Of a stretch of DNA of 64,000 bases, positions 1-64,000 are shown in pieces. Numbering within the stretch: position 1 is the first letter of the stretch; every line of letters starts with the position of its first letter. The position numbers and the translations under genes were made by a program. The DNA is from Tuwongella immobilis (GTDB lineage: Bacteria; Planctomycetota; Planctomycetia; Gemmatales; Gemmataceae): the NCBI RefSeq assembly GCF_901538355.1, contig NZ_LR593887.1:1402920-1466919 (forward strand), given 5' to 3'. Under the pieces are notes generated by a model, which searched no databases, was not told where the DNA came from, and saw only the letters and a program-made list of their open reading frames with translations.

Positions 1-1119
1 GTGCGAGTGTACAACAGCCGCACCGGCCTGGAAGTCTTCTCGAAGATGGCCTTCGAAGATACCTTCCGCGGGGGTGTCCAAACTGCGACCGGCGACCTCA
101 ACGGCGACGGCATCGACGATGTGGTGGCGACCCCGAATTTCGGCGGTGGCCCCGTGTTTGTGATCTACGACGGCAAGACCGGTGCGGAACTGTTCCGCGA
201 TCTGGCCTTCTCCGACCCCAACTATCGCGGTGGGCTGTCGGTTGCCATCGGTGATGTCGACGGCGACGGCGACAACGAAATTATCCTGGGTGCCGGTGCC
301 GGTGGTGGCCCACGAATCCAGGTGCTGAACCCAATCGTCAATCCGGCGGTGAATCCGTTCTTGGATACTCCGGCGATTCTGGCCGTGCTGCCGCTGGGCG
401 TGGGATCGTTCTTCGCCTTTGAATCCACCTTCAATGGTGGCGTTCAAGTGGCCACCGGCGATGTGCAAGGCACGGGCCGCGATGCCATCATCGTCGGGGC
501 AGGCGACGGCGGCGGGCCGCTGGTCCGCGTCTTCGACTTCGTTGGTCTGCGGACCATCGGCGAATTCTTCGCCTTCGACCCGTCCCAACGCAGCGGCGTC
601 TCGGTGGCGGCTGGTAACTTCGGTCGCGGTGTGGCCGATATCGTCGTCGGAGCCGGCATCGGCGCTCCGATGGTGAATATCCACGCTCTGAACGGGGCAC
701 TGCTGAACCAGTTCCAAGCGTTCCCGCAGGATCTCCCGACCGGGGCACAATTCCTGGGTGGCCCAACGACCAACAGCGCAGGGTTCACCGGACCTTCGGG
801 CGCGGTGCTGCCCACCGCAGTCCAACCGTCTGGCTTGGTCCCCTTCGGCGATGGACTCTCCGCAGCGCTGCTGAACCCGAATACCGGCAACTTTGTCGGT
901 TCGGAAGGCGGCGTCAATGTGGCGGTCACCCAACGCGACGGCGACGGCATCGACGACATTGTCACCGGCCCCGGCTCGGGATCATCCCCACGAGTCCGGA
1001 TCTTCTCCGGCCTGACCTTCGTCGAACTCGAAAACATCACCGCGTTCAATCCGAACTTCTTCGGTGGTGTGTTCGTGGGTGGCAACAGCGGCACGGATTC
1101 GCAGAACCGCACCCCGTGA
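1..1119 (+). CDS. FG-GAP/VCBS repeat surface protein, 3' part (5' end outside window)
   Basis: This is the C-terminal part (372 residues visible) of a large secreted beta-propeller protein. The frame is open from the first base, so the true start lies upstream. It contains at least five FG-GAP-type repeats with Ca-binding-like loops of the form GDxNGDGxDDxxxxP, for example near residues 32, 79, 152 and 312. The FG-GAP repeat family forms integrin-like beta-propellers outside the cell; in planctomycetes such proteins are numerous and generally uncharacterised. The last residues (VGGNSGTDSQNRTP) lie inside a 126-bp sequence that is repeated about 1.6 kb downstream. A strong hairpin terminator follows the stop codon. 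Family is certain; ligand and role are not known. Confidence 0.85.
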   Translation: MRVYNSRTGLEVFSKMAFEDTFRGGVQTATGDLNGDGIDDVVATPNFGGGPVFVIYDGKTGAELFRDLAFSDPNYRGGLSVAIGDVDGDGDNEIILGAGAGGGPRIQVLNPIVNPAVNPFLDTPAILAVLPLGVGSFFAFESTFNGGVQVATGDVQGTGRDAIIVGAGDGGGPLVRVFDFVGLRTIGEFFAFDPSQRSGVSVAAGNFGRGVADIVVGAGIGAPMVNIHALNGALLNQFQAFPQDLPTGAQFLGGPTTNSAGFTGPSGAVLPTAVQPSGLVPFGDGLSAALLNPNTGNFVGSEGGVNVAVTQRDGDGIDDIVTGPGSGSSPRVRIFSGLTFVELENITAFNPNFFGGVFVGGNSGTDSQNRTP

Positions 1120-1200
1120 TGAACGTCTGAACCTTGTCGTGATGCTCCCCTGGCTTGTGTCGATTCGCAATCGACCGCAAGCCAGGGGACTTGTGTTTTG
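1075..1200. repeat. 126-bp direct repeat, copy 1
   Basis: This copy spans the last 14 codons plus stop of the FG-GAP gene and its hairpin terminator. It is identical to the copy at 2685-2810 except for one base (C at 1110, T at 2720). The native junction is judged to be this copy, because the coding sequence runs smoothly into it (GGVFVGG, as at the end of the FG-GAP protein at 36995-39532). Confidence 0.95.
1147..1188 (+). terminator. Hairpin terminator of the FG-GAP gene
   Basis: Perfect 11-bp arms CCCCTGGCTTG / CAAGCCAGGGG enclose a second perfect stem TCGATT-cgc-AATCGA. A T-rich stretch (ttgtgtttt) follows on the plus strand, 28 bases after the stop codon of the FG-GAP gene. Confidence 0.8.
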
Positions 1201-2684
1201 GGGGCCAGCAAGAATACACACCATCAGGATTGTTCAAGCAAATCTGAGGATTGGCTCGGGGGTGATTGGTGTCTTGGAGCAATCTAGAATCCTGAATACC
1301 AATTTGTCTGCCATTCGTAAATCGGCATCAGTCTACTTTACTGCGATTTTGATTGGACAGTGAGTTTTCGGGATGGTATCACAGTGGTGCAGTGGATTGC
1401 TCATTGAATGTGATTGGCATTGAGCCATTTATACTCGAATCGTGATTTTTTGATCACTTGTATCTATTCCCCCCCCAATCTCCAGCATAATCCAGAGGCT
1501 TAGTCTCCGTGTCGAACTTCAACGGTTACATGTCAAAGCTCAACGATCTCATTGCGAAAGCCATCGAGAAGGCTGCATCATCGTCGGATATCTTGTCTTC
1601 AGATGATCTTGCTGTCGTTGCAAAGAAATCAACTATAGAAAAGTGGCGTCGGAATACGATCCGCAAAGTGACCGGAGTGGGGTTTGTTACAGGAATTCCC
1701 GGTGGGCTCTCTGGAGGGCTTCTTGCAGTACTTGATTTAGCGTATCTCTTTGCAGCAGCCGGTCGTGGCTGCTACGGATTGGGCTATATTCTGAATAAGG
1801 AAGTGGATCGCGAGAAAGACATCAAACTCATTCTAGCCTGTTGGAGCGGTGCTGCGAGTGCTGTTCCCGCAGTAACCGCAGGAAAGATCGGCATCAAAGT
1901 CTTTGGGAAGGCAGTTGCCGGTCCGATGGCTGGCATGACGGTCAATGTTGTTGCAAAAGCTGCATTCAAAGGTGGAAGTAAGATTCTCTCTAAGGTTTTA
2001 CCTCAGATCACTTCCAAGATGGCCGGACAGATGGCTGGGAAAGGTTTTTCCATGTTTGTTCCATTACTCGGTGGCGCTGTCTCGGCTGGCGTAAGTTATT
2101 GGGTCGCATCCTCACTGATGAATGCAGCCGAGTTGTATTACCAGAACGAATGTGTGGAATTCAATGACTCATCGATTTCGTTCGCCGATGTGGTTGGTGA
2201 ACCGCTTTGATTCTCCGGTACCAGTCGCTCCTTCCGATCGACCGAAGTGGATCGCTGTGGGATGAATTCCGTCGTGGCAGCGTTGAGTCTCGACGATGAT
2301 CTTCTTAGATCCGATGGAATGCGGCCCAACCACCGATTGATTCGGATGGTGAAGCATGGGCAACGCTGCGGGAGTGTGATGATGGTCCATTGTGAATGGA
2401 GCGACGGAAGTTTCTTTCCGATTATCCAGTTCCGGGAGTTCATGGCTTGTCGGTCGCGTGGGGCTGTCGTTGTCTGGTGGGTGGAAGCCGCCAGTTGGGG
2501 CGAGGCGATGGAGCATCGGTATCGGCGGCATGGTTGGGAAATGCCCGAATCGGCGGTTTGGCTGTCGTTTCCTAGTCCGTACTCGGAAGCGGAGGAGTGG
2601 GAGAGTCGTCGCATTTTTGCGGCGTGGCAAGATGTGATTGACCGAGATTATCACGCAGCTTCGGAATCGGAATCAATACCCGAA
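1201..2684. other. 1.48-kb island between the direct repeats
   Basis: This segment is bounded exactly by the two copies of the 126-bp repeat. Its first kilobase is clearly more AT-rich than the flanks. Bases 1201-1508 hold no gene that I can support; they contain T-rich and A-rich runs that could serve as a promoter for the EcsC-like gene. No integrase, transposase or terminal inverted repeat is visible. It looks like an insertion that restored the 3' end of the host gene, or the product of recombination between two related gene ends. Confidence 0.55.
1509..2210 (+). CDS. EcsC-family-like membrane-associated protein
   Basis: A 233-residue protein starting at GTG. A charged helical N-terminus (to about residue 55) is followed by Gly/Ala-rich hydrophobic segments near residues 57-85, 115-160 and 185-205, the last reading LLGGAVSAGVSYW. 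The pattern (GxGFVTGIPGGLSGGLLAVLD, later IKVFGKAVAG, KVLP, and a final glycine-rich helix) resembles the EcsC family, named after a Bacillus protein and of unknown biochemical role. The gene is the main cargo of the AT-rich island between direct repeats, and its codon use is more AT-rich than that of neighbours, which suggests acquisition. Family assignment is by eye and moderate. Confidence 0.6.
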   Translation: MSNFNGYMSKLNDLIAKAIEKAASSSDILSSDDLAVVAKKSTIEKWRRNTIRKVTGVGFVTGIPGGLSGGLLAVLDLAYLFAAAGRGCYGLGYILNKEVDREKDIKLILACWSGAASAVPAVTAGKIGIKVFGKAVAGPMAGMTVNVVAKAAFKGGSKILSKVLPQITSKMAGQMAGKGFSMFVPLLGGAVSAGVSYWVASSLMNAAELYYQNECVEFNDSSISFADVVGEPL

Positions 2685-2729
2685 GTGGGTGGCAACAGCG
2701 GCACGGATTCGCAGAACCGTACCCCGTGA
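2262..2729 (+). CDS. Hypothetical protein whose 3' end is formed by the direct repeat
   Basis: Open frame of about 155 residues from ATG; an in-frame GTG lies five codons upstream. No family is recognised. The body is rich in Trp and acidic residues (FPSPYSEAEEWESRRIF; DVIDRDYHA). The last 14 residues are VGGNSGTDSQNRTP, identical to the C-terminus of the FG-GAP protein upstream, because the frame runs into the second repeat copy in the same phase. The natural end of this gene, if it is one, was therefore probably replaced by the repeat. No clear ribosome binding site is visible. It may be a real small gene, a truncated remnant, or a chance frame. Confidence 0.35.
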   Translation: MNSVVAALSLDDDLLRSDGMRPNHRLIRMVKHGQRCGSVMMVHCEWSDGSFFPIIQFREFMACRSRGAVVVWWVEAASWGEAMEHRYRRHGWEMPESAVWLSFPSPYSEAEEWESRRIFAAWQDVIDRDYHAASESESIPEVGGNSGTDSQNRTP

Positions 2730-2810
2730 TGAACGTCTGAACCTTGTCGTGATGCTCCCCTGGCTTGTGTCGATTCGCAATCGACCGCAAGCCAGGGGAC
2801 TTGTGTTTTG
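2685..2810. repeat. 126-bp direct repeat, copy 2
   Basis: Second copy of the sequence at 1075-1200, one mismatch in 126, offset 1610 bp. It carries the same 14 terminal codons, stop and hairpin as copy 1. Similarity ends abruptly on both sides. Confidence 0.95.
2757..2798 (+). terminator. Copied hairpin terminator
   Basis: Same nested hairpin as at 1147-1188 (arms CCCCTGGCTTG / CAAGCCAGGGG). It lies between the plus-strand island and the convergent GH140-like gene, so it may stop transcription leaving the island. Confidence 0.7.
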
Positions 2811-2838
2811 TGGGGGGATCGATCGTCTTGCTGGAGTG

Positions 2839-4248
2839 TCACTTGCGGCGACTGCCGGGTGGGGAATAACCCTGATCGGCATCGTCAAGGATCAAGACCG
2901 CGTCCAGGTTTTCGCCCTCCCAGGGCGGAATCCATTCCAACTGACCCCGGTTGGGAATGGTGCCGATCGAATGCACTTCGCCCGTGCGGGGATCCATCCA
3001 CCATTGCTGAAGTGTTTTGCCGAGAATCGCTTTCGTATCGACGGTGATTCGGCGGCGTGTTGGCAGATAGATCATGGCGTAGCGACCTTGCGAATCTCGT
3101 GTGGCAACAACACGCTTCCCACCGGCACCTTGGCCACGCAGAATCAGCGAATCATCGGGAATCCGCTCCAACATTGGCCGCGATTCCATCAGCCGCCGCA
3201 GATATTGCATCTGCTCGGCTCCGGGAGCTTGCAGGGCGAATTTCCAGGGGGACAACGGCCGATTCACCGGTTCGCGCTGGCCATCGTAGGCTTGCCAGAT
3301 GGCGTGATTGCCGTAGGTGTGGCCGAATGCCCCGCTGAAGACATCCCGATAGGCGAACTTGCGAATGTCGGCCGCGTTGGAATGGCCCCGTTCGTCTGGC
3401 TTGAAGCCAATAGGATGATCTTCGTACAACGGCTCGGCATCCATCACCGGGGCATGTGGCCGACGCTGATAATCGCGGGCGATCCGTTCCCAGACGGGCG
3501 TATCGGTATCGTGCCCGTTTTGCTGCATGTGAAAGTCGATCCAATCTTCGCCGAAGAAGAACGTCGCGGACGATCCGCCCCCCTGCGGATGGAAGGTGAT
3601 GAGCTGCTTGCCGCCGCTCCCCTGGCGGATTCCCTTGGCCATGGTCCGCCAAATTTCCTTTTGCTCGGGCGTAACCGGGTTGCGGTCGCCGCCCAGAATC
3701 CAAATCACGCCGGCGTCTCGATAGCGTTTGCCCAGGAATTCGCCATATTGAGCGGCCTTTGCAGGGGTGAAAATCTCCGGCCCGACTCCCCACGCTTTCG
3801 GGCCCACTTTGTCGCCCCAGGTGGGAAGCAGCCCGACGTACATCCCGCGCCGATTCGCCCCCTGAACCACGTAATCGACATCCTCGAAGTACGGCTCGTT
3901 CGGTCGAGCGGGGTCCATCTCCTGAAGCGGGAGATGCCCACGCGGGTTGGGGACTCGCAGGCCGTCGAGTTCTGCCAGAATCACCGTCTGAATGACGGTA
4001 AAGCCTTTGCGTTCCCGATCGCTGAGATACAGATCAATATCCGAGCGATTCACGCGATGAATCAATTCCCAGGCGGTGTCGCCCAGGTAAAAAAAGGGTT
4101 TGCCCGATTCCGTGACGAGGAATCGTCGATTCTCGGAAACTTGGAGCCGAGGCAGCGGCGATTGAGCCAGCAGCGGACTGGCCAGCAACCACAAGCCCAG
4201 CCCCAGGGTAAGTCCAATTCGCATGGGAAAGATCCGGGAAGAGATCAT
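2839..4248 (-). CDS. Secreted glycoside hydrolase, GH140/apiosidase-like (DUF4038)
   Basis: A 469-residue secreted enzyme. A signal peptide ends at ASPLLAQ; the start could also be the ATG eight codons downstream (position 4224), which gives a tighter signal peptide. The catalytic TIM-barrel has the marks of the DUF4038/GH140 family: FFYLGDTAWEL near residue 52, GFTVIQTVILAE, an NPxGHLP region, GLLPTWGDKVG, ILGGDRNP and FHPQGGGSS, then HAPVMDAEPLYE. A C-terminal beta domain of the collagen-binding-like type (RYAMIYLPTRRRITVDT, WWMDPRTGE) completes the protein. Characterised GH140 enzymes release apiose from rhamnogalacturonan II side chains; substrate here is inferred. The gene stands alone between convergent units. 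Confidence 0.8.
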   Translation of the reverse strand: MISSRIFPMRIGLTLGLGLWLLASPLLAQSPLPRLQVSENRRFLVTESGKPFFYLGDTAWELIHRVNRSDIDLYLSDRERKGFTVIQTVILAELDGLRVPNPRGHLPLQEMDPARPNEPYFEDVDYVVQGANRRGMYVGLLPTWGDKVGPKAWGVGPEIFTPAKAAQYGEFLGKRYRDAGVIWILGGDRNPVTPEQKEIWRTMAKGIRQGSGGKQLITFHPQGGGSSATFFFGEDWIDFHMQQNGHDTDTPVWERIARDYQRRPHAPVMDAEPLYEDHPIGFKPDERGHSNAADIRKFAYRDVFSGAFGHTYGNHAIWQAYDGQREPVNRPLSPWKFALQAPGAEQMQYLRRLMESRPMLERIPDDSLILRGQGAGGKRVVATRDSQGRYAMIYLPTRRRITVDTKAILGKTLQQWWMDPRTGEVHSIGTIPNRGQLEWIPPWEGENLDAVLILDDADQGYSPPGSRRK

Positions 4249-4418
4249 TCGGCATTCGGGGCAAGAGCCGTTCTCATCGCACCGGAATTGCCTTGTGAAT
4301 CAGCATGCGGCAACTCGTGGGCGGTTGTCGAGGATCTTTTGATGATCGCTTTGGGATCGTGATAGGTGGGCGAGGCGGGATCACGCGGTCGAGTGGAGAA
4401 ATGCACGGTCCAAAAACA

Positions 4419-4451
4419 GTCTCGGCTGAGTCTTCCTGACTCAGCCGAGAC
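4419..4451 (-). terminator. Intrinsic terminator of the FG-GAP gene at 4479-6848
   Basis: Perfect 14-bp arms GTCTCGGCTGAGTC / GACTCAGCCGAGAC with a 5-base loop. On the minus strand the hairpin is followed by gtttttgg. It lies 28 bases past the stop codon. Confidence 0.85.
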
Positions 4452-4478
4452 GAAAATCCGGGGGTTCTTCCATGGGGG

Positions 4479-6848
4479 TTACACCTTAATTCCGCCGCGA
4501 CGCAGATTGCTTCCGGTGGAGATTTCCCCGATTCCGGCGAGCGTTTTGCCTTTGAAGGCTTGCGTGGCGGTGGTTTGGCTTTGGGAAAGAATGTCAACCG
4601 AGCCATCGCGGTCGATGTCGGTGGTGCTCACACGCACGCCTTGGCCGACGCCAAGCGACACATTGAAGTTCGCCAGCACGCGCTTGCTGACCATGTCAAC
4701 CACCTGCACGCGAGAGGGGCGACCCGCTCCGGCACCGATGATGACCTGATCGCGACCCTGACCCATGACATCGCCGGTGGAGATGAAACTCCCGTTGGTG
4801 GCGGTGTCGGCGACAAAAGTACCTTCGAGTGCGAAGGTTCGGCTATCGAAGAAACGGATCACCGATTGCATGCCGCTGGCCGGTGATGTGACAATCTCTT
4901 TCTTGCGGTCGCCATCGACATCGCCGACTGCAACGCGGATGCCGCCGGTGAAGTTGCTGCCATACGGCGTGAACGCCCCGATTTCGCGGAAATCACCGCC
5001 GCGACGCACCGAGACACGCCCTGCGCCACCCGATTCAGGTGCCACGACGATATCATCTTTGCCGTCGCCGTCGAGATCGCCAACCGCCACATTCATGCCG
5101 GTGGTGATTCGCGGATCGTACCCGGAGAAGGTGAACACGACGCGCCAGGTTTTGCCATCCACGACCTGCGCTTGCGGGGTCATCCCCTTGCCGCTGGCAA
5201 GAATCACGTCCTTGACGCCGTCGCCGTTGACATCGCCCATGGCAACATTCACGCCACCTCTGAACGTCGATGCAAACGGGGTCAGCGAGCGGATCAATCG
5301 CCCGGCAGCATCGTAGACATCCACGCGCGGTTGCGTTCCCGGCAGACTGCCGACCGCAAAGGCGGGGGCACCTGGTGGACCGGGCGGCGGGCTGACCGGC
5401 GGCGGCGGACTCACCGGCGGTGGCGGCGAGACTGGCGGTGGCGGACTGACCGGCGGACGCGGTGGGCTGACCGGCGGCGGCGGTGGGCTGACCGGCGGTG
5501 GCGGCGGACTCACCGGCGGTGGTGGTGGGCTGACCGGCGGCGGCGAGGTGGGACGCGGTGCCCCCACGGTGACATCGTTGCCATCGCCCCCACGGTAGCT
5601 GATCGTGCGACGAACCCCGCCAATCGTGATATTCGAGCCTTCGGGCTGGCCGGTGAAGGTGCCCACGACGGCATCCCGACCGGCATTGCGAATCAACGTG
5701 CGGCCAGTGCTGGGGATGGTGCCGTTGATCTCGACTTTCCCCTTCAGCGATACCGTGCCGTTGACATCAACCGGAGCAATGCTGCCGCCGGTGCCGGTGG
5801 CGAACACAATCGCTTGCCCGGCTTCGACGGTGAGCGATTCCAGCGAAATTCCAGCGGGCAGAATGATTTTGCCCGCCGTCGTGCTGGGAGCCTTCATGAC
5901 CAGGCGAGTGCCAGTCAATCGGGCGGCGTCTTCGACGATGATGCTGCCGCGATCGGATTGCAGCGTCAGCAGTCCCGGCTTGCCCGACGGGAGATTCTTG
6001 GCCAGCGGAACGGCGGTTCCACCCGTGCGCAGGGTGGTGTCTTGCCGCACGACCATCGACCGCGGTGCCCCGGTCCCGGCACTATTGCGGAATTCGACTT
6101 CGCGGACGAGATCGATCGACGTGCCGTTGGTGCCGACACCCACCCGATAGGATTGATCGTCGGCATTGATGCGGATCTTGTCGCCGTAGCCCACTTGCAA
6201 CCGACCGCGGACGTTGCTGGTGTGAGCGGCAGCGTTGACTTCCAGCGATGCGGCGGTGATGCTGCCGGTCAGCAGGGTGTGCCGCTCGTTGGTCGGCCCG
6301 CGATGCGAGATGACCACTTTTCCGGTTCGGCCGACGTTGATCGTGTTGGCAAACAGATTCCCCGTGTTGGCTTGCGATCGTCCCGTGCCGGATTCGATGG
6401 TCAGCGTGACATTGCCGCCATCGGTGCGGATGGTCGTGTTGGTGGCCAAGGCGAGGCGAGCTTCGCCTGTGCCGCGATCGGCCGTGTTGACCCCTGCGCT
6501 GGCGTTCATATTCGCGGTCATGCGAACATCGCCTGCACGAGTGGAGATGTTGGACAGCACCCCCGAGGCGATGGATCGCCCGGCTTCAATGGTGAGGTCC
6601 ACCCCGCGATTGACCATGTCAATCTGGCCGTTGATGAGCACATCCCGACTGGCGCGAATCACGACATCCGACCCGGCACGGCGGATGGTGTTCGGATCGA
6701 TGACGATATCGCGTCCGGGTTTGTCGGCAAACGAATCCACATCGGCCAGCGTGCCGGTTCCACCGACTTGAATAATCACGTCCCGAACCGGGGTGATTCG
6801 CGTTTCCAATTGTTCAATGACTGGCATGGTCGAATTCGATTTCGACAT
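4479..6848 (-). CDS. FG-GAP repeat surface protein with polyproline linker
   Basis: About 789 residues from the chosen start. Residues 1-20 read MSKSNSTMPVIEQLETRITP, a basic N-terminus and LE-type motif closely like that of the FG-GAP protein at 36995-39532; this similarity decides the start. An upstream in-frame ATG (6899) has a GGGGGTG stretch before it and is the alternative. Residues about 25-420 form a repetitive beta-rich region (many DVxIxA/GxVxx units), like autotransporter or filamentous haemagglutinin-type solenoids. A linker of repeated PPPPPVSP blocks follows, then about six FG-GAP repeats (GDVNGDGVKDVIL, GDLDGDGKDDIVV, GDVDGDRKKEIVT, TDIDRDGSVDILS). Likely exported and surface bound; ligand unknown. 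Confidence 0.82.
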   Translation of the reverse strand: MSKSNSTMPVIEQLETRITPVRDVIIQVGGTGTLADVDSFADKPGRDIVIDPNTIRRAGSDVVIRASRDVLINGQIDMVNRGVDLTIEAGRSIASGVLSNISTRAGDVRMTANMNASAGVNTADRGTGEARLALATNTTIRTDGGNVTLTIESGTGRSQANTGNLFANTINVGRTGKVVISHRGPTNERHTLLTGSITAASLEVNAAAHTSNVRGRLQVGYGDKIRINADDQSYRVGVGTNGTSIDLVREVEFRNSAGTGAPRSMVVRQDTTLRTGGTAVPLAKNLPSGKPGLLTLQSDRGSIIVEDAARLTGTRLVMKAPSTTAGKIILPAGISLESLTVEAGQAIVFATGTGGSIAPVDVNGTVSLKGKVEINGTIPSTGRTLIRNAGRDAVVGTFTGQPEGSNITIGGVRRTISYRGGDGNDVTVGAPRPTSPPPVSPPPPPVSPPPPPVSPPPPPVSPPRPPVSPPPPVSPPPPVSPPPPVSPPPGPPGAPAFAVGSLPGTQPRVDVYDAAGRLIRSLTPFASTFRGGVNVAMGDVNGDGVKDVILASGKGMTPQAQVVDGKTWRVVFTFSGYDPRITTGMNVAVGDLDGDGKDDIVVAPESGGAGRVSVRRGGDFREIGAFTPYGSNFTGGIRVAVGDVDGDRKKEIVTSPASGMQSVIRFFDSRTFALEGTFVADTATNGSFISTGDVMGQGRDQVIIGAGAGRPSRVQVVDMVSKRVLANFNVSLGVGQGVRVSTTDIDRDGSVDILSQSQTTATQAFKGKTLAGIGEISTGSNLRRGGIKV
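5382..5548. repeat. Tandem repeat encoding a Pro-rich linker
   Basis: Imperfect units of about 24 bp (and shorter variants) built on CTGACCGGCGGCGGCGG encode the PPPPPVSP blocks of the FG-GAP protein on the minus strand. Unit number is likely to vary between strains. It is coding and is not a CRISPR array. Confidence 0.85.
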
Positions 6849-7030
6849 GCGAGAAGTACCACGGGCAAGCGGTGTCGTTTCGATCGGATGTTGGTCCATA
6901 GCCACCCCCGGCGGTTTAGGGTCGTGGGAAATTCGAGGCAATCGAAGCAGGCACGCAATAAAGGATCGGACCCCCTCCTCGGAGTCCATCACGCGAGCGT
7001 TGCGAACCTACCCTTACTATTGGGCGATTG

Positions 7031-7381
7031 TCATGCGATCGGACGATGCCGATCTTCCCATCGGAGAATCTGCCGCAGTAAAGCGACGGGATCCTGCGGT
7101 GCCCGTGGAAGCGGCCAATGGGCCTGTTCCACAGCGGCCAGTTGCATCGCGGCCAATCGATCGTTCTCGTGCCAATAACGCACGAATCGTCCGATTGTTC
7201 GAGCTTGCCGCACGACTCGAGCGATGGCTCGCTCGCGAATCGAATCGGATTCGATTCCGTCGTGAATCAGCTCAATCCAATCAATGACCCATTCCACCAG
7301 CATCTGGGCTTCGCAGTCGCCCAATCCGCGGGTGAGTGAGTCATCTTGGAGAATCTGCCGTGATTGCAAACAGAGTCTCAT
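7031..7381 (-). CDS. Small conserved-looking protein of unknown function
   Basis: A 116-residue protein. The frame stays open to 7735, but the extension looks non-coding, so the ATG at MRLCLQSRQIL is preferred. It is mostly helical with LTRGLGDCEAQMLVEWVIDW near residues 15-34 and a C-terminal LLRQILRWEDRH. I recognise no catalytic motif or membrane segment. Similar short proteins with a GLGDxEAxxLVEW core are, to my recollection, common in Gemmataceae. It lies upstream of the FG-GAP gene on the same strand. Confidence 0.55.
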   Translation of the reverse strand: MRLCLQSRQILQDDSLTRGLGDCEAQMLVEWVIDWIELIHDGIESDSIRERAIARVVRQARTIGRFVRYWHENDRLAAMQLAAVEQAHWPLPRAPQDPVALLRQILRWEDRHRPIA

Positions 7382-7792
7382 GCTTCGCCCTCGGACCGCT
7401 GAATCGAGGTTGCCTGCGATTGACGGCGAAGCTATAGCCCAGATTCGGCGAACTCGCAAGCGATCTCGACCGAAAATCTCCCGGATTCCAGAAATCCGAG
7501 AATGCGGTCGAAATTGTGCGGAATATGGGTATCGCTCCGAATTCAGATAGGCTAGGAAAGGTTGCATAACCCGTGAAACAGGTACGGTTTCACGCGAGTA
7601 GAGAATCTTCCAATGTCCTGTTTGAGCCAGGATGGCTTGCCCGGTTTGGCCCGCGACGGGATCACCCGGAAGCGGCCGATCCAAATCGGGCATCACGGGT
7701 TGAATCGCGATCACGAGCGTTGCCGATCGGCACAAGCCAACCGATGATTTCGATCGGGAACGCTCGCCGATCGGTTGGGAGGAATGGTGTTC
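7382..7792. other. Intergenic region between divergent genes
   Basis: About 410 bases between the small minus-strand gene and the acyltransferase/ligase. A weak frame continues through it on the minus strand but has no convincing protein character. The only structure seen is an inverted repeat CCAACCGAT (7737-7745) / ATCGGTTGG (7770-7778), whose right arm overlaps the ribosome binding site of the gene at 7793. Confidence 0.5.
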
Positions 7793-10120
7793 ATGTCGCT
7801 CACGTTAGTCGGATATCTCTTCGATTCAACCGGACTGGAATGGGCGGACCTGCTATTCCTCTTCGTGCCGGTTGTGTTGTTCTGGCTGTATTATCTGTTG
7901 GTGCGCATCGCTCCGATCGCCCTGCGACCGTCGCTGTGGCTGCTGACCCACACCTTCTACCGGCTGCGAATCCATCATCGACAACGCATCCCCAAGCGCG
8001 GGGCCGTGATGCTCTTGAGCAACCATGTTAGCTACATGGATTGGATGATGATTCTGGCCACCTGCCCGCGCCCCGTGCGCTTCGTGGCTTCCGCCAACCA
8101 CTGGAAGAATCCCGTGCTGGCGCTGGCGCTCTGGGTGGTGCGGGCGATTCCCATTGATGGGCGCAAACCGCAGGCCTTGCGAGAATCGTTCAAGCGTGCG
8201 GCGGATGCGCTCAATCGCGGGGAAGTGATCTGCTACTTCCCGGAAGGCGATCTCACCCGCAATGGCACCATGCTGCCGTTGTATCGCGGCTTTCAAAAGA
8301 TTCTCGATCAGGCGAATGTGCCGGTCACAATTCTGCCGCTGTTTCTCTTCGGGCTGTGGGGCAGTGTGACCAGCCATTATCAGGGGAAGCTGTTCCGCCG
8401 TCGGCCCAAGTTGGAATCGCGGCCGATCGACGCTGGAATCGGTGAGCCATTGCCCGCCGGGTTCACCGTGCCCCAATTGCGGCAGCGATTGCAACGACTC
8501 TCTGCCGAACTCGCCACCATTGTCAGCGCTCGCGCATTGCCGTTGCATCGGCAATTCGTCCGGCAGGCGTGTGCCCATCCGTTCCGATCCGCGATTGTCG
8601 ATCCGACCAGCGAACCGGCCCGCATCCTCAATTATGGCAAAACCCTCGCCGGGGCGATGACGCTCTCGAAGTGGCTGCGCACCCGATTGGACGACACTCC
8701 GCATGTCGGTGTGTGGCTGCCGACCAGCCTGGGAGCCGCCATCGTCAATATTGCGCTGGCGCTACTAGGTCGCACGTCCGTGAATCTGAACTACACCGCC
8801 GGCAAAGATTCCAACCAAGCGGCGGCCAATCGCACGGGGATGAAGTTCATTCTCACCTCCAAGCGATTTGAATCGCGGGTGCCGTTGGAACTCGACGACA
8901 CGGTGCAGCGAATCTATCTGGAAGATAGTCTGCGAGACATCAGCAATGTCTCGAAATTGATCGCCTTTTTGAAGGTGATTCTCTTCCCCGGGTGGCTGAT
9001 GGAGCGGCACCTGGGAATCCAATCGCATTCGATCGATGCGATTGCCACGGTGGTGTTCTCGTCGGGGAGCACGGGCGAACCCAAGGGCGTGATGCTCTCC
9101 CAACGCAATCTGGCGGGAAATATCCGTTCCTTTGTGGAAACCTTGGAGCTTTGCCCCGAAGATCGCTTGCATGGGGTGTTGCCGTTCTTCCATAGCTTTG
9201 GCTACACCGTGACGCTGTGGGCACCGTTGACCGTGGGGGCATCGGCGCTCTATTTCCCCGACCCGCGACAAGCGAAGGAAATCGGCGAACAGTGCAAGAA
9301 GTATCGCACCACGGGATTGATCGCGACGGCGACATTCTTGCGATTCTATCTGCGACGCTGCGAAGCCGACGATTTCAAGACCCTGCGATTGCTGGTGTGC
9401 GGTGCCGAGAAATTGCCGGTGGCGTTGGCCCGCGAATTCGAGGCGAAGTTCGGGATTCTCCCGCTGGAAGGCTATGGCTGCACGGAACTGTCGCCGGTGG
9501 TCTCCACGAATATATCGGATGTCACCCGACTTGGCGTGACTCAAGTCGGCAACCAGATCGGCACGATCGGCCATCCGATCCCCGGAGTCGCCGCAAAAGT
9601 CTGCGACCCGGATACCTACGAAGAAAAAGGCTTCGACGAAGAAGGCATGCTGCTCATCACCGGACCAAACGTGATGGAAGGCTACATGCACCAGCCGGAA
9701 AAGACCGCCGCCGTCATTCGAGATGGCTGGTATGTGACCGGAGACATGGCCAAATTGGGGCAAAATGGCTTTATTACCATTACCGGCCGGTTGTCGCGCT
9801 TTGCGAAGATTGCCGGGGAGATGGTGCCGTTGGAACGAATCGAAGAAGAAATGCACCATGTGCTGGGCACCAACGACCGCGTGGTGGCCATGGCTGCAGT
9901 GCCGGACGATAAGCGAGGCGAGCGGCTGATTGTCTTGCATCTGGAATTGACGATTTCTGCCGAGGAACTGCTGGAGAAACTCGGCGAGCGGGGGATTCCG
10001 AACTTGTGGATTCCCAGCGTGCGAGACTTCTTTGCGGTGCCGGAAATGCCCGTGTTGGGCAGCGGCAAACTCGATCTGCGGGCCGTGCAAACATTGGCAC
10101 GAGAGAAGGTGGGACGGTGA
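7793..10120 (+). CDS. aas: Acyltransferase/acyl-ACP ligase fusion (Aas-like)
   Basis: A 775-residue two-domain membrane enzyme. The start at ATG 7793 is set by GGGAGGA nine bases before it; two earlier in-frame starts overlap that site. One or two transmembrane helices lie near residues 18-40. The PlsC-type acyltransferase domain has NHVSYMD (His78-x4-Asp83) and FPEGDLTRNG. From about residue 220 an ANL adenylating domain follows, with the P-loop VVFSSGSTGEPKGV near residue 418, GYGCTELSP, GWYVTGD and the C-terminal K-containing GSGKLDLR. The E. coli Aas protein re-acylates lysophosphatidylethanolamine using acyl-ACP made by its second domain; the same role in membrane lipid repair is inferred. 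Its stop codon overlaps the start of the methylase gene by four bases (GTGA). Confidence 0.85.
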   Translation: MSLTLVGYLFDSTGLEWADLLFLFVPVVLFWLYYLLVRIAPIALRPSLWLLTHTFYRLRIHHRQRIPKRGAVMLLSNHVSYMDWMMILATCPRPVRFVASANHWKNPVLALALWVVRAIPIDGRKPQALRESFKRAADALNRGEVICYFPEGDLTRNGTMLPLYRGFQKILDQANVPVTILPLFLFGLWGSVTSHYQGKLFRRRPKLESRPIDAGIGEPLPAGFTVPQLRQRLQRLSAELATIVSARALPLHRQFVRQACAHPFRSAIVDPTSEPARILNYGKTLAGAMTLSKWLRTRLDDTPHVGVWLPTSLGAAIVNIALALLGRTSVNLNYTAGKDSNQAAANRTGMKFILTSKRFESRVPLELDDTVQRIYLEDSLRDISNVSKLIAFLKVILFPGWLMERHLGIQSHSIDAIATVVFSSGSTGEPKGVMLSQRNLAGNIRSFVETLELCPEDRLHGVLPFFHSFGYTVTLWAPLTVGASALYFPDPRQAKEIGEQCKKYRTTGLIATATFLRFYLRRCEADDFKTLRLLVCGAEKLPVALAREFEAKFGILPLEGYGCTELSPVVSTNISDVTRLGVTQVGNQIGTIGHPIPGVAAKVCDPDTYEEKGFDEEGMLLITGPNVMEGYMHQPEKTAAVIRDGWYVTGDMAKLGQNGFITITGRLSRFAKIAGEMVPLERIEEEMHHVLGTNDRVVAMAAVPDDKRGERLIVLHLELTISAEELLEKLGERGIPNLWIPSVRDFFAVPEMPVLGSGKLDLRAVQTLAREKVGR

Positions 10121-10938
10121 GTCTGGAACGGGTGCGCATTGTTCTGGTCGAAACGCATTACGCCGGGAATTTGGGGGCCACCGCTCGGGTGATGCGCAAT
10201 TTCGGCGTCTCGGATTTGGTGTTGGTTGCGCCGTATGCGCGGCCCAACTCCAGCGAGGCGCTCCGCATGTCCACGCATGGCCAGCAATTGCTGGAACAAT
10301 GCCGCACCGTTGCCGATCTGGGCGAGGCGATTGCCGACTGCGTCTGCGTCGCCGCGACCAGTGCCTTGGACGAAGGCCGATTTCGCGAGCAAACCGTCGG
10401 CCCACCCGACGAAGTGTTGCCCAAACTGCTGGCGGCCATGCCCAGCGGGCCGGTGGCGATCGTGTTCGGCCCCGAACCCAGCGGGTTGACCAATGCCCAG
10501 ATTGCCCGCTGCCACCATCTGATCCGCATCCGCACCAGTCGAGACTATTCGTCGCTGAATTTGGCGCAATCGGTGGCCATTTGCCTGTACGAAATGAGCC
10601 GCCAAGAGCGATTGATGCGCGATCCCAATCCGCCCAAGTCGCCCATTGCCTCGCATGCCTCCCAAGAGCGAATGTTTGCCCATTTGCAGGATGCGTTCGA
10701 GGCGATCCATTATTTGTACGATGAACGCCGCGATGCCCTCATGCACGGCATCCGCCAATTGATTGGCCGCGCCGGACCGACCGAGCAAGAAGTGCGGATG
10801 CTGCACGGTCTTGCCCGGCAACTGCTCTGGACGGCCCGCAATGGCGTGCCTCAACCGGATTTGCCGGCGTCGCCTGCCGATCCGGATTCGCCCGCCGATG
10901 CTCCGCCATCGCCGCCCGCTCAGGAAACTGCCGAGTAA
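10117..10938 (+). CDS. TrmJ-like SPOUT RNA 2'-O-methyltransferase
   Basis: 273 residues from a GTG that overlaps the preceding stop codon (GTGA), so translation is probably coupled. The SpoU/TrmH fold is clear: IVLVETHYAGNLGATARVMRNFG at the start, SDLVLVAP, then the SAM-knot motifs GPVAIVFGPEPSGLTNAQI (about residues 115-133) and SLNLAQSVAICLYE. The C-terminal helical extension and first motif fit the TrmJ group, which methylates the ribose of position 32 in tRNA anticodon loops. The C-terminal tail is rich in Pro, Ala and Asp. It shares an operon with the Aas-like gene; no functional link is known. Confidence 0.85.
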   Translation: MSLERVRIVLVETHYAGNLGATARVMRNFGVSDLVLVAPYARPNSSEALRMSTHGQQLLEQCRTVADLGEAIADCVCVAATSALDEGRFREQTVGPPDEVLPKLLAAMPSGPVAIVFGPEPSGLTNAQIARCHHLIRIRTSRDYSSLNLAQSVAICLYEMSRQERLMRDPNPPKSPIASHASQERMFAHLQDAFEAIHYLYDERRDALMHGIRQLIGRAGPTEQEVRMLHGLARQLLWTARNGVPQPDLPASPADPDSPADAPPSPPAQETAE

Positions 10939-10940
10939 GT

Positions 10941-10976
10941 CGCCGAGGAAGCCGCCGAGGAAGCCCCCGAGGAAGC
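10941..10976. repeat. Three 12-bp tandem units after the methylase gene
   Basis: Units CGCCGAGGAAGC, CGCCGAGGAAGC and CCCCGAGGAAGC begin two bases after the TAA stop. They would encode AEE-type residues, like the acidic end of the methylase, and may be a former part of its tail. Confidence 0.6.
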
Positions 10977-11121
10977 GGCGCGGCGGAGATCGCATATCGC
11001 CTGCCGCCGATTGATGGGGGAAGTCGGCGCATCGGCTTGGCCGCCCGATTCCGGCGCGTGAACCCTCGCGGGCCACGCCGTGTCATCGGCATGGTCAGCC
11101 GAGCGCGGCGGAGGGGCGAGC

Positions 11122-11931
11122 ATGGCGCTGGAATATGAATCACTTCTGGAATTGCAGCGGCAGTTGTACTCGATGCCGCTCAATCGAACTCGATTCGAAG
11201 CCTATCTGCGGATGATGCTGACCGAAGATCGTTCCGCGCCGCGCTATCCGCCGCTGGTGGCGATCAATCCCATGGGCAAGGGGCACTGCACGCAGCGCAT
11301 CGAGCAACTGCTGGCGCTGGATGCCGATGGCATTGCCCGGCAAGCGGTTGCGGATTTCGCCGCGATGCAGCCGATGTCGGATTGGCATGCCAAAATTTCG
11401 CTGGTGTTGGTGGACGATCAAGGTGGCGGCTGGACCAATCGCGTTTCGACGGAATACGGCTTTCTGACCGGCGGGCGATCGCATCCGCTGCCCGAACAGT
11501 GGCTGCTGGCCCCGATTTGGACCCGCGACATTCCCACGCCGGAAAGCGTTCGACAAGCGGTGCTGGTGAGTGCCCTGCGCACGGTCTGGCAGATGCGGCA
11601 CGGCCTTCCGGGAACGCTCCGTGAGTTGATGGATCAAGAAGGTTGGGCCCGCCAGCGAGCTGGCTGCACCACGCCGGGATTGGATGCGGAGGATGGGGAA
11701 TATACGCAGTTGATTTTGCGACCGGAAGGGGAAACACGCGATCCCCGAGCGCAGATGGAACTGCTGTTCGGGGATCGTCCCTGTCAATCGCTGGGGTTCA
11801 CGCCACGGGGGCTTAGCCCGTTTGCGGGGTTGGCGGTGGCGTTGGCCGAAGCACGCGGCGAATTACCACCCACGTGGGTTACTCCGGAGTCACCTTCAGC
11901 TTCAGCGTCTTCTTGTCCCGCTGCACGGTAA
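11122..11931 (+). CDS. Hypothetical protein, unknown family
   Basis: 269 residues from ATG 11122, preceded by GGAGGGG; the frame is open further upstream but without a better site. The protein is soluble-looking, with an N-terminal helical part (YESLLELQRQLYSMP), a short INPMGKGH segment, a DWHAKISLVLVDDQGGGWTNR strand pair, and a C-terminal half rich in Trp and Arg. No motif was recognised. The end overlaps the convergent peptidase gene by 53 bases, so the last residues (SPSASASSCPAAR) may be incidental. It follows the methylase by about 180 bases on the same strand. Confidence 0.6.
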   Translation: MALEYESLLELQRQLYSMPLNRTRFEAYLRMMLTEDRSAPRYPPLVAINPMGKGHCTQRIEQLLALDADGIARQAVADFAAMQPMSDWHAKISLVLVDDQGGGWTNRVSTEYGFLTGGRSHPLPEQWLLAPIWTRDIPTPESVRQAVLVSALRTVWQMRHGLPGTLRELMDQEGWARQRAGCTTPGLDAEDGEYTQLILRPEGETRDPRAQMELLFGDRPCQSLGFTPRGLSPFAGLAVALAEARGELPPTWVTPESPSASASSCPAAR

Positions 11932-13708
11932 ATTCCACTTCTTTGCCGGCCTTTTGGGTGGCCATGACGGTCATGTAATCTTCCATGTTTTTCACGGGCT
12001 TGCCGGCGATGCCGACAATGAAATCGCCGCCCTTGAGTCCGGCCTTGGCCGCAGGACCACCTTCACGCACGTCGCCCACCAGCACGCCCTTGTCATCTTC
12101 GGCATAGCTACCGGGGGCGAACTTGATCGACGGCACCGACGGCCGGCCACCCGGACGCGGGGCGCTGCCGGTCTTGGCGAACACCGGGCGTTCCGGCATC
12201 GTCGCGAGTTCGGTGGCCAATCGTTCGGAGAAATTGGCAATCTTGGCCATCCCTTCGAAGTTGATTGTGTCCACCGTGTCGGTTGGGCGGTGATATTGAT
12301 CGTGCAAATCGGTGAAGAGGAAGAACACCGGAATGTTCTTGCCATTGAACGACGCGTGATCGCTCGGCCCGCCACCCGACGGAATCTTCTGCGCTTTGAA
12401 TCCGAAATCCTTGTTGAGTTTCTCGAACAGGGAATCGAATCCCGGCGAGGAACCGGTGCCCCACACTTGAATCTTGTCGTCGCGCAATCGTCCGACCATG
12501 TCCAGATTGAGCATGCTGGCGGTCGATTCCAGGGGGAACAGCGGTTGTTTCTGGCAGTAGTATGCCGATCCGAGCAATCCCCGTTCTTCGCCGCTGAACA
12601 GCATGAACACGATGCGGCGGCCTTGGCGGTCCTTCATGCCCGCGAATCGGCGCGCGAGTTCCAGCACGGTGGTGGTACCCGAGCCGTTGTCATCCGCGCC
12701 GTAATGGATCTTCTTGCGATCTTCGGCAGAACGAGCTAGCGAACCACGCTCCCCGTAGCCGAGATGGTCATAGTGTGCGCCAATGATGATCGTTTGATCT
12801 TTCAGTGGCCCGCTACCTTCCAGCACGCCGAGAATGTTCTTGGCTTGGATGTCTTGGCGAGTCACTTCGGTTTCGATGCCCAGTTTCCAGCCGGTCAGCG
12901 CCAGACTGTTCGGCTTCTTGCTTTCCGTGATTTGCGTTTCGTATTGCTTCAAATCGGGTTTGCCCAGCGACTTCAGCATCTGATCGACGGTGGCCCGCTT
13001 CAAGAACAGCACGGGGAAATTCAGCGATCGGCCCGCGCCCAAGAGGGTGTTGAACGGGACCAGCGGGTCGTTTTTATCAATGCTGGAAAGATCGTTGACG
13101 AAAATGACGGCGGCGGGCTTCTTCTCGGCCAAGGCTTGCAGCTTCGCGACGAATGATGCGGCGGGATTGCCGTTATCCACCAGCGCCTTGTCTGTCCCCG
13201 CGCCGGGAACTTTCCGCAGCACCAGCACGACTTTGCCTGCCACATCCAACCCAGCAAGGTCATCGTATTTCGATTCGGGAAGGGTAATCCCGAATCCCGC
13301 CAGCACGACATCGGCGTTGAGCTTCCCGCTACCGGAAAGGCCCATCACCTCGAAATCGGTGCCGCGCTTCAGTTCGGTCGTTTCGCCCTTGGGAGAGCGC
13401 ACGGTGAGCGTGTTGGTTTTGCCCAGAACCGTATTGCCCGCAATGGGAAATGGCTGAAAATACGTCCCGTCCACACCGCCGGGCTTCAGGCCCAAGTCTT
13501 TGAACTTGGCCGCGATGTAATCGGCCGCTTTATTGATCCCCTGCGTTTCTACCCCGCGGCCTTCACATTCATCCCCGGCCAGGTAGGTCAGGTCCTTCTT
13601 CATTAGCGAGATGGGATCGGGGGAACTATCGGCCATCAGAGTGGAAGCGAAGCCCACTCCGAGAATGGCAACTGCCCCCGTGCGAATCCAGGCAGCCAAT
13701 CGCATCAT
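11879..13708 (-). CDS. Secreted M28 aminopeptidase with PA and PDZ domains
   Basis: 609 residues with a signal peptide ending near STLMADS. After an N-terminal LAGDECEGRGVET region comes a protease-associated (PA) insert at about residues 130-260. The M28 zinc peptidase core follows with GAHYDHLG, GADDNGSGTTTVLELAR, SGEERGLLGS, LNLDMVGRL and SDHASFNGKNIP, carrying the expected His, Asp, Glu-Glu, Asp and His ligands of the two-zinc site. A PDZ domain closes the protein (GVLVGDVREGGPAAKAGLKGGD). Family members remove N-terminal residues from peptides outside the cytoplasm. The gene is convergent with the unknown gene before it. A second ATG one codon in is an equal start. Confidence 0.9.
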   Translation of the reverse strand: MMRLAAWIRTGAVAILGVGFASTLMADSSPDPISLMKKDLTYLAGDECEGRGVETQGINKAADYIAAKFKDLGLKPGGVDGTYFQPFPIAGNTVLGKTNTLTVRSPKGETTELKRGTDFEVMGLSGSGKLNADVVLAGFGITLPESKYDDLAGLDVAGKVVLVLRKVPGAGTDKALVDNGNPAASFVAKLQALAEKKPAAVIFVNDLSSIDKNDPLVPFNTLLGAGRSLNFPVLFLKRATVDQMLKSLGKPDLKQYETQITESKKPNSLALTGWKLGIETEVTRQDIQAKNILGVLEGSGPLKDQTIIIGAHYDHLGYGERGSLARSAEDRKKIHYGADDNGSGTTTVLELARRFAGMKDRQGRRIVFMLFSGEERGLLGSAYYCQKQPLFPLESTASMLNLDMVGRLRDDKIQVWGTGSSPGFDSLFEKLNKDFGFKAQKIPSGGGPSDHASFNGKNIPVFFLFTDLHDQYHRPTDTVDTINFEGMAKIANFSERLATELATMPERPVFAKTGSAPRPGGRPSVPSIKFAPGSYAEDDKGVLVGDVREGGPAAKAGLKGGDFIVGIAGKPVKNMEDYMTVMATQKAGKEVEFTVQRDKKTLKLKVTPE

Positions 13709-13819
13709 CGAGGTCGATCCTTAGGTGTGCATGCGGAATGTTGCTCCAGGCGAGCGAGTTTCCATTATGCCCAGGCGACCACGAATTGGACAGAGATTCC
13801 AGCCGGAAATTTCACGGGT

Positions 13820-14830
13820 TTAACGATTTCGGGCATTGTTGGAGACCGGCTGACCAACGCTCCCAACCGGGGTCAATGGCGGGGGATTGCCCCCGGTGCC
13901 CATGGTTGTGGCAGTCGCTGGCATCGGCTGCCCAACAATCAGGCGGGCCAAGTGTTGATTCAGCGCCTGACCGGGATTGGCGAACACCGATGCGAGGCGT
14001 GGCGCGAGCGGTCCCGGCCCCGGAACGTGTCGCAATTGCTGCAAATAGGTCAGCAGTTCCGCCCGACCTTCGGGGCTGCCACGAAGCATCCAATGCACCC
14101 ATGCCCAGGCTTCGCGATATTCCGGCTGCTTCATCTGATCGACTTGCGTAAGACCTTCTAGCCGCGGAAGATTCGGGCGGAATTCATCACGTCGCATGTC
14201 GTCCAAATGGTTGCGATTGACATGCTGGAAGTTCGGTGGAAGTTCGAAATATTCGGCCAAGCCTTCATCCAGCCACAGCGGAACTTCCCGCAGCACGCTA
14301 TGCAGCAGCGCATGGGTCAACTCATGCCGCAAATCCTGACGAATATGATCGCCCCAGTAGGTATACACGAGCAGATCATCCGCGCCACCATTGGCACGCG
14401 GTTGCGAGATGAAGAACGCTCGTCGGCGGGGCAATTCGGGATACCGCGATTGCATGTAGTCGCGGTATTTCCCAAAGTCTTCGAACAGAAAGACTTGCAC
14501 TACGGTGTTCGATGGCGGGAGCGCGAGTTCCCGAAAGACTTGATCGCGGAGTTCTTCCAATTCTGCGAACAACGGCGAACTGCGATCCAGTTCAAAGTCG
14601 CTGTAAAACACAAACTGCGAGAATCGGTAGACATCGCGGGCTGGCGCTGTGACCGGTGATTTCTTGGGTTTCACGCCCAACGGCGCGGGCGGAGCCTCGG
14701 GAGTGGAAGGGAGCATCGCCGGTGGGTCGAGTCGTGGCCCATCGGAGGTGCGAAGCACCGAACAGCCCATGGTCGTGGCCAAAGCCGGAACCAGCAGCCA
14801 TCGACGAATATGCAGGAAAGATCCCGCCAT
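13820..14830 (-). CDS. Lipoprotein with HExxH metallopeptidase-like motif (DUF1570-like)
   Basis: 336 residues from the chosen ATG, ten codons inside the longest frame, because this gives a clean lipoprotein signal: basic start, hydrophobic LLVPALATT, lipobox MGC. A Pro-rich linker leads to a domain with FSQFVFYSDFEL, FLFEDFGKYRDY and the zinc-protease-like RHELTHALLHS followed by PLWLDEGLAEYFE, the usual gluzincin arrangement with a downstream Glu. This matches the DUF1570 group of planctomycetes. The last 60 residues are Pro/Gly-rich. Substrate unknown; likely attached to a membrane facing the periplasm. Confidence 0.75.
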   Translation of the reverse strand: MAGSFLHIRRWLLVPALATTMGCSVLRTSDGPRLDPPAMLPSTPEAPPAPLGVKPKKSPVTAPARDVYRFSQFVFYSDFELDRSSPLFAELEELRDQVFRELALPPSNTVVQVFLFEDFGKYRDYMQSRYPELPRRRAFFISQPRANGGADDLLVYTYWGDHIRQDLRHELTHALLHSVLREVPLWLDEGLAEYFELPPNFQHVNRNHLDDMRRDEFRPNLPRLEGLTQVDQMKQPEYREAWAWVHWMLRGSPEGRAELLTYLQQLRHVPGPGPLAPRLASVFANPGQALNQHLARLIVGQPMPATATTMGTGGNPPPLTPVGSVGQPVSNNARNR

Positions 14831-14949
14831 GCGCTGCTTCCTTGCCACGCACCCCGCCATTCCTTGGCGGTGGATTCCCCATCAACGCCGGGACTTGCAT
14901 GCCGGTTGAAAGCATGCAAGTCTGTCCGATTGTATCGACCGATCCGGGA

Positions 14950-15711
14950 TCAGACTTGATTTTCTTCCGGTTTTCCAGTCGCAGTCACCGGAGGCAGCTC
15001 GGGAGTTCCCACTGGGCGACGCTTCGACGCCAAGTAGCTCTTCGCCACTGGGATCAACCCCGGAAGGATTGACAGAAAGATGACCAGCAGAATCACCTTT
15101 TCCAAGTGCTTCTGAATTTGGAAATCTGCCCCAAACACCCGTTGGAGCGGGGCTTGCAGCACGGGAGTGATGAGGTAACCCACCAAAATCATGCTCACCA
15201 CCCAGCCGATTCCACCGACGATGTTGAACAGCACAAATCGGCGATAATCCATCTTGCCGATGCCAGCAACAACCGGGGCAAAGGTGCGCACAATCGGCAC
15301 AAAGCGGGCGAGAATGATCGTCTTGCCGCCATGCTTTTCGTAGAACGCTTGGGCCATTTCCAGATATTTCGGCCGGAAGAAGAAGGATTCGGGTCGTTGG
15401 AACAAACGTGGTCCCGCGCGACGGCCAATTGCATAGCCCACGGAGTCACCCACAATCGCCGCAACTGACAGAATCACCAGCAGTAACGGCACATTCCAAC
15501 CACTGCCCCAGGCAACGATTCCCACGGTGACGAGCAGCGAATCGCCGGGCAGAAAGAAGCCGATCAGGAGGCCCGTTTCCGTGAAAATGATGATCGCTAA
15601 GGCGATGAAGGCCGCCACGGTGATTTCTGGCTTGCCCAATGTCTCCATCAAGGCAGGCGTATTGAACAGATTCAGGAATACGTCACGAATCTGTGACAGC
15701 AGTTCTTCCAT
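14950..15711 (-). CDS. DedA-family membrane protein
   Basis: 253 residues from MEELLSQIRD; the start is set by GGGAG nine bases upstream, though two earlier ATGs are in frame. The DedA/SNARE-associated (VTT) domain is clear: ETGLLIGFFLPGDSLL, GDSVGYAIGRRAG, FYEKHGGKTIILARFVPIVRTFAPVVAGIGKM and a conserved FxxFNxVGGIxW segment, with about five membrane helices. DedA proteins are undecaprenyl-phosphate or phospholipid flippase-type transporters needed for envelope homeostasis. The acidic and Arg residues of the family (E and RFxPxxRT) are present. Stands alone between ribD and the DUF1570-like gene. Confidence 0.88.
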   Translation of the reverse strand: MEELLSQIRDVFLNLFNTPALMETLGKPEITVAAFIALAIIIFTETGLLIGFFLPGDSLLVTVGIVAWGSGWNVPLLLVILSVAAIVGDSVGYAIGRRAGPRLFQRPESFFFRPKYLEMAQAFYEKHGGKTIILARFVPIVRTFAPVVAGIGKMDYRRFVLFNIVGGIGWVVSMILVGYLITPVLQAPLQRVFGADFQIQKHLEKVILLVIFLSILPGLIPVAKSYLASKRRPVGTPELPPVTATGKPEENQV

Positions 15712-15844
15712 GCCCATCATCTCCCGGATCGGCATCCCGATCCGATGCCGTTGGCTGATTCCTTCAATCTGAAATCAGACTAGTCTTTTTCCAGGAGCAA
15801 GAAAACCCCAAATCCGGTCCCGCGCGGCGGGTCGGGACATGCGA

Positions 15845-16957
15845 TCACGGGGGTGAGATGATTCCACGCACGCAGCAATCGTCACCCAGGCGATCGATCC
15901 GAACTGCTTGCAGCGATGCAAGTTCGGGAATGCGCGGCTGACCCGTTCCGGCAATTGGTGTCGGGGCACTGCGACCGCCCACCAGTTTTGGGGCGATGAA
16001 GACCATCACTTCGTCAATGGCTTGAGCATCGAAGAATGCGCCGAGGATTTCGCTGCCACCTTCGACCAGCAGATTGGTCATGCGGCGGTTGCCCAACTCG
16101 GTAAGGGCATTGGCAATCGTGAGTTGCGGCAACGTGACGATGCCTGCCCCGGCGGTTTGCCACACGCGGAGCGCCGGTTGTTCGTCCGGTGTGACGGCGG
16201 TGAGAATGAGAATCGGGGCATCGTCGATTGTGCTGAGCAGTTTCGCCGTTGGCGGCAGGTTGCCGCTGCGCGTCAGCACGATTCGGGTGGCGATTCGCAA
16301 TGGCGACTCATCCGCCGATGCGGGCCGGGCGACCAAGTGGGGATCATCTGCCAAGAGTGTGCCCAACCCCACCAGAATGCCATCGACACGCCCACGCAGG
16401 TGATGCACCATCGCACGCGATTCCGGCCCGGAAATCCATTGCGAATGACCCGTGTGCGCGGCCAGTTTCCCGTCCAGCGTCATGGCCCATTTGGCAATCA
16501 CATAAGGATGTCCGGTTCGTAACCGCTTCAGATATGGGGAGTTCAGTCGTTCGGCTTCGGGTCGGCATACTCCCGTCACCACGCGCAATCCTTCCCGGCG
16601 AAGGATGTCCAACCCACCACCGGCGACAGCGGGAAACGGGTCGGGCATGGCGACAATGACTTCCGCGATTCCGGATTGCAAAACGGCGTCGGTGCAGGGG
16701 GGCGTCTTCCCGAAATGGCAACACGGTTCCAGCGTGACATAGAGCGTGGCACCGCGCGCGAACTCACCCGCAGCGCGAAGGGCGTGCACTTCGGCATGCG
16801 GCCCACCATAGCGCTGGTGGTAGCCTTCGCCGACACAAACCCCGTCTCGAACCACCACCGCCCCCACCATGGGGTTCGGTTCCACGGCCCCTTCGCCCCG
16901 TGCGGCCAGTTCCAACGCACGCCGCATCCAGGATTCATGCGAATTCAACGCGGTCAT
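15845..16957 (-). CDS. ribD: Riboflavin biosynthesis deaminase/reductase RibD
   Basis: 370 residues. The N-terminal zinc deaminase domain has HAE (54-56), PCCHFGKTPPC (Cys79 and Cys88) and NPMVGAVVV. The C-terminal reductase domain has AKWAMTLDGKLA, SQWISG, VDGILVGLGTLLADDP and LLVEGGSEI. The two domains perform the second and third steps of the pyrimidine branch of riboflavin synthesis: deamination of the pyrimidine and NADPH reduction of the ribose. Length is normal for the family. The start overlaps the stop codon of the FHA gene (ATGA), so the two are translationally coupled although no common pathway is evident. Confidence 0.93.
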   Translation of the reverse strand: MTALNSHESWMRRALELAARGEGAVEPNPMVGAVVVRDGVCVGEGYHQRYGGPHAEVHALRAAGEFARGATLYVTLEPCCHFGKTPPCTDAVLQSGIAEVIVAMPDPFPAVAGGGLDILRREGLRVVTGVCRPEAERLNSPYLKRLRTGHPYVIAKWAMTLDGKLAAHTGHSQWISGPESRAMVHHLRGRVDGILVGLGTLLADDPHLVARPASADESPLRIATRIVLTRSGNLPPTAKLLSTIDDAPILILTAVTPDEQPALRVWQTAGAGIVTLPQLTIANALTELGNRRMTNLLVEGGSEILGAFFDAQAIDEVMVFIAPKLVGGRSAPTPIAGTGQPRIPELASLQAVRIDRLGDDCCVRGIISPP

Positions 16958-18690
16958 CGATTTCCTGACGGCTTCTCAGTCGGTTGAGGGGGGATTGGAT
17001 CGGTCGGATTGACACTGGAATATCCCAGCGGCCTACCCGACGTGGTCACGGGCACCACCGAATCATCGGCAACCGCATCGGCAAATGGCTCCAACGCTCG
17101 CAGAAAATCGCCGATGGTCCGGTAGCGATGTTCGGGATGTCGTGAGAGTGCTCGCATGATGCTGTCGGACAATCCAACCGGAATCCGAGAAACTCGTTGA
17201 GCTAACGGTAGCGGATCGCTTTGAATCATCTGCAACAACTGTGCATTCAGCGGACCGTCGCGTGGTGTCACCGGTTGGCCGCAAATCATTTCGTACAAAC
17301 AGGATGCGATCGCATATTGATCCATCTCTGGGGTGCGCTCGGTGAAGCGATGAATGCACTCGGGAGCGATCAAATTGCGATGAATGGTTTCGCCATCGAG
17401 TGTGGACATTCCCGACGAATGCGTCAGTTCCAAGATCGGGAACAGACCGAACTCGGCTAACAGTAACGGGTTACGCGGATCACCATTGGCAAACAGCAAT
17501 TGATCGAGCGTGATTCCACCATGCGGAAGATCCAAGACATGGGCGATGGATAACGCTTGCAGGATCGGCAGAGTCCACGCCACAGCAACCGACGGCGGCA
17601 GCGGGCCATCTCGGGAGATGAGGCGGGCAACCGAGAGCGGATTCGGGACCGTCTCTCGGATCAAGGCGATGCGTTGTTCCAGTTGCATCACGCCCAGTAA
17701 CGCCAACAGGTTGGGATGCTGGATCTGCCGATAGGCGGCGATTCGCTGCAACGTGCTCACCACCCGCTCTCGAGGGATCTTCCCAACGGGGGTAATCAGC
17801 AGGATCGAAACCGGGTGATTATTGCTGGAATTCGTTGCGAGATAGCGGCGAACATTGGAGTTTGCGGAAGGTTCTTCCCGGAGGATGCGGTAGCCGGGCA
17901 CTGCCGGAAACTGCTTGTGCGGATGGTCGGGGATGGTGCTGGTGTCCATGCCCATCATGGTACTTTGGAAGGCGGCGTGGAATTCGATTTGCCGCATCCA
18001 GGCGGTTCGCACTTGCGGGAATCGCTGGGCGTACTCCTCGGCATTGGGCGAGTCGCCGCGTTTCTCCCGTTGGACGAATTCGTTATACATCAGATCGACG
18101 AGATACTCCGAATTCGTGGCCAAAAACGGCCAGCGATCGATCATGCGTTCGATCGAAAGGGGGCAATCGTGAATCCAGTACATGCTTTGCAGCTGAAGCA
18201 ATGTCTCGATCGTGGAATCATTCAATGTGACCGGGTCAGGTGGCAAGGTGGGCTGCGCAGCATCGCTTGCTCCCGTCTTGGATGCGGAATGGTGTGCCGC
18301 CAACGCCCCAGAATCGGGTTGCGACTTGGACATGGCAGCTTGGGCGGCTTGGGCGGCTTGGTTCCATTGCAGATGCGACGCGGGGGTCTTCAGACTGGTA
18401 TCCAGTCGGAATAGTGTTTGACCAATGCGGATCTCATCGCCATGGAATAGATCGGCAACTTGGATCTTCTGGCCGTTGACAAAGGTTCCATTCCGGCTGT
18501 CGAGATCGACCAATCGGCAGAGCGGATCGTTGAGTTCCAGCACAAAATGGAAGCGCGAGATAAACGGATCGGAAGCGGGAAGCGAGAAATGGGCCCGCGT
18601 CGATCGCCCGACCAGGAACAGGTCATGCGAGCGGAAGTCAAAGAACTTGTCTTTGTGCGGACCTTCGATCACTTGAAGGCGGATCGACAT
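16954..18690 (-). CDS. FHA domain protein with degenerate Ser/Thr kinase domain
   Basis: 578 residues from MSIRLQVIEGP, with GGAAGGA 12 bases upstream; a longer frame exists but lacks protein character. The FHA domain is at about residues 1-95 (LVGRS, SDPFISRFHFVLE, DLDSRNGTFVNG), the phosphothreonine-binding signature. After a linker, residues about 265-560 follow the order of a kinase domain, but key residues are missing: HPVSILLI has no VAIK lysine, HGGITLDQLLF replaces HRDxKPxN, and LAEFGLF replaces DFG. It is therefore probably a pseudokinase reading phospho-signals. A long segment (160-250) with WPFLATNSEYLVDLMYNEF and a conserved RRGDxPNxxEY-like motif is typical of planctomycete kinases. 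Coupled to ribD by a 4-base overlap. Confidence 0.8.
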   Translation of the reverse strand: MSIRLQVIEGPHKDKFFDFRSHDLFLVGRSTRAHFSLPASDPFISRFHFVLELNDPLCRLVDLDSRNGTFVNGQKIQVADLFHGDEIRIGQTLFRLDTSLKTPASHLQWNQAAQAAQAAMSKSQPDSGALAAHHSASKTGASDAAQPTLPPDPVTLNDSTIETLLQLQSMYWIHDCPLSIERMIDRWPFLATNSEYLVDLMYNEFVQREKRGDSPNAEEYAQRFPQVRTAWMRQIEFHAAFQSTMMGMDTSTIPDHPHKQFPAVPGYRILREEPSANSNVRRYLATNSSNNHPVSILLITPVGKIPRERVVSTLQRIAAYRQIQHPNLLALLGVMQLEQRIALIRETVPNPLSVARLISRDGPLPPSVAVAWTLPILQALSIAHVLDLPHGGITLDQLLFANGDPRNPLLLAEFGLFPILELTHSSGMSTLDGETIHRNLIAPECIHRFTERTPEMDQYAIASCLYEMICGQPVTPRDGPLNAQLLQMIQSDPLPLAQRVSRIPVGLSDSIMRALSRHPEHRYRTIGDFLRALEPFADAVADDSVVPVTTSGRPLGYSSVNPTDPIPPQPTEKPSGNR

Positions 18691-18844
18691 TCCAAGAATC
18701 CTTCCCGAAGATTGGGTAGCGGGTGGCTCCTTGAACCCCGAAATTATGCGGACGATCGTATGAATTGTGATCGCACGATCATAATAGAGCAAAGCGTCCA
18801 ATTTTCAAGGATAAATCAGCAATTTTCGGATTCTTGTGACAAAA

Positions 18845-20197
18845 TTAAGCGAAGACATCCAAAATCGGCTTGCCATTCGCAATTGGAAACGGCCGATTCA
18901 GGCGATCTCGGATATGCGTATCCGAAGCGATGCCCAGCGCTTCGAACATGCTTGCGGCAATGTCGCCGGGGGTGACCAAGCCGCTGGCAGGGTAGGCACC
19001 TTGTTTGTCCGATGATCCGTAGACCATTCCCGGCTTCGTTCCACCACCTGCCAGTAAAACGGTGTAGCACTGCGGCCAGTGATCGCGGCCCGCCAGTTTG
19101 TTGATGCGCGGCGTCCGTCCAAATTCACCCATCCAGACAACTAATGTCGAATCGAGCAAGCCGCGGTCATCCAAATCTTCCAAAAATGCGGAAACGGCTT
19201 GATCGGTGAGCGGGAGCAAATGCTTCTTCAGAATCGGGTCCATGGGTTGATTGTTGAACCCGTGCGTATCCCAACCGCTGGTGCCACCGATACTTGGGGA
19301 TAAGTAGACATTCAGAAATTTTGCTCCCGCTTCCACCAATCGCCGGGCCAACAGACACGATTGGCCATAGGTGGTGCGACCGTAGCGATCGCGGAGCGCA
19401 GCCGGCTCGCTGGAAAGATCAAACGCCTTTCGTAGCCCCGGCGAGGTGAGCATCGACACGGCTCGCTGAACCGATTCGTCCATCCCCTGGGCCAGCGCGG
19501 AGGTCTCCAGCAGCTTCGATTGCTCGTCGAGCAGGCGCATGACCTGCGTGCGCGATTCCAACCGATCCAAGGTCAAGTGCTGGGGGAGTGTCAATTCCGG
19601 CAGGCGGAAATCGGGTGAATTCGGATCTTGCGTGAAAAACAGCGGATTATGCTTCTTGCCCAAGAAACTCGCATGTTGGCCGGGAGTGATCGATCCATCC
19701 CGAAGGACATACGGGTATGAGACAAAGCTCGGCACACCGGGCCGGGCCGGAGACAAATGATCGACCACCGAACCAAACGCGGGGAACAGATCAAGCGTAT
19801 CCCGAAGTCGAATATCATCGACTGGCGGGGTGTATCCGCTCAGGCTGACATAGGCAGCCGAGTTGTGATTCTTCATCGTGTGCTGCACACTGCGAATGAG
19901 TGTGTAGCGATGGGCGAGTTTTGCCAGGCGCGGCAGCATCTCACAGACGAAAGTGCCGGGAACACTCGACGAAATGGGTTTGAAACTACCGCGAATTTCT
20001 GCCGGGGCATCCGGCTTCATATCGAATGTTTCGTACTGCGAAGGACCGCCAAATTGATGGAGGTAAACCACTGATTTGGCGGTGGCGCGGCGGGAGCGTG
20101 GCTGAATGCTCTCCGCCTGCAGCAGGCCGGGGAGCGTCATGCCGCCCAGCATGGTGCCGCCGAGTTGCAAGAGATGCCGTCGATGAAGCGGTTGCAT
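18845..20197 (-). CDS. DUF1501 protein, Tat-exported
   Basis: 450 residues from MQPLHRRHLLQLGG; GGGGGCG precedes the start. The RRHLLQLGG start is a twin-arginine-like signal. The body shows the sulfatase-like DUF1501 features: VVYLHQFGGPSQYETFDMKPD, SVQHTMKNHNSAAYVSLSGY, GWDTHGFNN, LVVWMGEFGRTPRIN and GRDHWPQCYTVLLAGGGTKPGMVYG. DUF1501 proteins belong to the alkaline-phosphatase-like group; activity is not established. It lies 39 bases after the DUF1549/DUF1553 gene, the usual planctomycete pairing. Confidence 0.88.
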   Translation of the reverse strand: MQPLHRRHLLQLGGTMLGGMTLPGLLQAESIQPRSRRATAKSVVYLHQFGGPSQYETFDMKPDAPAEIRGSFKPISSSVPGTFVCEMLPRLAKLAHRYTLIRSVQHTMKNHNSAAYVSLSGYTPPVDDIRLRDTLDLFPAFGSVVDHLSPARPGVPSFVSYPYVLRDGSITPGQHASFLGKKHNPLFFTQDPNSPDFRLPELTLPQHLTLDRLESRTQVMRLLDEQSKLLETSALAQGMDESVQRAVSMLTSPGLRKAFDLSSEPAALRDRYGRTTYGQSCLLARRLVEAGAKFLNVYLSPSIGGTSGWDTHGFNNQPMDPILKKHLLPLTDQAVSAFLEDLDDRGLLDSTLVVWMGEFGRTPRINKLAGRDHWPQCYTVLLAGGGTKPGMVYGSSDKQGAYPASGLVTPGDIAASMFEALGIASDTHIRDRLNRPFPIANGKPILDVFA

Positions 20198-20236
20198 AGT
20201 TCGCCCCCTGATGGTGGTAGTCATACTGGAGTTCGT

Positions 20237-22474
20237 TCATCGACGCAACAAAAATTCCTTGCAGTTGAGAATTCCCCAGACTGTATCCTCCCATGCCTTG
20301 CGACGATCGGTCGATTCGGCAATCTGGCGCAGGATCGCCCGCTCTTCGATGTCGCTCGGACGACGGGACAGGGCAGATAACATGATGGTATGCAAGATCG
20401 TGCGATCGTCTTGGCCGGCTTCCAGGAGTTTGCCCAGGCGATTGTCCGGTCGTTGGAGTTGCTCATCGAGCCATTCCCCGGACAGAAATTGGAACGCTTG
20501 CAAGATGCCGGGATCGTCGCTGCGTTCGCAATCGCAGGTGAGCAATCGATCGGGTTGACCGAATACCCGCAAAAATCGCTCGGCGGAATTGAGCGGTTTG
20601 TTGCGACCGGGAAATCGCGGAGCGGCCACTTGCACGGCGCGAATCGATTTCGGATACCCCGCGAATCGGGGCGAAACGCCCAGCACCTGCGACACCGCAT
20701 CCATCAGCGGCTCCGCGGCGATGGGGCGGGGGCGGGCATGCGATTCGTACCAATCGTCATTGGCATTCACGGCATTGGGCAGCGACGACAATTGATAGGT
20801 TTGCGAAGTGACGATGGTGCGAATGAGCGGCTTCAGGCGATGGCCATGTTTCGCGAAATCCGCCGCAAGCCATTCCAGGACATCGGGATGCGACGCAGGA
20901 TTGGACAAGCGGAAATCATCATTCGGTTCGACGAGTCCGCGACCGAACAGTGCCGACCAGACCCGATTGACCTGCGCCTTGGCGAAGAACGGATTGCTGG
21001 GCTGTCGCAGCCAAGCGGCCAGCGCTTGCAGCCGATCTTCGCCCGGTTGAGCCGTCCAATTCGGGCCACCCAGGAATTTCGGCGGAGTTGGATTCTTCGT
21101 GCGTGGGTGCGGCCATTCGCTGGTGCGGTCCAAGTAGACGATTTGCTCGCCAACGAATTCGTGCGTGTCGAGCGTATCGCGGCGGTTGTTGGACAGCACC
21201 CGATACTGCACCTGACTGAAGAAGGCCGTGAATTGATGATATTCGTCTTGTGTCCATTGATCAAACGGGTGATTGTGACAGCGGGCACACTGCAACCGCA
21301 CCCCCAGGAACAATTGGGCGACGGATTCAGCTCGGGTCATCGGATCGCGGAGCGAGCGATACAGGTTGGCGGCGGGGGATTCGTAGGTGCTGCCGCGACC
21401 GCTGACCAACTCGGCGGCGAATTCCGTCAGTGGGCGATCGGCGGCGAGTTGTGCGCGAATCCAGGCATGGAAGACTCGCACGCCTTTGGAATCGAGGGCT
21501 TTTTCTTCGTTTCGCAGAATATCCGACCATCGCATGGCCCAATAATCGGCGAAGGCATCGGAAGCAAGTAGCCGATCAACCCACTTCTCGCGTTTGTTGG
21601 GCGAGGCATCGGCCAAAAATGTCGTGGCCTCATTCGCAGTCGGCAGTCGGCCGGTGAGGTCGAGCGTGACCCGTCGCAGAAACATCGCATCATCGCTGGG
21701 GGCCGAGGGTTGCAGCCGCATCGCCTCGAATCGGGCAAACACGCGCTGATCGATCGGCGAGGGCAGGCGTTCGGCATGCAGCGCGATGGGCGACCGCTCC
21801 GGCAGGAACGACAGCCGCACGGGAACTTGTTTCTCCAAGTATCGCACCAGCACCACCACATCGCCTGGTTGGATGCGTTGCACCAGCCCGGTCGGTGTGA
21901 CCTTCACCAGACCTTCTTGCGATAATTCGCTGACGGCCAGCCGGGTGACATCGCGGGTGAGTCCATCCGCGAAGCGAGCGGTGACGGAAAGCTGCACCGA
22001 GTCGATCGAATCGGTCAGGATTTGTTCGCGTGGCGTGACGGTCAGGCTGGTGAGTGCGGGCAGGGTGACCGGATCATCGGGGCAGCCAGCGGCAATCCAG
22101 CGGCGCAGAATGGCGACTTCCGGCGTGGTGGGAGCGAATCGCACTCCGCCTTCGTGGGGGACGCCGCCCATCGTCTTGAGAATCAGCAGCGATTGATCGG
22201 GGTGCAGCGGATCGGTGCGGCGGGCCAAGCCTTCTCGGGTGAGCGTGACAAAATCGGTGGCGGGATCTTCGCCCCGCAGGCTGAGTTTCAGTCCGCCTTT
22301 GCCGTTGAGATTGCCATGACAGGCACCTTGATTGCAGCCACCGCGTGCCAATACGGCCATGACTTCGCGGCGAAACGAGGGGACCGAATCGGCGGCGAGT
22401 GTCGGTGCGGTCAGCAGCAGGAAGGTGCCGCAGGCAAATGCGAAGCGGATGGCCAGATGCGTGGCAGCGCGCAT
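20237..22474 (-). CDS. DUF1549/DUF1553 protein with CX4CH N-terminal motif
   Basis: 745 residues from MRAATHLAIRF, which starts a signal peptide ending TAPTLAADS; GAGAGGG lies upstream. The N-terminal domain carries GGCNQGACHGNLNGKGGLKLSL, a CX4CH variant rather than the standard CXXCH haem motif, followed by DPLHPDQSLLILK. An Ig-like segment (residues about 180-260) leads to DUF1549 ([19 protein letters not shown]) and DUF1553 (RCHNHPFDQWTQDEYHQF, RVWSALFGRGLVEPNDDFR, SQTYQLSS). Such proteins are exported and accompany DUF1501; the function is unknown, with electron transfer or polymer processing as untested ideas. First gene of the pair. Confidence 0.88.
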   Translation of the reverse strand: MRAATHLAIRFAFACGTFLLLTAPTLAADSVPSFRREVMAVLARGGCNQGACHGNLNGKGGLKLSLRGEDPATDFVTLTREGLARRTDPLHPDQSLLILKTMGGVPHEGGVRFAPTTPEVAILRRWIAAGCPDDPVTLPALTSLTVTPREQILTDSIDSVQLSVTARFADGLTRDVTRLAVSELSQEGLVKVTPTGLVQRIQPGDVVVLVRYLEKQVPVRLSFLPERSPIALHAERLPSPIDQRVFARFEAMRLQPSAPSDDAMFLRRVTLDLTGRLPTANEATTFLADASPNKREKWVDRLLASDAFADYWAMRWSDILRNEEKALDSKGVRVFHAWIRAQLAADRPLTEFAAELVSGRGSTYESPAANLYRSLRDPMTRAESVAQLFLGVRLQCARCHNHPFDQWTQDEYHQFTAFFSQVQYRVLSNNRRDTLDTHEFVGEQIVYLDRTSEWPHPRTKNPTPPKFLGGPNWTAQPGEDRLQALAAWLRQPSNPFFAKAQVNRVWSALFGRGLVEPNDDFRLSNPASHPDVLEWLAADFAKHGHRLKPLIRTIVTSQTYQLSSLPNAVNANDDWYESHARPRPIAAEPLMDAVSQVLGVSPRFAGYPKSIRAVQVAAPRFPGRNKPLNSAERFLRVFGQPDRLLTCDCERSDDPGILQAFQFLSGEWLDEQLQRPDNRLGKLLEAGQDDRTILHTIMLSALSRRPSDIEERAILRQIAESTDRRKAWEDTVWGILNCKEFLLRR

Positions 22475-22654
22475 GGGTCCGACCCTCTCAGTGGTAGGAT
22501 GGTTTAGCAGTTGACAATAGTGTCGCATGATTTCTCCACCAATGCAACCAATCAACCGTCGAGAATCCATCTGCCTCATGGCTTGCGTTTGGCAACTCAT
22601 CCGATTAGGTTGAATCGGCTTTTGTTCGGAGCCGAAACTTCAGGGAACGATGGC

Positions 22655-24955
22655 ATGATTTTAGGACGTTGGTTGGTGCTTGTCCTGGCGCTGAGCGCGA
22701 CCGTCGCATTGGCCCAGACGAAACCGCCGGGCAAGCGAAATTTGGGAAAATTCGAATCGCCCCCGACGGTGAGCATGCTCGCGGCGATGCTCTTGGGCGA
22801 TCCCCAGCTTCAAGCCGAACTCAAACTCACCTCCGAGCAACGGCTCAAACTGCGGTCCACCACCGAGACCGGCTTTGCCAATTATGTCAACGCGGGACTT
22901 CAACCCAAACAGCGCGAAGTGCTGGACAGCAAGCAGACGGAATCATTGACCTCTGTGCTGCAACCCGCGCAGTGGGAACGACTTCAGGAAATCACACGGT
23001 CAGAATTGGCACGTCGCGTCACCGGCCCGGCCGCAATCGCCAGCGATGCCAAAATCGTGGCAGAATTGAAATTGACTCCCGAACAGGTGAGCAAACTCAA
23101 AGACAATCAGCCAATCGCCGAGGTGTTGACCGAATCGCAGCGCGAAGTGTGGGCGAAATTGTGCGGTAAACCGATGCTGCCTCGCCCCAAGATCCCCTTC
23201 GGAGCGAATGTGCAAGGGCAAATGCCCATGTTCCGATTGCCGGAATCGTTGGGATCGTTCCTGACGGACGCCTGGGAACAGGAATTGCAGCTGACCGAAG
23301 CCCAACTCCAACGATTGGTGACAATTCTGGAACAATGGTTGGATCTGTTCCCCGATGCGAATTACGACCTACTGCGGACTCGTGAAACGGAATTGCTCCA
23401 AGCGTGCGAAGCGGTGCTGACCGAGACGCAACTGCGGCGGTATCTGCAAATGAAGCGTCGCATGGAGATGCAAGGATTATCGCGTGGCTACTCCGCACCA
23501 TCGGAACCGGTGATCTTCAAACCCGTCCTGGACGAATTGCAATTGACCCCCGCTCAGAAACAACAGCGGGAAAAACTGCTCGATGCGTACTTGAAGCAAG
23601 TCAATGAGTTGGTTCGCTCGGATACTCCGGTGAAGGAAGTGGGCAAACTTTCGGAAGAAGCCTGGGGGAAAACGCGTCAACAACTGTTGGCGATATTCAC
23701 ACCGGAACAGAACCAACGGATCACCGAATTATTCGGTCCACCCCTTCGCCCCGAACTCGATCGCGGACTGATGACGCCGCTTTATCCGGAGTTGTTGTGG
23801 GCGCGTCCGGAAAAAACATACCTGCCGCCGTTGTTGGCGAACTTGGCCGTGTCGCCGTATTTCGAGTTGGAGCCGCCTGTGACGGACGCTCAGCGCAAGG
23901 CGATCTCCGATGCGCTGCTGCGGACGTATCCTCGGGTGCCGCCGTTCAACGAGTTTGCGCCGATGTCCCCGGAACAGGCGAAAGCCAACGCCGAAGTCAT
24001 GAGCAAACAATTGGCCGCGACACTCAGCGAAGCCCAATTGATGCGTGCCAAAGAGGCCCTCTACCGTCAATATGTGCAATCATCGATGAATGCGCCACTC
24101 TCCGCGCAGGTCTTCGCCATCGAAGAGCTGATGGCCCCCTTGAAATTGACCGCCGCTCAGGAAACCCGCATCCGTCGCGGCGCACGCTTCGGAAGTGTCC
24201 TGACCGACGAGCAGAAAGCATTGGTGGCGACGCTCAGCGGCAAACCCGTTCCATTGGTCAAGCCAAAGCCAATGCCGGGCGGACCGGCGGTGGTTCCGCA
24301 ACCGCGCGGATTACCACCGGGCTGGGCGAAGGATCAGAGTTTTTCTGCGGCCATTGGCAGCGTGGAATTGCAGCAACTGCGCATCATCAACCATCCGGAT
24401 ATCGAAGCGGAATTGAAAGTCACCGCCGAACAGCGCAAAGCATTGCAGGAACTTGCCGTGCAAGCCAGCCGCACCTTGCCGCAACGCAATCAGGGGCAAG
24501 AAAAATATCGTGCCGACTCCGAAAAGCAGGTGGAACGCTACTATGGCCCGCTGTCGAAAATTCTGACCCCCGAGCAGAATCGTCGCTGGCGACAAATCGC
24601 CTTCCAGAAAATGGACATCGCCAATCGCGGGCTGGTTGGGCTGTTGGCATTGCGGCAGGTGCAATCGGCATTGAAGCTGTCGCCCGAACAGATTGCCGCC
24701 ATCACCGAACTGACGGAGAGCCGAAATCGCTTTCAGATCAGTCAGTCGTTGTATCAAGCGCAGAGTCGGGCGAAGGCCCAAGGGGGCCTCACGGCTGGAC
24801 CGTCGGAGGCGGACATCGATGCCATCTTCAATGTTCGCCTGCAACGGCTGCTCACCGCCGAGCAAGCCACGCAGTTGAAGGAATTGCTGGGGCCGCCGTA
24901 CAATCCGCCGCGTTACATGCAATTGGGCGGGGCGTTTGCCCAACCGCCGTTTTAA
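22655..24955 (+). CDS. Secreted protein with repeated LTxEQ-type motifs
   Basis: 766 residues from ATG 22655 (AGGGA upstream, signal peptide ending VALAQ). The protein is almost entirely helical and repeats a motif of the form xELxLTxEQxxxL at least seven times: ELKLTSEQRLKL, ELKLTPEQVSKL, ELQLTEAQLQRL, ELQLTPAQKQQ, PLKLTAAQETRI, ELKVTAEQRKAL and ALKLSPEQIAAI. Between them TPEQN(R/Q) segments recur. The motif recalls the LTxxQ helix-turn of Spy/CpxP periplasmic chaperones, but the size and repeat number differ. No catalytic residue is seen. Function unknown; an extracytoplasmic chaperone-like or scaffold role is only inference. Transcribed alone, upstream of the cas operon. Confidence 0.75.
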   Translation: MILGRWLVLVLALSATVALAQTKPPGKRNLGKFESPPTVSMLAAMLLGDPQLQAELKLTSEQRLKLRSTTETGFANYVNAGLQPKQREVLDSKQTESLTSVLQPAQWERLQEITRSELARRVTGPAAIASDAKIVAELKLTPEQVSKLKDNQPIAEVLTESQREVWAKLCGKPMLPRPKIPFGANVQGQMPMFRLPESLGSFLTDAWEQELQLTEAQLQRLVTILEQWLDLFPDANYDLLRTRETELLQACEAVLTETQLRRYLQMKRRMEMQGLSRGYSAPSEPVIFKPVLDELQLTPAQKQQREKLLDAYLKQVNELVRSDTPVKEVGKLSEEAWGKTRQQLLAIFTPEQNQRITELFGPPLRPELDRGLMTPLYPELLWARPEKTYLPPLLANLAVSPYFELEPPVTDAQRKAISDALLRTYPRVPPFNEFAPMSPEQAKANAEVMSKQLAATLSEAQLMRAKEALYRQYVQSSMNAPLSAQVFAIEELMAPLKLTAAQETRIRRGARFGSVLTDEQKALVATLSGKPVPLVKPKPMPGGPAVVPQPRGLPPGWAKDQSFSAAIGSVELQQLRIINHPDIEAELKVTAEQRKALQELAVQASRTLPQRNQGQEKYRADSEKQVERYYGPLSKILTPEQNRRWRQIAFQKMDIANRGLVGLLALRQVQSALKLSPEQIAAITELTESRNRFQISQSLYQAQSRAKAQGGLTAGPSEADIDAIFNVRLQRLLTAEQATQLKELLGPPYNPPRYMQLGGAFAQPPF

Positions 24956-25211
24956 GGTGCCGTGGAATTCGGCATCGAATTCCAGAACCAATATCGTCGT
25001 AACTCATTCGCCGAGTGGTGGTTGCGGAAGCATTCCGCGGCTCCCCTCGGCGATTGTCATTTCCAGCCGAATCACTCGATCGAATCTTTTATCGATTTCG
25101 TTGTCACAAGCAATCGTTCAGACTCGTATCTTGGTGCAGTGCGATCGAGTGACGATCCAATCGAATAGCAAGACGGCGATGCAGGTCGTCGGAATCATTT
25201 GAGTATGAGCG
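24956..25211. other. Intergenic region before the cas operon
   Basis: 256 bases. A hairpin TGGAATTCG-gcat-CGAATTCCA (24963-24984) sits just after the stop codon of the repeat protein, without a clear T-run. A TTGTCA hexamer at 25101-25106 could be part of the cas promoter, but no good -10 partner was found. There are no CRISPR repeats here. Confidence 0.6.
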
Positions 25212-27746
25212 ATGCAGCCTTTCGCAAGCCAATTTCACGCGCTGACCGGGAATCATCCGTTCCCCTGGCAGCAAGCGTTGTACGAACGCCTGATTTCGGA
25301 TCGTCCGGATAACATCCCCGAATCGTGCCGCCTGCCCACGGGAATGGGCAAAACGTCGGTGATTGCCATCTGGATGATCGCTCGGGAGCATGCCCCGCAG
25401 CGGGTGCCCCGGCGGTTGGTATATGTCGTCAATCGGCGAACGGTCGTTGATCAGACCACCGTTGAAGTGGAGAAATATCGCAGCCACTTGGCGAAGGCCG
25501 GGCTGACGATCAATCCCGCAGTCAGCACGCTTCGCGGCCAATTTGCCGACAATCGGGAATGGTCCCGTGATCCGTCCCGACCCGCGATCATCTGCGGAAC
25601 GGTCGATATGATCGGTAGCCGACTGTTATTCGGCGGGTACGGCCTGGGATTTCGTGCCAAACCGCTCCATGCCGGATTCTTGGGGCAAGATTGCTTGCTG
25701 GTGCATGACGAGGCGCATCTGGAACCCGCATTTCAGCAGTTGATTGTCCGCATTCAGCAGGAACAGCAGCAGAGCGGCGAATTGCTGCCGTTTCGGGTGA
25801 TGGAATTGACGGCGACCAGCCGTGGCGATGCCGATGCGTTCACCCTGTCCGCTGCCGATGACGCCCATCCCGATATTGCCAAGCGGCTAGATGCCGTCAA
25901 GCAGGTGCGGCTGCATCCGCTGGCGGACCCGAAGAAACTCGCGGAAACCTTGGCCGAATATGCCCTGGCGCATCGGGAATCTGGTCGGAAGGTGGTCGTG
26001 TTCGCTCGATCGGTGGCGACGGTGCTGGATGTCGCGGGCATTCTCAGCAAGCAGAAGTTGCCCGTCGTCACACTCACCGGCACGATGCGCGGCTTCGAGC
26101 GCGATCAACTGGTGACACATGAGGTGTTTCGCCGATTTTTGCCCGGTGCATCGACGGATTCCGGTGTGGCGAGTGGTGACGTTTCCGAGTCGCGGCCAAC
26201 GGCATATCTCGTCTGCACCAGTGCGGGCGAAGTCGGGGTGAATCTCTCGGCGGATCATTTGGTTTGCGATCTGACCCCGTTCGAGAGCATGGCCCAACGA
26301 TTGGGACGCGTCAACCGTTTTGGCGAGCATGCCGATACCATCGTCGATGTGGTGCATCCCACGGAATGGGATTTTGACGATGCCTACGACCGCGCTTGCG
26401 AACGGACATTCCGATTGCTGGAATCGTTGAACGGGAATGCCAGCCCGCGACAACTGGGGCAGTTGGATGCGACGTTGCGACAGGCGGCATTCTCGCCCGA
26501 GCCGCAACTGGTGCCCGCAACCGCGTCGCTGTTCGATGTCTGGGCACTGACCAGCATTCGCCAGCCAATCGCCGGTCGCCCCGTGCTCGAACCGTTTCTC
26601 CACGGCGTTCGCCCCGAGTGGGAGCCACCCGAAACCCGCTTCGCCTGGCGCACGGAAGTCGATCGACTCGATGACGCCATGCTCGAAGCACACCCACCCG
26701 AAGAGTTGCTGGAACTGTTTCCGCTGCGGCCTCGTGAGTTGCTGCGGGAGCCGACCGATCGGGCGATGAATCACCTGAAGAAACTGGCAAAACGCCATCC
26801 GCTGGCGCGGGCGTGGGTGCTGGCGGAAAATGGTACGATCACGTTGAAGTCGCTCCCGGAATTGGCGGATTCGGCGAATAAAGCGTCGCTTGAAGGGAGT
26901 ACCGTGCTGATGCCGCCGAGCGTGGGCGGACTCAACGCCCAAGGGATGCTCGATGGCAGTAGCGATGAGCCGGTGATGGATGTGGCCGATGAACCCGACC
27001 GGCTGCGCTGCGATTGGGACTTGGCAAATCTGACGCCGGAGCAGACGGCGCGAATTGCCAACATGCGGCTGCTGCGGTCGATTCCGCTGACTGATTCGGC
27101 GACGGTGGATCTGGATGCGGATGCGGTCGATCGCTTCTGGCACTGGTGGGCGATTCCCACCGAAGGGAGTCGGACCAGTCACGCGCCGGTCACTTTGGCC
27201 GTACATACCGCAGATGTCGAGCGGAATGCCGTGCAGATGCTCGAATCGCTGTCGATTTCGGCAGAATTGAAGACGGCGGTGCAGTTGGCGGCCCGGTTTC
27301 ACGATTTGGGCAAACGGCGACACGTCTTTCAGCGGGTTTTGGGCAATCCCCGCTACCCGGCAGTTTGTCTGGCGAAATCCGGCGAGCGTGTCCGGAGCCC
27401 GTTGCAGGAACTGTATCGTCACGAATTCGGATCGTTGGTGGATCTGCAACAGGAAGCAGAATTCCAACGATTATCGCCGGAAATGCAAGCACTGGTGCAA
27501 CATCTGGTGGCGGCGCATCACGGTCGCGGGCGGCCGCATTGGGAGGCGGATGAGGCGTTTGATCCGTCGATTTCCACGGAACAGGCGGCGGAATTGGCCC
27601 GGCAAACACCCGTGCGATTCGCTCGATTGCAACGCCAATTCGGGCGCTGGGGCTTGGCGTACCTGGAATCGATCCTGCGTGCTGCCGACTGGGCCGCGAG
27701 CGATTCCCCATCGGAAACCTTCCAAGAATCGGGGGCGGCATCATGA
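25212..27746 (+). CDS. cas3: Type I-G CRISPR helicase-nuclease Cas3 (C-terminal HD)
   Basis: 844 residues. Superfamily 2 helicase motifs appear in order: CRLPTGMGKTS (Walker A), VYVVNRRTVVDQ, VHDEAHL (DEAH box), ELTATSRGDADAF, STDSG/VCTSAGEVGVNLSADHLV and QRLGRVNRFG (motif VI). An HD nuclease domain lies at the C-terminus: VHTADVERNAV, ARFHDLGKRRHVFQ and LVAAHHGRGRPHWE. The helicase-then-HD order is that of type I-G (formerly I-U), the reverse of most type I systems. Cas3 unwinds and degrades DNA marked by the crRNA complex. It heads the operon; its stop overlaps csb3 by four bases (ATGA). Confidence 0.93.
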   Translation: MQPFASQFHALTGNHPFPWQQALYERLISDRPDNIPESCRLPTGMGKTSVIAIWMIAREHAPQRVPRRLVYVVNRRTVVDQTTVEVEKYRSHLAKAGLTINPAVSTLRGQFADNREWSRDPSRPAIICGTVDMIGSRLLFGGYGLGFRAKPLHAGFLGQDCLLVHDEAHLEPAFQQLIVRIQQEQQQSGELLPFRVMELTATSRGDADAFTLSAADDAHPDIAKRLDAVKQVRLHPLADPKKLAETLAEYALAHRESGRKVVVFARSVATVLDVAGILSKQKLPVVTLTGTMRGFERDQLVTHEVFRRFLPGASTDSGVASGDVSESRPTAYLVCTSAGEVGVNLSADHLVCDLTPFESMAQRLGRVNRFGEHADTIVDVVHPTEWDFDDAYDRACERTFRLLESLNGNASPRQLGQLDATLRQAAFSPEPQLVPATASLFDVWALTSIRQPIAGRPVLEPFLHGVRPEWEPPETRFAWRTEVDRLDDAMLEAHPPEELLELFPLRPRELLREPTDRAMNHLKKLAKRHPLARAWVLAENGTITLKSLPELADSANKASLEGSTVLMPPSVGGLNAQGMLDGSSDEPVMDVADEPDRLRCDWDLANLTPEQTARIANMRLLRSIPLTDSATVDLDADAVDRFWHWWAIPTEGSRTSHAPVTLAVHTADVERNAVQMLESLSISAELKTAVQLAARFHDLGKRRHVFQRVLGNPRYPAVCLAKSGERVRSPLQELYRHEFGSLVDLQQEAEFQRLSPEMQALVQHLVAAHHGRGRPHWEADEAFDPSISTEQAAELARQTPVRFARLQRQFGRWGLAYLESILRAADWAASDSPSETFQESGAAS

Positions 27747-28522
27747 ATCCATCGATCGAAATTCACGTCGATCCGCTCAATCCGGGGCAGTTCTTCGCGT
27801 GCTGTGGGCTGTTGGAATTGGCCGATCGCTTGTGGCCCGGGACCGAAGCCGCGTTCGCCCAAAATGATTGTCGATTCCATCTGTTCGGCACCGGCACGCT
27901 CCCGGAATTGATCCGCAGCATTGCCACCGCCGAACTGGAACATTGCGATCCCACGGACGTCACCTCGTCGCCGATTGCCATTGGCGCACCCTTTCGCCGA
28001 TTGCGAATCGATTGGTGGGAACATCCAGTTCTGGAAGCCCGCGATTTGAAAGTTTGGGCGGGCACCATGGAAAGTTATGGCATCGCCGCATCGCTCCAAG
28101 CCGCGTTGCGATCCGAGCAATTCCATGGCCCGAATTTGCTGGATGTCGGCATGGTGGTCGCCAATTCGGATGATCCCAGCAAGAAGAAAGAGCCGTACTA
28201 CTACGATGCGCGACGGGCACCGAATGCGCATTCGCGGGACACGGGATTTTCCGCCAATGATCTGGGATTGAACAGCATCGCCCACCCCGCCGTGGAATTG
28301 CTCTGCCTGATTGGATTGCAGGTGGCCCGGCCCGAACGACAGAGTCGGACCCGCATGTACGACTACCGCACCTGGACGGTGCCGATTCCCACAAACTTGC
28401 TGCTGGCCGCTTCTAGCGGGGCGGTGTCGGGACTCGGTGGGAATGCGTATCGGTTTGAGAATTGGTTCCGCACGGGGCAGAAGAAACACAAGGCGTTTCG
28501 ATCCGCGATGCGGTTGGCATAA
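27743..28522 (+). CDS. csb3: Type I-G Cascade subunit Csb3 (Cas8-type, GSU0052 family)
   Basis: 259 residues, translationally coupled to cas3. The N-terminus IEIHVDPLNPGQFFACCGLLELADRLWPG and the segment LKVWAGTMESYGIAASLQAAL fit the Csb3/GSU0052 family, which replaces a classical large subunit in one branch of type I-G; the other branch uses Csx17, which is absent here. A PYYYDARRAPNAHSRDTGFSAND stretch and the final GGNAYRFENWF are further family-like features. The presumed role is PAM recognition and Cas3 recruitment. Assignment rests on the position between cas3 and csb1 and on these segments. Confidence 0.8.
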   Translation: MNPSIEIHVDPLNPGQFFACCGLLELADRLWPGTEAAFAQNDCRFHLFGTGTLPELIRSIATAELEHCDPTDVTSSPIAIGAPFRRLRIDWWEHPVLEARDLKVWAGTMESYGIAASLQAALRSEQFHGPNLLDVGMVVANSDDPSKKKEPYYYDARRAPNAHSRDTGFSANDLGLNSIAHPAVELLCLIGLQVARPERQSRTRMYDYRTWTVPIPTNLLLAASSGAVSGLGGNAYRFENWFRTGQKKHKAFRSAMRLA

Positions 28523-28538
28523 TGGGAGAGAATTGAGC

Positions 28539-29618
28539 ATGTCGCAGTTGAAAAAGTTGGATCGGTATTTGTCGGAAGATGGTCCCGCGGCGTTGGTGAT
28601 CCGCGAAGCATTGATGCCCGTTGACGGCCCGGATGGGGTGCTGTTCCCGGCCACCTTCGCAGCCGGCGACGGATTTCCCGGCGGGTACAACATCGACATC
28701 GATCCGCGTACCGGCAAGAATGTCGCATTGATTGACAGCGTTGGTTCGCAAGCAAATCGCATCGAGCCGCTGTTTGGCAAAGACGCCTACCGCCACTTGG
28801 TGCCGCAAGTCGCTGTCACGGCGGGGGAAAAGACAGTCAGCATTCTGGAAGCGGGGCACCGGGCCGGGGATGCGTTGCTGCGCTGCAGCAGTCTGGGCGA
28901 CACCCTGCGGCAGGCATTCCAAGCGGTGCTGCGCGGCGATGCCACCCCAATGGCGAAGATCGCTCCAACTTCCTTGGTATTCGGGGTTTGGGATTCCCGC
29001 GACACCCAAGCCAAACTGCCGCGATTGGTCGCCTCCACCATCCGCGCCTTTGAAGTCCGCAAACTCACCCGCGGGGCCGTCTACACACCTCCGTTGGACT
29101 ACGCCGCTCAAGACGTGTTCAGCGAGGAAGAAAAGGCCAAGGCCGAGGGCGATTCGAAGAATCCGCTGGCCAAGCGTGGGTTTGTGCATGTCCCTGCATC
29201 GGGTAGCCATGGTGGGGTGATCGCCGATGGCGGAGTCCGCCGCGATGCCACGCTCAGCCTGGCTGCGCTACGCATGCTGCACGCCGGCACCAATGCCGAT
29301 CAATCGCTGATGCTGCGGCGGTACATCCTCGGCCTGGCACTGGTGGCGCTGACCGCACCGCCGGAAAGCTATCTGCGGCAGGGGTGCATGCTAGTGAAGA
29401 ATCCCGCAGGTGAACACGAGTTCGTGGAAGTCATGCCTAGCGGCGAACAGGTGGACTGCAAGATGACCCACGCCGATGCCTTGGCATATGCCACCGAAGC
29501 GGCCAAAGATTTTGGCGTGGGCGACAGCCAAGTCGTGCCGTTTGACCGCGAAAAGGCCAAAAAAGATGTCAAAGGCGATGACGATGCCAAGCCCAAGGGC
29601 AAAAAGGGTGCGAAATAA
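28539..29618 (+). CDS. csb1: Type I-G backbone subunit Csb1 (Cas7, GSU0053 family)
   Basis: 359 residues from ATG 28539, with GGGAGAGAA upstream; the frame is open earlier inside csb3. The N-terminal pattern ALVIREALMPVDGPDGVLFPATFA and GGYNIDIDPRTGKNVALIDSVGSQANRIEPLF is characteristic of Csb1. Later FGVWDSRDTQAKLPRLVAS and GGVIADGGVRRDATLSLAALR belong to the RAMP/RRM fold of Cas7 proteins, which coat the crRNA spacer. The C-terminal tail is Lys/Asp-rich (AKKDVKGDDDAKPKGKKGAK). It is the central gene of the interference module. Confidence 0.92.
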   Translation: MSQLKKLDRYLSEDGPAALVIREALMPVDGPDGVLFPATFAAGDGFPGGYNIDIDPRTGKNVALIDSVGSQANRIEPLFGKDAYRHLVPQVAVTAGEKTVSILEAGHRAGDALLRCSSLGDTLRQAFQAVLRGDATPMAKIAPTSLVFGVWDSRDTQAKLPRLVASTIRAFEVRKLTRGAVYTPPLDYAAQDVFSEEEKAKAEGDSKNPLAKRGFVHVPASGSHGGVIADGGVRRDATLSLAALRMLHAGTNADQSLMLRRYILGLALVALTAPPESYLRQGCMLVKNPAGEHEFVEVMPSGEQVDCKMTHADALAYATEAAKDFGVGDSQVVPFDREKAKKDVKGDDDAKPKGKKGAK

Positions 29619-29638
29619 GTTCGTCGGGAAAGGAAATC

Positions 29639-31135
29639 ATGACACGCTTGTGCCTTACCGTTCGCTTCCTTCAGCCGACCCAACATGGTCGCGGAGATGG
29701 CGACAATCCCGAGTGGCCGCCCTCGCCGTTGCGGTTGTTCCAAGCCTTGGTCGCCGCTTCTGCCGGTCGCTGGAACGAACGCGTCACGCTGATGCACGCC
29801 GCACCGGCCATGCGCTGGTTGGAATCGCTGCCGCCACCGGAAATCGTTGCACCCAATGGGGTTCCGTCCGAATCACCCCGTCAGGTGTTCGTGCCGGATA
29901 ATACGGCGGAATTGGCCGTTCCCGCGTGGCGACGTGGCGAAGTCGATCAGGGCACCAAACGCACGGAAAAGGTCGTCTGTCCGACGCATCTGGTGCCGAT
30001 CGATTCGAGCATGGCCAACGATGCAATCGCCGATGGGGGCACCGTCCATTATCTGTTCGAAAGCGATGAGCATTCGGCGGCGCATCTGCCAATTCTCCGT
30101 TCCGGAATGCGCTCGCTGACCCACCTCGGCTGGGGAGTCGATCAGGTCGTTGGCGATGCCGCGATGATTTCCGATGCCGAGGCGAATGCGCTGTCCGGCC
30201 ATCGTTGGAATGTGACGGCCAACGGCGGGGTGATTCTGCGGGTGCCGCAACCCGGCACGCTGGATGCGATCATCGCCAAACATGCGGCGTTTCTGGGCCG
30301 GTTGGAACAAGACACCTTTCGCCCGGTGCCGCCGCTATCGGTGTTTCGCATGATGCGGTATCATTCGCACACGGCGGGTGAGTCGGTGGTGCCTCGCCAT
30401 TGTTTTGCCGCGTTCCAACTGCTCAATCCCGCCGGCGAGCGATTCTTGGCGGTCAACCCGGTGCGCGAAGCCCGCAACGTAGCGGCGTGGGTTCGGCACA
30501 TCACCGGCGAAATCTGCCGCGATTGGCCCGATGTGGCGACATTCGTCCACGGCCACGCCCCCGATGGCGGACAGGCCAAAGGCGCAATCGCCGACCAACG
30601 CTTTCAGTATCTGCCGATCCCGACGATCAACGCCGCATTGAAGCGCGTCGAGGCGATTCGGCGGGTGATTGTCGCCGCTCCCATCGAATTTCAAGATCGC
30701 ATCGATTTCATTCGACGACGCTTGGTGGGGCAAACGCTGGTCGGCGAAGGGCGGCCAGTCGGGATGCTCAATCTGATCCCGCGACCGGACCCCGTGCTGC
30801 GACAGTATGTGGGCAAGTCGTGCACCTGGAGTACGGTGATTCCCGTGATTTGGCCCGGTCATGATGATCGCAGTGTGGCCAAGGGCAGAAAGCTGCTCCG
30901 GAAGGCGTTTCGGGATGCGGGGGTGCATCCGCAGGTGATCGACGACATTCAGGAATTGGACTGGCGACCTAGCGGATTCCGACCCGGTGTGGCCATGGCC
31001 CACGCCTACGAACGACCGCAACAACTCACCGGCAGCATTTATCACGTTCGCGTTCGCTTTAAACAGCCGATCGTCGGCCCGCTGGCAATCGGCTCCGGCC
31101 GCTATCGCGGATTCGGCCTGTTTGCTCACGAATAA
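29639..31135 (+). CDS. csb2: Type I-G Cas5-Cas6 fusion Csb2 (GSU0054 family)
   Basis: 498 residues, 20 bases after csb1. The N-terminal Cas5-like part reads LCLTVRFLQPTQHGRGDGDN and EWPPSPLRLFQALVAAS, typical of Csb2. The C-terminal Cas6-like part ends GSIYHVRVRFKQPIVGPLAIGSGRYRGFGLF; the Gly-rich loop GPLAIGSGRYRGFG is the Cas6 RNA-binding loop. Csb2 is thought to process precursor crRNA and to hold the 5' handle in the complex. Histidines near YHSHTAG and CTWSTVIPVIWPGHDD are candidates for the nuclease site. Confidence 0.9.
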   Translation: MTRLCLTVRFLQPTQHGRGDGDNPEWPPSPLRLFQALVAASAGRWNERVTLMHAAPAMRWLESLPPPEIVAPNGVPSESPRQVFVPDNTAELAVPAWRRGEVDQGTKRTEKVVCPTHLVPIDSSMANDAIADGGTVHYLFESDEHSAAHLPILRSGMRSLTHLGWGVDQVVGDAAMISDAEANALSGHRWNVTANGGVILRVPQPGTLDAIIAKHAAFLGRLEQDTFRPVPPLSVFRMMRYHSHTAGESVVPRHCFAAFQLLNPAGERFLAVNPVREARNVAAWVRHITGEICRDWPDVATFVHGHAPDGGQAKGAIADQRFQYLPIPTINAALKRVEAIRRVIVAAPIEFQDRIDFIRRRLVGQTLVGEGRPVGMLNLIPRPDPVLRQYVGKSCTWSTVIPVIWPGHDDRSVAKGRKLLRKAFRDAGVHPQVIDDIQELDWRPSGFRPGVAMAHAYERPQQLTGSIYHVRVRFKQPIVGPLAIGSGRYRGFGLFAHE

Positions 31136-31218
31136 CCCGCCGCTCGCATCGCAATCGCCATCGGTTCCGCAGTTCCCGAACCGATGGCCCCCTCTTTCGA
31201 TTCTTTGGAGAACGTCCC

Positions 31219-33027
31219 ATGCTGGAAATCCGCTCGGGGGAAATCGTCCCCGCGCGCATGCTCAATGAATTCGCCTACTGTCCCCGACTGGCCTATCTGG
31301 AATGGATTCAGGGCGAATGGCACGAAAGTGAAGATACCGTGGATGGTGCGTTTGTGCATCGCAATGTCGATGCCCCGCAAAAGTCCGCGATCCCGGTTCC
31401 AACGCAATCACCCGCCCACGAATCGCCACCCGCCGAAGCCGAATCCCTGCACGCGCGATCGGTTCGACTGGAAAACGCCGAGTTGGGATTGGTCGCTGTC
31501 GTGGATGTGCTCGAATGCGATGGCCCGATTGCGACGCCGGTGGACTACAAAAAGTCCGCTACACCCAACCGCGAGGACGGTGCCTGGGATCCCGAACGCG
31601 TGCAATTGTGTGCCCAGGGATTGTTGTTGCAGGCCGCCGGGTATCAATGCACGGAAGGAATCCTCTGGTACGATGGCTCCCGTGAACGGGTTACGATTCC
31701 ATTCACCGATGAGCTGATCGCCTTCACGAAGCAATTGCTCACGGATTGTCGAGCGATGGCCCGCAGTGGTGTCATGCCGTTGCCGTTGGTCGATAGCCCG
31801 AAGTGCCCGCGCTGCTCGCTGGTGAGTATTTGTCTGCCGGATGAAACCAATTTTCTGCGATCGCAAGCCGCTTCCGGCTCCACCGAATCGGGTTCCGAAT
31901 CCGCTCCCGAATTGCCACTTGGAGCGTCACTTGGAACGCCACTTGGAGTGCCAACGGGCGGGACATCGGTGGGAACATCCGGCGCGGCACTGGGTGCGGC
32001 GAAGCCGGTGCGATTGTTGATGCCACCGCGACCGGAGAAGGTGCCGCTTCACGTCGTCGAACCGGGTGCGAAATTGGGCAAACGGGCCGAACGGCTGGTG
32101 ATCGAACTCGATTCGCAGAAAATTGGCGAAGCGAAATTGAAGGATTTGGCCGCCGTTTGTCTGTACGGGCCGGTGCAAGTCAGCACGCAATTGATGCACG
32201 AATTGCTATCCCGCGAGGTGCCGATCTGCTATTTCAGCACCGGCGGCTGGTTTCAAGGCGTTGCGTCGGGATTACCCCACAAAAACATCGAATTGCGCAT
32301 TCGCCAGCATGCGATTGCCGCCGATCCGGTGCAGGCGTTGCGCTTGGCCCGTCGATTTGTGAGCGGGAAGATTCGCAACTGTCGCACACTGCTGCGCCGC
32401 AACACATCTCAACCAATGGATCGGTTGTTGGCCGCCTGTCAGGAAGCCGCCGACCAAGCCGAACGGGCGACTTCGCTCGATTCGCTGCTCGGAATCGAAG
32501 GCATGGCGGCGAAACGCTACTTTGAAGGATTCGCAACCCTGCTCAGCGAGACCCGCGGATTCCAACTCGATGGCCGCAATCGCCGACCACCCACCGATCC
32601 AGTCAACGCCGTGTTATCGTATGGATATTCCCTGTTAGCTCGTGAGATGACCTCGGCAATTATGGCCAGCGGCTTAGATCCCTATCTGGGATTTCTGCAT
32701 CAACCGCGCTATGGTCGCCCGGCATTGGCGTTGGATTTATGTGAGGAATTTCGGCCCATCTTAGTCGATTCTGTGGTGTTATCGTTAATTAACACCGGGG
32801 AATTAAAACCCGAGCACTTTGTATCCCGCGCCGGAAGTGTGGCGCTGAAACCGAACGGAAAACGAGCCGTTCTTGCGGCATGGGAGCGGCGATTGAACTC
32901 GGAAGTGACGCATCCCATCTTCGGGTATTCGATTTCGTATCGGCGAATTCTCATGGTGCAAGCCCGGCTGGTGGCGCGGGTTCTCACCGGCGAATTTCCA
33001 GAGTATCCCGCATTTAAAACCCGGTGA
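31219..33027 (+). CDS. cas4/cas1: Cas4-Cas1 fusion, spacer acquisition
   Basis: 602 residues. Residues 1-215 are Cas4: NEFAYCPRLAYLEW supplies the first Cys, then VVDVLE and VDYKKS (PD-(D/E)xK nuclease core), and KCPRCSLVSICLP supplies three more Cys for an iron-sulfur cluster. A Gly/Ser/Thr-rich linker (about 215-260) leads to Cas1: LDSQKIGEAKLKDLAAVCLYG, GMAAKRYFEGFATLL with the metal-binding Glu, and FLHQPRYGRPALALDLCEEFRP with His and Asp/Glu ligands. Cas4 trims prespacers to the PAM and Cas1 inserts them. Cas4-Cas1 fusion is usual in type I-G. All catalytic residues I can check are present. Separated from csb2 by 83 bases. Confidence 0.93.
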   Translation: MLEIRSGEIVPARMLNEFAYCPRLAYLEWIQGEWHESEDTVDGAFVHRNVDAPQKSAIPVPTQSPAHESPPAEAESLHARSVRLENAELGLVAVVDVLECDGPIATPVDYKKSATPNREDGAWDPERVQLCAQGLLLQAAGYQCTEGILWYDGSRERVTIPFTDELIAFTKQLLTDCRAMARSGVMPLPLVDSPKCPRCSLVSICLPDETNFLRSQAASGSTESGSESAPELPLGASLGTPLGVPTGGTSVGTSGAALGAAKPVRLLMPPRPEKVPLHVVEPGAKLGKRAERLVIELDSQKIGEAKLKDLAAVCLYGPVQVSTQLMHELLSREVPICYFSTGGWFQGVASGLPHKNIELRIRQHAIAADPVQALRLARRFVSGKIRNCRTLLRRNTSQPMDRLLAACQEAADQAERATSLDSLLGIEGMAAKRYFEGFATLLSETRGFQLDGRNRRPPTDPVNAVLSYGYSLLAREMTSAIMASGLDPYLGFLHQPRYGRPALALDLCEEFRPILVDSVVLSLINTGELKPEHFVSRAGSVALKPNGKRAVLAAWERRLNSEVTHPIFGYSISYRRILMVQARLVARVLTGEFPEYPAFKTR

Positions 33028-33032
33028 ATTCC

Positions 33033-33329
33033 ATGCGAAGTCTCATTCTCATTGCTTATGATATTTCGGATGATAAACGTCGCACGAAAATCTTTCAACA
33101 GTTAAAAGGCTTCGGCGAGGCCATCCAATATTCCCTGTTCCAATGCAAACTCACCGGCACGGAGCGGGCCAAACTCCGTGCCGAATTGTGGGAGCAGATC
33201 GACCATTCCAAGGATCGGATTGTGATGATCGATATTGGCCCGGAACAGGGGCGGGCCGCCCTGGCGCTCGATGCGTTTGGTCAACCGATGGTTGATTCCT
33301 CGGCACATCAAGGGATGCTGATTGTCTGA
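33033..33329 (+). CDS. cas2: Cas2, spacer acquisition
   Basis: 98 residues from ATG (MRSLILIAYDISDDKRRTK), the standard Cas2 start; a GTG three codons earlier overlaps the cas4/1 stop (GTGA) and could be used instead. The ferredoxin-like fold shows IAYDISDDKRR, GEAIQYSLFQCKLTGTERAKL and DRIVMIDIGP. Cas2 bridges two Cas1 dimers during integration. It ends the operon; no CRISPR array follows, and the next gene is convergent after 28 bases. Confidence 0.93.
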   Translation: MRSLILIAYDISDDKRRTKIFQQLKGFGEAIQYSLFQCKLTGTERAKLRAELWEQIDHSKDRIVMIDIGPEQGRAALALDAFGQPMVDSSAHQGMLIV

Positions 33330-33357
33330 AGCATGCCGGGCGGCTCCGGTGGGGGAA

Positions 33358-34188
33358 TCAGTACAGCAGCCGTTGCAGGCGATCCCGAAAGGCATCTGCT
33401 TCTTCGGAACGCACGCCGATGATCTTGAAAATCAGCAGCATGGCTTCGCGGACTTTCGTGCGGGCCAGTGTGCGATCTTCCTCGGCGGCGAGGATGAGTT
33501 GCTCCAAGGCGGCGGTGGTGTCTCCCTTGGCGGCTAGGGCGACGCCGGCGAGATATTCGGCTTCACCGGGGGCTTGCGGCGCACTGGCGGCGAGTTCCTG
33601 CGCGAGTTGGCGGACGGCGACGATGGCGCGGCATCGGTCGGCATCGGCTCCGAGTTCGCCACCCGGCGGAACCGAGGCCAACAATTCCTCGATTTCCGCA
33701 TCGCGGCCTTGCTCCACGAGCAACCCGGCGAGATCGACACGGGCTTGGAAATCCTCACGATCCGCCGCGATTTTCTCGCGTAGTAGTTGCTCTTGCTCGG
33801 CGGGATCGAGAATCGGCTGCGGTTCGGCGGGGGCCGCGGGTTCGCCAGCCGGTGCGAATTCGTTCAGGAACGTCTCGATTTCGCTTTCCGGCAGCATGCC
33901 TTGGAAGCCGTTGATGATTTCCGCGTTGCGAAACACCAGCACGGTGGGAATGCTCTCGATTCGGAAATACTGGGCAATTCGTTGGCATTCGTCGATGTTG
34001 ACTTTGGCCAGCAGGAATGCCCCGTTGCGTTTTTCCGCTTGGGCGTGCAGCACGGGGGCTAAGATACGGCACGGTTGGCACCATTCGGCCCAGAAATCGA
34101 CCACCACCGGCATGGTTTGCGAGCGGACCAGCACTTCTTGTTGGAAGTTCTGCTCAGTGACGTCGATAATCCACGGCGATTCGCTCAT
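33358..34188 (-). CDS. Thioredoxin-TPR protein (CnoX/YbbN-like)
   Basis: 276 residues. The thioredoxin domain (1-112) has the active site FWAEWCQPCRILAP and cis-Pro segment SIPTVLVF. An Ala/Pro-rich linker leads to a helical tail (about 125-276) with EQEQLLREKIAADREDFQARVDLAGLLVEQG and AEYLAGVALAAKGDTTAALEQL, like the tetratricopeptide part of CnoX/YbbN chaperedoxins that protect proteins against oxidative aggregation. Unlike E. coli CnoX, which lacks one cysteine, both cysteines are present here, so redox activity is expected. Monocistronic. Confidence 0.87.
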   Translation of the reverse strand: MSESPWIIDVTEQNFQQEVLVRSQTMPVVVDFWAEWCQPCRILAPVLHAQAEKRNGAFLLAKVNIDECQRIAQYFRIESIPTVLVFRNAEIINGFQGMLPESEIETFLNEFAPAGEPAAPAEPQPILDPAEQEQLLREKIAADREDFQARVDLAGLLVEQGRDAEIEELLASVPPGGELGADADRCRAIVAVRQLAQELAASAPQAPGEAEYLAGVALAAKGDTTAALEQLILAAEEDRTLARTKVREAMLLIFKIIGVRSEEADAFRDRLQRLLY

Positions 34189-34231
34189 TGGTGTCTCGCA
34201 AAGTTGGGGAGAGTTTCGATGCAGGCGACGA

Positions 34232-35023
34232 TCACAGATTTTCCAATTCGTGATCGCGCAAGTCGGTGAGGAACATATGGCCGGGCTTGTGCGTCATCAC
34301 AAAGGGCAATTTGGCCTCCATGATGACCGCCTGCGGGGTCACGCCGCACGCCCAAAAGACGGGGATTTCATCCGGTCGAATCTGGACCGAATCGCCGAAA
34401 TCGGGCTGATCGATGCGGGGGATGCCGATCGATTCGGGATTGCCAAAATGGATCGGCGCTCCGTGTGCCCGCGGAAATCGGCTGCAAATCGTGGTGGCAC
34501 GCACCGTTTGCGACGGCGTCATCGGGCGCATCGACACGACCATTGGCCCATGAAATCGCCCCGCCGGTTTGCAGGCAATGTTCGTGCGATACATCGGTAC
34601 ATTTCGGCATTCTTCGATGTGTCGCACGGGGAGATCGGCGGCCAGCAGGGCATTCTCGAACGTGAACGAACAGCCGATGAGAAATCCGACCAAATCGTCA
34701 CGCCACAGTCCCAGAAGATTCGTGGGTTCGTCGACCAGTTGGCCGTCTCGAAAGACGCGATATGCCGGGAGATCGGTGCGGATGTCTGCTCCGGGTGCGA
34801 TGGTTCGCGGCTCGGGGCTGCCCACTTCGGTGACATCCAGCAGCGGGCAGGGGCGCGGGTTACGCTGGCAGAACAGCAAGAAATCGAAGGCGTCGTCTTT
34901 CGGCAAAATCACCAAATTGGCCTGCACATAGCCCATCGCCAAGCCTGGCGTGGGGCCGGTCAGTTCTCCCGATCGGGCGGCGTGGCGGACGGCGGCGGCG
35001 GTGGTGAACGATTCCAAATTCAT
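34232..35023 (-). CDS. DUF1445 protein, D-glutamate cyclase-like N-terminal half
   Basis: 263 residues from [13 protein letters not shown]; its ATG overlaps the stop codon of the DUF4392 gene (ATGA). The DUF1445 family (YcsI, annotated as putative hydro-lyase) is shown by [98 protein letters not shown] and [10 protein letters not shown]. In vertebrate D-glutamate cyclase this domain is fused to DUF4392, which here is encoded by the preceding gene. The likely reaction is D-glutamate to 5-oxo-D-proline and water; inferred. Confidence 0.85.
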
Positions 35024-36021
35024 ACGGCGGCTCGTTGAAGGGCTTCCAGTTGTTGGAGTGGGCGAACATACGTGGGCCAATCCAGGCCATCGACGGTGAC
35101 TTGCGGTTTGCCGATGACCCCATCCACCAGCGGCCCCGCCTCCACCATCACCGCGAGCAAATCATGCTCCACCTGCGGATTGTACCAAGAATCGGCCAGT
35201 CGATGCGAGCGCAGCAGTGCAATTCCAGCGGCCAGCGCCCAGGCACCCCAGTTCGAGACCCCCGCGACGATCAGCTGCTCGGCGGGCACTCGGCAGGCCA
35301 CCAACTCCCCGCGTGGGATATTTCGGCGGATGATGTCCCACCCGATTCGCCCCATGCCGATTTCGTTGCCGCCATCGCCGATGCCAATGACCGGGAGCGT
35401 CGATTCTTCGATCAGCCAATGGGCCGGGCGAACTAAGTCGGTGACATCGATGCCTCGCATGCTGCGACAACGGCCACGCTCCGACTCGGGGACCAGTCGG
35501 GAAAATTCGGCGATCATTTCCAGATCGTTCCCCGGTTGGGCACGCAGACTTTCGACCGTGTGCCCTGGCCCAACTCGTTCCAGCGGAATCAGATGCGTCG
35601 GCGGGATCGTCCACGGGGCACCAGCGCGAATCGCCTCACGATCCGCCGGAATGTTTGCCACGGGAACCCGATCCGCAAGCCCCAGGTGCATCAACCCCGC
35701 TCGCAGTGCCGCTTCGCAATTGGGATCGGCGACAATCTCCACGCCAATGCCCATCTCCAGGCACGCCCGCGCCAGCGAAATCGCTCCCAACGGGCCATCG
35801 GTTTCCGCCGCAATCGGCGTGGCGGTCGGAATCGTGAACCCGGTGATGATGCCCAATCGCGGGGCGGGATGCTGGGCAATTCGCTGGCAGGCGACGGCGA
35901 AGTCGTCTCGCGTGACCGTGAGCAGATTCTCCACCGGATCGCGGGCCAACCCCCGATTGCCAATGTCCACCTGCACCACATCCCGAATGGCGTTGAGCCG
36001 TTGCCGCGTTGACTCCGTCAC
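35020..36021 (-). CDS. DUF4392 protein, D-glutamate cyclase-like C-terminal half
   Basis: 333 residues from a GTG overlapping the pseudouridine-synthase stop (GTGA), with a strong GGAGGAAAA site eight bases before. The longer open frame upstream lies inside the synthase gene and is rejected. Motifs: [73 protein letters not shown] and [15 protein letters not shown]. These fit the DUF4392 domain found at the C-terminus of D-glutamate cyclase. The gene is coupled at both ends, in the order RluA-type synthase, DUF4392, DUF1445, which supports a two-subunit enzyme. Confidence 0.85.
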
Positions 36022-36725
36022 CCATTTTCCTCCATCATGGCCAATAAGGGCGCGAATTGCTCCCGCCAAAATTCCGGGAAATCGCATTGCAATCGAATGC
36101 GGGTGCCCAGCGTGGGATGTTCCCATTCCAGCGATCGCGCATGGAGCGCAATCGCGTCGCGGATTCGGGCCGTGTGCCCCCAGGGATGCCCATATTTGGC
36201 ATCGCCCAGAATCGGATGCCCCCGACTGGCCGCTTGCACGCGAATCTGGTGCCGTCTGCCGGTTTCCAGTTGAATTTCGAGTGCGGTTCGCCCGGCCAGA
36301 TCCGCCAGCCGCCGATAATGCAGCCGACAACATTTGCCGCCGGCGGAACCCGGTCGCACAATCTCGGCGGTGGGCGAGGAATCCTCTTTGGCCAGCCAAT
36401 CTTCCCACGTCCCCGCGTCGCTGGCAACCGTTCCTTCCACCACGGCCCAATATCGCTTCTCGACGGTGCCCAGTCGAAATTGCTCGCTCAACCGGGCCGC
36501 CGCTTTACTCGTGCGGGCAAACAGCAGCACGCCGCTCACCGGCTTATCCAACCGATGCACCACCCCCAGGAACACATTCCCCGGCTTGGAATATTTCGCT
36601 TTCAGATAGTCCCGCACCATTCGATCGACGGTCTCGGTCACGCCATCGAAATGCGCACTGGGCACCCCCGGCGGCTTCGCCACCGCGATGCAGTGATTAT
36701 CTTCGTACAGAACATGCAGATTCAT
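36018..36725 (-). CDS. RluA-family pseudouridine synthase
   Basis: 235 residues from MNLHVLYEDNHC; AAAGG lies about ten bases upstream, while an earlier ATG would add an unrelated tail. The catalytic motif is VVHRLDKPVSG (Asp in HRLD), with VAKPPGVPSA, GTVEKRYWAVVEG, LEIQLETGRRHQIRVQAASRGHPILGDAKYG and ALHARSLEWEHP. Family members isomerise uridines in rRNA or tRNA; no S4 domain is present, so it resembles the short RluA/RluC-like group. First gene of an overlapping three-gene operon. Confidence 0.88.
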   Translation of the reverse strand: MNLHVLYEDNHCIAVAKPPGVPSAHFDGVTETVDRMVRDYLKAKYSKPGNVFLGVVHRLDKPVSGVLLFARTSKAAARLSEQFRLGTVEKRYWAVVEGTVASDAGTWEDWLAKEDSSPTAEIVRPGSAGGKCCRLHYRRLADLAGRTALEIQLETGRRHQIRVQAASRGHPILGDAKYGHPWGHTARIRDAIALHARSLEWEHPTLGTRIRLQCDFPEFWREQFAPLLAMMEENG

Positions 36726-36994
36726 CGCGTCTCGCCTTTCGATATCCGTGAATATATGCCCAATCGGCGGCTTTGTCCGGTAGCGAGACGCGAGTTGCGT
36801 CGCTGGTCTTTGGATTTGGGAGCACGCGCCGATTGATTCGGTGAATTGATATTTGCTGATTTGTGGATTTGACAAGTTGTGGAAAAAATCCATGAATTTC
36901 GATTTGTGAATGATTTGCTCCTATCATCGGCTTCGGGTTGGCACTACGATCGACACAGGTTGCCGATCCTGCCATTTTTGATTGAGGCCCGCCC
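36726..36994. promoter_or_regulatory. Divergent intergenic region
   Basis: About 270 AT-rich bases between the RluA-type operon and the FG-GAP gene, so it should hold promoters for both. A TTGACA hexamer occurs at 36869-36874 (plus strand), without a convincing -10 partner. GAGG lies seven bases before the ATG at 36995. No gene or other repeat was seen. Confidence 0.45.
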
Positions 36995-39532
36995 ATGTCG
37001 AAGAATCGCCCCTTAGTTGCACCGCTGTCACGCATGCTGGAACAGTTGGAAGGCCGGATTGTCCCGGCGATCGTCTCCACAATCCGTGAGACGACTGGGC
37101 TGAACGCGGTGGAGATTCAGGCTACCGTGGATGCATTCCGGAATGATCTGGGCACGCTCAACCCGAATGCGCCGGGATCGTTCGGCAGCGGTCGCCGGGA
37201 AATCAACTGGGACGGCGTGCCTGCGGGAAGTTCGGACCCGAACAATCTGGCGGCGGATTTCTTCAACAGCAAATCGCCGCGTGGCGTCGTGTTCGATACG
37301 CTCGGAAGTGGGTTCCAGGTGAGTGGGAATGTGGCGGATGTCGGAGCGGGGAACGAGCGGTTCGGCCTGACGAATGCGACCTATCCGACGGCATTTGGCA
37401 CGTTCAGTGCCGAGAAATTGTTCATTGCCGTGGGCAGTAACATCACCGATGTGGAATTCTTTTTGCCCGGCAGCAATACCCCAGCGGCGGTGAGCGGCTT
37501 CGGGGCCGTGTTTACGGATGTCGATCTCACGGGTTCGACTCGGCTGGACTTCTTCGATGAAAACGGGATGTTGACCTTCAGTCGCGAAGTGTTGACAACT
37601 CCCAGTGATGCGTCGCTGTCGTTTTTGGGTGTGAGCTTCACGGATGGGCTGATTTCCCGCGTGCGGATCACCGCTGGCAACGCCGCGTTGGGAGCAGCGG
37701 CCAACGATATTACGCAAGGTGGAACGGCTGATCTGGTGACGATTGATGATCTGATTTATGGCGAACCCGTGTTGGCCGCCCCGACGATCCTTGCGCCGGT
37801 GCAACGCATTCGAGAAGCGACCGGGGCCGCTGTGGTGAATATCCAGGCAGCCGTCGATGCCTTTCGGGCGGATCTGGGCACGCTGAATGCAAACGAAGCG
37901 AAATCGTTCGGAACTGGCCGCCGGGAAATCAACTGGGATGGCGTGCCTGCGGGCAGTTCGGAGCCGAACAATCTGGCATCGAACTTTTTCAACAGCAATT
38001 CGCCGCGGGGCGTCGTGTTTTCCACGCCCGGTAGCGCCTTCCAGGTCAGCGGGAGCGTCGCGGATGTCGGAGCAGGGAACGAGCGGTTCGGCCTGACGAA
38101 TGCCAACTATCCCTTCGGATTTTCCGCGTTCAGCGAAGAGAAAATTTTCACCGCCGTGGGGAGCAACATCACGGATGTGCAATTCTTCGTCCCCGGCACG
38201 ACGCGGCCCGCATTGGTCAATGGATTCGGCGCGGTGTTTACGGATGTCGATCAATTTGGCACAACGAGCTTGGAGTTTTTCGATGCCGCCGGCACGCTGA
38301 TCTTCTCGCGCACGGTGGCCGCGACGCCTGGCGATGGCTCGCTGTCGTTCCTGGGCGTGACATTCACGCAGGCGTTAATTTCTCGCGTGCGAATCACTTC
38401 GGGCAATGGCGCCTTGGGGGTGGGGGTAGACGATCTGACGTTTGGTGGAATGGCTGATCTCGTTGCACTCGATGACTTCTTCTATGGCGAGCCGATTCCG
38501 CAAATTCCGACGATTGTGTCGGGCAACACGGATGGAATTGCTCAGGTCTTTTTGCCGGATCCGGTCACTGGAACATTTTCCAACCTTTTCGATGCCACGG
38601 TGTCACCATTTGGTGTGGTGGGTGTCAATGTTCGCTCGGCCACCGGCGATGTGGATGGCGACGGGATTGCCGATCTGATTCTGATTTCCGGGCCGGGGAT
38701 ACCGATTCGCTTTTCAGTGATCAGCGGCTTGGACAACACGACCGTGCTGGTGCCACCGACGGCCCCGTTTGCCGGCAGCGAAGATTTCGCTGGCGGGGGT
38801 TTTGTCACCGTCGGCGATCTGAATGGCGACGGCATTGCCGAAATCGCCGTCACACCCGACCAGGGCGGCGGTCCCCGTGTCACGATTTTCAGCCGCGACC
38901 CCGTCTCGAAAGCCTTGTTCGTGTCTGCGAATTTCTTCGGAATTGACGATCCGACATTCCGGGGTGGGGCGCGAGCCGCGCTCGGCGATTTCAACAACGA
39001 TGGATTTTTGGATTTGGTTGTCGGGGCTGGGTTCCTGGGTGGGCCGCGCGTGGCGATTTTCAACGGAATCACACTGCTGGGCACCCCGACGCGATTGGTC
39101 GGCGATTTCTTTGCCTTCCCCGGTCCGGATGCGTTGACGCTTCGCAACGGCGTGTTTGTTTCATCTGGCGATATGAATGGCGATGGATTCGATGATCTCA
39201 TCTTCGCGGGTGGGCCAGGCGGTGCGCCGCGGATCTTCATTTTGAGCGGTGCGCTGGTCTCGGCAGGGAATACCGTCGAGGCACAGAATAACTCGGTGGC
39301 GAATTTCTTTGTCGCCAATAATTCGACGGATCGCGGCGGAGTCCGAGTCGCGGCCACCGATGCCGATGGTGACAATCTCGCCGATCTAATTGCCGCCAGC
39401 GGTGAAGGCAATCCCGCCAGTTTGCGCATCTACCTCGGGAAGAATTTCACCGCCAACACGGAACCGACCATCTTCCAAGACTTGCCCGTTCTGCTGGGAG
39501 CGACCCTCAGCGGTGGCGTTTTTGTTGGCTGA
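36995..39532 (+). CDS. FG-GAP surface protein with duplicated 242-residue unit
   Basis: 845 residues. The N-terminus MSKNRPLVAPLSRMLEQLEGRIVPA has the basic start and LE-Q-LE-x-R-x-(V/T)P motif also seen in the FG-GAP protein at 4479-6848. Residues about 30-513 are two copies of a 242-residue unit that share RREINWDGVPAGSS, DVGAGNERFGLTNA and FGAVFTDVD; the unit is beta-rich and not recognised. The C-terminal third has FG-GAP repeats (GDVDGDGIADLIL, GDLNGDGIAEIAV, GDFNNDGFLDLVV, GDMNGDGFDDLIF, TDADGDNLADLIA) and ends GGVFVG like the FG-GAP protein at the window start. Likely surface exposed. Confidence 0.83.
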   Translation: MSKNRPLVAPLSRMLEQLEGRIVPAIVSTIRETTGLNAVEIQATVDAFRNDLGTLNPNAPGSFGSGRREINWDGVPAGSSDPNNLAADFFNSKSPRGVVFDTLGSGFQVSGNVADVGAGNERFGLTNATYPTAFGTFSAEKLFIAVGSNITDVEFFLPGSNTPAAVSGFGAVFTDVDLTGSTRLDFFDENGMLTFSREVLTTPSDASLSFLGVSFTDGLISRVRITAGNAALGAAANDITQGGTADLVTIDDLIYGEPVLAAPTILAPVQRIREATGAAVVNIQAAVDAFRADLGTLNANEAKSFGTGRREINWDGVPAGSSEPNNLASNFFNSNSPRGVVFSTPGSAFQVSGSVADVGAGNERFGLTNANYPFGFSAFSEEKIFTAVGSNITDVQFFVPGTTRPALVNGFGAVFTDVDQFGTTSLEFFDAAGTLIFSRTVAATPGDGSLSFLGVTFTQALISRVRITSGNGALGVGVDDLTFGGMADLVALDDFFYGEPIPQIPTIVSGNTDGIAQVFLPDPVTGTFSNLFDATVSPFGVVGVNVRSATGDVDGDGIADLILISGPGIPIRFSVISGLDNTTVLVPPTAPFAGSEDFAGGGFVTVGDLNGDGIAEIAVTPDQGGGPRVTIFSRDPVSKALFVSANFFGIDDPTFRGGARAALGDFNNDGFLDLVVGAGFLGGPRVAIFNGITLLGTPTRLVGDFFAFPGPDALTLRNGVFVSSGDMNGDGFDDLIFAGGPGGAPRIFILSGALVSAGNTVEAQNNSVANFFVANNSTDRGGVRVAATDADGDNLADLIAASGEGNPASLRIYLGKNFTANTEPTIFQDLPVLLGATLSGGVFVG
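37082..38533. repeat. Tandem 726-bp intragenic duplication
   Basis: Two copies offset by exactly 726 bp (242 codons), for example ATCCGTGAGACG at 37082 against ATTCGAGAAGCG at 37808. Several stretches are nearly identical at the DNA level (around 37193/37919 and 37335/38061), so the duplication is recent or kept homogeneous by gene conversion. Confidence 0.85.
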
Positions 39533-39645
39533 TGCGCGGGATTGGAGCATCGGCCGATTCCATATTGCCGATGTTTCGATGTTTCGTTGTTCCGATTGCG
39601 GGAATTCGGTCGAATGACTGGGGATCGCCCCTCAAAAAAACAACC

Positions 39646-39693
39646 GCACCCAAATGTTCCCAGGCATCGAACGCGATCCGGGCATTTGGGTGC
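39646..39693 (-). terminator. Intrinsic terminator of the enolase-family gene
   Basis: Perfect 11-bp arms GCACCCAAATG / CATTTGGGTGC with a 26-base loop. On the minus strand it is followed by a run of seven T (aaaaaaa at 39634-39640 on plus). It lies between the convergent FG-GAP and enolase-family genes; the rest of 39533-39755 holds nothing else recognised. Confidence 0.75.
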
Positions 39694-39755
39694 TGGCGGT
39701 TCGGGGCAGGGGGATTTCGCCGGTGTCTGCGGAGGAATCCCCACTTGCGATGGGA

Positions 39756-40877
39756 TTATCGAGATTCGGCAACCAAGTGGTGGCTGACGAAATCTTCGTT
39801 GAGCGTCACCCCGAGTCCGGGACCATCCGGGACGGTGATGTAGCCATCCACAGCTTGCACCTTTTCGGTCGTCAGTTCGTGCCGCAGTGGGGAATCTTCG
39901 ACGCAGTCTTCAAAGATGAAGGCATCGCGGCATGTGCTGAGCCAGTGCAGACTTGCGGCCACGGTGACCGGGCTGGTGTAGCAGTGGTTGCAGGGGCGAG
40001 CGCCGATGTCTTCGATGCGTTGACGAATGTAATACCCGTCGGTGAAGCCGTTGCGGGCGAGATCGACTTGGTAGATGTCCAGGCATCGACCGTCGAGCAA
40101 TGGCCGGAATGCGAGTCGGCCGCATTCTTCTTCGCCGGCGGCGATGGGGACATTGGCCCGATCCCGCAGCCAACGATAGCCATCGTAATCATCCGGGTGC
40201 AGCGGTTCTTCGAGCCAGCCGATGTTGAACGGCTCAAAGGAGTTGGCACGTTTCAGGGCGGTGCGGGCATCCCAGACGCAGCCCGCATCGATGAGCACCA
40301 CGCCATCCTCGCCGACACCTTTGCGGGCACCACGCACCAGGTCGATATCGAGTGCCTCGTTTTGGCCCATGGGTTCCCAGCCGAATTTGACGGCTTTGTA
40401 GCCGTATTCGCGCCATCGGGCACCGATTTTGGCGGTCTCATCGCCGTTTTTGCCGAACAGAATCGAGGCGTAGGCCATCAATCGGGAATGCTGCTTGCCC
40501 CCGAGCAGTCGGTGGATGGGTTCGCCGAAATGCTTGCCCTTGAGATCCCACAGCGCCATATCGATGGCGGCCATGGCGGTGATGGTGACACCACTGCGGC
40601 CAAAGTACATGGTGCGGCGGTACATTTTCTGCCACAGGCGATCCGTTTCCAGCGGATTTTCGCCGATCAGCAGATGCCGCAGCCCGCAAGCGATGTTGTG
40701 GCTAAACGGCGCATCAATAATCGCTTTCACGACTTCGGGCGAGGAATCGGCTTCCCCGATTCCTTCCAGGCCGGTGTCGGTGCGGATGCGGACCAGCACC
40801 GAATCTTGGCTGCTGGCGGTTTTGGCTTCGATCGATTCGATCCGCAGAATTTGGCAGATCACTTCGGTAATTTTCAT
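39756..40877 (-). CDS. Enolase-superfamily enzyme (mandelate racemase/muconate lactonizing type)
   Basis: 373 residues; GAGGAA lies before the ATG. The capping domain begins MKITEVICQILRIES. The barrel has AAIDMALWDLKGKHFGEPIHRLLGG, YKAVKFGWEP (KxK-region reduced to VKFGW), VVLIDAGCVWD (first metal Asp), IGWLEEPLHPDD (Glu) and IAAGEEECGR (third acid), then IYQVDLARNGFTDGYYI and the C-terminal CNHCYTSPV, where His replaces the usual base position. Members dehydrate sugar acids or racemise hydroxy acids; the substrate is not predictable here. Last gene of a four-gene minus-strand operon. Confidence 0.87.
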   Translation of the reverse strand: MKITEVICQILRIESIEAKTASSQDSVLVRIRTDTGLEGIGEADSSPEVVKAIIDAPFSHNIACGLRHLLIGENPLETDRLWQKMYRRTMYFGRSGVTITAMAAIDMALWDLKGKHFGEPIHRLLGGKQHSRLMAYASILFGKNGDETAKIGARWREYGYKAVKFGWEPMGQNEALDIDLVRGARKGVGEDGVVLIDAGCVWDARTALKRANSFEPFNIGWLEEPLHPDDYDGYRWLRDRANVPIAAGEEECGRLAFRPLLDGRCLDIYQVDLARNGFTDGYYIRQRIEDIGARPCNHCYTSPVTVAASLHWLSTCRDAFIFEDCVEDSPLRHELTTEKVQAVDGYITVPDGPGLGVTLNEDFVSHHLVAESR

Positions 40878-40901
40878 GGTCAGTTCCTCGGCTCACCGCG
40901 T

Positions 40902-41930
40902 TCAGCCAATATCCCGCGCCACCACCACAATATGCTGGCCCCGCATCACCGGCGCGCGCCACGTTTGTGCCAGAACGTAGCCATCCACCCCGGCCACAGC
41001 GGGGTACGGTTCCGCATCGATGTAGTCGAAATCGTGCAAATAACCGACCGTCGTGCCGGCCTTCACAAAGTTCCCGCAATCGACGATTGGTTCGTAATGG
41101 CCATCGAACGGGGCGACCGTAAAGCATTCGCGGTCGACCATCTCGACCTTCTTCTGATTGCCCGATTTGTGGAAATCGATGCGCTCGATTTGGCCGCGTA
41201 ATTGTCCGTGATTGATCGCAGCGGCAAGCACTCCCTGGCGACCATATTTCACGCCATCGGTGCAGACCGCGCTGCCCCATCCCAACTCGGTGCCGACGGT
41301 GATTTTGCCGAGTCGTTCCGCTTCGGATGGCAGCAAGCCGGGCGTCTGATTTTGGTACACCATCAAGAACGGAGTGCCGAACCAGCGGGCGGTATCTTCG
41401 ATTTTTCGGGACAGTTCGGGATCATCCACCGGGTGGAAATTGGCACACAACGCGAACCGCGCGACATCGCCGCCGGAGTGCAGATCCAGCACCACATGCA
41501 CCCGCGGCCAAATGTGCGAACGCACGAATCCGGCGATGCGGTGAGTGATTCCGGCCAGCGACGGCGTCACCCCGGCACCGGGAACAAATGCCCGATTCAG
41601 ATTGACTCGGTCGTCCAGCGTTGCCTCGCGGGTGCCGGCCCGGAACGCTCCCGGATTCAGCACCGGCACCAGAATCATGCGGCCCAGCACGTCCTCGGTG
41701 CGGATTTCCCGCAGCAAGTGCTTGAGCGCCATCGGGCCTTCGTATTCGTTGCCGTGATTCGATCCAAAGCTCACCAGCCCTTCGCCGTCTTTGGCATGCG
41801 GGCCGACAATCACGGTCAGCGGAATCAGATGATCGCCCCAAATGCTGTCATGTTCCAGGGCCACCCAATAATCGCGTCGTCCGGGAGAATCCAAATCCAG
41901 CCGCTCGGGGCGGACAATCGTGCGTGTCAC
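40902..41930 (-). CDS. Succinylglutamate desuccinylase/aspartoacylase-family protein
   Basis: 342 residues from GTG with GAGG six bases upstream. M14-type zinc carboxypeptidase fold: VIVGPHAKDGEGLVSFGSNHGNEYEGP contains the HxxE zinc ligands, LVPVLNPGAFRAGTRE the substrate Arg/Asn region, and VHVVLDLHSGGD the third His. The C-terminal domain has DCGNFVKAGTTVGYLHDFDY. Family members cleave N-acyl amino acids or related amides; many in this clade sit with other catabolic genes, as here beside an enolase-family enzyme. Substrate unknown. Confidence 0.87.
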   Translation of the reverse strand: MTRTIVRPERLDLDSPGRRDYWVALEHDSIWGDHLIPLTVIVGPHAKDGEGLVSFGSNHGNEYEGPMALKHLLREIRTEDVLGRMILVPVLNPGAFRAGTREATLDDRVNLNRAFVPGAGVTPSLAGITHRIAGFVRSHIWPRVHVVLDLHSGGDVARFALCANFHPVDDPELSRKIEDTARWFGTPFLMVYQNQTPGLLPSEAERLGKITVGTELGWGSAVCTDGVKYGRQGVLAAAINHGQLRGQIERIDFHKSGNQKKVEMVDRECFTVAPFDGHYEPIVDCGNFVKAGTTVGYLHDFDYIDAEPYPAVAGVDGYVLAQTWRAPVMRGQHIVVVARDIG

Positions 41931-41971
41931 CGTGACCTCGTTTCTAGTCGGCCAAAATCATCCGCAACTGC

Positions 41972-43426
41972 TTACGCCACAATGTCATCAATCACCACGC
42001 CATGCACATCGGTCAGGCGGAAATCGCGCCCGGCATAGCGATAGGTGAGTTGTTCGTGATCGAATCCCAACAGGTGCAACATGGTGGCATGCAGGTCATG
42101 CACGCTGACGGGATTCTCTGCGGCGGCAAAGCCGAATTCGTCCGTCGCGCCGTAGACCGTGCCACCCTTGATGCCGCCGCCGGCCATCCACACCGTGAAG
42201 CCATACGGGTTGTGATCGCGGCCCAACTGCGCTTTGCCATCGCCGCCCAATTCGACAGTCGGAGTGCGGCCAAATTCCCCACCCCAAACCACCAGCGTAT
42301 CTTCCAACATGCCGCGTTGCTTCAAGTCGGTGAGCAATGCCGCGATCGGCTGATCGATTTCGCGGGCCAGATTGCGGTGCGCTCCTTCGATGCCCGCGTG
42401 ATTGTCCCAAGGCTGTCCCGCGCCGTGCCACAACTGCACATAGCGGACACCGCGTTCGAGCAATCGCCGGGCAATGAGTGTCTGCCGGGCATGCACGCCG
42501 TTGCCGTACATTTCCCGCACTTTTTGCGGCTCTTGATTGATGTCAAAGGCATCTGCCGCTTCGGTTTGCATGCGAAACGCCAGTTCAAACGATTGAATGC
42601 GGGCATCCAATCGCGGATCGGTCCGGCCTTGTCGATGCGTCTGATTGAAGCGACTGAGCAAATCGAGTTGCTGCCGTTGGGCCGGGATCGTTGTATGCTT
42701 CGGCGAGATATTCTCAATCAATCGATTGATCGTCTCGTGTTTGCTATCGATGAACGTGCCCTGAAATGCGCCCGGCAGAAAGCCGTTCTGCCAATTCTCG
42801 GTCCCTTTGATGGGATGCCCACCGGGGCACATGGCGATAAACCCAGGCAGGTTCTGATTTTCCGTTCCCAGGCCGTACAGCACCCACGCCCCGACACTCG
42901 GCCGCGCTTGCACGGAATCGCCGCAATTCATGAGCATCAGCGACGGCTCATGATTGGGCACCTGCACCTTCATCGAGCGAATGACCGCAATGTCGTCGAT
43001 ATGTTGGGCAGTCTTGGCGAAAATCTCGCTGACTTCGATTCCACTTTGGCCATATTTTTGGAATTTGAACGGGGAGGGGAACGCCGCCCCGGTTTTGCGT
43101 TCGGTCCGCAGCGTGTTCGGAACCGCTTTGCCCGCATACTTTTGCAGCATTGGCTTGGGGTCGAACGTGTCCACATGGCTGGGACCGCCATTGAGGAAAA
43201 AGTGGATGACGCGCTTGGCTTTGCCCGGAAAATGCGGCTTGCGGGCGGCCAGCGGCCGATTCCCGATCGGCGCACCGGCCATCGGCGCGGGACCGGCGGC
43301 CAGCAGGTGGCCGGAATCGTGCATCACCCCGGCCAGGCCGAGCAAGCCCATCCCCATGCCGGAGCGGGCGAGCCATTCGCGGCGGCTCATCGGGAACCCT
43401 GTGGGCTGCGATGGTGGCATCATCAT
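41972..43426 (-). CDS. DUF1501 protein, Tat-exported
   Basis: 484 residues, start preceded by AAGGAGCGGACC. A Tat signal is present (MSRREWLARSGMGMGLLGLAG). DUF1501 features: RVIHFFLNGGPSHVDTFDPKPML, VIRSMKVQVPNHEPSLMLMNCGDS, RPSVGAWVLYGLGTENQNLPGF, YVQLWHGAGQPWDNH, VVWGGEFGRTPTVE and DHNPYGFTVWMAGGGIKGGTVYGATDEFG. It lies 11 bases behind the large DUF1549/DUF1553 gene, its usual partner. Exported, alkaline-phosphatase-like fold, activity unknown. Confidence 0.9.
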   Translation of the reverse strand: MMMPPSQPTGFPMSRREWLARSGMGMGLLGLAGVMHDSGHLLAAGPAPMAGAPIGNRPLAARKPHFPGKAKRVIHFFLNGGPSHVDTFDPKPMLQKYAGKAVPNTLRTERKTGAAFPSPFKFQKYGQSGIEVSEIFAKTAQHIDDIAVIRSMKVQVPNHEPSLMLMNCGDSVQARPSVGAWVLYGLGTENQNLPGFIAMCPGGHPIKGTENWQNGFLPGAFQGTFIDSKHETINRLIENISPKHTTIPAQRQQLDLLSRFNQTHRQGRTDPRLDARIQSFELAFRMQTEAADAFDINQEPQKVREMYGNGVHARQTLIARRLLERGVRYVQLWHGAGQPWDNHAGIEGAHRNLAREIDQPIAALLTDLKQRGMLEDTLVVWGGEFGRTPTVELGGDGKAQLGRDHNPYGFTVWMAGGGIKGGTVYGATDEFGFAAAENPVSVHDLHATMLHLLGFDHEQLTYRYAGRDFRLTDVHGVVIDDIVA

Positions 43427-43437
43427 TGGTCCGCTCC

Positions 43438-46400
43438 TTAATCCAAGAACGTAAATTCGTTGGCCATCAATAGCGTCTGCGCAAGCTGTTCCCAGGCCGT
43501 GAGTTGCGGCGTTTCTGGTCCGCCGAATTCCGCTTTGCTGTCGAAACTGGGCAGGGGCTTCGTCGGTGGCGTCGTCGCCGAGTCGGGCACCGGCGCAATC
43601 GTCGCCGTCCAGGTGTACTGATCGCTATTCAACTGGTTGAGGATATCCACCGTGAAATCGATCGTATCCCCAGGCTGCACCACGATTTCCGTCACATTGA
43701 GATGCTGACGCCGATTGTAAACATCCGCCGATAGCAATTTGCCCAAGCGGTGATGATGGATCGTCGCCCGCACCCCGTCGCCTTGGGCCACATCATGCAC
43801 CAGCAGCGAGCGAATCGTGACTTTCCCCGCAATCGGTGAGGTCCATCGTCGAACGACCGCATCATTGAGCGTGTTTCCCGGATGTCCCCCGCTGGCGGTC
43901 AACTGTGCCCAACCGAACCCCGCATTGGGCCAATCCGGGCCACCCTGCCACGCTTCGCCCGTGAAGTAGGGCAATTCGCGGAAGTTGCTGACGGCACCCG
44001 ACTTGGGATCATATGCCCCCACGCCGTACTTCCAGGAATTGGGTTTGTACTGCTTCTTGGCTTGCTCGCTGCTGGCTTCGCGCTGCCTGACCCACTCCAC
44101 CGCCGCTGCCACCTCCGCCGCCGTCGCCGGGCGTTGCACCAGCAGCCGCATCATCGCATCGACCTTGGCTTCCGGCGTTTTGGCCGACTGAATGAGCGGA
44201 TGCTGCACAATCGCCTTCGCCCGTTCGATTGGGAGCGGATGATTCAGGAAAAACAGCGCCTGCTGTGGAACGATCGTTTCACTCCGCTGCGGAATGTGCA
44301 AATCCGGGTTGGCCATATCGAACACGCGCAGCAATTCCGGGAAGAATTCGCGGTCGATCACCCCATACACCGAACGCCGCTTGGAGAATGGCGAGCTGAA
44401 CAGATTCACCGCGCGACCGCCCACAGTGCGATCCAATTCGCCGGTGACGGCAAACATCGCATCCCGCAGTTCCTCGAATCGCAAGCGGCGCGGATTGGTC
44501 CGCCAGAGCAACTTATTTTCCGGGTCGGCCAGTTCTGCCTTTTGGAATGCCGCCGCATCCGCCGGACCACTCGATGCTTGCTGATAGGTCGCAGACAGCA
44601 CCATCAGCCGATGCATCTCCTTGAGACTCCAACGGTTGCGCACGAACGAATCGGCCAGCCAATCGAGCAGTTCCGGATGCGTGGGCGGCTCCGCGCGGGT
44701 GCCGAAATCGCTGGGTGTGCGGACCAGCCCCGCCCCAAAGTGGTGCATCCACAAGCGATTGACCATGACACGTGCGGTGAGCGGATTCTGCGGATTGGCA
44801 ATGGCTTCCGCCAGTTCCCGTCGACCACTTCCGGATTGGAAATTCGCACGATTCTCTGGCGAGATCGCTTTCAGGAATCGTCGCGGTGCCTCGGTGGTGG
44901 GCATGGCGGGGTTGCCGCGGCGGAAGATGCGAGCCGTCATCGGTGTGGGACGATCGACCAAAATCGTCGCAAACTTCGGTGCCATCGGCGATTGCATCAC
45001 GAACCGATCGACATTTCCTTGCAGTTGCCACAGTCGAGTGACGACATCGGAGGGGAAAAATTGCTCGGCGTCCACGATTGGCTCATCGGGCACTTCGCAC
45101 GGCGAGAGTGGATCGAACAACACACGGCGAATCGCGGCCCATTCCGGCTTGGCATCGGCATCTTGGGCCGACAATCGTTCCGCCTCTTGGAATAGAGCCG
45201 TGTAGCGATCGACCACGTCCCGCATGCTCGCGGGTGAGCTAGCGAAGCGGGCTTTCACAATCGGATGGAGCCGATCCGCTGGCAGGGATTGGAGTTGCGT
45301 CGTCACCGCCATGGCCTGCGCGGCAAATCCGTCGGCGGGGAGTTTCGCAAAGGCGTGCCAGGCCGCAAACACGGGATGCTGCGATTGCCCCGCGCGGGTG
45401 AGATACTCCCGCCATTGTCGCACGGTCGCCGGAATGATATCCGATGCGGCCAAAATTTGGTCAAAGCCTTCTTCCGGATATTTGTGCAATTCCAACTGAG
45501 CGGCGAGATATTCGCCCACCCGTTTGCGATTTCGCTCGGCCGCCTCGCGCCGCGCTTTCGCTCGCTCATCTTCGAGCTTCTTCCGCTGATCCGCAAGCGC
45601 GGTCTCAAACGCCTTGCGATCGCCCGGCATCAACGGTTCACCCGCGACTACGTCCCGTTCCGATGAACTGCGGAAAATGCCGTAAAGTGAATAGTAATCT
45701 TCGGTTGGGATGGGATCGAATTTGTGATCGTGACACCGCGCACAGGAAACCGTCAGCCCCAACATGCCGCGCGTGAGCGTATCAATGCGATCATCGACAA
45801 TATCATGCGTCACGCCCAGGAATCGTCGATTGAGCGTCAGAAATCCCATCGCCGCGAGATCCGACGGATTGTCTTTGGCGAGTTGATCGGCGGCAATCTG
45901 CAATTTCAGAAATTGATCATACGGCAGATCCCGATTGAACGCCTGCACCACCCAATCGCGGTACGCCCAGGCGTGAATCCACATCCGCTCTTCGCGTCCG
46001 TAGACGTATCCCTTGCTATCCGAATATCGGGCGACATCCAGCCAATGGCGGGCCCATTGTTCGCCATAATGCGGACTGGCCAGAAGTCGATCCACCAATT
46101 TAGCATACGCCTGCGGATCGGGATCGGCGACGAAGGCCTCTACCTCGGCCATGGTGGGTGGTAAGCCCGTTAAATCCAGCGTGACCCGACGAATCAAAGT
46201 TCGTCGATCCGCCAGAGGAGACGGGGAAAGATTGGCCTGTTCGAGTTTGGTCAATACAAAGGAATCAATCGGATTTCGCACGCGATCCGCCATTTTGGGT
46301 TGCGGAACGGGTGGTGATTTCACCGGCTGAAACGCCCAATGCGGGGCCGCTGCCGTGGGCTTGGTCGCAATCGCCGAATCGGGCCAGGGTGCCCCCGCTT

Positions 46401-46758
46401 CAATCCATTTGGTAAGATCGGCAATCTGGGCGGCGGAAAGCGGCTTGCCCGGCGGCATTTTCAGCGTTCCGGTTCGCTGAACGGCTTTCAGCAACAGACT
46501 TTCTTGGGGCTTGCCCGGAACAATTGCCGGGCCAGAATCGCCCCCCGTGAGCAGCGATTGCCGAGAATCTAAGCGTAAACCATGCTGTTGGGTGGTTGGC
46601 CCGTGACAGCGACCACAAGAATCGAGCAAAATTGGTCGGATTTTGGCTTCAAAATAGTCGGCGTCGATGCGAAAATCAGTGCCTCGCACAGTCGCAGGAA
46701 ATAAGCAACACGCCAGAAGCCCCGTCCAAGAAGCCGACGCGATGAGCTGCTTTCTCAT
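43438..46758 (-). CDS. PSCyt1-DUF1549-DUF1553 protein
   Basis: 1106 residues from [11 protein letters not shown], with GGGGG upstream; the signal peptide ends near ATVRG. The planctomycete cytochrome-type domain has [11 protein letters not shown] (CXXCH haem site), [33 protein letters not shown] and [30 protein letters not shown]1549 ([42 protein letters not shown]) and DUF1553 ([52 protein letters not shown]) follow, with a long insert between. A further CXXCH motif occurs in CARCHDH. First gene of a four-gene operon facing a GntR regulator. Confidence 0.9.
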
Positions 46759-46831
46759 GGGATACCCCCGAACGAATCGCCCTGGGAACGTCTCGGCCAC
46801 CGCGGCGGAGGATTTCGGTTTTGTTTACATA

Positions 46832-46843
46832 ATTGTGGACAAT
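46832..46843. promoter_or_regulatory. Palindrome ATTGTGGACAAT, likely GntR/FCD operator
   Basis: Perfect half-sites ATTGT-NN-ACAAT in the region between the divergent four-gene operon and the GntR-type regulator gene. The same palindrome occurs once more at 47643-47654. FCD-type GntR regulators bind short sites of this kind (NTGTnnACAN). Confidence 0.6.
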
Positions 46844-46961
46844 CTTGGGCTTCCCGTCAAGCAGCAATTTCCAGATGCAAGTTCGCTGCCGGCTCAAGAC
46901 TTTTGGCGCATCCTTGTCTGGACTGTCAGACGGTTCTTTTCTCGTATCGGTAGACTGATCG

Positions 46962-47573
46962 ATGAGTGCTCCGCGACTTTCGCCGACTGAAGTGGCCAAC
47001 CAACTGCGTGACGATATTCTGGCAGGCCGATTGCAGGCCGGGCATCGACTGACCGAGTTGGAACTCTGCCAGCGATTCACCATTGGCCGTGGCCGGGTCC
47101 GCGAGGCGATCCATCAATTGGTGCGACAAGGATTGGTGATTACTCGCTCCAATCGCGGGGCAGTCGTCGCCGCCGATGCGCCCAAAGCCATCCGCGATCT
47201 CATCATCCCCATCCGTCGCACTCTGGAAGTGTACGCGTTGGGATTGGTTCTCGAAGAATTAGACGATGCCACCTTTGAACGCTGGGAAGCGATTCTGACC
47301 GATCTGAAGGCCGCTTGCGAACGACAAGACCACCATTCCATTGCCGAAGCCGATGTCGCGTTCCATCGGTTGCTCATCGAACGGGCCGGCCAGCCCGATT
47401 TGATGGTCATCTGGGAGACGCTCGTGGGCCGAATCCACTCGCATTTCCTGCGCGAACAGTGGAAACAATCCCGATTGTTGGACATTTACGACGAACACCG
47501 CTTGCTGGTGGACACATTCAAAGCCAAAGACCGCGATCGGGCGATTCAACTGCTGACCGAGAAGATTGATTGA
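46962..47573 (+). CDS. GntR-family transcriptional regulator, FCD subfamily
   Basis: 203 residues. The winged helix-turn-helix is at residues 7-70 (TEVANQLRDDILAGRLQAGHRLTE, LCQRFTIGRGRVREAIHQLVRQGLV). The effector domain is the all-helical FCD type: RRTLEVYALGLVLEEL, then AEADVAFHRLLIERAG and FLREQWKQSRLLDIYDEHRLLVDTFKAKDRDRAIQLL, giving the D...H...H ligand set that binds a metal and a carboxylic acid. It is divergent from the four-gene operon with the enolase-family and aspartoacylase-like genes, so it probably senses a related acid. No strong ribosome binding site. Confidence 0.9.
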   Translation: MSAPRLSPTEVANQLRDDILAGRLQAGHRLTELELCQRFTIGRGRVREAIHQLVRQGLVITRSNRGAVVAADAPKAIRDLIIPIRRTLEVYALGLVLEELDDATFERWEAILTDLKAACERQDHHSIAEADVAFHRLLIERAGQPDLMVIWETLVGRIHSHFLREQWKQSRLLDIYDEHRLLVDTFKAKDRDRAIQLLTEKID

Positions 47574-47642
47574 CGATCGTTGGGAGAGATCGTGAGGATG
47601 CAAGGTTTCTCATGGTCTTCTCATCCTTGTTGTTTTTTGAAG

Positions 47643-47654
47643 ATTGTTGACAAT
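47643..47654. promoter_or_regulatory. Palindrome ATTGTTGACAAT, likely GntR/FCD operator
   Basis: Same ATTGT-NN-ACAAT pattern as at 46832-46843. It immediately precedes a promoter-like pair, TTGCAA (47660-47665) and GATACT (47682-47687) with 16-base spacing, upstream of the DUF1559 gene. Confidence 0.55.
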
Positions 47655-47769
47655 TCTGCTTGCAAAATTGTTTGGGATGGCGATACTCTGAACAGACCTC
47701 TTCCGACCGAATCGGTCAGACTGCCACCAATGGACGGGCAACCGTCCCACTGTTCAGAGGATTGGAATC

Positions 47770-48735
47770 ATGCTGCATCGTCGTTTCACGCAGACGGCCC
47801 GAGCGGGGTTCACACTCATCGAGCTGCTTGTGGTGATTGCCATCATCGCCATCTTGATCGGATTACTGTTGCCTGCGGTGCAAAAGGTGCGGGAAGCCGC
47901 CGCCCGGATGCGCTGCCAAAACAACATCAAGCAATTGGGACTCGCGTTCCACAATTACGCCAGCACCAACGGTCATTTTACGCCCGGCACCGTCTACGCG
48001 GGCAACTTTTTCGCGTCGGGATTCAGTGCCACCAGCAACGAAGTGACCTGGGTGACGCTGTCGCTGCCGTATTTGGAACAGAATGCGCTCTATTCGCTGG
48101 TGAATTTCAGCGAAAATATGGGCGGGGTCAATCCGGCGACGCCCACGGGGAATTTCACCGTCGCTAGTACGTTCCTTTCGGTGATGACCTGCCCATCGGA
48201 TAATGATGATAAGACGTTGGCCTTTTCCTCGTATGCGCGTGGGAATTATGTCGCCAATTTCGGCATCGGGCCGTTCGTGAGTGTGCATACCAGTCCGAGT
48301 CCGACGAATACGGTGGTTGCTCCGGGGCCGGTGGGCATGAATTCGCGCTGGGCGCTGGAGACCATCTCGGATGGCACCAGCAATACCGCACTGGTTAGCG
48401 AAATTATTCGCAGTACCGGAAACGATGTCCGCGGAATCATGCACTATCCGGAAGGGCCGCTGTACACGCACAATTTCACTCCCGGCGACCTGACCCCGGA
48501 CCTCACCCGCAACGGCTTTGTCTCGACGCAATTCGCGCCGGCCACCACCGGACACTCGGCCTGGAGCGATCGCAACATCATCCTCACCGCCCGCAGCCGA
48601 CACACCGGCGGGGCGAATACCGCCTTCTGCGATGGCAGTGTTCGCTTCATTCGCAATAACATCAATCTGGCGACTTGGCGAGCCTTGGGCACCATTCAGC
48701 AGATCGCTGGCGAAATCATCCCGTCCGATTTTTGA
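47770..48735 (+). CDS. DUF1559 pseudopilin-like protein
   Basis: 321 residues; AGAGGA lies eight bases before the start. The N-terminus is a type IV pilin/type II secretion signal: RAGFTLIELLVVIAIIAILIGLLLPAVQKVREAA, cleaved after Gly with Glu at +5 of the mature protein. The C-terminal DUF1559 domain shows MRCQNNIKQLGLAFHNYAS, MTCPSDNDD, NYVANFG, GTSNTALVSEI and the closing HTGGANTAFCDGSVRFI. Planctomycete genomes carry many such genes; they are thought to be exported pseudopilins, of unknown individual role. The small lipoprotein gene follows after 42 bases, a usual pairing. Confidence 0.92.
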   Translation: MLHRRFTQTARAGFTLIELLVVIAIIAILIGLLLPAVQKVREAAARMRCQNNIKQLGLAFHNYASTNGHFTPGTVYAGNFFASGFSATSNEVTWVTLSLPYLEQNALYSLVNFSENMGGVNPATPTGNFTVASTFLSVMTCPSDNDDKTLAFSSYARGNYVANFGIGPFVSVHTSPSPTNTVVAPGPVGMNSRWALETISDGTSNTALVSEIIRSTGNDVRGIMHYPEGPLYTHNFTPGDLTPDLTRNGFVSTQFAPATTGHSAWSDRNIILTARSRHTGGANTAFCDGSVRFIRNNINLATWRALGTIQQIAGEIIPSDF

Positions 48736-48777
48736 TCGCAACCCACCGCAGGGAATCATGGATCAGGAGATGTTCGG

Positions 48778-49215
48778 ATGATGCGAATGCGCTGGGTTGG
48801 GGGGATGCTCGTGGGCATCGGCTTGATGGGGCTGCTCGGCTGTGGCCCATCTGGCGCGGTGGTCATGGGTACGGTGACGTTGGATGGCAAACCCGTCGAT
48901 GATGGAAGTATCACCTTCGAGCCGGCGGATGGCCAAGGCGCGAGCGTGGGTAGCACCATCACGGCGGGCAAATTCCAGGTGGATTCCACCCAAGGAATGC
49001 TGCCGGGCAAAAAGAAGGTGACGATTCGCGCATCGCAGAAGACCGGCAAACAGGTCGCTGCCTCGCCGCCGGCACCTGCCGGGACGATGGTCGACGAAGT
49101 GCGCATCTTTCCACCTCGTGGAACGGCTCCACCCGTGGAAAGCGCGGAGATTAAACCGGGCGACAACCAACTCGAATTTGCGTTGCAATCCAAACCGACC
49201 GGAAAATCCAAGTAA
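48778..49215 (+). CDS. Small lipoprotein with carboxypeptidase-regulatory-like fold
   Basis: 145 residues; AGGAGATG precedes the start. Lipoprotein signal MRMRWVGGMLVGIGLMGLLGC with lipobox LLGC. The remainder, GTVTLDGKPVDDGSITFEPADG ... GKFQVDSTQGMLPGKKKVTI, is a single beta-sandwich of the transthyretin or carboxypeptidase regulatory type that in planctomycetes commonly follows DUF1559 genes. Likely an envelope partner of the pseudopilin-like protein. Confidence 0.85.
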   Translation: MMRMRWVGGMLVGIGLMGLLGCGPSGAVVMGTVTLDGKPVDDGSITFEPADGQGASVGSTITAGKFQVDSTQGMLPGKKKVTIRASQKTGKQVAASPPAPAGTMVDEVRIFPPRGTAPPVESAEIKPGDNQLEFALQSKPTGKSK

Positions 49216-49261
49216 TCCGTCGAATGCGGACGATACGAGTAATCCCGTCACGAAATCCGCG

Positions 49262-49288
49262 ACGAACCGTCCACATCGGGCGGTTCGT
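49262..49288 (+). terminator. Hairpin after the lipoprotein gene
   Basis: Arms ACGAACCG / CGGTTCGT with an 11-base loop, followed by ttgagttt. It lies 47 bases past the stop codon. Confidence 0.55.
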
Positions 49289-49366
49289 TTGAGTTTGGCC
49301 CTGCATTGGTCCGATGCAGGCAACAGGATCCGTTGGCTCGAATCGACTTCCTTCGCCGAGAACCCC

Positions 49367-49675
49367 ATGTCTGCACACATTCGACCGCTTTGGGCTGCCG
49401 GGCTGGCGCTGCTTGCGGGGTTGCTCCCGATGACGGCCCTGCACGCGGAGCATCCGCATCATGCCCCCGTGCCGGGCTACGTCGAAATCTACCCGCCCAC
49501 GTCCACGGGTGGGGTTTATTCGATGTTCCGTTCCAATGGCGATAATCCGTACAATGGCGGCAAACGGCCCATCTGGGGACGGTGGTTTACCGTGGTGGAA
49601 CCGAAAGTTCACCCCGATCGATTGCGCTGGTATCAACGGCCCGAGTCGATTGCCCCGATTCGAATCGCTCGCTAA
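49367..49675 (+). CDS. Small secreted protein, unknown
   Basis: 102 residues from ATG 49367; an open frame upstream overlaps the lipoprotein gene and is rejected. The signal peptide reads IRPLWAAGLALLAGLLPMTALHAEH. The mature part is short and rich in aromatic and Pro residues (PGYVEIYPPTSTGGVYSMFRSN, PIWGRWFTVVEPKVHPDRLRWYQRPES). No family recognised. The ribosome binding site is weak (gccgagaacccc). A terminator hairpin follows. Confidence 0.55.
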   Translation: MSAHIRPLWAAGLALLAGLLPMTALHAEHPHHAPVPGYVEIYPPTSTGGVYSMFRSNGDNPYNGGKRPIWGRWFTVVEPKVHPDRLRWYQRPESIAPIRIAR

Positions 49676-49708
49676 CCGCTGACAGCGACATCACTTGCGA
49701 CCAATGCA

Positions 49709-49751
49709 CAACCCCAGACACTGCGAGGGATACTCGCATGGCCTGGGGTTG
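49709..49751. terminator. Nested hairpin between convergent genes
   Basis: Outer arms CAACCCCAG / CTGGGGTTG and inner stem GCGAG / CTCGC. It lies between the small secreted protein gene and the end of the convergent DUF1501 gene, so it may serve both strands. Confidence 0.7.
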
Positions 49752-49780
49752 CTCGTTTCGTGTGGCGGAATCGTCTGCGA

Positions 49781-51181
49781 TTAGGCGAGAATTTCCTGCA
49801 CGACGTGCCCATGCACATCGGTGAGTCGGAAGTCGCGGCCGCTGTAGCGGAACGTCAGCCGCTCGTGATCCAAGCCCATCAGGTGCAGAATCGTGGCATG
49901 CAGATCGTGAACGTGGACGCGATCCTGCACGGAATCGATGCCCAGTTCATCGGTTGCGCCGTGGACCATGCCGCCCTTGATGCCGCCGCCCGCCAGCCAC
50001 ATCGTGAATCCACGGCTATGGTGATCGCGGCCTTTGGCCCCTTGGGAAGCGGGAGTGCGTCCGAACTCGCCGCCCCAAATCACGAGCGTCTCATCGAGCA
50101 GCCCCCGTGCCTTCAGATCGGCCAACAGCGCACCAACGGCTTGATCGCTCTTTTCGGCATGCTTGCGGTGGTTGAGAATATCGCCGTGATCGTCCCACGG
50201 TTGGCCGTTGCCGTAGTAAATCTGCACCATCCGCACACCGCGTTCGGTCAATCGTCGAGCAAGCAGACAGGCGTTGGCGAATTCGCCGGGACCGTACATG
50301 CGGCGGATGCGTTCCGGTTCCTTGGCGAGATCGAATCCGTCCATCGCTTCGGCCTGCATCCGATAGGCGATTTCCAGCGACTGAATCCGCGATTCCAACG
50401 TGCTATCATTCGCTCGCTGATCCAGGTGAATCTGATTGAACGCCTGGAGCAGATCGAGTTGATCGCGTTGCACGCTCAGATTCAGTGCCGGATTCTCCAA
50501 GTGACGAATCAACGTCTTGGGGTTGATATTCGCATTGTTGATGTGCGTGCCTTGGAACACGGCCGGCAGAAAGCTGTTGCCCCACAGTTGCGGCCCGACC
50601 ACCGGCTTCCCCGGACAAAGCACCATAAACCCTGGCAGATTCTGGTTTTCCGTTCCCAATCCGTAGGTCAACCACGAACCCATGCTGGGGCGGATGGGCT
50701 GCATGTTCCCGGAATTCATGAACAGCAGGGCCCGTTCATGCGCCGGCGAATCGGTGACCATCGAGCGAATAACGCAGATATCATCGATTTGTCGTGCGAT
50801 GTTGGGGAATAGGTCGCTGACCTCGATGCCCGCCTTCCCATATTTTTTAAAGGTGAACGGCGATTTCATCAGCTTCATTTTCTTGCGGCCGGCTTCGGAA
50901 TCCGGCGGGGCGGAGCCGTCGTACTTCGTCAGCATGGGCTTGGGGTCGAATGTATCGACGTGGCTGGGGCCGCCATTCATAAATAGGAAGATCACCCGCT
51001 TGGCCTTGGCGGGGAGGTGGCCCGGCTTCACCGCCAGCGGGCTGGAGTTGGCCGCACCCGCGAACCCGCTTCCCGGAGTGGCGGCGGTCCCCAGCACCCC
51101 GGCCAGGCCGACCATCCCGAAGCCTGCGCCAATCGATTGCAGCACATCGCGCCGAGTCGGCGATTCGATCATTGGTTGCAT
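49781..51181 (-). CDS. DUF1501 protein, Tat-exported
   Basis: 466 residues; GGAGAAC lies upstream of the start. Tat-like signal (SPTRRDVLQSIGAGFGMVGLAGVLG). DUF1501 features: RVIFLFMNGGPSHVDTFDPKPML, VIRSMVTDSPAHERALLFMNSGN, SMGSWLTYGLGTENQNLPGF, MVQIYYGNGQPWDDHGDI, LVIWGGEFGRTPASQ and HHSRGFTMWLAGGGIKGGMVHGATDELG. Closely similar in layout to the DUF1501 protein at 41972-43426. It follows its DUF1549/DUF1553 partner by 23 bases. Confidence 0.9.
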   Translation of the reverse strand: MQPMIESPTRRDVLQSIGAGFGMVGLAGVLGTAATPGSGFAGAANSSPLAVKPGHLPAKAKRVIFLFMNGGPSHVDTFDPKPMLTKYDGSAPPDSEAGRKKMKLMKSPFTFKKYGKAGIEVSDLFPNIARQIDDICVIRSMVTDSPAHERALLFMNSGNMQPIRPSMGSWLTYGLGTENQNLPGFMVLCPGKPVVGPQLWGNSFLPAVFQGTHINNANINPKTLIRHLENPALNLSVQRDQLDLLQAFNQIHLDQRANDSTLESRIQSLEIAYRMQAEAMDGFDLAKEPERIRRMYGPGEFANACLLARRLTERGVRMVQIYYGNGQPWDDHGDILNHRKHAEKSDQAVGALLADLKARGLLDETLVIWGGEFGRTPASQGAKGRDHHSRGFTMWLAGGGIKGGMVHGATDELGIDSVQDRVHVHDLHATILHLMGLDHERLTFRYSGRDFRLTDVHGHVVQEILA

Positions 51182-51204
51182 GATAGTTCTCCGATTCGGT
51201 GGAA

Positions 51205-53406
51205 TTAATCGATCATTTGGAATTCATTCGCGGTCAGCAGCACTTGCGCAAAGCGTTCCCAGGCCGAGAGTTTCGCACCGGCTGGATTCGGTGCTTGCAG
51301 ATACGCCAAGGCCAGTTCCACTTCGCGCGTGTGGGCCGAGCGAGCGAACGCGACTTCGATGGCCCAGCGGATTCGGGCGGCATCATCGAGATTCGGCACC
51401 GCTTGAATGCGCGCCGCGAACGATTTCGCCTGACGGATCACAAACGGGCTATTGAGTGCGTACAACTGTTGGAGCGGCACGGTGGTGACGGCCCGCTGAT
51501 CGCCGGGGACGTTGGGATCGGGGAAATCGAACAGCCGCAGCAGCGGATCGAGATTGTGGCGACTCACCGCCCCGTACATCGTCCGCCGCGCTTGCGATTC
51601 GTTGGAGAGGTCAAACGATGGTCCGCCGATTGCGCCATCGAGTTTGCCCGCGACGGCGAGCATCGCATCGCGGAACGGCTCGACTTCCAATCGTTTGCGA
51701 TTCTGACGCGAGAAGAGTTGATTCGCCGCATCCTGTTCAGCCGCTTGCGGATGCGGCACCGAACTCATCTGATACGATTGGGTCAACATCACTTGCCGAA
51801 TCAGTTTCTTGGTCGATCCACCATTGGCCAGGAACGACGTTGCCAACCAATCGAGCAGTTGCGGATGTGTCGGCTCGGCACCAGTGCGGCCAAAATTACT
51901 GGGTGTCGCCACGATCCCACGTCCGAACAAATGCGCCCAGATGCGATTCACGTAGACGCGTGCCGCCAGTGGATTCTTCGGATCGACAATCGATTCCGCC
52001 AGTTCCAAGCGACCGCTCCCCTTTTGGAAGGCCACCGGTTCCGTGGAACAGAGCACCTGAATGAAGCGTCGCGGAACTTCCGCCCCGAGATTGGCCGGAT
52101 TCCCCCGCAGATGCACGCGGCTATTGGCGGCCTTGGGTTTATCCTTCAGGGCGTGGATGACTGGCTTGCGCGGCGCTTTGGGATCGGGCTTTTTCGCTTT
52201 CGGATCTTTCGGCGGTGGCGGAGTGGTGTCAATTTCCCCGTTGGGCAGCAGCGGAACTTCCCGATATTCCGTACTCGCAAACACACCGGCCAGCGCGTAA
52301 TAATCCGTTGTCCCAATCGGGTCGAACTTGTGATCGTGGCAGCGCGCACAGGAGACAGTCAGACCCAGGAATCCGCGTGTGAGCGTATCGATGCGATCAT
52401 CGATTTCATCATGCACGGCCCCACCGTAATAGACTGGTCCCAGCGAGAAGAAGCCAAGCGCCCGCAGCCGTTTCGGATCCGGTTCCCCTGGCAGCAAATC
52501 GGCCGCAAGTTGTTCGCGCACCAGTTGTTGGAACGGGACATCCGCGTTGTATGCTTCGATGAGATAGTCCCGATAGCGGAAGCCATCCGGATACTGGCGG
52601 GCCTGGAAGGTGTGGGCCTGATCTTCGCCATACCGTGCGACATCGAGCCAATGTCGGGCCCAACGTTCGCCGAAATGCGGACTCGCGAGGTAGCGATCGA
52701 TCATCTTCGCCACCGCATCTGGCGAGGCATCATTCAGGAACTGTTGAATTTCGTCCAACGTCGGCGGCAAACCAGTGAGATCGAACGCGACCCGACGAAT
52801 CAACGTGCGACGATCGGCGGGCTGCGCCATGGGGACATTCTTCGCATCCAGCGACGCTCGAATAGACGCATCAATCGGCGACATTGCCGGTTCCTTCGTC
52901 GTCGTGTTGTTCGCGGACGGAATCGTCGGCACCGGGCCGGGATTCAGCGGTCGAAATGCCCAGTGTTGCCGATCTTCCGCGGAGATCGCAAAGCCTTGCT
53001 TGGTCGGCACTTTCGCAATTGGCGAGGCGGGCCACGGAGCGCCACGCTCCACCCATTGCGTTAGCAGTGCAATCTGCTCGGCGGGGAGTTTCTGTTTCGG
53101 CGGCATCTGCAATTCGCCGTGATACTGCACCGCCTGAATGAAGCGGGAGTCTTTGGCTTTGCCGGGAATAATCGCCGGGCCGGTATCTCCGCCATCGAGC
53201 AGCGCTTGACGGGAATCGACGCGCAAGCCGCCGCGTTGCTTCGCATCCGCATGGCAAGAATAACAGTGGTCGATGAGCAGTGGGCGAATTTGCTTTTCAA
53301 AAAACGTGGCATCCGCAGGCGAAACGGTGTCACCCGGATTCGCCGCGAGCAGCGGCAAGGGCAAACACACCATCCCCGCAATGGATAGTAGCAGCGTTCG
53401 AGGCAT
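51205..53406 (-). CDS. PSCyt1-DUF1549-DUF1553 protein
   Basis: 733 residues from MPRTLLLSIAGMV, which begins a signal peptide ending PLLAAN; the longer frame upstream lacks signal character. The PSCyt1 domain has LLIDHCYSCHADAKQRGGLRVDSRQALLDGGDTGPAIIPG (CXXCH). DUF1549: [19 protein letters not shown] and [27 protein letters not shown]1553: VNRIWAHLFGRGIVATPSNFG, LTQSYQMSSVPH and RLFDFPDPNVPGDQRAVTTVPLQQLYALNSPF. A Lys/Pro-rich insert (PPPPKDPKAKKPDPKAPRK) lies between the domains. Role unknown. Confidence 0.9.
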   Translation of the reverse strand: MPRTLLLSIAGMVCLPLPLLAANPGDTVSPADATFFEKQIRPLLIDHCYSCHADAKQRGGLRVDSRQALLDGGDTGPAIIPGKAKDSRFIQAVQYHGELQMPPKQKLPAEQIALLTQWVERGAPWPASPIAKVPTKQGFAISAEDRQHWAFRPLNPGPVPTIPSANNTTTKEPAMSPIDASIRASLDAKNVPMAQPADRRTLIRRVAFDLTGLPPTLDEIQQFLNDASPDAVAKMIDRYLASPHFGERWARHWLDVARYGEDQAHTFQARQYPDGFRYRDYLIEAYNADVPFQQLVREQLAADLLPGEPDPKRLRALGFFSLGPVYYGGAVHDEIDDRIDTLTRGFLGLTVSCARCHDHKFDPIGTTDYYALAGVFASTEYREVPLLPNGEIDTTPPPPKDPKAKKPDPKAPRKPVIHALKDKPKAANSRVHLRGNPANLGAEVPRRFIQVLCSTEPVAFQKGSGRLELAESIVDPKNPLAARVYVNRIWAHLFGRGIVATPSNFGRTGAEPTHPQLLDWLATSFLANGGSTKKLIRQVMLTQSYQMSSVPHPQAAEQDAANQLFSRQNRKRLEVEPFRDAMLAVAGKLDGAIGGPSFDLSNESQARRTMYGAVSRHNLDPLLRLFDFPDPNVPGDQRAVTTVPLQQLYALNSPFVIRQAKSFAARIQAVPNLDDAARIRWAIEVAFARSAHTREVELALAYLQAPNPAGAKLSAWERFAQVLLTANEFQMID

Positions 53407-53561
53407 GATTCTCACCTTCGGGACAGTCGGTGGGCAGGTACGGCGATTATGCCCCATCGCATCCATAGCGTCAATTCTGAACTTGACAATGCGATGAAAA
53501 TCGGTGTCCCGAATGCGAATCCGGCCCGTGAGCCGCTGCATGCACGCAGAATCGTCGACAA

Positions 53562-54992
53562 TTATCCCGGCGGCGGGCCTTCGACATAGCCTTCGCTGCT
53601 CTTTTCGCTGATGAGTTTTTCGATGGCCGATTGCGCGGCGGCAGGAGTAGCAAAGCTCTTGGTTTTGCTCTGCCCCGCGCTGCCGATTTTGCCCCAGCGG
53701 GTGGTCATGTCGCTGCCAGACTGCGCGACGGCCCAGAATTTCGCCGATTTCGCATCCCGGAATTCAAAATAGCGCTCCCCACCCGCGATTGCGCCCGATG
53801 ATTCCGACCCAGCGGATCCTGTCGGGGGCACGGGCAGAATCGGCGTGCCGGTGGACGGAGTGACCGGCGGCGTGGGAATCGTTCGGGCCGAGATGAGGAA
53901 TCCGCTCGGGGTGCTGGTGCTGGTGACGACGATTGGCGTGGGTTGGGGCGTGGGCGGGGTGCGGGTGAGCGAGGCGGCAATGTCTTTGCGCTCGCGGACG
54001 TAGCTGGGAAATCGCGGCACACCCGCATCCGAAAATTCCTGATAACGGAATGTGATGGTTGCCCCGATGGCGGGCGGTTGTTCCCGTTCGCGGTCGCTTA
54101 GGCCGGTGCCGACGGCGAACTCGATGCCGTTGGCCAGTCGAACCAGCAGCGCCCCGACGCGCCCTTTATGTTTGCCCAGTCCGGCTTGATGGCCGATGAC
54201 CACTGCCTCAGCGTCATGAAAGGTTTTGACTTTCACCAACGTGCTGGAGCGTCCCACCTCGTAATTGGAGCCGGGTTGTCGCAGCATCAGCCCTTCGCCG
54301 CCCAGCGATTCCACGCGGGTCAACTCCTCGCGCAAATGCTCCAGACTGCGGCAGCGTTGTTGTTCGAGCGCAGTTGCGAATTTCGGCGGACGACTGGCGA
54401 GCAGATCCTGCACGAATGCGAGTCGATCTTCGAATCCGCCCGATTGTTGCGGTGCATCAAAGATCAGGAAGCGGACATCCTTCCAAAGGTCGGTTTTGTC
54501 CTGCCGGCGCACAATGCCAACGGTGCGTTGAAACGCCTTGCGGGCGATCCAGAGTTCGCCATCCAAGGGCGTTTCGGGGAGTCCGTCCAGAAACCAATCG
54601 GGGGCGTGATAAAAATTCCCCTGGCGGGAAAGGAATTGTTTGCCGTCCCAGAAGGCCCGCACACCATCGAGTTTTTCGGACATCCACCAGCCGGAAAGAT
54701 CCGCAGCGTTGTCCCAACTCTCGGCCAAGAGAATCGGCGGGCCGGCGACTTCATCCCCATCCGCAGTCGCCGACGCGGGTCGTTGCGGAAGTGCCGCCCC
54801 ACAGCGTGCTTCCTCCGCGGCATCGCCTCGCAATTTGCGAAGATGCTTGCAGGTCCGCCGCTCAATCGCGACCGACTGATTCCGCCACGCCGGACAGGTA
54901 CACGAATAGACGCCGCCGCTATTTTTCAGCAAATACGGCTTCGCCCCCGAGCCTTTCATTTCGACGGTTTCGCCATCCTGCAAATCCGGCAT
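53562..54992 (-). CDS. ATP-dependent DNA ligase with SWIM zinc finger and WGR domain
   Basis: 476 residues from MPDLQDGETVEMKG, chosen because of GGGAGGGGGCGAG just upstream. A SWIM zinc finger at about 28-52 has YSCTCPAW and RTCKHLRK (CxC...CxH). The minimal ligase core follows: motif I SEKLDGVRAF with Lys107 as adenylated residue, LDGELW, LIFDAP, GGEGLMLRQP and LVKVKTF, then an OB-fold part (GRVGALLV, FRYQEFSDAGVPRFP), like LigE-type small bacterial ligases. A Thr/Pro-rich linker leads to a C-terminal WGR domain (RYFEFRDAKSAKFWAVAQ, TTRWGKIGSAGQ), a nucleic-acid-binding module known from PARP proteins. No signal peptide. Probably seals nicks in repair; the SWIM and WGR ends suggest targeting to damaged DNA. 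Confidence 0.85.
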   Translation of the reverse strand: MPDLQDGETVEMKGSGAKPYLLKNSGGVYSCTCPAWRNQSVAIERRTCKHLRKLRGDAAEEARCGAALPQRPASATADGDEVAGPPILLAESWDNAADLSGWWMSEKLDGVRAFWDGKQFLSRQGNFYHAPDWFLDGLPETPLDGELWIARKAFQRTVGIVRRQDKTDLWKDVRFLIFDAPQQSGGFEDRLAFVQDLLASRPPKFATALEQQRCRSLEHLREELTRVESLGGEGLMLRQPGSNYEVGRSSTLVKVKTFHDAEAVVIGHQAGLGKHKGRVGALLVRLANGIEFAVGTGLSDREREQPPAIGATITFRYQEFSDAGVPRFPSYVRERKDIAASLTRTPPTPQPTPIVVTSTSTPSGFLISARTIPTPPVTPSTGTPILPVPPTGSAGSESSGAIAGGERYFEFRDAKSAKFWAVAQSGSDMTTRWGKIGSAGQSKTKSFATPAAAQSAIEKLISEKSSEGYVEGPPPG

Positions 54993-55316
54993 CTCGCCCC
55001 CTCCCACATCCCGATAACCCCTTTCCCCAACCTTACCCCGCCTCAAACCAAAAAGCGAGCTTCGTTGCCACGATTCCGGAGGTGGGGCGGTCATGCGCGA
55101 AGGGCCACCAATCGAAAAATTTCAGGGAAAATCTGTCATCGTTCCTCGGATGAAGGCAAATTGAGAGAGACTGAAATCCAAGGAATGTGACTAGAATTCG
55201 CATGGTCGCAAAATTTTTGTGGCCTTCACTTGCCATTCCATACGAGACAGCGTATCTTTAACATGCTCACGAACACGGCCGTTTCGAGGTCATTGAAGTT
55301 CGTGGAGGTAGACTGG

Positions 55317-55350
55317 TGTGTCGAAACTGACATCGCTCAGTTTCGACACA
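55317..55350. promoter_or_regulatory. Inverted repeat TGTGTCGAAACTG / CAGTTTCGACACA
   Basis: Perfect 13-bp arms (14 with flanking G-C) around an 8-base spacer. No T-run follows, so an operator is more likely than a terminator. Each arm contains the 12-mer that recurs nearer to the operon start. Confidence 0.6.
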
Positions 55351-55427
55351 CTTCGTCACTTCACATCGATATCCAACAAACCTACTTTACGAGAGAGTAA
55401 CCCGATGTAATGTCTCTATGTTATCCG

Positions 55428-55504
55428 TCAGTTTAAACAGTCAGAGTGTACCCACAATTTCAAGGTAATCGATCATGTAATTGCTTTATTCGTCAGTTTG
55501 AACA
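55428..55504 (+). repeat. Two direct repeats TCAGTTTnAACA, 65 bases apart
   Basis: TCAGTTTAAACA (55428-55439) and TCAGTTTGAACA (55493-55504). Similarity extends on both sides: CG before, and CAG-TRTACCYACA after, and ATGTAA occurs upstream of each. They match the hairpin arms upstream. Confidence 0.7.
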
Positions 55505-55543
55505 AGCAGTATACCTACATCCGTGACTCTCGAAAGGACTTCC

Positions 55544-56158
55544 ATGTCTACCTGGAATGTGCCGACCGCTGCGCCATTTGAATCCGTTTGTGTTTCGATG
55601 GCTGCCATCGAGCACTGGCTTCGCGGGCATTGTGCCGATCAAAAACCATCCCGTGGTCAATATCGTGACGATCATTTCAAAGTCTTTGACGAATCACGCA
55701 TCCAAGCCATCTGGAATCCAGATCGCCGAACATTCCGCAATCGACTGATCGACGCGGTGCCATTGATTCAAGATCTCGGCAATCTCATTTCTCCTGCAAT
55801 CGACCACGGTTCGTATCTGCTCCACGATGAATACGATCTCAACAATCGCTTCGCCAAACATTGTGCTGTCGTTGTCTGTAAGCCTGGATTGGTCGCGATC
55901 CTGGAGCAATTACGCACTGGCTGGAACTTCACCACCGCTTACTTCACCCACAATACCGATTCCCGAACTCGGGGTTATCGCTCGACAGTGATACGATTGG
56001 TGCAAACGTACACCAATTCCACCAATCGCTTGCCGGCACCTACCGAATCGGTTTGGATTTCGAAGACGGTGCGTCGCACCAACATTCGTTTTGGCAATTC
56101 GCCGCTGTGGGGCGAGCATGACGGGCATTTCGACCCGATCCGCATTCAGGACTGGTGA
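55544..56158 (+). CDS. Unknown protein heading the CARF/Lon/sigma operon
   Basis: 204 residues from ATG 55544 (AAAGGA upstream). No family recognised. Predicted soluble alpha/beta: an N-terminal helix MAAIEHWLRGHC, DDHFKVFDESRIQAIW, RRTFRNRLIDAVPLIQDLGNLIS, then YDLNNRFAKHCAVVVCKPGLVAILEQLRTGW and YRSTVIRLVQTYTNSTNRLP. The NRFAKH segment followed by a strand and YxSTVIRLV is loosely like small RNase-type toxins, but this is speculative. Its base composition is more AT-rich than that of housekeeping neighbours. It lies 93 bases ahead of the sigma-like gene on the same strand, so it could be an effector of the system or a target of the sigma factor. Confidence 0.6.
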   Translation: MSTWNVPTAAPFESVCVSMAAIEHWLRGHCADQKPSRGQYRDDHFKVFDESRIQAIWNPDRRTFRNRLIDAVPLIQDLGNLISPAIDHGSYLLHDEYDLNNRFAKHCAVVVCKPGLVAILEQLRTGWNFTTAYFTHNTDSRTRGYRSTVIRLVQTYTNSTNRLPAPTESVWISKTVRRTNIRFGNSPLWGEHDGHFDPIRIQDW

Positions 56159-56251
56159 ATTTTTCGATTTTCTTGTCATTCAGCGGCGTGAGACGACTAT
56201 TGAGGAGTGCAGTCGCGGACGTGATGCGACGCACATTCTGGGAGAAGTCCT

Positions 56252-56947
56252 TTGGATTCCACAGAAATTGAGCCGATTATTGAGCGGATTGCTTGGCTGG
56301 TATCTCGAAGGGGACAGCGACAAGATCGGGAAGATTTTGCACAAGAGTTGTATCTGCATCTGCATCAACCACGGGCAAATGGCAGCCGGATCTCGAAATG
56401 TGATCCCAAACGTCCGCTGGAACCGTTCATCTACCGCATTGCAGAGCGGCTTTGGTCTCGACAGCGGCGGCGAAACGGGATGCACTCGTTGCATCAAACG
56501 GATGGAGTTCCGATTGAACCGGCAGACCATCGGGGAAGGAATGACCGATTGTTTCTGGCGCTTCACCGTCTCGGTGTTGAGCCGTTTTCCGAAACGGATT
56601 TGGAGATTTTGGCAACATGGCAATTGGATCGACGGGTGATTCTTTTGGCTGTGACGCATCTGCATCACAAATATCCGCCACAATGGTGGCAGCGAGACGT
56701 TCTTCAACTCGGCTCGCGTCGAAACTTGGTGATCCCGATGCCGTTTCCACCCGTGGAATGTCTTCCGGATCAGGGCTCCCGGAGCCGCTACAATCGAATT
56801 GCTGAACTCTTGCAGACTACCCCGAATAATCTCGCTCAAGTATTTAAGCGAAATCGACAGTTGCTCCAACAACTGGAATGCGTTCAACATGCGTTCCGGA
56901 TGTTGGATTGGGAGAACGAGAATGACCAATCAGGAAGCATCCGATGA
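56252..56947 (+). CDS. ECF-like RNA polymerase sigma factor (CalpS-like position)
   Basis: 231 residues from TTG with GGGAGAAG just upstream. Residues about 8-75 match sigma-70 region 2: IERIAWLVSRRGQRQDREDFAQELYLHLHQ, then PLEPFIYRIAERLWSRQRRR, which follows the EDlxQExflxL ... fxxyLyxiaxnxxxxxxRrr pattern. Near the C-terminus YNRIAELLQTTPNNLAQVFKRNRQLL could be the region 4 helix-turn-helix. The segment between (RVILLAVTHLHHKYPPQWWQRDVL) is longer than in standard ECF factors. The next gene starts 26 bases before this one ends, so the two are co-translated. In the CalpL system a sigma factor is held by a partner and freed by proteolysis; the same role is inferred. Confidence 0.6.
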   Translation: MDSTEIEPIIERIAWLVSRRGQRQDREDFAQELYLHLHQPRANGSRISKCDPKRPLEPFIYRIAERLWSRQRRRNGMHSLHQTDGVPIEPADHRGRNDRLFLALHRLGVEPFSETDLEILATWQLDRRVILLAVTHLHHKYPPQWWQRDVLQLGSRRNLVIPMPFPPVECLPDQGSRSRYNRIAELLQTTPNNLAQVFKRNRQLLQQLECVQHAFRMLDWENENDQSGSIR

Positions 56948-57842
56948 TCCTTGGGGCTATCGCCTCGATTTGATCGATGCCGTGGCCGGGGAATCGGATT
57001 CAACGATTATTTTGGCATGGGCTCGCTGCATTGCAGCGGGCGTATCGATCGACGCTGATCTCCGGCTGAAAGCGCAAGCATCTCTGCCACAAGCACTTGC
57101 ACAACTTCGTGACGAGATGCAAGCATGGGTCGAAGCCGCCAAGGAACTGGATGCGGATTGGCAACAAGCCGACGATCTCTGGCATGCTGCCGATATGGTC
57201 AAATCAATTGTTGAATTGCGATGCGATGCTGAAGGCTTGGCTCAGCTCTATGGCGACGCGATTCGGGCTGAGGTGGCGGCGTTTGATTCGGCGTTGCGGG
57301 GTGTGTCGGATTTGTTGGGCACGATCGATGGATCGCCTTGGGTGGATGCGTGGCGGCGGTCGATGGCGGCGCTGGGCGTCGATGCGTGGTGGCTCTCCGT
57401 GCCGCCGGTCGAAGTCGAAATGCCCGAGATGCGCTACGCCGAAATCCTCCGCAAAATCGATGCCTGGAAGTTGTCGGAACCTGCGATTCCCGGATTGATG
57501 GCCGCCGCGACACCGTCACAACATCGCATCCATCGGTTCGTATGGGAATCGCCGGATCAGCAATTTCGTGCGGAACTGGAAGTCGCTGCCGAAGTCGCAG
57601 AAGTCGACCGAAACCAATCGCTGTTTTCGCTTGTCTTTGTCGATTCGGAAGGTATCCCGACACCCGCACTCGATGGACAATCGATGCGGTTGGGGATGCT
57701 GAATCGGACGATTTCGGTGGATGGCGAGATTCGAGCGACCATCCAAGACTTTTGGCAGCATTCCGATGGTCGCTTGTTCGTGAACGATGTCGAATGGAGG
57801 ATGATCCACGCTCCGACTTTGTTTTCTGAGGAAGAGGACTGA
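56922..57842 (+). CDS. Unknown protein between sigma factor and CARF-Lon protease (candidate anti-sigma/substrate)
   Basis: 306 residues from ATG 56922 (GGGAGAACGAG upstream), overlapping the sigma-like gene by 26 bases. No family recognised. Residues 1-140 are helical and acidic (LRDEMQAWVEAAKELDADWQQADDLWHAADMVKSIVE, RAEVAAFDSALRGVSDLLG). A Pro/Trp-rich middle (WWLSVPPVEVEMPEM) leads to a beta-rich C-terminal domain (HRFVWESPDQQFRAELEVAAEV, SLFSLVFVDSEG, MLNRTISVDGEIRATIQDFW). The order sigma, this protein, protease matches the idea of an anti-sigma factor cut by the protease, as CalpT is cut by CalpL; this is inferred from position only. Its stop shares one base with the protease start (TGATG). 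Confidence 0.6.
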   Translation: MTNQEASDDPWGYRLDLIDAVAGESDSTIILAWARCIAAGVSIDADLRLKAQASLPQALAQLRDEMQAWVEAAKELDADWQQADDLWHAADMVKSIVELRCDAEGLAQLYGDAIRAEVAAFDSALRGVSDLLGTIDGSPWVDAWRRSMAALGVDAWWLSVPPVEVEMPEMRYAEILRKIDAWKLSEPAIPGLMAAATPSQHRIHRFVWESPDQQFRAELEVAAEVAEVDRNQSLFSLVFVDSEGIPTPALDGQSMRLGMLNRTISVDGEIRATIQDFWQHSDGRLFVNDVEWRMIHAPTLFSEEED

Positions 57843-59206
57843 TGCACCTGAATGCCGCAACCCTGAAAAAACTGGTGGATTTCACCGGGCCTAGCGATGC
57901 TCAGATCCGGACTGCGGTTCGGGTGTTGGGCGGGTTGTCGGGCCTGTGGCTTTCTCGAACCGCTCGGCACCGAGCCGACGGGATGACCGAGGATTCTCTC
58001 ACGCAAAGACGCCTTGCGGAATGTCAGCAGTTGTTGCATTCCGAGTTGGGGAAGTGTGCGATTCTGCTGGTGTTTTCGAAACCGTTGGCGATGCTGCGGA
58101 ATGCGGTCGTGCTGCCGGTGCGCTGGGTGAAGGATTCTGCGCATTCGTCGCAGTTTCCGCCAGCGCTGCACGAGTTGGCGGATCGGGTGCGACATGCGGT
58201 CTTCCAGCAATGGTTTTCGCCCAAATCGGGGGACGTTCCGACCGAGCCGCCGCGCTGGGGACTGCATCCGGCTTGCAGTGGCGATTGGCAATTGCAGGAT
58301 GATTTGTTTCACGGGCTGGAATCCGCGTGGGCGAGTCTGTCTGCGGGATTGGTCGCCGCTCATCTCGGATTGTTGCCGCAAATGACCGCCTTTGCATCAA
58401 TCGCCTTGCAAGACGGCTATTCGCAGATTGTTGAGGGATTGACGGAGAAAATGGCGGCGGCGTGCGATTTCGGCGCGACGGTCTTCGCGGTCGATTCACG
58501 CCAACGCGAAGCAGCCCAAACCGCGGCTCGCCAATTCGCACCATCGCTGACCATCGTTTCCGCCGAGGCGAATGATCCGAGTTTGAAGGGCGTGTTGCGA
58601 TCCTATCTCCCGGAATTCACCGACGAACCGGCGGTCCCCGAGCATGTCAAGGATGCCGTGTTCCAGCGATGCGTGGCGTACTATCAACTGTTCGATCCAA
58701 GATCCAAACGTGCGAAGACGTTCAAACACTCGCATTTGCAGCCGGTGATCATTCGCAATTGTCGAAGTCAATTTCGTGAGAAAATTGGCGAAGGCAAGCT
58801 GACGCATCTGGTGGTGATCGTCTCGGGAAGCCCGGATTTGCAGCAATTGCTCATCACGGCTACCGGGGTGTCGCGGGTGTTGCTGTTGCATACGAATGAC
58901 GCTCGACAAACGAATGCCGCGATGGAATTGCAGCGAGAATTTCCGCAAAGTTGTTTGGCGTCATTCGTCGCAGATGATTCGATGCCCGAGACGTTTTGCC
59001 GAGAGATTGCCAAATTCACCGAGCATGTGCCACCAGAGCAAGTGGGAATCGATGTGAAATCGGGCACCGCCAAGATGAAGTATTGGATGGGGCGATTGGC
59101 GCATCCGGAGAATTGGATTCTGAATCTCGAATCGGCACATGTCGACAATGTTGCCGTGCCCGGGACTGAACGGGTCGAGCTTTGGCGGGCAGGGGTTTCG
59201 GGGTGA
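57842..59206 (+). CDS. Lon-like protease with C-terminal CARF-like sensor domain
   Basis: 454 residues, translationally coupled to the gene before it (TGATG; GAGGAAGAGG upstream). Residues about 85-260 follow the Lon (S16) protease fold: WASLSAGLVAAHLGLL aligns Ser167 with the catalytic Ser of DGPSAG, and IVEGLTEKMAAACDFGATVFAV aligns Lys203 with the Lys of GGxxEKxxAAxxxG. The Ser-Lys gap is 36 residues, a little shorter than in Lon. No AAA+ domain is present. Residues about 318-450 look like a CARF Rossmann fold: LVVIVSGSPD, VSRVLLLHTND, ASFVADDS and IDVKSGTAKMKYWMGRL, the last resembling the ligand-site DxTGGTKxM motif. The expected activity is proteolysis switched on by a cyclic oligonucleotide. 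CalpL has the same layout but with SAVED. Confidence 0.6.
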   Translation: MHLNAATLKKLVDFTGPSDAQIRTAVRVLGGLSGLWLSRTARHRADGMTEDSLTQRRLAECQQLLHSELGKCAILLVFSKPLAMLRNAVVLPVRWVKDSAHSSQFPPALHELADRVRHAVFQQWFSPKSGDVPTEPPRWGLHPACSGDWQLQDDLFHGLESAWASLSAGLVAAHLGLLPQMTAFASIALQDGYSQIVEGLTEKMAAACDFGATVFAVDSRQREAAQTAARQFAPSLTIVSAEANDPSLKGVLRSYLPEFTDEPAVPEHVKDAVFQRCVAYYQLFDPRSKRAKTFKHSHLQPVIIRNCRSQFREKIGEGKLTHLVVIVSGSPDLQQLLITATGVSRVLLLHTNDARQTNAAMELQREFPQSCLASFVADDSMPETFCREIAKFTEHVPPEQVGIDVKSGTAKMKYWMGRLAHPENWILNLESAHVDNVAVPGTERVELWRAGVSG

Positions 59207-59227
59207 TTGCCGCTGTGGTTCTGCGAA

Positions 59228-60253
59228 TCATCGGCGGAATTGGTGGCGGGCTTGGGCGAGTGTGGCGATGTCGAATCGCAGTGGGGTCGTTCGCCAGGGC
59301 AGAGGCGTTGTCGGTGGGTGGCCACCATCGGCGAGGTGGAGCATCCATTCGGCCAAATTCACCGGCGTGGCAAGGCGTAATCCACCATACGAGGTGCTCA
59401 GCCGTGGGTTGATTTCGATGATCGCATCGGCACGTCCATCGGTCGCGGAACCCAAGACCAGATCGACACCAATGTAGCCGCGAAGTCCGGGGAGCGATTC
59501 CAGGGCGCGGCGGGCGATTCGCTCCGCGCGGGCGGCCCATTCGGGGGGCAACGGCAATTCACCGCCTTGGTAGAGAAATCGGCCATCGTCGGAGAGCTGT
59601 TGCCGGGTCGGGCAGAGCGGAACCATCCCATTTGGTCCCGTCAGAAAGGCAATGCTGGCGGGCACTCCGGGCCAAAATTCGGTCGCAATCATCGGGCCGG
59701 TCCAGCTATCGGCGGCGATTTTCGCATGGGTTGCGGGGATGGCACGCGCGTCGGGCACGGCATGCGTTGCTTGTGAACCGGCCCCATCGCGTGGCTTCCA
59801 GACTTGCGGAAAGCGGATGCGCTCGGCATCGGCGATCATGACCGTCTTGGGCGTGGGGATTTGCCGCGATTCCAGCCAATCCGCGAGGCGAAGTTTATCG
59901 CTGGTCAGCGCAATCGCGTCGAGACTGGCATTGATGGGCTGAACGCCTTCGGCTTGTGCCCAGCGAATCCGCTCGCCGAGTAAGTCCCCGAATTCTGGGG
60001 CGATGATGAGGGTGCGATCGCACTGTCGGGCGAGTGCGCGAAATCGGATGGCTTCGGGGGTGGGGTCGGCTGGATCGGCGTCCAGGAGGACGACATTCCA
60101 GCCGAGGCGTTGCCAATCCAATGCCAGGCTGGCACGCATGGTTTCCCCTTCGTGGCGAAGGGTTAACGCCGCCGCCGACATCGATGCTTCCGAAGAGGCA
60201 TCGACATCGGCGGCAACCGCGCAGACATACTCGTACAGGAATACCGTGGGCAC
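59228..60253 (-). CDS. ATP-grasp ligase, MfnD-like
   Basis: 341 residues from GTG. The N-terminus MPTVFLYEYVCAVA and Rossmann-like part precede an ATP-grasp domain: LTSDKLRLADWLESRQIPTPKT, FPQVWKPRDGAGSQATH, MIATEFWPGVPASIAFL, GYIGVDLVLG and the metal site AIIEINPRLSTSYGGLRLAT. This resembles the archaeal tyramine-glutamate ligase MfnD and relatives that planctomycetes carry for methanofuran/tetrahydromethanopterin-linked C1 metabolism; substrate is inferred. Convergent with the CARF-Lon gene, 21 bases apart; it follows the TolC-like gene closely on its own strand. Confidence 0.75.
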   Translation of the reverse strand: MPTVFLYEYVCAVAADVDASSEASMSAAALTLRHEGETMRASLALDWQRLGWNVVLLDADPADPTPEAIRFRALARQCDRTLIIAPEFGDLLGERIRWAQAEGVQPINASLDAIALTSDKLRLADWLESRQIPTPKTVMIADAERIRFPQVWKPRDGAGSQATHAVPDARAIPATHAKIAADSWTGPMIATEFWPGVPASIAFLTGPNGMVPLCPTRQQLSDDGRFLYQGGELPLPPEWAARAERIARRALESLPGLRGYIGVDLVLGSATDGRADAIIEINPRLSTSYGGLRLATPVNLAEWMLHLADGGHPPTTPLPWRTTPLRFDIATLAQARHQFRR

Positions 60254-60268
60254 CGAATCCTCGCGGGC

Positions 60269-62503
60269 TTACGGGTTGGGGATCACCAAGTCCGGGGTGC
60301 TGCTGGTCGGAGTGCCAAGGATCGGTCCTCCGGGTTGGCCCACGGGCAGGCTGGTGATGTTGGGTAGCGTTTGCGGCGATCCCGTCGGTGCCGGTGCCGG
60401 TGCCGGTGTCATCGGCGTGGGCGTCATCGGAGCGGCCGGAGCCGGGGCGTTGCCGGGCAGCGGTGCCCCCGATGGTGCGGTCGGCGATCCAAACGGGGTC
60501 AGCGGATCGAGCGGCTTGATGCGATTGTCATTCAGATCGCTGTTGATCGCTTCGGGCGACAGCGGCGGCGTATTCGCGTACAACACCGGCAGACGATTCT
60601 GTTCCATGCTCGCTTGCGATGGCGACATTTCGCGGGTTCGCAGCACCAGAGCGCGGGTCCGTTGTTCTTGGTGTTCCACGGCTCGGGTCAGCACGGCTTC
60701 CGGCAGCGGGCCATCGCCGATCACAATGTTATTGTAATCCAGGATGGTGCCCTTGGCATACTGGAAGGTGGCCAGTGCGTTGTTGTAGCTGACAATCGCG
60801 TTGTATTCACCCGACAGAGCATCGGAATAGAAGCGTTGGGCTTCCAACAGCACGTCCAGGGTGCTCTTGCCGGCTCGGTAGGTGGTGAACTGCGATCGCA
60901 ACTGTTCCGCCAAGGCTTCGCGTTGGGCACGCAGAGCGCGGGCTTGTTCGTAGAATTCGAACAATTGGCGGAACTGCTGTTGCAGGAATCGCTCGGCCTT
61001 CAGCTCTTGATTTTGCAAGGTGGCGAAACTTCGGGCCAGATTCAGCCGCGAGATCCGCAAGTTGGCGTTCGCATCGCGGAAGCCCAGCGGAATATCCGCC
61101 CGAATACCCAGCGACCAGGTATTGTTCCGATTGTCCCGGAAATTCGCCAGGGCGTTCGCGGGGCCGGAGCCGTCCAACTGCGTGCCGATGGCGTTGATGT
61201 CGTAGCTGCTGGTCAAGCGGACATCGGGCAGCATCGAGTTCTTCTGGAGTTGGACATCCAACTGCCGCACCTTGAGTTCCTGACGGGCCATCACCAGTTC
61301 CGGCCGCAGCGTCAGGGCTTCCCGCACGGAGACTTCCCAGTCTGGCGTGAACGGGGCCATGGACGGCGAATCGGAGGGGACCAATCGGGTGCCATCTTCG
61401 ACCGCCAAGCCAATCACACCCCGCAATTGTCGTTCTGCTTCCAGCACCGATCCCAGCGAGGTGATGCGTTGGGCGCGGAACTGTTCCAACTGAGCGCGAG
61501 TTTGGGCGAGTTCCTGCACCGGAATCCGGCCCGCATCGAACCGCGTCTTGTTGAATTGGAACGAGATAAACGCTTGTCGCAAGGCTTGTTCCCGAGCGTA
61601 CAGGGTGAAGTATGCCCCGTACAGGCTCCAGTAGGCGAGTTCGACGTTGAGCACCAGAATATTCAGGTTTCGCTCGAATTCGGACTTGGATTGTTCGGCC
61701 CGCAGTCGGGTTACGAGAATCCCTTCCACGCCTTGCCCGCCGGAGGGTCGCAAGTTCTGCTGAATGCTACCCGGATGGCTGGGGAGCAATTGGTTGATGG
61801 CGATGCCGTAGCCTTGGAGCAACGGTTGTTCAAACGACAAGGCCATTCGCGGTCGGTACGACGGGTTGACGACGTTGAAGTTGGCAGGCGGTTGGCTCAG
61901 CTTGGAATATTCCGTGCTGAAGGTGATCCCCGCTAATCCCCCCGTGGGCAACGGCTTGAAGACACCGCTGCTGAATGCCGCGTTGTCGCCGTTTTGCAGG
62001 CTCTGGAAGGAGTTGGCCAGCGCATCGTCTCGGTAAGTCCAGCTCATGCTGGTCACCCAGCGAGCGTCGAACTTCGAGAGTGCCCGTTCGATATTGGCCC
62101 CAGAAATCGCCGGGTCGAGCGAGAACGCCCGAATCGAGTCATCCCCGGCCACCCCTTGGCCGGTGAAACTCACCAGCGTATCGTTCACAACCAGGTTGGC
62201 TCCCAAGCCGCGGCCCAAACCGACCGCGCTGCCGGTGCTGCCGTTTTCCATCGCTCGGGCAATGGATTCTTGCAGCGAAATGTAGCGAATCGGTCGGCTC
62301 GGATCCAGAACGGTCGCTGGGGTGCCCCCACCCCCCTGACGCAGCGGAGAATTCCCCGCGGTCGTATCGTTCTCGAAATCCCGAGGCAGACCAATTTTCA
62401 TGGCACCTTGGTAGTCACCTGCGTCGAGAAACAATCGCTGTTTACACCCGACTAAGCTGCTAAACAGCAGCAAGAGGCCAATCAGTCTTATTTTCCCGCG
62501 CAT
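60269..62503 (-). CDS. TolC-family outer membrane protein
   Basis: 744 residues from MRGKIRLIGLLLLFSSLVGC, a lipoprotein-type signal with lipobox LVGC. The outer-membrane efflux (OEP) domain occurs in two halves: LRAEQSKSEFERNLNILVLNVELAYWSLYGAYFTLYAREQAL and RFDAGRIPVQELAQTRAQLEQFRAQRI, then SLGIRADIPLGFRDANANLRISRLNLARSFATLQNQEL and LRSQFTTYRAGKSTLDVLLEAQRFYSDALSGEYNAIVSYNNALATFQYAKGT. These form long coiled helices and a beta barrel that exports substrates. The C-terminus is Pro-rich. It is larger than E. coli TolC because of N- and C-terminal extensions. No inner-membrane pump gene is adjacent. Confidence 0.87.
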   Translation of the reverse strand: MRGKIRLIGLLLLFSSLVGCKQRLFLDAGDYQGAMKIGLPRDFENDTTAGNSPLRQGGGGTPATVLDPSRPIRYISLQESIARAMENGSTGSAVGLGRGLGANLVVNDTLVSFTGQGVAGDDSIRAFSLDPAISGANIERALSKFDARWVTSMSWTYRDDALANSFQSLQNGDNAAFSSGVFKPLPTGGLAGITFSTEYSKLSQPPANFNVVNPSYRPRMALSFEQPLLQGYGIAINQLLPSHPGSIQQNLRPSGGQGVEGILVTRLRAEQSKSEFERNLNILVLNVELAYWSLYGAYFTLYAREQALRQAFISFQFNKTRFDAGRIPVQELAQTRAQLEQFRAQRITSLGSVLEAERQLRGVIGLAVEDGTRLVPSDSPSMAPFTPDWEVSVREALTLRPELVMARQELKVRQLDVQLQKNSMLPDVRLTSSYDINAIGTQLDGSGPANALANFRDNRNNTWSLGIRADIPLGFRDANANLRISRLNLARSFATLQNQELKAERFLQQQFRQLFEFYEQARALRAQREALAEQLRSQFTTYRAGKSTLDVLLEAQRFYSDALSGEYNAIVSYNNALATFQYAKGTILDYNNIVIGDGPLPEAVLTRAVEHQEQRTRALVLRTREMSPSQASMEQNRLPVLYANTPPLSPEAINSDLNDNRIKPLDPLTPFGSPTAPSGAPLPGNAPAPAAPMTPTPMTPAPAPAPTGSPQTLPNITSLPVGQPGGPILGTPTSSTPDLVIPNP

Positions 62504-62920
62504 GGTCTCGTCCCCATTTCCCACGTATTCCATCTGGCGACGCATCGGTTCGCGCTTTGGGCGATGTCTGCGTTCTTTATCGACCGACCGGTTGGACTAC
62601 TTGACTCGGTCGTGCCGATTTTTCCGTCCGTGACGGTTGGATGAATTCCCCCGCGGGGCCATTAGCTCGATAAGCAATTTTTTGCAAGATCAACTGCAGA
62701 ATGTTGGGATTGCCTTTTTCCGGATTCTTGGCCCGTCGCGAACCTTGCCCGCTCTCGCTACCTTCCTTGAATTGCCGAATGATGGTTTGCTAAACTACCC
62801 CACCTCATCTGGCTCGATTATTCCGCCTGGATGAATTTTTCTTCTCATCCTGCGGAATCTTGCAGTTTGCTGAAACCAACCCCCCTAATGAGGGGTAATC
62901 CCAATCACGGGGACCGGAAC
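62504..62920. promoter_or_regulatory. Divergent intergenic region
   Basis: About 420 bases between the TolC-like and NADAR genes. A promoter-like pair on plus is TTGAAT (62767-62772) and TAAACT (62791-62796) with an 18-base spacer. A small hairpin CCCCT-aatg-AGGGG (62882-62895) lies near the NADAR start. No gene was recognised. Confidence 0.4.
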
Positions 62921-63373
62921 ATGGCGGAAATTTGCTTCTATTCCACCAAAGAGGCGTTTGGCGAATTCTCAAACTTCGCAAAATTCTCCATCCAACTGGA
63001 TGGCCAAGAATGGCCGACCTCGGAACATTACTTCCAAGCTCAGAAGTTCTCCGACTCGGCTTACCAAGAGAAGATTCGCACCAATGCCTCGCCCATGATC
63101 GCCGCTCGACTCGGACGCAGTCGCAAAGTTCCGATTCGACGCGATTGGGAATCGGTGAAAGATGCGGTCATGCTGCGGGCCGTTCGTGCCAAGTTCCAGC
63201 AGCACCCGGAGTTGCGCGACCTGCTTCTCTCCACAGGCGACGCGAAACTCATCGAACATACCACCAACGACTCCTACTGGGGCGATGGCGGTGACGGGTC
63301 GGGCAGGAACCGACTCGGGCAGATTCTGATGCAAGTGCGAGCAGAATTACGGGATTCAGAACCCCCGGTTTAA
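62921..63373 (+). CDS. NADAR-family protein (YbiA-like)
   Basis: 150 residues from ATG 62921, with GGGGACCGG upstream; the open frame before it lacks protein character. NADAR/DUF1768 signature: STKEAFGEFSNFAKFSIQLDGQEWPTSEHYFQAQKF, AARLGRSRKVPIRRDWESVKDAVMLRAVRAKFQQHPELRDLLLSTGDAKLIEHTTNDSYWGDGGDGSGRNRLGQILM. E. coli YbiA hydrolyses the N-glycosidic bond of early riboflavin intermediates, and other family members act on ADP-ribose conjugates. Length is typical. A house-cleaning role is likely, though some NADAR proteins occur in phage-defence settings. Confidence 0.9.
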   Translation: MAEICFYSTKEAFGEFSNFAKFSIQLDGQEWPTSEHYFQAQKFSDSAYQEKIRTNASPMIAARLGRSRKVPIRRDWESVKDAVMLRAVRAKFQQHPELRDLLLSTGDAKLIEHTTNDSYWGDGGDGSGRNRLGQILMQVRAELRDSEPPV

Positions 63374-63390
63374 TCGGAGTGATGCCGACG

Positions 63391-64000
63391 ATGCGTGGAC
63401 GGAACTTTTGGATCGGACTGCTCGGCGTGACCTGGACCCTCTTGGGCGTTTCCATCGGGTCAATTCGGGCTGCGGAAACTCCCCCCGCTGTCGAAAAACT
63501 CGGCAAAGCCATCAGCCTGCCGCCACTCACCGATGTGGCCGGGCAACCCGTCGCACTCGACAAAGACCCACACGCCAAGCTCGTGGCGGTGGTGTTTTTG
63601 TCGTTTGAATGTCCCGTGGCCAATAGCTACATCGACCCACTCAATCAGTTGGCTCAGAAATACGCCGATCGCGGGGTCAAACTGCTCGGCGTGATCCCTG
63701 GCGAAGAAGCGGCCGGCGATCTTCGCAAGAGCGTGCAGGAATTCCAGTTCCGCTTCCCGGTCGTCGCCGATCCCAAACTGCAACTCGCCGACCTATTCAA
63801 AGCGACCATCACTCCCGAAGTGTTTGTGCTGGATCATAATCGGGTGCTGCGCTATCGTGGGCGGATCGACAACACCTGGGCCGCCCGACTGCGCAAGAAC
63901 GCCTCCACCACCGAGTATGAACTCCGCAACGCGCTGGATGAGTTGCTCGCGGGCAAGCCCGTCACCACCCCCGCGACCAAATCGATCGGCTGCCCAGTTC
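63391..64000 (+). CDS. Redoxin-domain protein, 5' part (cut by window end)
   Basis: 203 codons are visible, running off the window; an in-frame ATG three codons earlier (63382) is an alternative start. A signal peptide is present (NFWIGLLGVTWTLLGVSIGSIRAAE). The AhpC/TSA or ResA-like thioredoxin fold shows VVFLSFECPVANSYIDPL with a single Cys at the peroxidatic-like position, KLLGVIPGE, FPVVADPKLQLADLFKATITPEVFVLD and RVLRYRGRIDNTW. The closing SIGCPV segment is usual in planctomycete proteins where a redoxin is followed by cytochrome or PSCyt-type domains. Exported; full architecture not visible. Confidence 0.8.
   Translation, partial: MRGRNFWIGLLGVTWTLLGVSIGSIRAAETPPAVEKLGKAISLPPLTDVAGQPVALDKDPHAKLVAVVFLSFECPVANSYIDPLNQLAQKYADRGVKLLGVIPGEEAAGDLRKSVQEFQFRFPVVADPKLQLADLFKATITPEVFVLDHNRVLRYRGRIDNTWAARLRKNASTTEYELRNALDELLAGKPVTTPATKSIGCPV

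Follow-up and report, generated by a model that had tools for sequence, protein, structure and literature searches.

The question raised by this locus of Tuwongella immobilis is what a Lon proteolytic domain that lacks the AAA+ unfoldase, and is joined instead to a CARF domain, might act upon. Within the window, that is, the whole stretch of 64,000 nucleotides that was analysed, the open reading frame named in the original prediction is present with the limits, strand, start codon and length claimed for it (Table 1), and the predicted combination of a Lon proteolytic domain with a C-terminal CARF domain and no AAA+ module is borne out by profiles and by the predicted structure. The PADLOC model CARF_m2--CARF_LON matches the protein at E 6e-80 (residues 20-450, profile positions 20-408 of 408). 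The profile search against Lon and CARF families that had been suggested as a check agrees, as a profile of 32 Lon-CARF sequences finds both the Lon proteolytic domain 1z0e (E 4.5e-11, profile positions 145-243) and Csm6 5fsh (E 1.3e-12, positions 266-444), and a profile made from 18 Lon parts finds 1z0e at E 1.8e-11. The predicted model (pLDDT 85.0, pTM 0.81) resembles the LONP1 protease (Z 16.2, 2.8 Å, 182 residues aligned) and the CARF domains of Can2 (Z 16.8, 118 aligned), Csm6 (Z 16.4, 168 aligned) and Cam1 (Z 16.1). The fold comparison proposed beforehand thus succeeded for Can2 and Csm6 but not for CalpL, of which no chain appears among the 50 fold matches listed or among 59 profile matches. 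With a Lon part reaching to about residue 263 and a CARF part from 270 to 454, the 454 residues leave no room for an AAA+ module. Scans of the single protein against Pfam and NCBIfam gave no match, phmmer gave nothing or weak matches, and Pfam on 32 relatives gave weak matches only, to CARF_Card1 in five (best E 0.0009) and to Lon_C in four (best E 0.007); family profiles are therefore needed, and a plain Pfam check would miss Lon-CARF.

Ser161 and Lys203, the predicted catalytic dyad, are 42 residues apart in the window protein and invariant in all 39 Lon-CARF sequences. In an alignment with Lon of A. fulgidus, the invariant serine and lysine columns coincide with the serine of GDSAS and the lysine of TQK, respectively, which we take to be the catalytic dyad of that enzyme. 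Both dyad residues had been correctly expected, but the serine had been placed at S167, a position that holds alanine in 29 of 39 relatives and that would give the claimed spacing of 36; because the actual spacing is 42, the trimmed loop read from the shorter distance is absent. The ligand-site motif lies where it had been placed, and the commonest residues in the 39 relatives read D-L-T-P-G-T-K-x-M, with D404 conserved in 36, G408 in 37 and T406 in 35, the window protein having K406. Ligand control of the putative protease is the natural inference. The fusion architecture itself is already catalogued and not new: CARF_m2/CARF-Lon effectors reportedly go back to work of Makarova in 2020, and the corresponding PADLOC model (PDLC01981) covers nearly the whole window protein and matches 32 of the 32 relatives scanned. 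What matters most, and was missed by the original prediction, is the presence directly upstream of a sigma factor and two more conserved genes.

Table 1. Features of the Lon-CARF operon, in positions of the 64,000-nucleotide window.
Feature	Position	Strand	Basis or remark
24-nt repeat, copy 1, upstream of g4; possible promoter/operator	55421..55444	+	
24-nt repeat, copy 2	55486..55509	+	83% identical, 65 bp downstream of copy 1
g4, 204 aa, conserved partner gene	55544..56158	+	profile family, n=25
ECF-like sigma factor, 231 aa, TTG start (uncertain)	56252..56947	+	3' end overlaps mid by 26 nt
mid, 306 aa, putative anti-sigma-like substrate	56922..57842	+	stop overlaps Lon-CARF start (TGATG)
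Predicted Lon-CARF protease, 454 aa, ATG start, without AAA+	57842..59206	+	ORF, profiles, predicted structure
Lon (S16) proteolytic domain, about residues 37-263	57950..58630	+	profile and model comparison
S161 codon	58322-58324	+	
K203 codon	58448-58450	+	
CARF domain, about residues 270-454	58649..59203	+	profile and model comparison
Ligand-site motif DVKSGTAKM, residues 404-412	59051-59077	+	predicted site in CARF domain

In the window the operon runs in the order g4, ECF-like sigma, mid, Lon-CARF, with overlaps between genes. Conservation of this neighborhood was followed through 39 loci, made up of six seeds (the window and L011-L015, two seeds being from other classes) and L047-L079; L097 from genome G096, the fragment L098 and some further loci stand outside this count. 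At least one of sigma, g4 and mid lies directly upstream of Lon-CARF in 33 of the 39 loci. Profiles built from the six seed loci found mid in 18, sigma in 11 and g4 in nine of the other 33 loci, directly upstream in each case, and over the 619,713 bases scanned they matched nowhere else. After iteration, sigma and mid are each found in 30 of the 39 loci and g4 in 25, to which L079 adds one further upstream mid (L114), and the exact order sigma-g4-mid is seen in 19. Six loci have none of the three upstream: L051 lies at the edge of its contig, in L077 both sigma and mid follow Lon-CARF instead, and L057, L059, L066 and L073 are plain exceptions, the last showing none of the three within 8 kb upstream. 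Mid is also absent beside a sigma factor in G517 (L068) and beside sigma and g4 in G533 (L069). This companion operon of Lon-CARF is new. The literature searched, mostly titles and listings, holds no paper connecting CARF-Lon proteins to sigma factors and none giving companion genes or a mechanism for CARF_m2/CARF-Lon, in contrast to the operon found here; nor is the sigma-g4-mid cassette described in the accessible part of PMC12839542 or, by term search, in PMC7159879.

Lon-CARF goes with type III CRISPR. In a draw of 397 genomes, strong Lon-CARF matches occur in 28 genomes of 24 genera, and RAMP genes are found in 27 of these 28 compared with 37 of the 369 others (Fisher p 4e-23). At E <= 1e-3 the number of matching genomes is 38; those counted are the 28 at E <= 1e-30, the other ten having partial, weak matches and being left out. 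Genes for cmr or Cas6-like proteins occur in ten of the 39 stretches; L012 and L015, which are among the ten, supplied the Cas6-like profile. In T. immobilis itself, Cmr genes and a GGDD-containing Cas10, of type III-B, lie 0.6 Mb from the operon, and no CRISPR array was seen in the 64,000 nucleotides of the window. Median pairwise identity of Lon-CARF over the 39 loci is 25%. The 32-sequence profile, which leaves out L048, L051, L055, L072, L073, L074 and L079, has strong matches in seven of 392 genomes of a phylum-wide draw, so Lon-CARF is rare outside the class. Searching GTDB contigs for exact peptides of the window protein returned 39 stretches and scanning IMG/VR seven, with no relative among either, and tblastn gave no match for the window protein against plasmids or for the relative L052 against phages.

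The sigma family profile (28 members, without L068 and the split L074) finds RpoE/SigE structures at E 4.3e-10, and Pfam Sigma70_r2 is matched in 16 of the 28; the window sigma taken alone falls below curated cut-offs, with 19.2 of 24 bits for region 2 and 25.6 of 42.9 bits for TIGR02937, and no region 4 model is among the 13 families listed for the 28 members. The 24-nt repeat upstream of g4, CGTCAGTTTRAACANNCAG, has only its two sites in the T. immobilis genome at up to 2 mismatches (the reversed-pattern control has 1 match), and its 8-base core is absent upstream of the organism's own cas operon and of the operons of L047, L050 and L067. The idea of a wider regulon through this repeat was therefore rejected, and at most autoregulation is indicated.

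The protein encoded by mid (alignment of 29 members, without the split L076) is predicted to consist of a helical N-terminal part, a low-confidence Ala-rich linker (residues 161-201) and a beta C-terminal part (203-296). Its linker includes M-A-A-A at 193-196; Ala-Ala pairs are common in these proteins, occurring in 48% of background windows. The predicted model is weak (pLDDT 70.6, pTM 0.48), giving no Foldseek match at E <= 0.001 and a best Z of 6.7 in the VIA fold search, where no fold match was convincing, and family and profile searches detected no relation to a known anti-sigma factor. An anti-sigma role for mid is inferred from its position and from the distant genome G096 (L097), in which an ECF sigma factor (Sigma70_r4_2, E 1.2e-9) and another protein precede Lon-CARF. 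With the mid beta profile, the C-terminal part of that protein reaches 14.9 bits, compared with 8.6 for the best of 1000 shuffles, and near its N-terminus the protein carries an H-x3-C-x2-C motif, as in zinc anti-sigma factors. Pfam zf-HC2 matches 23 places in the G096 genome and this protein is not among them, so the putative zinc anti-sigma label derives from the motif.

The phylogenetic distribution of the two parts of mid bears on its possible partner. Mid is found in 25 of the 28 Lon-CARF genomes and in five of the 369 others. The match extends to at least position 336 of the 346-position profile in the 25 genomes with Lon-CARF but stops at positions 211-246 in the five without it, such that the beta domain is present in 25 of 25 and absent in five of five (Fisher p 7e-6, a test of related genomes that is partly circular because the mid profile was built from Lon-CARF loci). 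In one of the five (L102), 139 residues that the mid profile does not recognize follow the match, which makes the missing beta domain less sure there. This pattern suggests a direct relation between mid and Lon-CARF. In three of the five genomes without Lon-CARF the helical domain belongs to a large fusion protein: at L099 it shares an open reading frame with a YprA-type helicase (6znp, E 1e-88), at L100 it is joined to a RapA-like ATPase (E 4e-34), and at L101 it lies in a 1451-aa protein whose partner has no PDB match at E <= 0.01.

Two CRISPR-associated modules invite comparison. CalpL, which cuts the anti-sigma factor CalpT according to passages of PMC11417357 and PMC12751052, likewise joins an N-terminal Lon proteolytic domain to a C-terminal cyclic oligoadenylate (cOA) sensor in type III CRISPR, and is likewise accompanied by an ECF sigma factor (CalpS) and a third protein, here the putative cut inhibitor. 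The sensor of CalpL is a SAVED domain, comprising two CARF-like domains and about 225 residues as described in part of PMC12751052, whereas that of Lon-CARF, at about 185 residues, is one whole CARF domain like those of Csm6 and Can2. Unlike CalpT, mid is helical plus beta with nothing MazF-like matched, and g4 is an extra gene. In the type III-E CASP module, according to part of PMC10028731, Csx30 is the protein cut by Csx29; it binds CASP-sigma through its N-terminal domain and the protease through its C-terminal one, the same split as that proposed for mid. Both sets would share four roles, namely a protease, a protein of two domains joined by a flexible linker, a small conserved third protein and an ECF sigma factor; however, the type III-E protease is the CHAT protein Csx29 bound to Cas7-11, while Lon-CARF should need a diffusible messenger. 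Judged by chain name, and with a weak model for mid, no PDB chain named Csx30 or Csx31 is among the matches of the mid and g4 profiles. Csm6/Csx1, Can2, Cam1 and Cad1 share with Lon-CARF the CARF fold and a motif of the D-x-T-x-G-T-K-x-M type, but the effector part of Lon-CARF is a putative protease.

The four genes probably make up a transcription switch, triggered by a protease and tied to type III CRISPR immunity, in which cOA activates Lon-CARF, mid is cut and sigma is freed. Cas10 of the host type III-B system, acting on foreign RNA, would make the cyclic oligoadenylate, and the CARF domain would bind it; cA4 is the best guess, since the CARF domains that come nearest in fold, those of Can2, Csm6, Cam1 and Cad1, include several solved with cA4. 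The helical part of mid would keep the ECF-like sigma inactive until the Ser161-Lys203 Lon domain cleaves mid in a limited way, the likeliest place being the Ala-rich linker that joins the helical and beta parts, and the beta part, going by its phyletic pattern, may be what lets Lon-CARF act on mid. The freed sigma would change transcription, perhaps including that of its own operon, and g4 may be a conserved third arm of the switch. In type III-E, as reported in part of PMC9729208, Csx30-N stays bound to sigma after the cut, and by this precedent one cut alone may not free sigma.

A rather unlikely alternative makes sigma, g4 and mid a stand-alone regulator of downstream defense genes and Lon-CARF a regulated, cOA-activated killer or staller that cuts host proteins. 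The cassette also occurs away from Lon-CARF, preceding or fused to other genes including the helicase and ATPase of L099 and L100 and the large protein of L101, so it could be a general regulator with Lon-CARF merely its output, and a killer role is the published guess for CARF-Lon, one of the fusions listed in the accessible part of PMC9704534. The beta domain of mid, kept in the 25 genomes with Lon-CARF and missing in the five without, argues otherwise. When no unfoldase is present, Lon domains usually cleave in a limited manner and, to our knowledge, both known CRISPR proteases with an adjoining sigma factor cut a sigma inhibitor. The neighborhood would, with very low probability, be a by-product of the shared inheritance of a defense island whose genes do not cooperate. 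Planctomycetes are rich in sigma factors, Sigma70_r4_2 matching the T. immobilis genome 78 times at E <= 10, and a sigma near any gene is thus not rare; but gene order and overlap persist although the proteases have diverged to the median identity given above, the seed profiles match nowhere else in some 620 kb, and the strong Lon-CARF matches are spread over 24 genera.

It is distinctly improbable that Lon-CARF instead sets free a toxin, with g4 (or the beta part of mid) as the active agent that mid restrains and sigma only supplying expression. The g4 gene is upstream in 25 of 39 loci, and H24 and H29 are, along with G115 and W204, nearly invariant in its 25 aligned sequences; by eye, two such histidines recall small RNase toxins. 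For type III-E, too, part of PMC10028731 puts forward Csx31 and Csx30-C as a third arm. Family and PDB profile searches with g4, however, gave no credible match and none to a nuclease, apart from GH-E nuclease at E 0.16 in one of 25 members, so that the RNase likeness was rejected as having no search support. Furthermore, g4 is undetected in 14 of 39 loci, among which L054, L056, L067 and L075 keep sigma and mid, and a lone copy of g4 lies elsewhere in the T. immobilis genome.

Tentatively, and with more doubt than confidence, sigma-g4-mid may be a plug-in transcription alarm of Planctomycetota immunity, in which the helical part of mid carries sigma and is wired to different infection sensors, either through a cleavable linker and beta domain to the messenger-activated Lon-CARF of type III CRISPR or by direct fusion to defense enzymes of the helicase type. 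The type III-E set of Csx30, Csx31 and CASP-sigma, present also in Ca. Scalindua brodae, which we take to be a planctomycete, would then be a relative with the protease swapped for Csx29.

For CARF-Lon, which in the accessible literature has so far been a likely killer protease without a substrate, the sigma factor and inhibitor-like gene offer a testable signalling relay, and the beta-domain pattern of mid indicates a candidate substrate and the stretch for the cut. If the switch is real, Lon-CARF would be the third protease family, beside CalpL and Csx29, in which a CRISPR protease frees a sigma factor. A relationship of mid and g4 to Csx30 and Csx31 would explain where the regulatory genes of type III-E came from and, if the helicase fusions mean what they suggest, one planctomycete transcription alarm would serve several kinds of immunity.

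The reading frame of Lon-CARF is present as originally predicted, and on sequence grounds the protein belongs to the catalogued CARF-Lon family. Pfam and NCBIfam scans of the single sequence gave no match; the PADLOC model CARF_m2--CARF_LON matches residues 20-450 (E 6e-80). A PDB search with a profile of 32 Lon-CARF sequences matched the A. fulgidus Lon proteolytic domain (E 4.5e-11) and, over the CARF part, Thermus Csm6 (E 1.3e-12), followed by weaker matches to Can2 and Cam1. An AlphaFold2 model (7 sequences; pLDDT 85.0, pTM 0.81) was compared using Foldseek and VIA-align, the latter giving Z 16.2 for the LONP1 protease (182 aligned, 2.8 Å), 16.4 for Csm6 (168 aligned, 2.9 Å), 16.8 for Can2 (118 aligned, 2.1 Å) and 16.1 for Cam1 (143 aligned, 2.7 Å). 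The chain lacks an AAA+ part. The predicted union of a Lon proteolytic domain and a CARF domain is supported by both sequence profile and predicted structure. The proposed Ser-Lys spacing of 36 does not hold, because the Ser used was S167, a position occupied by Ala in 29 of 39 sequences. W95, S161 and K203 are the sole residues of the window protein unchanged in all 39; S161 and K203 lie 42 residues apart, and in a profile of the Lon part the invariant Ser and Lys columns align with the GDSAS Ser and the TQK Lys of A. fulgidus Lon.

Upstream of Lon-CARF lie g4, an ECF-like sigma factor and mid. The sigma and mid genes overlap by 26 nt, and the mid stop overlaps the Lon-CARF start in TGATG. 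Alone, the window sigma factor matches weakly, falling below the cut-off for both Sigma70_r2 (19.2 bits, cut-off 24) and TIGR02937 (E 8e-6). The profile of its family matches RpoE and SigE structures (E 4e-10), and 16 of 28 family members match Sigma70_r2. Neither g4 nor mid had a credible match in the family and structure libraries tried. By eye, a hairpin (GTGTGTCGAAACTGA-CATCGC-TCAGTTTCGACACAC, 55318-55355) is seen upstream of g4 and of two 24-nt repeats (55421-55444 and 55486-55509), with which its arms have CAGTTT in common. Adjoining the operon divergently is an ORF (53562-55094, minus strand) with, by eye, SWIM-like, DNA ligase-like and WGR-like parts.

Genes of the Lon-CARF operon (window coordinates)
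Feature	Position	Strand	Remarks
g4	55544-56158	+	upstream of Lon-CARF
ECF-like sigma factor	56252-56947	+	upstream of Lon-CARF
mid	56922-57842	+	upstream of Lon-CARF
Lon-CARF	57842-59206	+	ATG start, 454 aa

A single-sequence search found relatives of Lon-CARF in 6 of 392 phylum genomes (own genome counted). Among 397 genomes of the class, a profile matched 38 at E <= 1e-3, of which 28 reached E <= 1e-30. The 39 loci examined with flanking DNA encode divergent proteins (median pairwise identity 25%; nearest neighbours 24 to 64%, median 35%). The profile also revealed that the own genome encodes Lon-CARF twice, the other gene being at 2,200,003-2,201,310. This second copy (L067 8471-9808; G000:C1:2191500-2209500) has its own sigma and mid upstream, and g4 was not detected at that locus. 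A lone second g4 homologue, likewise in the own genome (G000:C1:1191410-1192012; L113 6875-7513; E 2.4e-24) had no detected sigma, mid or Lon within 14 kb around it. At L013 (400-2316, minus strand) the Lon-CARF frame continues without a stop towards a Cys-rich stretch, Cas6-like by eye, and into Ns, possibly a Lon-CARF-Cas6 fusion.

The upstream genes are widely retained beside Lon-CARF. Profiles of the three genes were built from six seed loci, or five in the case of g4. At E <= 1e-3 they matched directly upstream of Lon-CARF in the other 33 loci for mid (18), sigma (11) and g4 (9), and nowhere else in the scanned sequence (619,713 bases). Iterated profiles gave sigma 30, mid 30 and g4 25 of 39 loci, the sigma profile also matching four sigma genes elsewhere; one further mid was found in the extended upstream sequence of L079. 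With L079 counted, at least one of the three genes lies directly upstream in 33 of 39 loci. The order is exactly sigma-g4-mid in 19 loci and g4-sigma-mid in three (window, L047, L050). Six loci have none upstream: L051 is at a contig end, L077 carries sigma and mid downstream of Lon-CARF, and L057, L059, L066 and L073 are real exceptions.

The mid model (6 sequences) is weak, its pLDDT being 70.6; it is helical up to residue 150, falls below pLDDT 50 over residues 161-201 and forms a beta part from 203 to 296. In 27 of 29 sequences an Ala-Ala pair precedes the conserved W208 by no more than 32 residues (background in N-terminal windows 48%; binomial p 4e-7); in the window it falls within M193-A196, making this stretch a candidate cut site. 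Taxonomically, mid is present in 30 of 397 genomes: 25 of the 28 that have Lon-CARF carry it, as do 5 of the 369 that lack Lon-CARF, a count that is partly circular because the mid profile comes from Lon-CARF loci. In the five genomes without Lon-CARF the match ends at profile position 211-246 of 346 (213-250 of 348 in four of the five with our own profile), whereas in the 25 with Lon-CARF at least one match extends to 336 or beyond; the beta domain is therefore missing in the former and present in the latter. Some full-length mids are encoded at a distance from the Lon-CARF gene of their genome (L104-L112). By eye, that of L104 is near reverse transcriptase and Cas1-like ORFs, that of L106 near a large ORF resembling a helicase, and those of L107 and L110 near PP2C-like ORFs; the L106 contig has RAMP matches. 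In three of the five genomes without Lon-CARF the helical part heads a long ORF, joined to a YprA-type helicase (L099, E 1e-88), a RapA-like ATPase (L100, E 4e-34) or a partner with no PDB match (L101) that by eye resembles a DUF1156-type methylase. Directly upstream are sigma and g4 in L099 and L101 and sigma in L100, which by eye also has a g4-like ORF. Together, the fusions and the beta-domain pattern link the helical part to sigma and the beta part to Lon-CARF; the fusions are possibly a transcription alarm on other defence systems.

Genome G096 belongs to another class; its Lon-CARF protein (E 9.8e-56) is 690 aa long and carries an additional C-terminal part. The gene is flanked by type III genes, by eye a GGDD-bearing Cas10 and an ORF combining reverse transcriptase and Cas1. 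Upstream are an ECF sigma gene (Sigma70_r4_2, E 1.2e-9), one further ORF and a protein of 276 aa that has H-x3-C-x2-C close to the N-terminus and also contains an LRAAAEGG stretch. Against the mid beta profile the C-terminal part of this protein scores 14.9 bits, compared with 8.6 for the highest-scoring of 1000 shuffles, a likeness that is faint because the same profile run on a larger set did not report the protein. Its N-terminal part did not match the mid N-profile, and Pfam zf-HC2 did not report it. If the H-x3-C-x2-C is the zinc anti-sigma motif that it resembles, this protein would join a mid-like beta domain to a classical anti-sigma domain. The nearby sigma gene alone is weak evidence, since Sigma70_r4_2 matches this genome 113 times at E <= 10.

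The association with type III CRISPR is also seen within the class. RAMP genes (PF03787, E <= 1e-8) occur in 64 of 397 genomes, namely 27 of 28 with Lon-CARF and 37 of 369 others (Fisher p 4e-23). A scan of the 39 Lon-CARF stretches detected cmr or Cas6-like genes in 10; its profiles were derived from the cas genes of the own genome, which had been named by eye, and from a pair of Cas6-like genes at L012 and L015. In the own genome a type III-B set lies 0.6 Mb from the operon, with Cmr proteins by eye, three RAMP matches, a Cas10 with GGDD and a Csm1-profile match under cut-off (E 1.1e-9); a neighbour of the set weakly matches a CRISPR-associated protein (E 1e-3).

Lon-family proteases are listed among cOA effectors in the 2025 CRISPR classification (PMC12669027), and one review guesses that CARF-Lon cuts host proteins (PMC9704534). 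A literature search, which is not proof of absence, found no paper tying CARF-Lon to a sigma factor. Two precedents make the relay set out below likely. One is CalpL/T/S (PMC11417357, PMC12751052, PMC11229360). The other is type III-E, where csx30 and csx31 are described as sharing a locus with a sigma gene. There, Csx30 consists of two domains and a flexible linker; the N-terminal domain binds CASP-sigma, the C-terminal one binds the protease, and inhibition is relieved by the cut (PMC10028731). Against simple release, Csx30-N is reported to stay on the sigma factor after the cut, with further degradation thought to ensue (PMC9729208). Type III-E and the window operon have the same four roles to fill, with mid as the putative counterpart of Csx30. 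From the observed parts, their conservation and their linkages we infer that the operon most likely serves a relay, in which Cas10 would sense foreign RNA and make cyclic oligoadenylate, the CARF domain would bind it and activate Lon, Lon would make one cut in mid, and the sigma factor would be released for new transcription.
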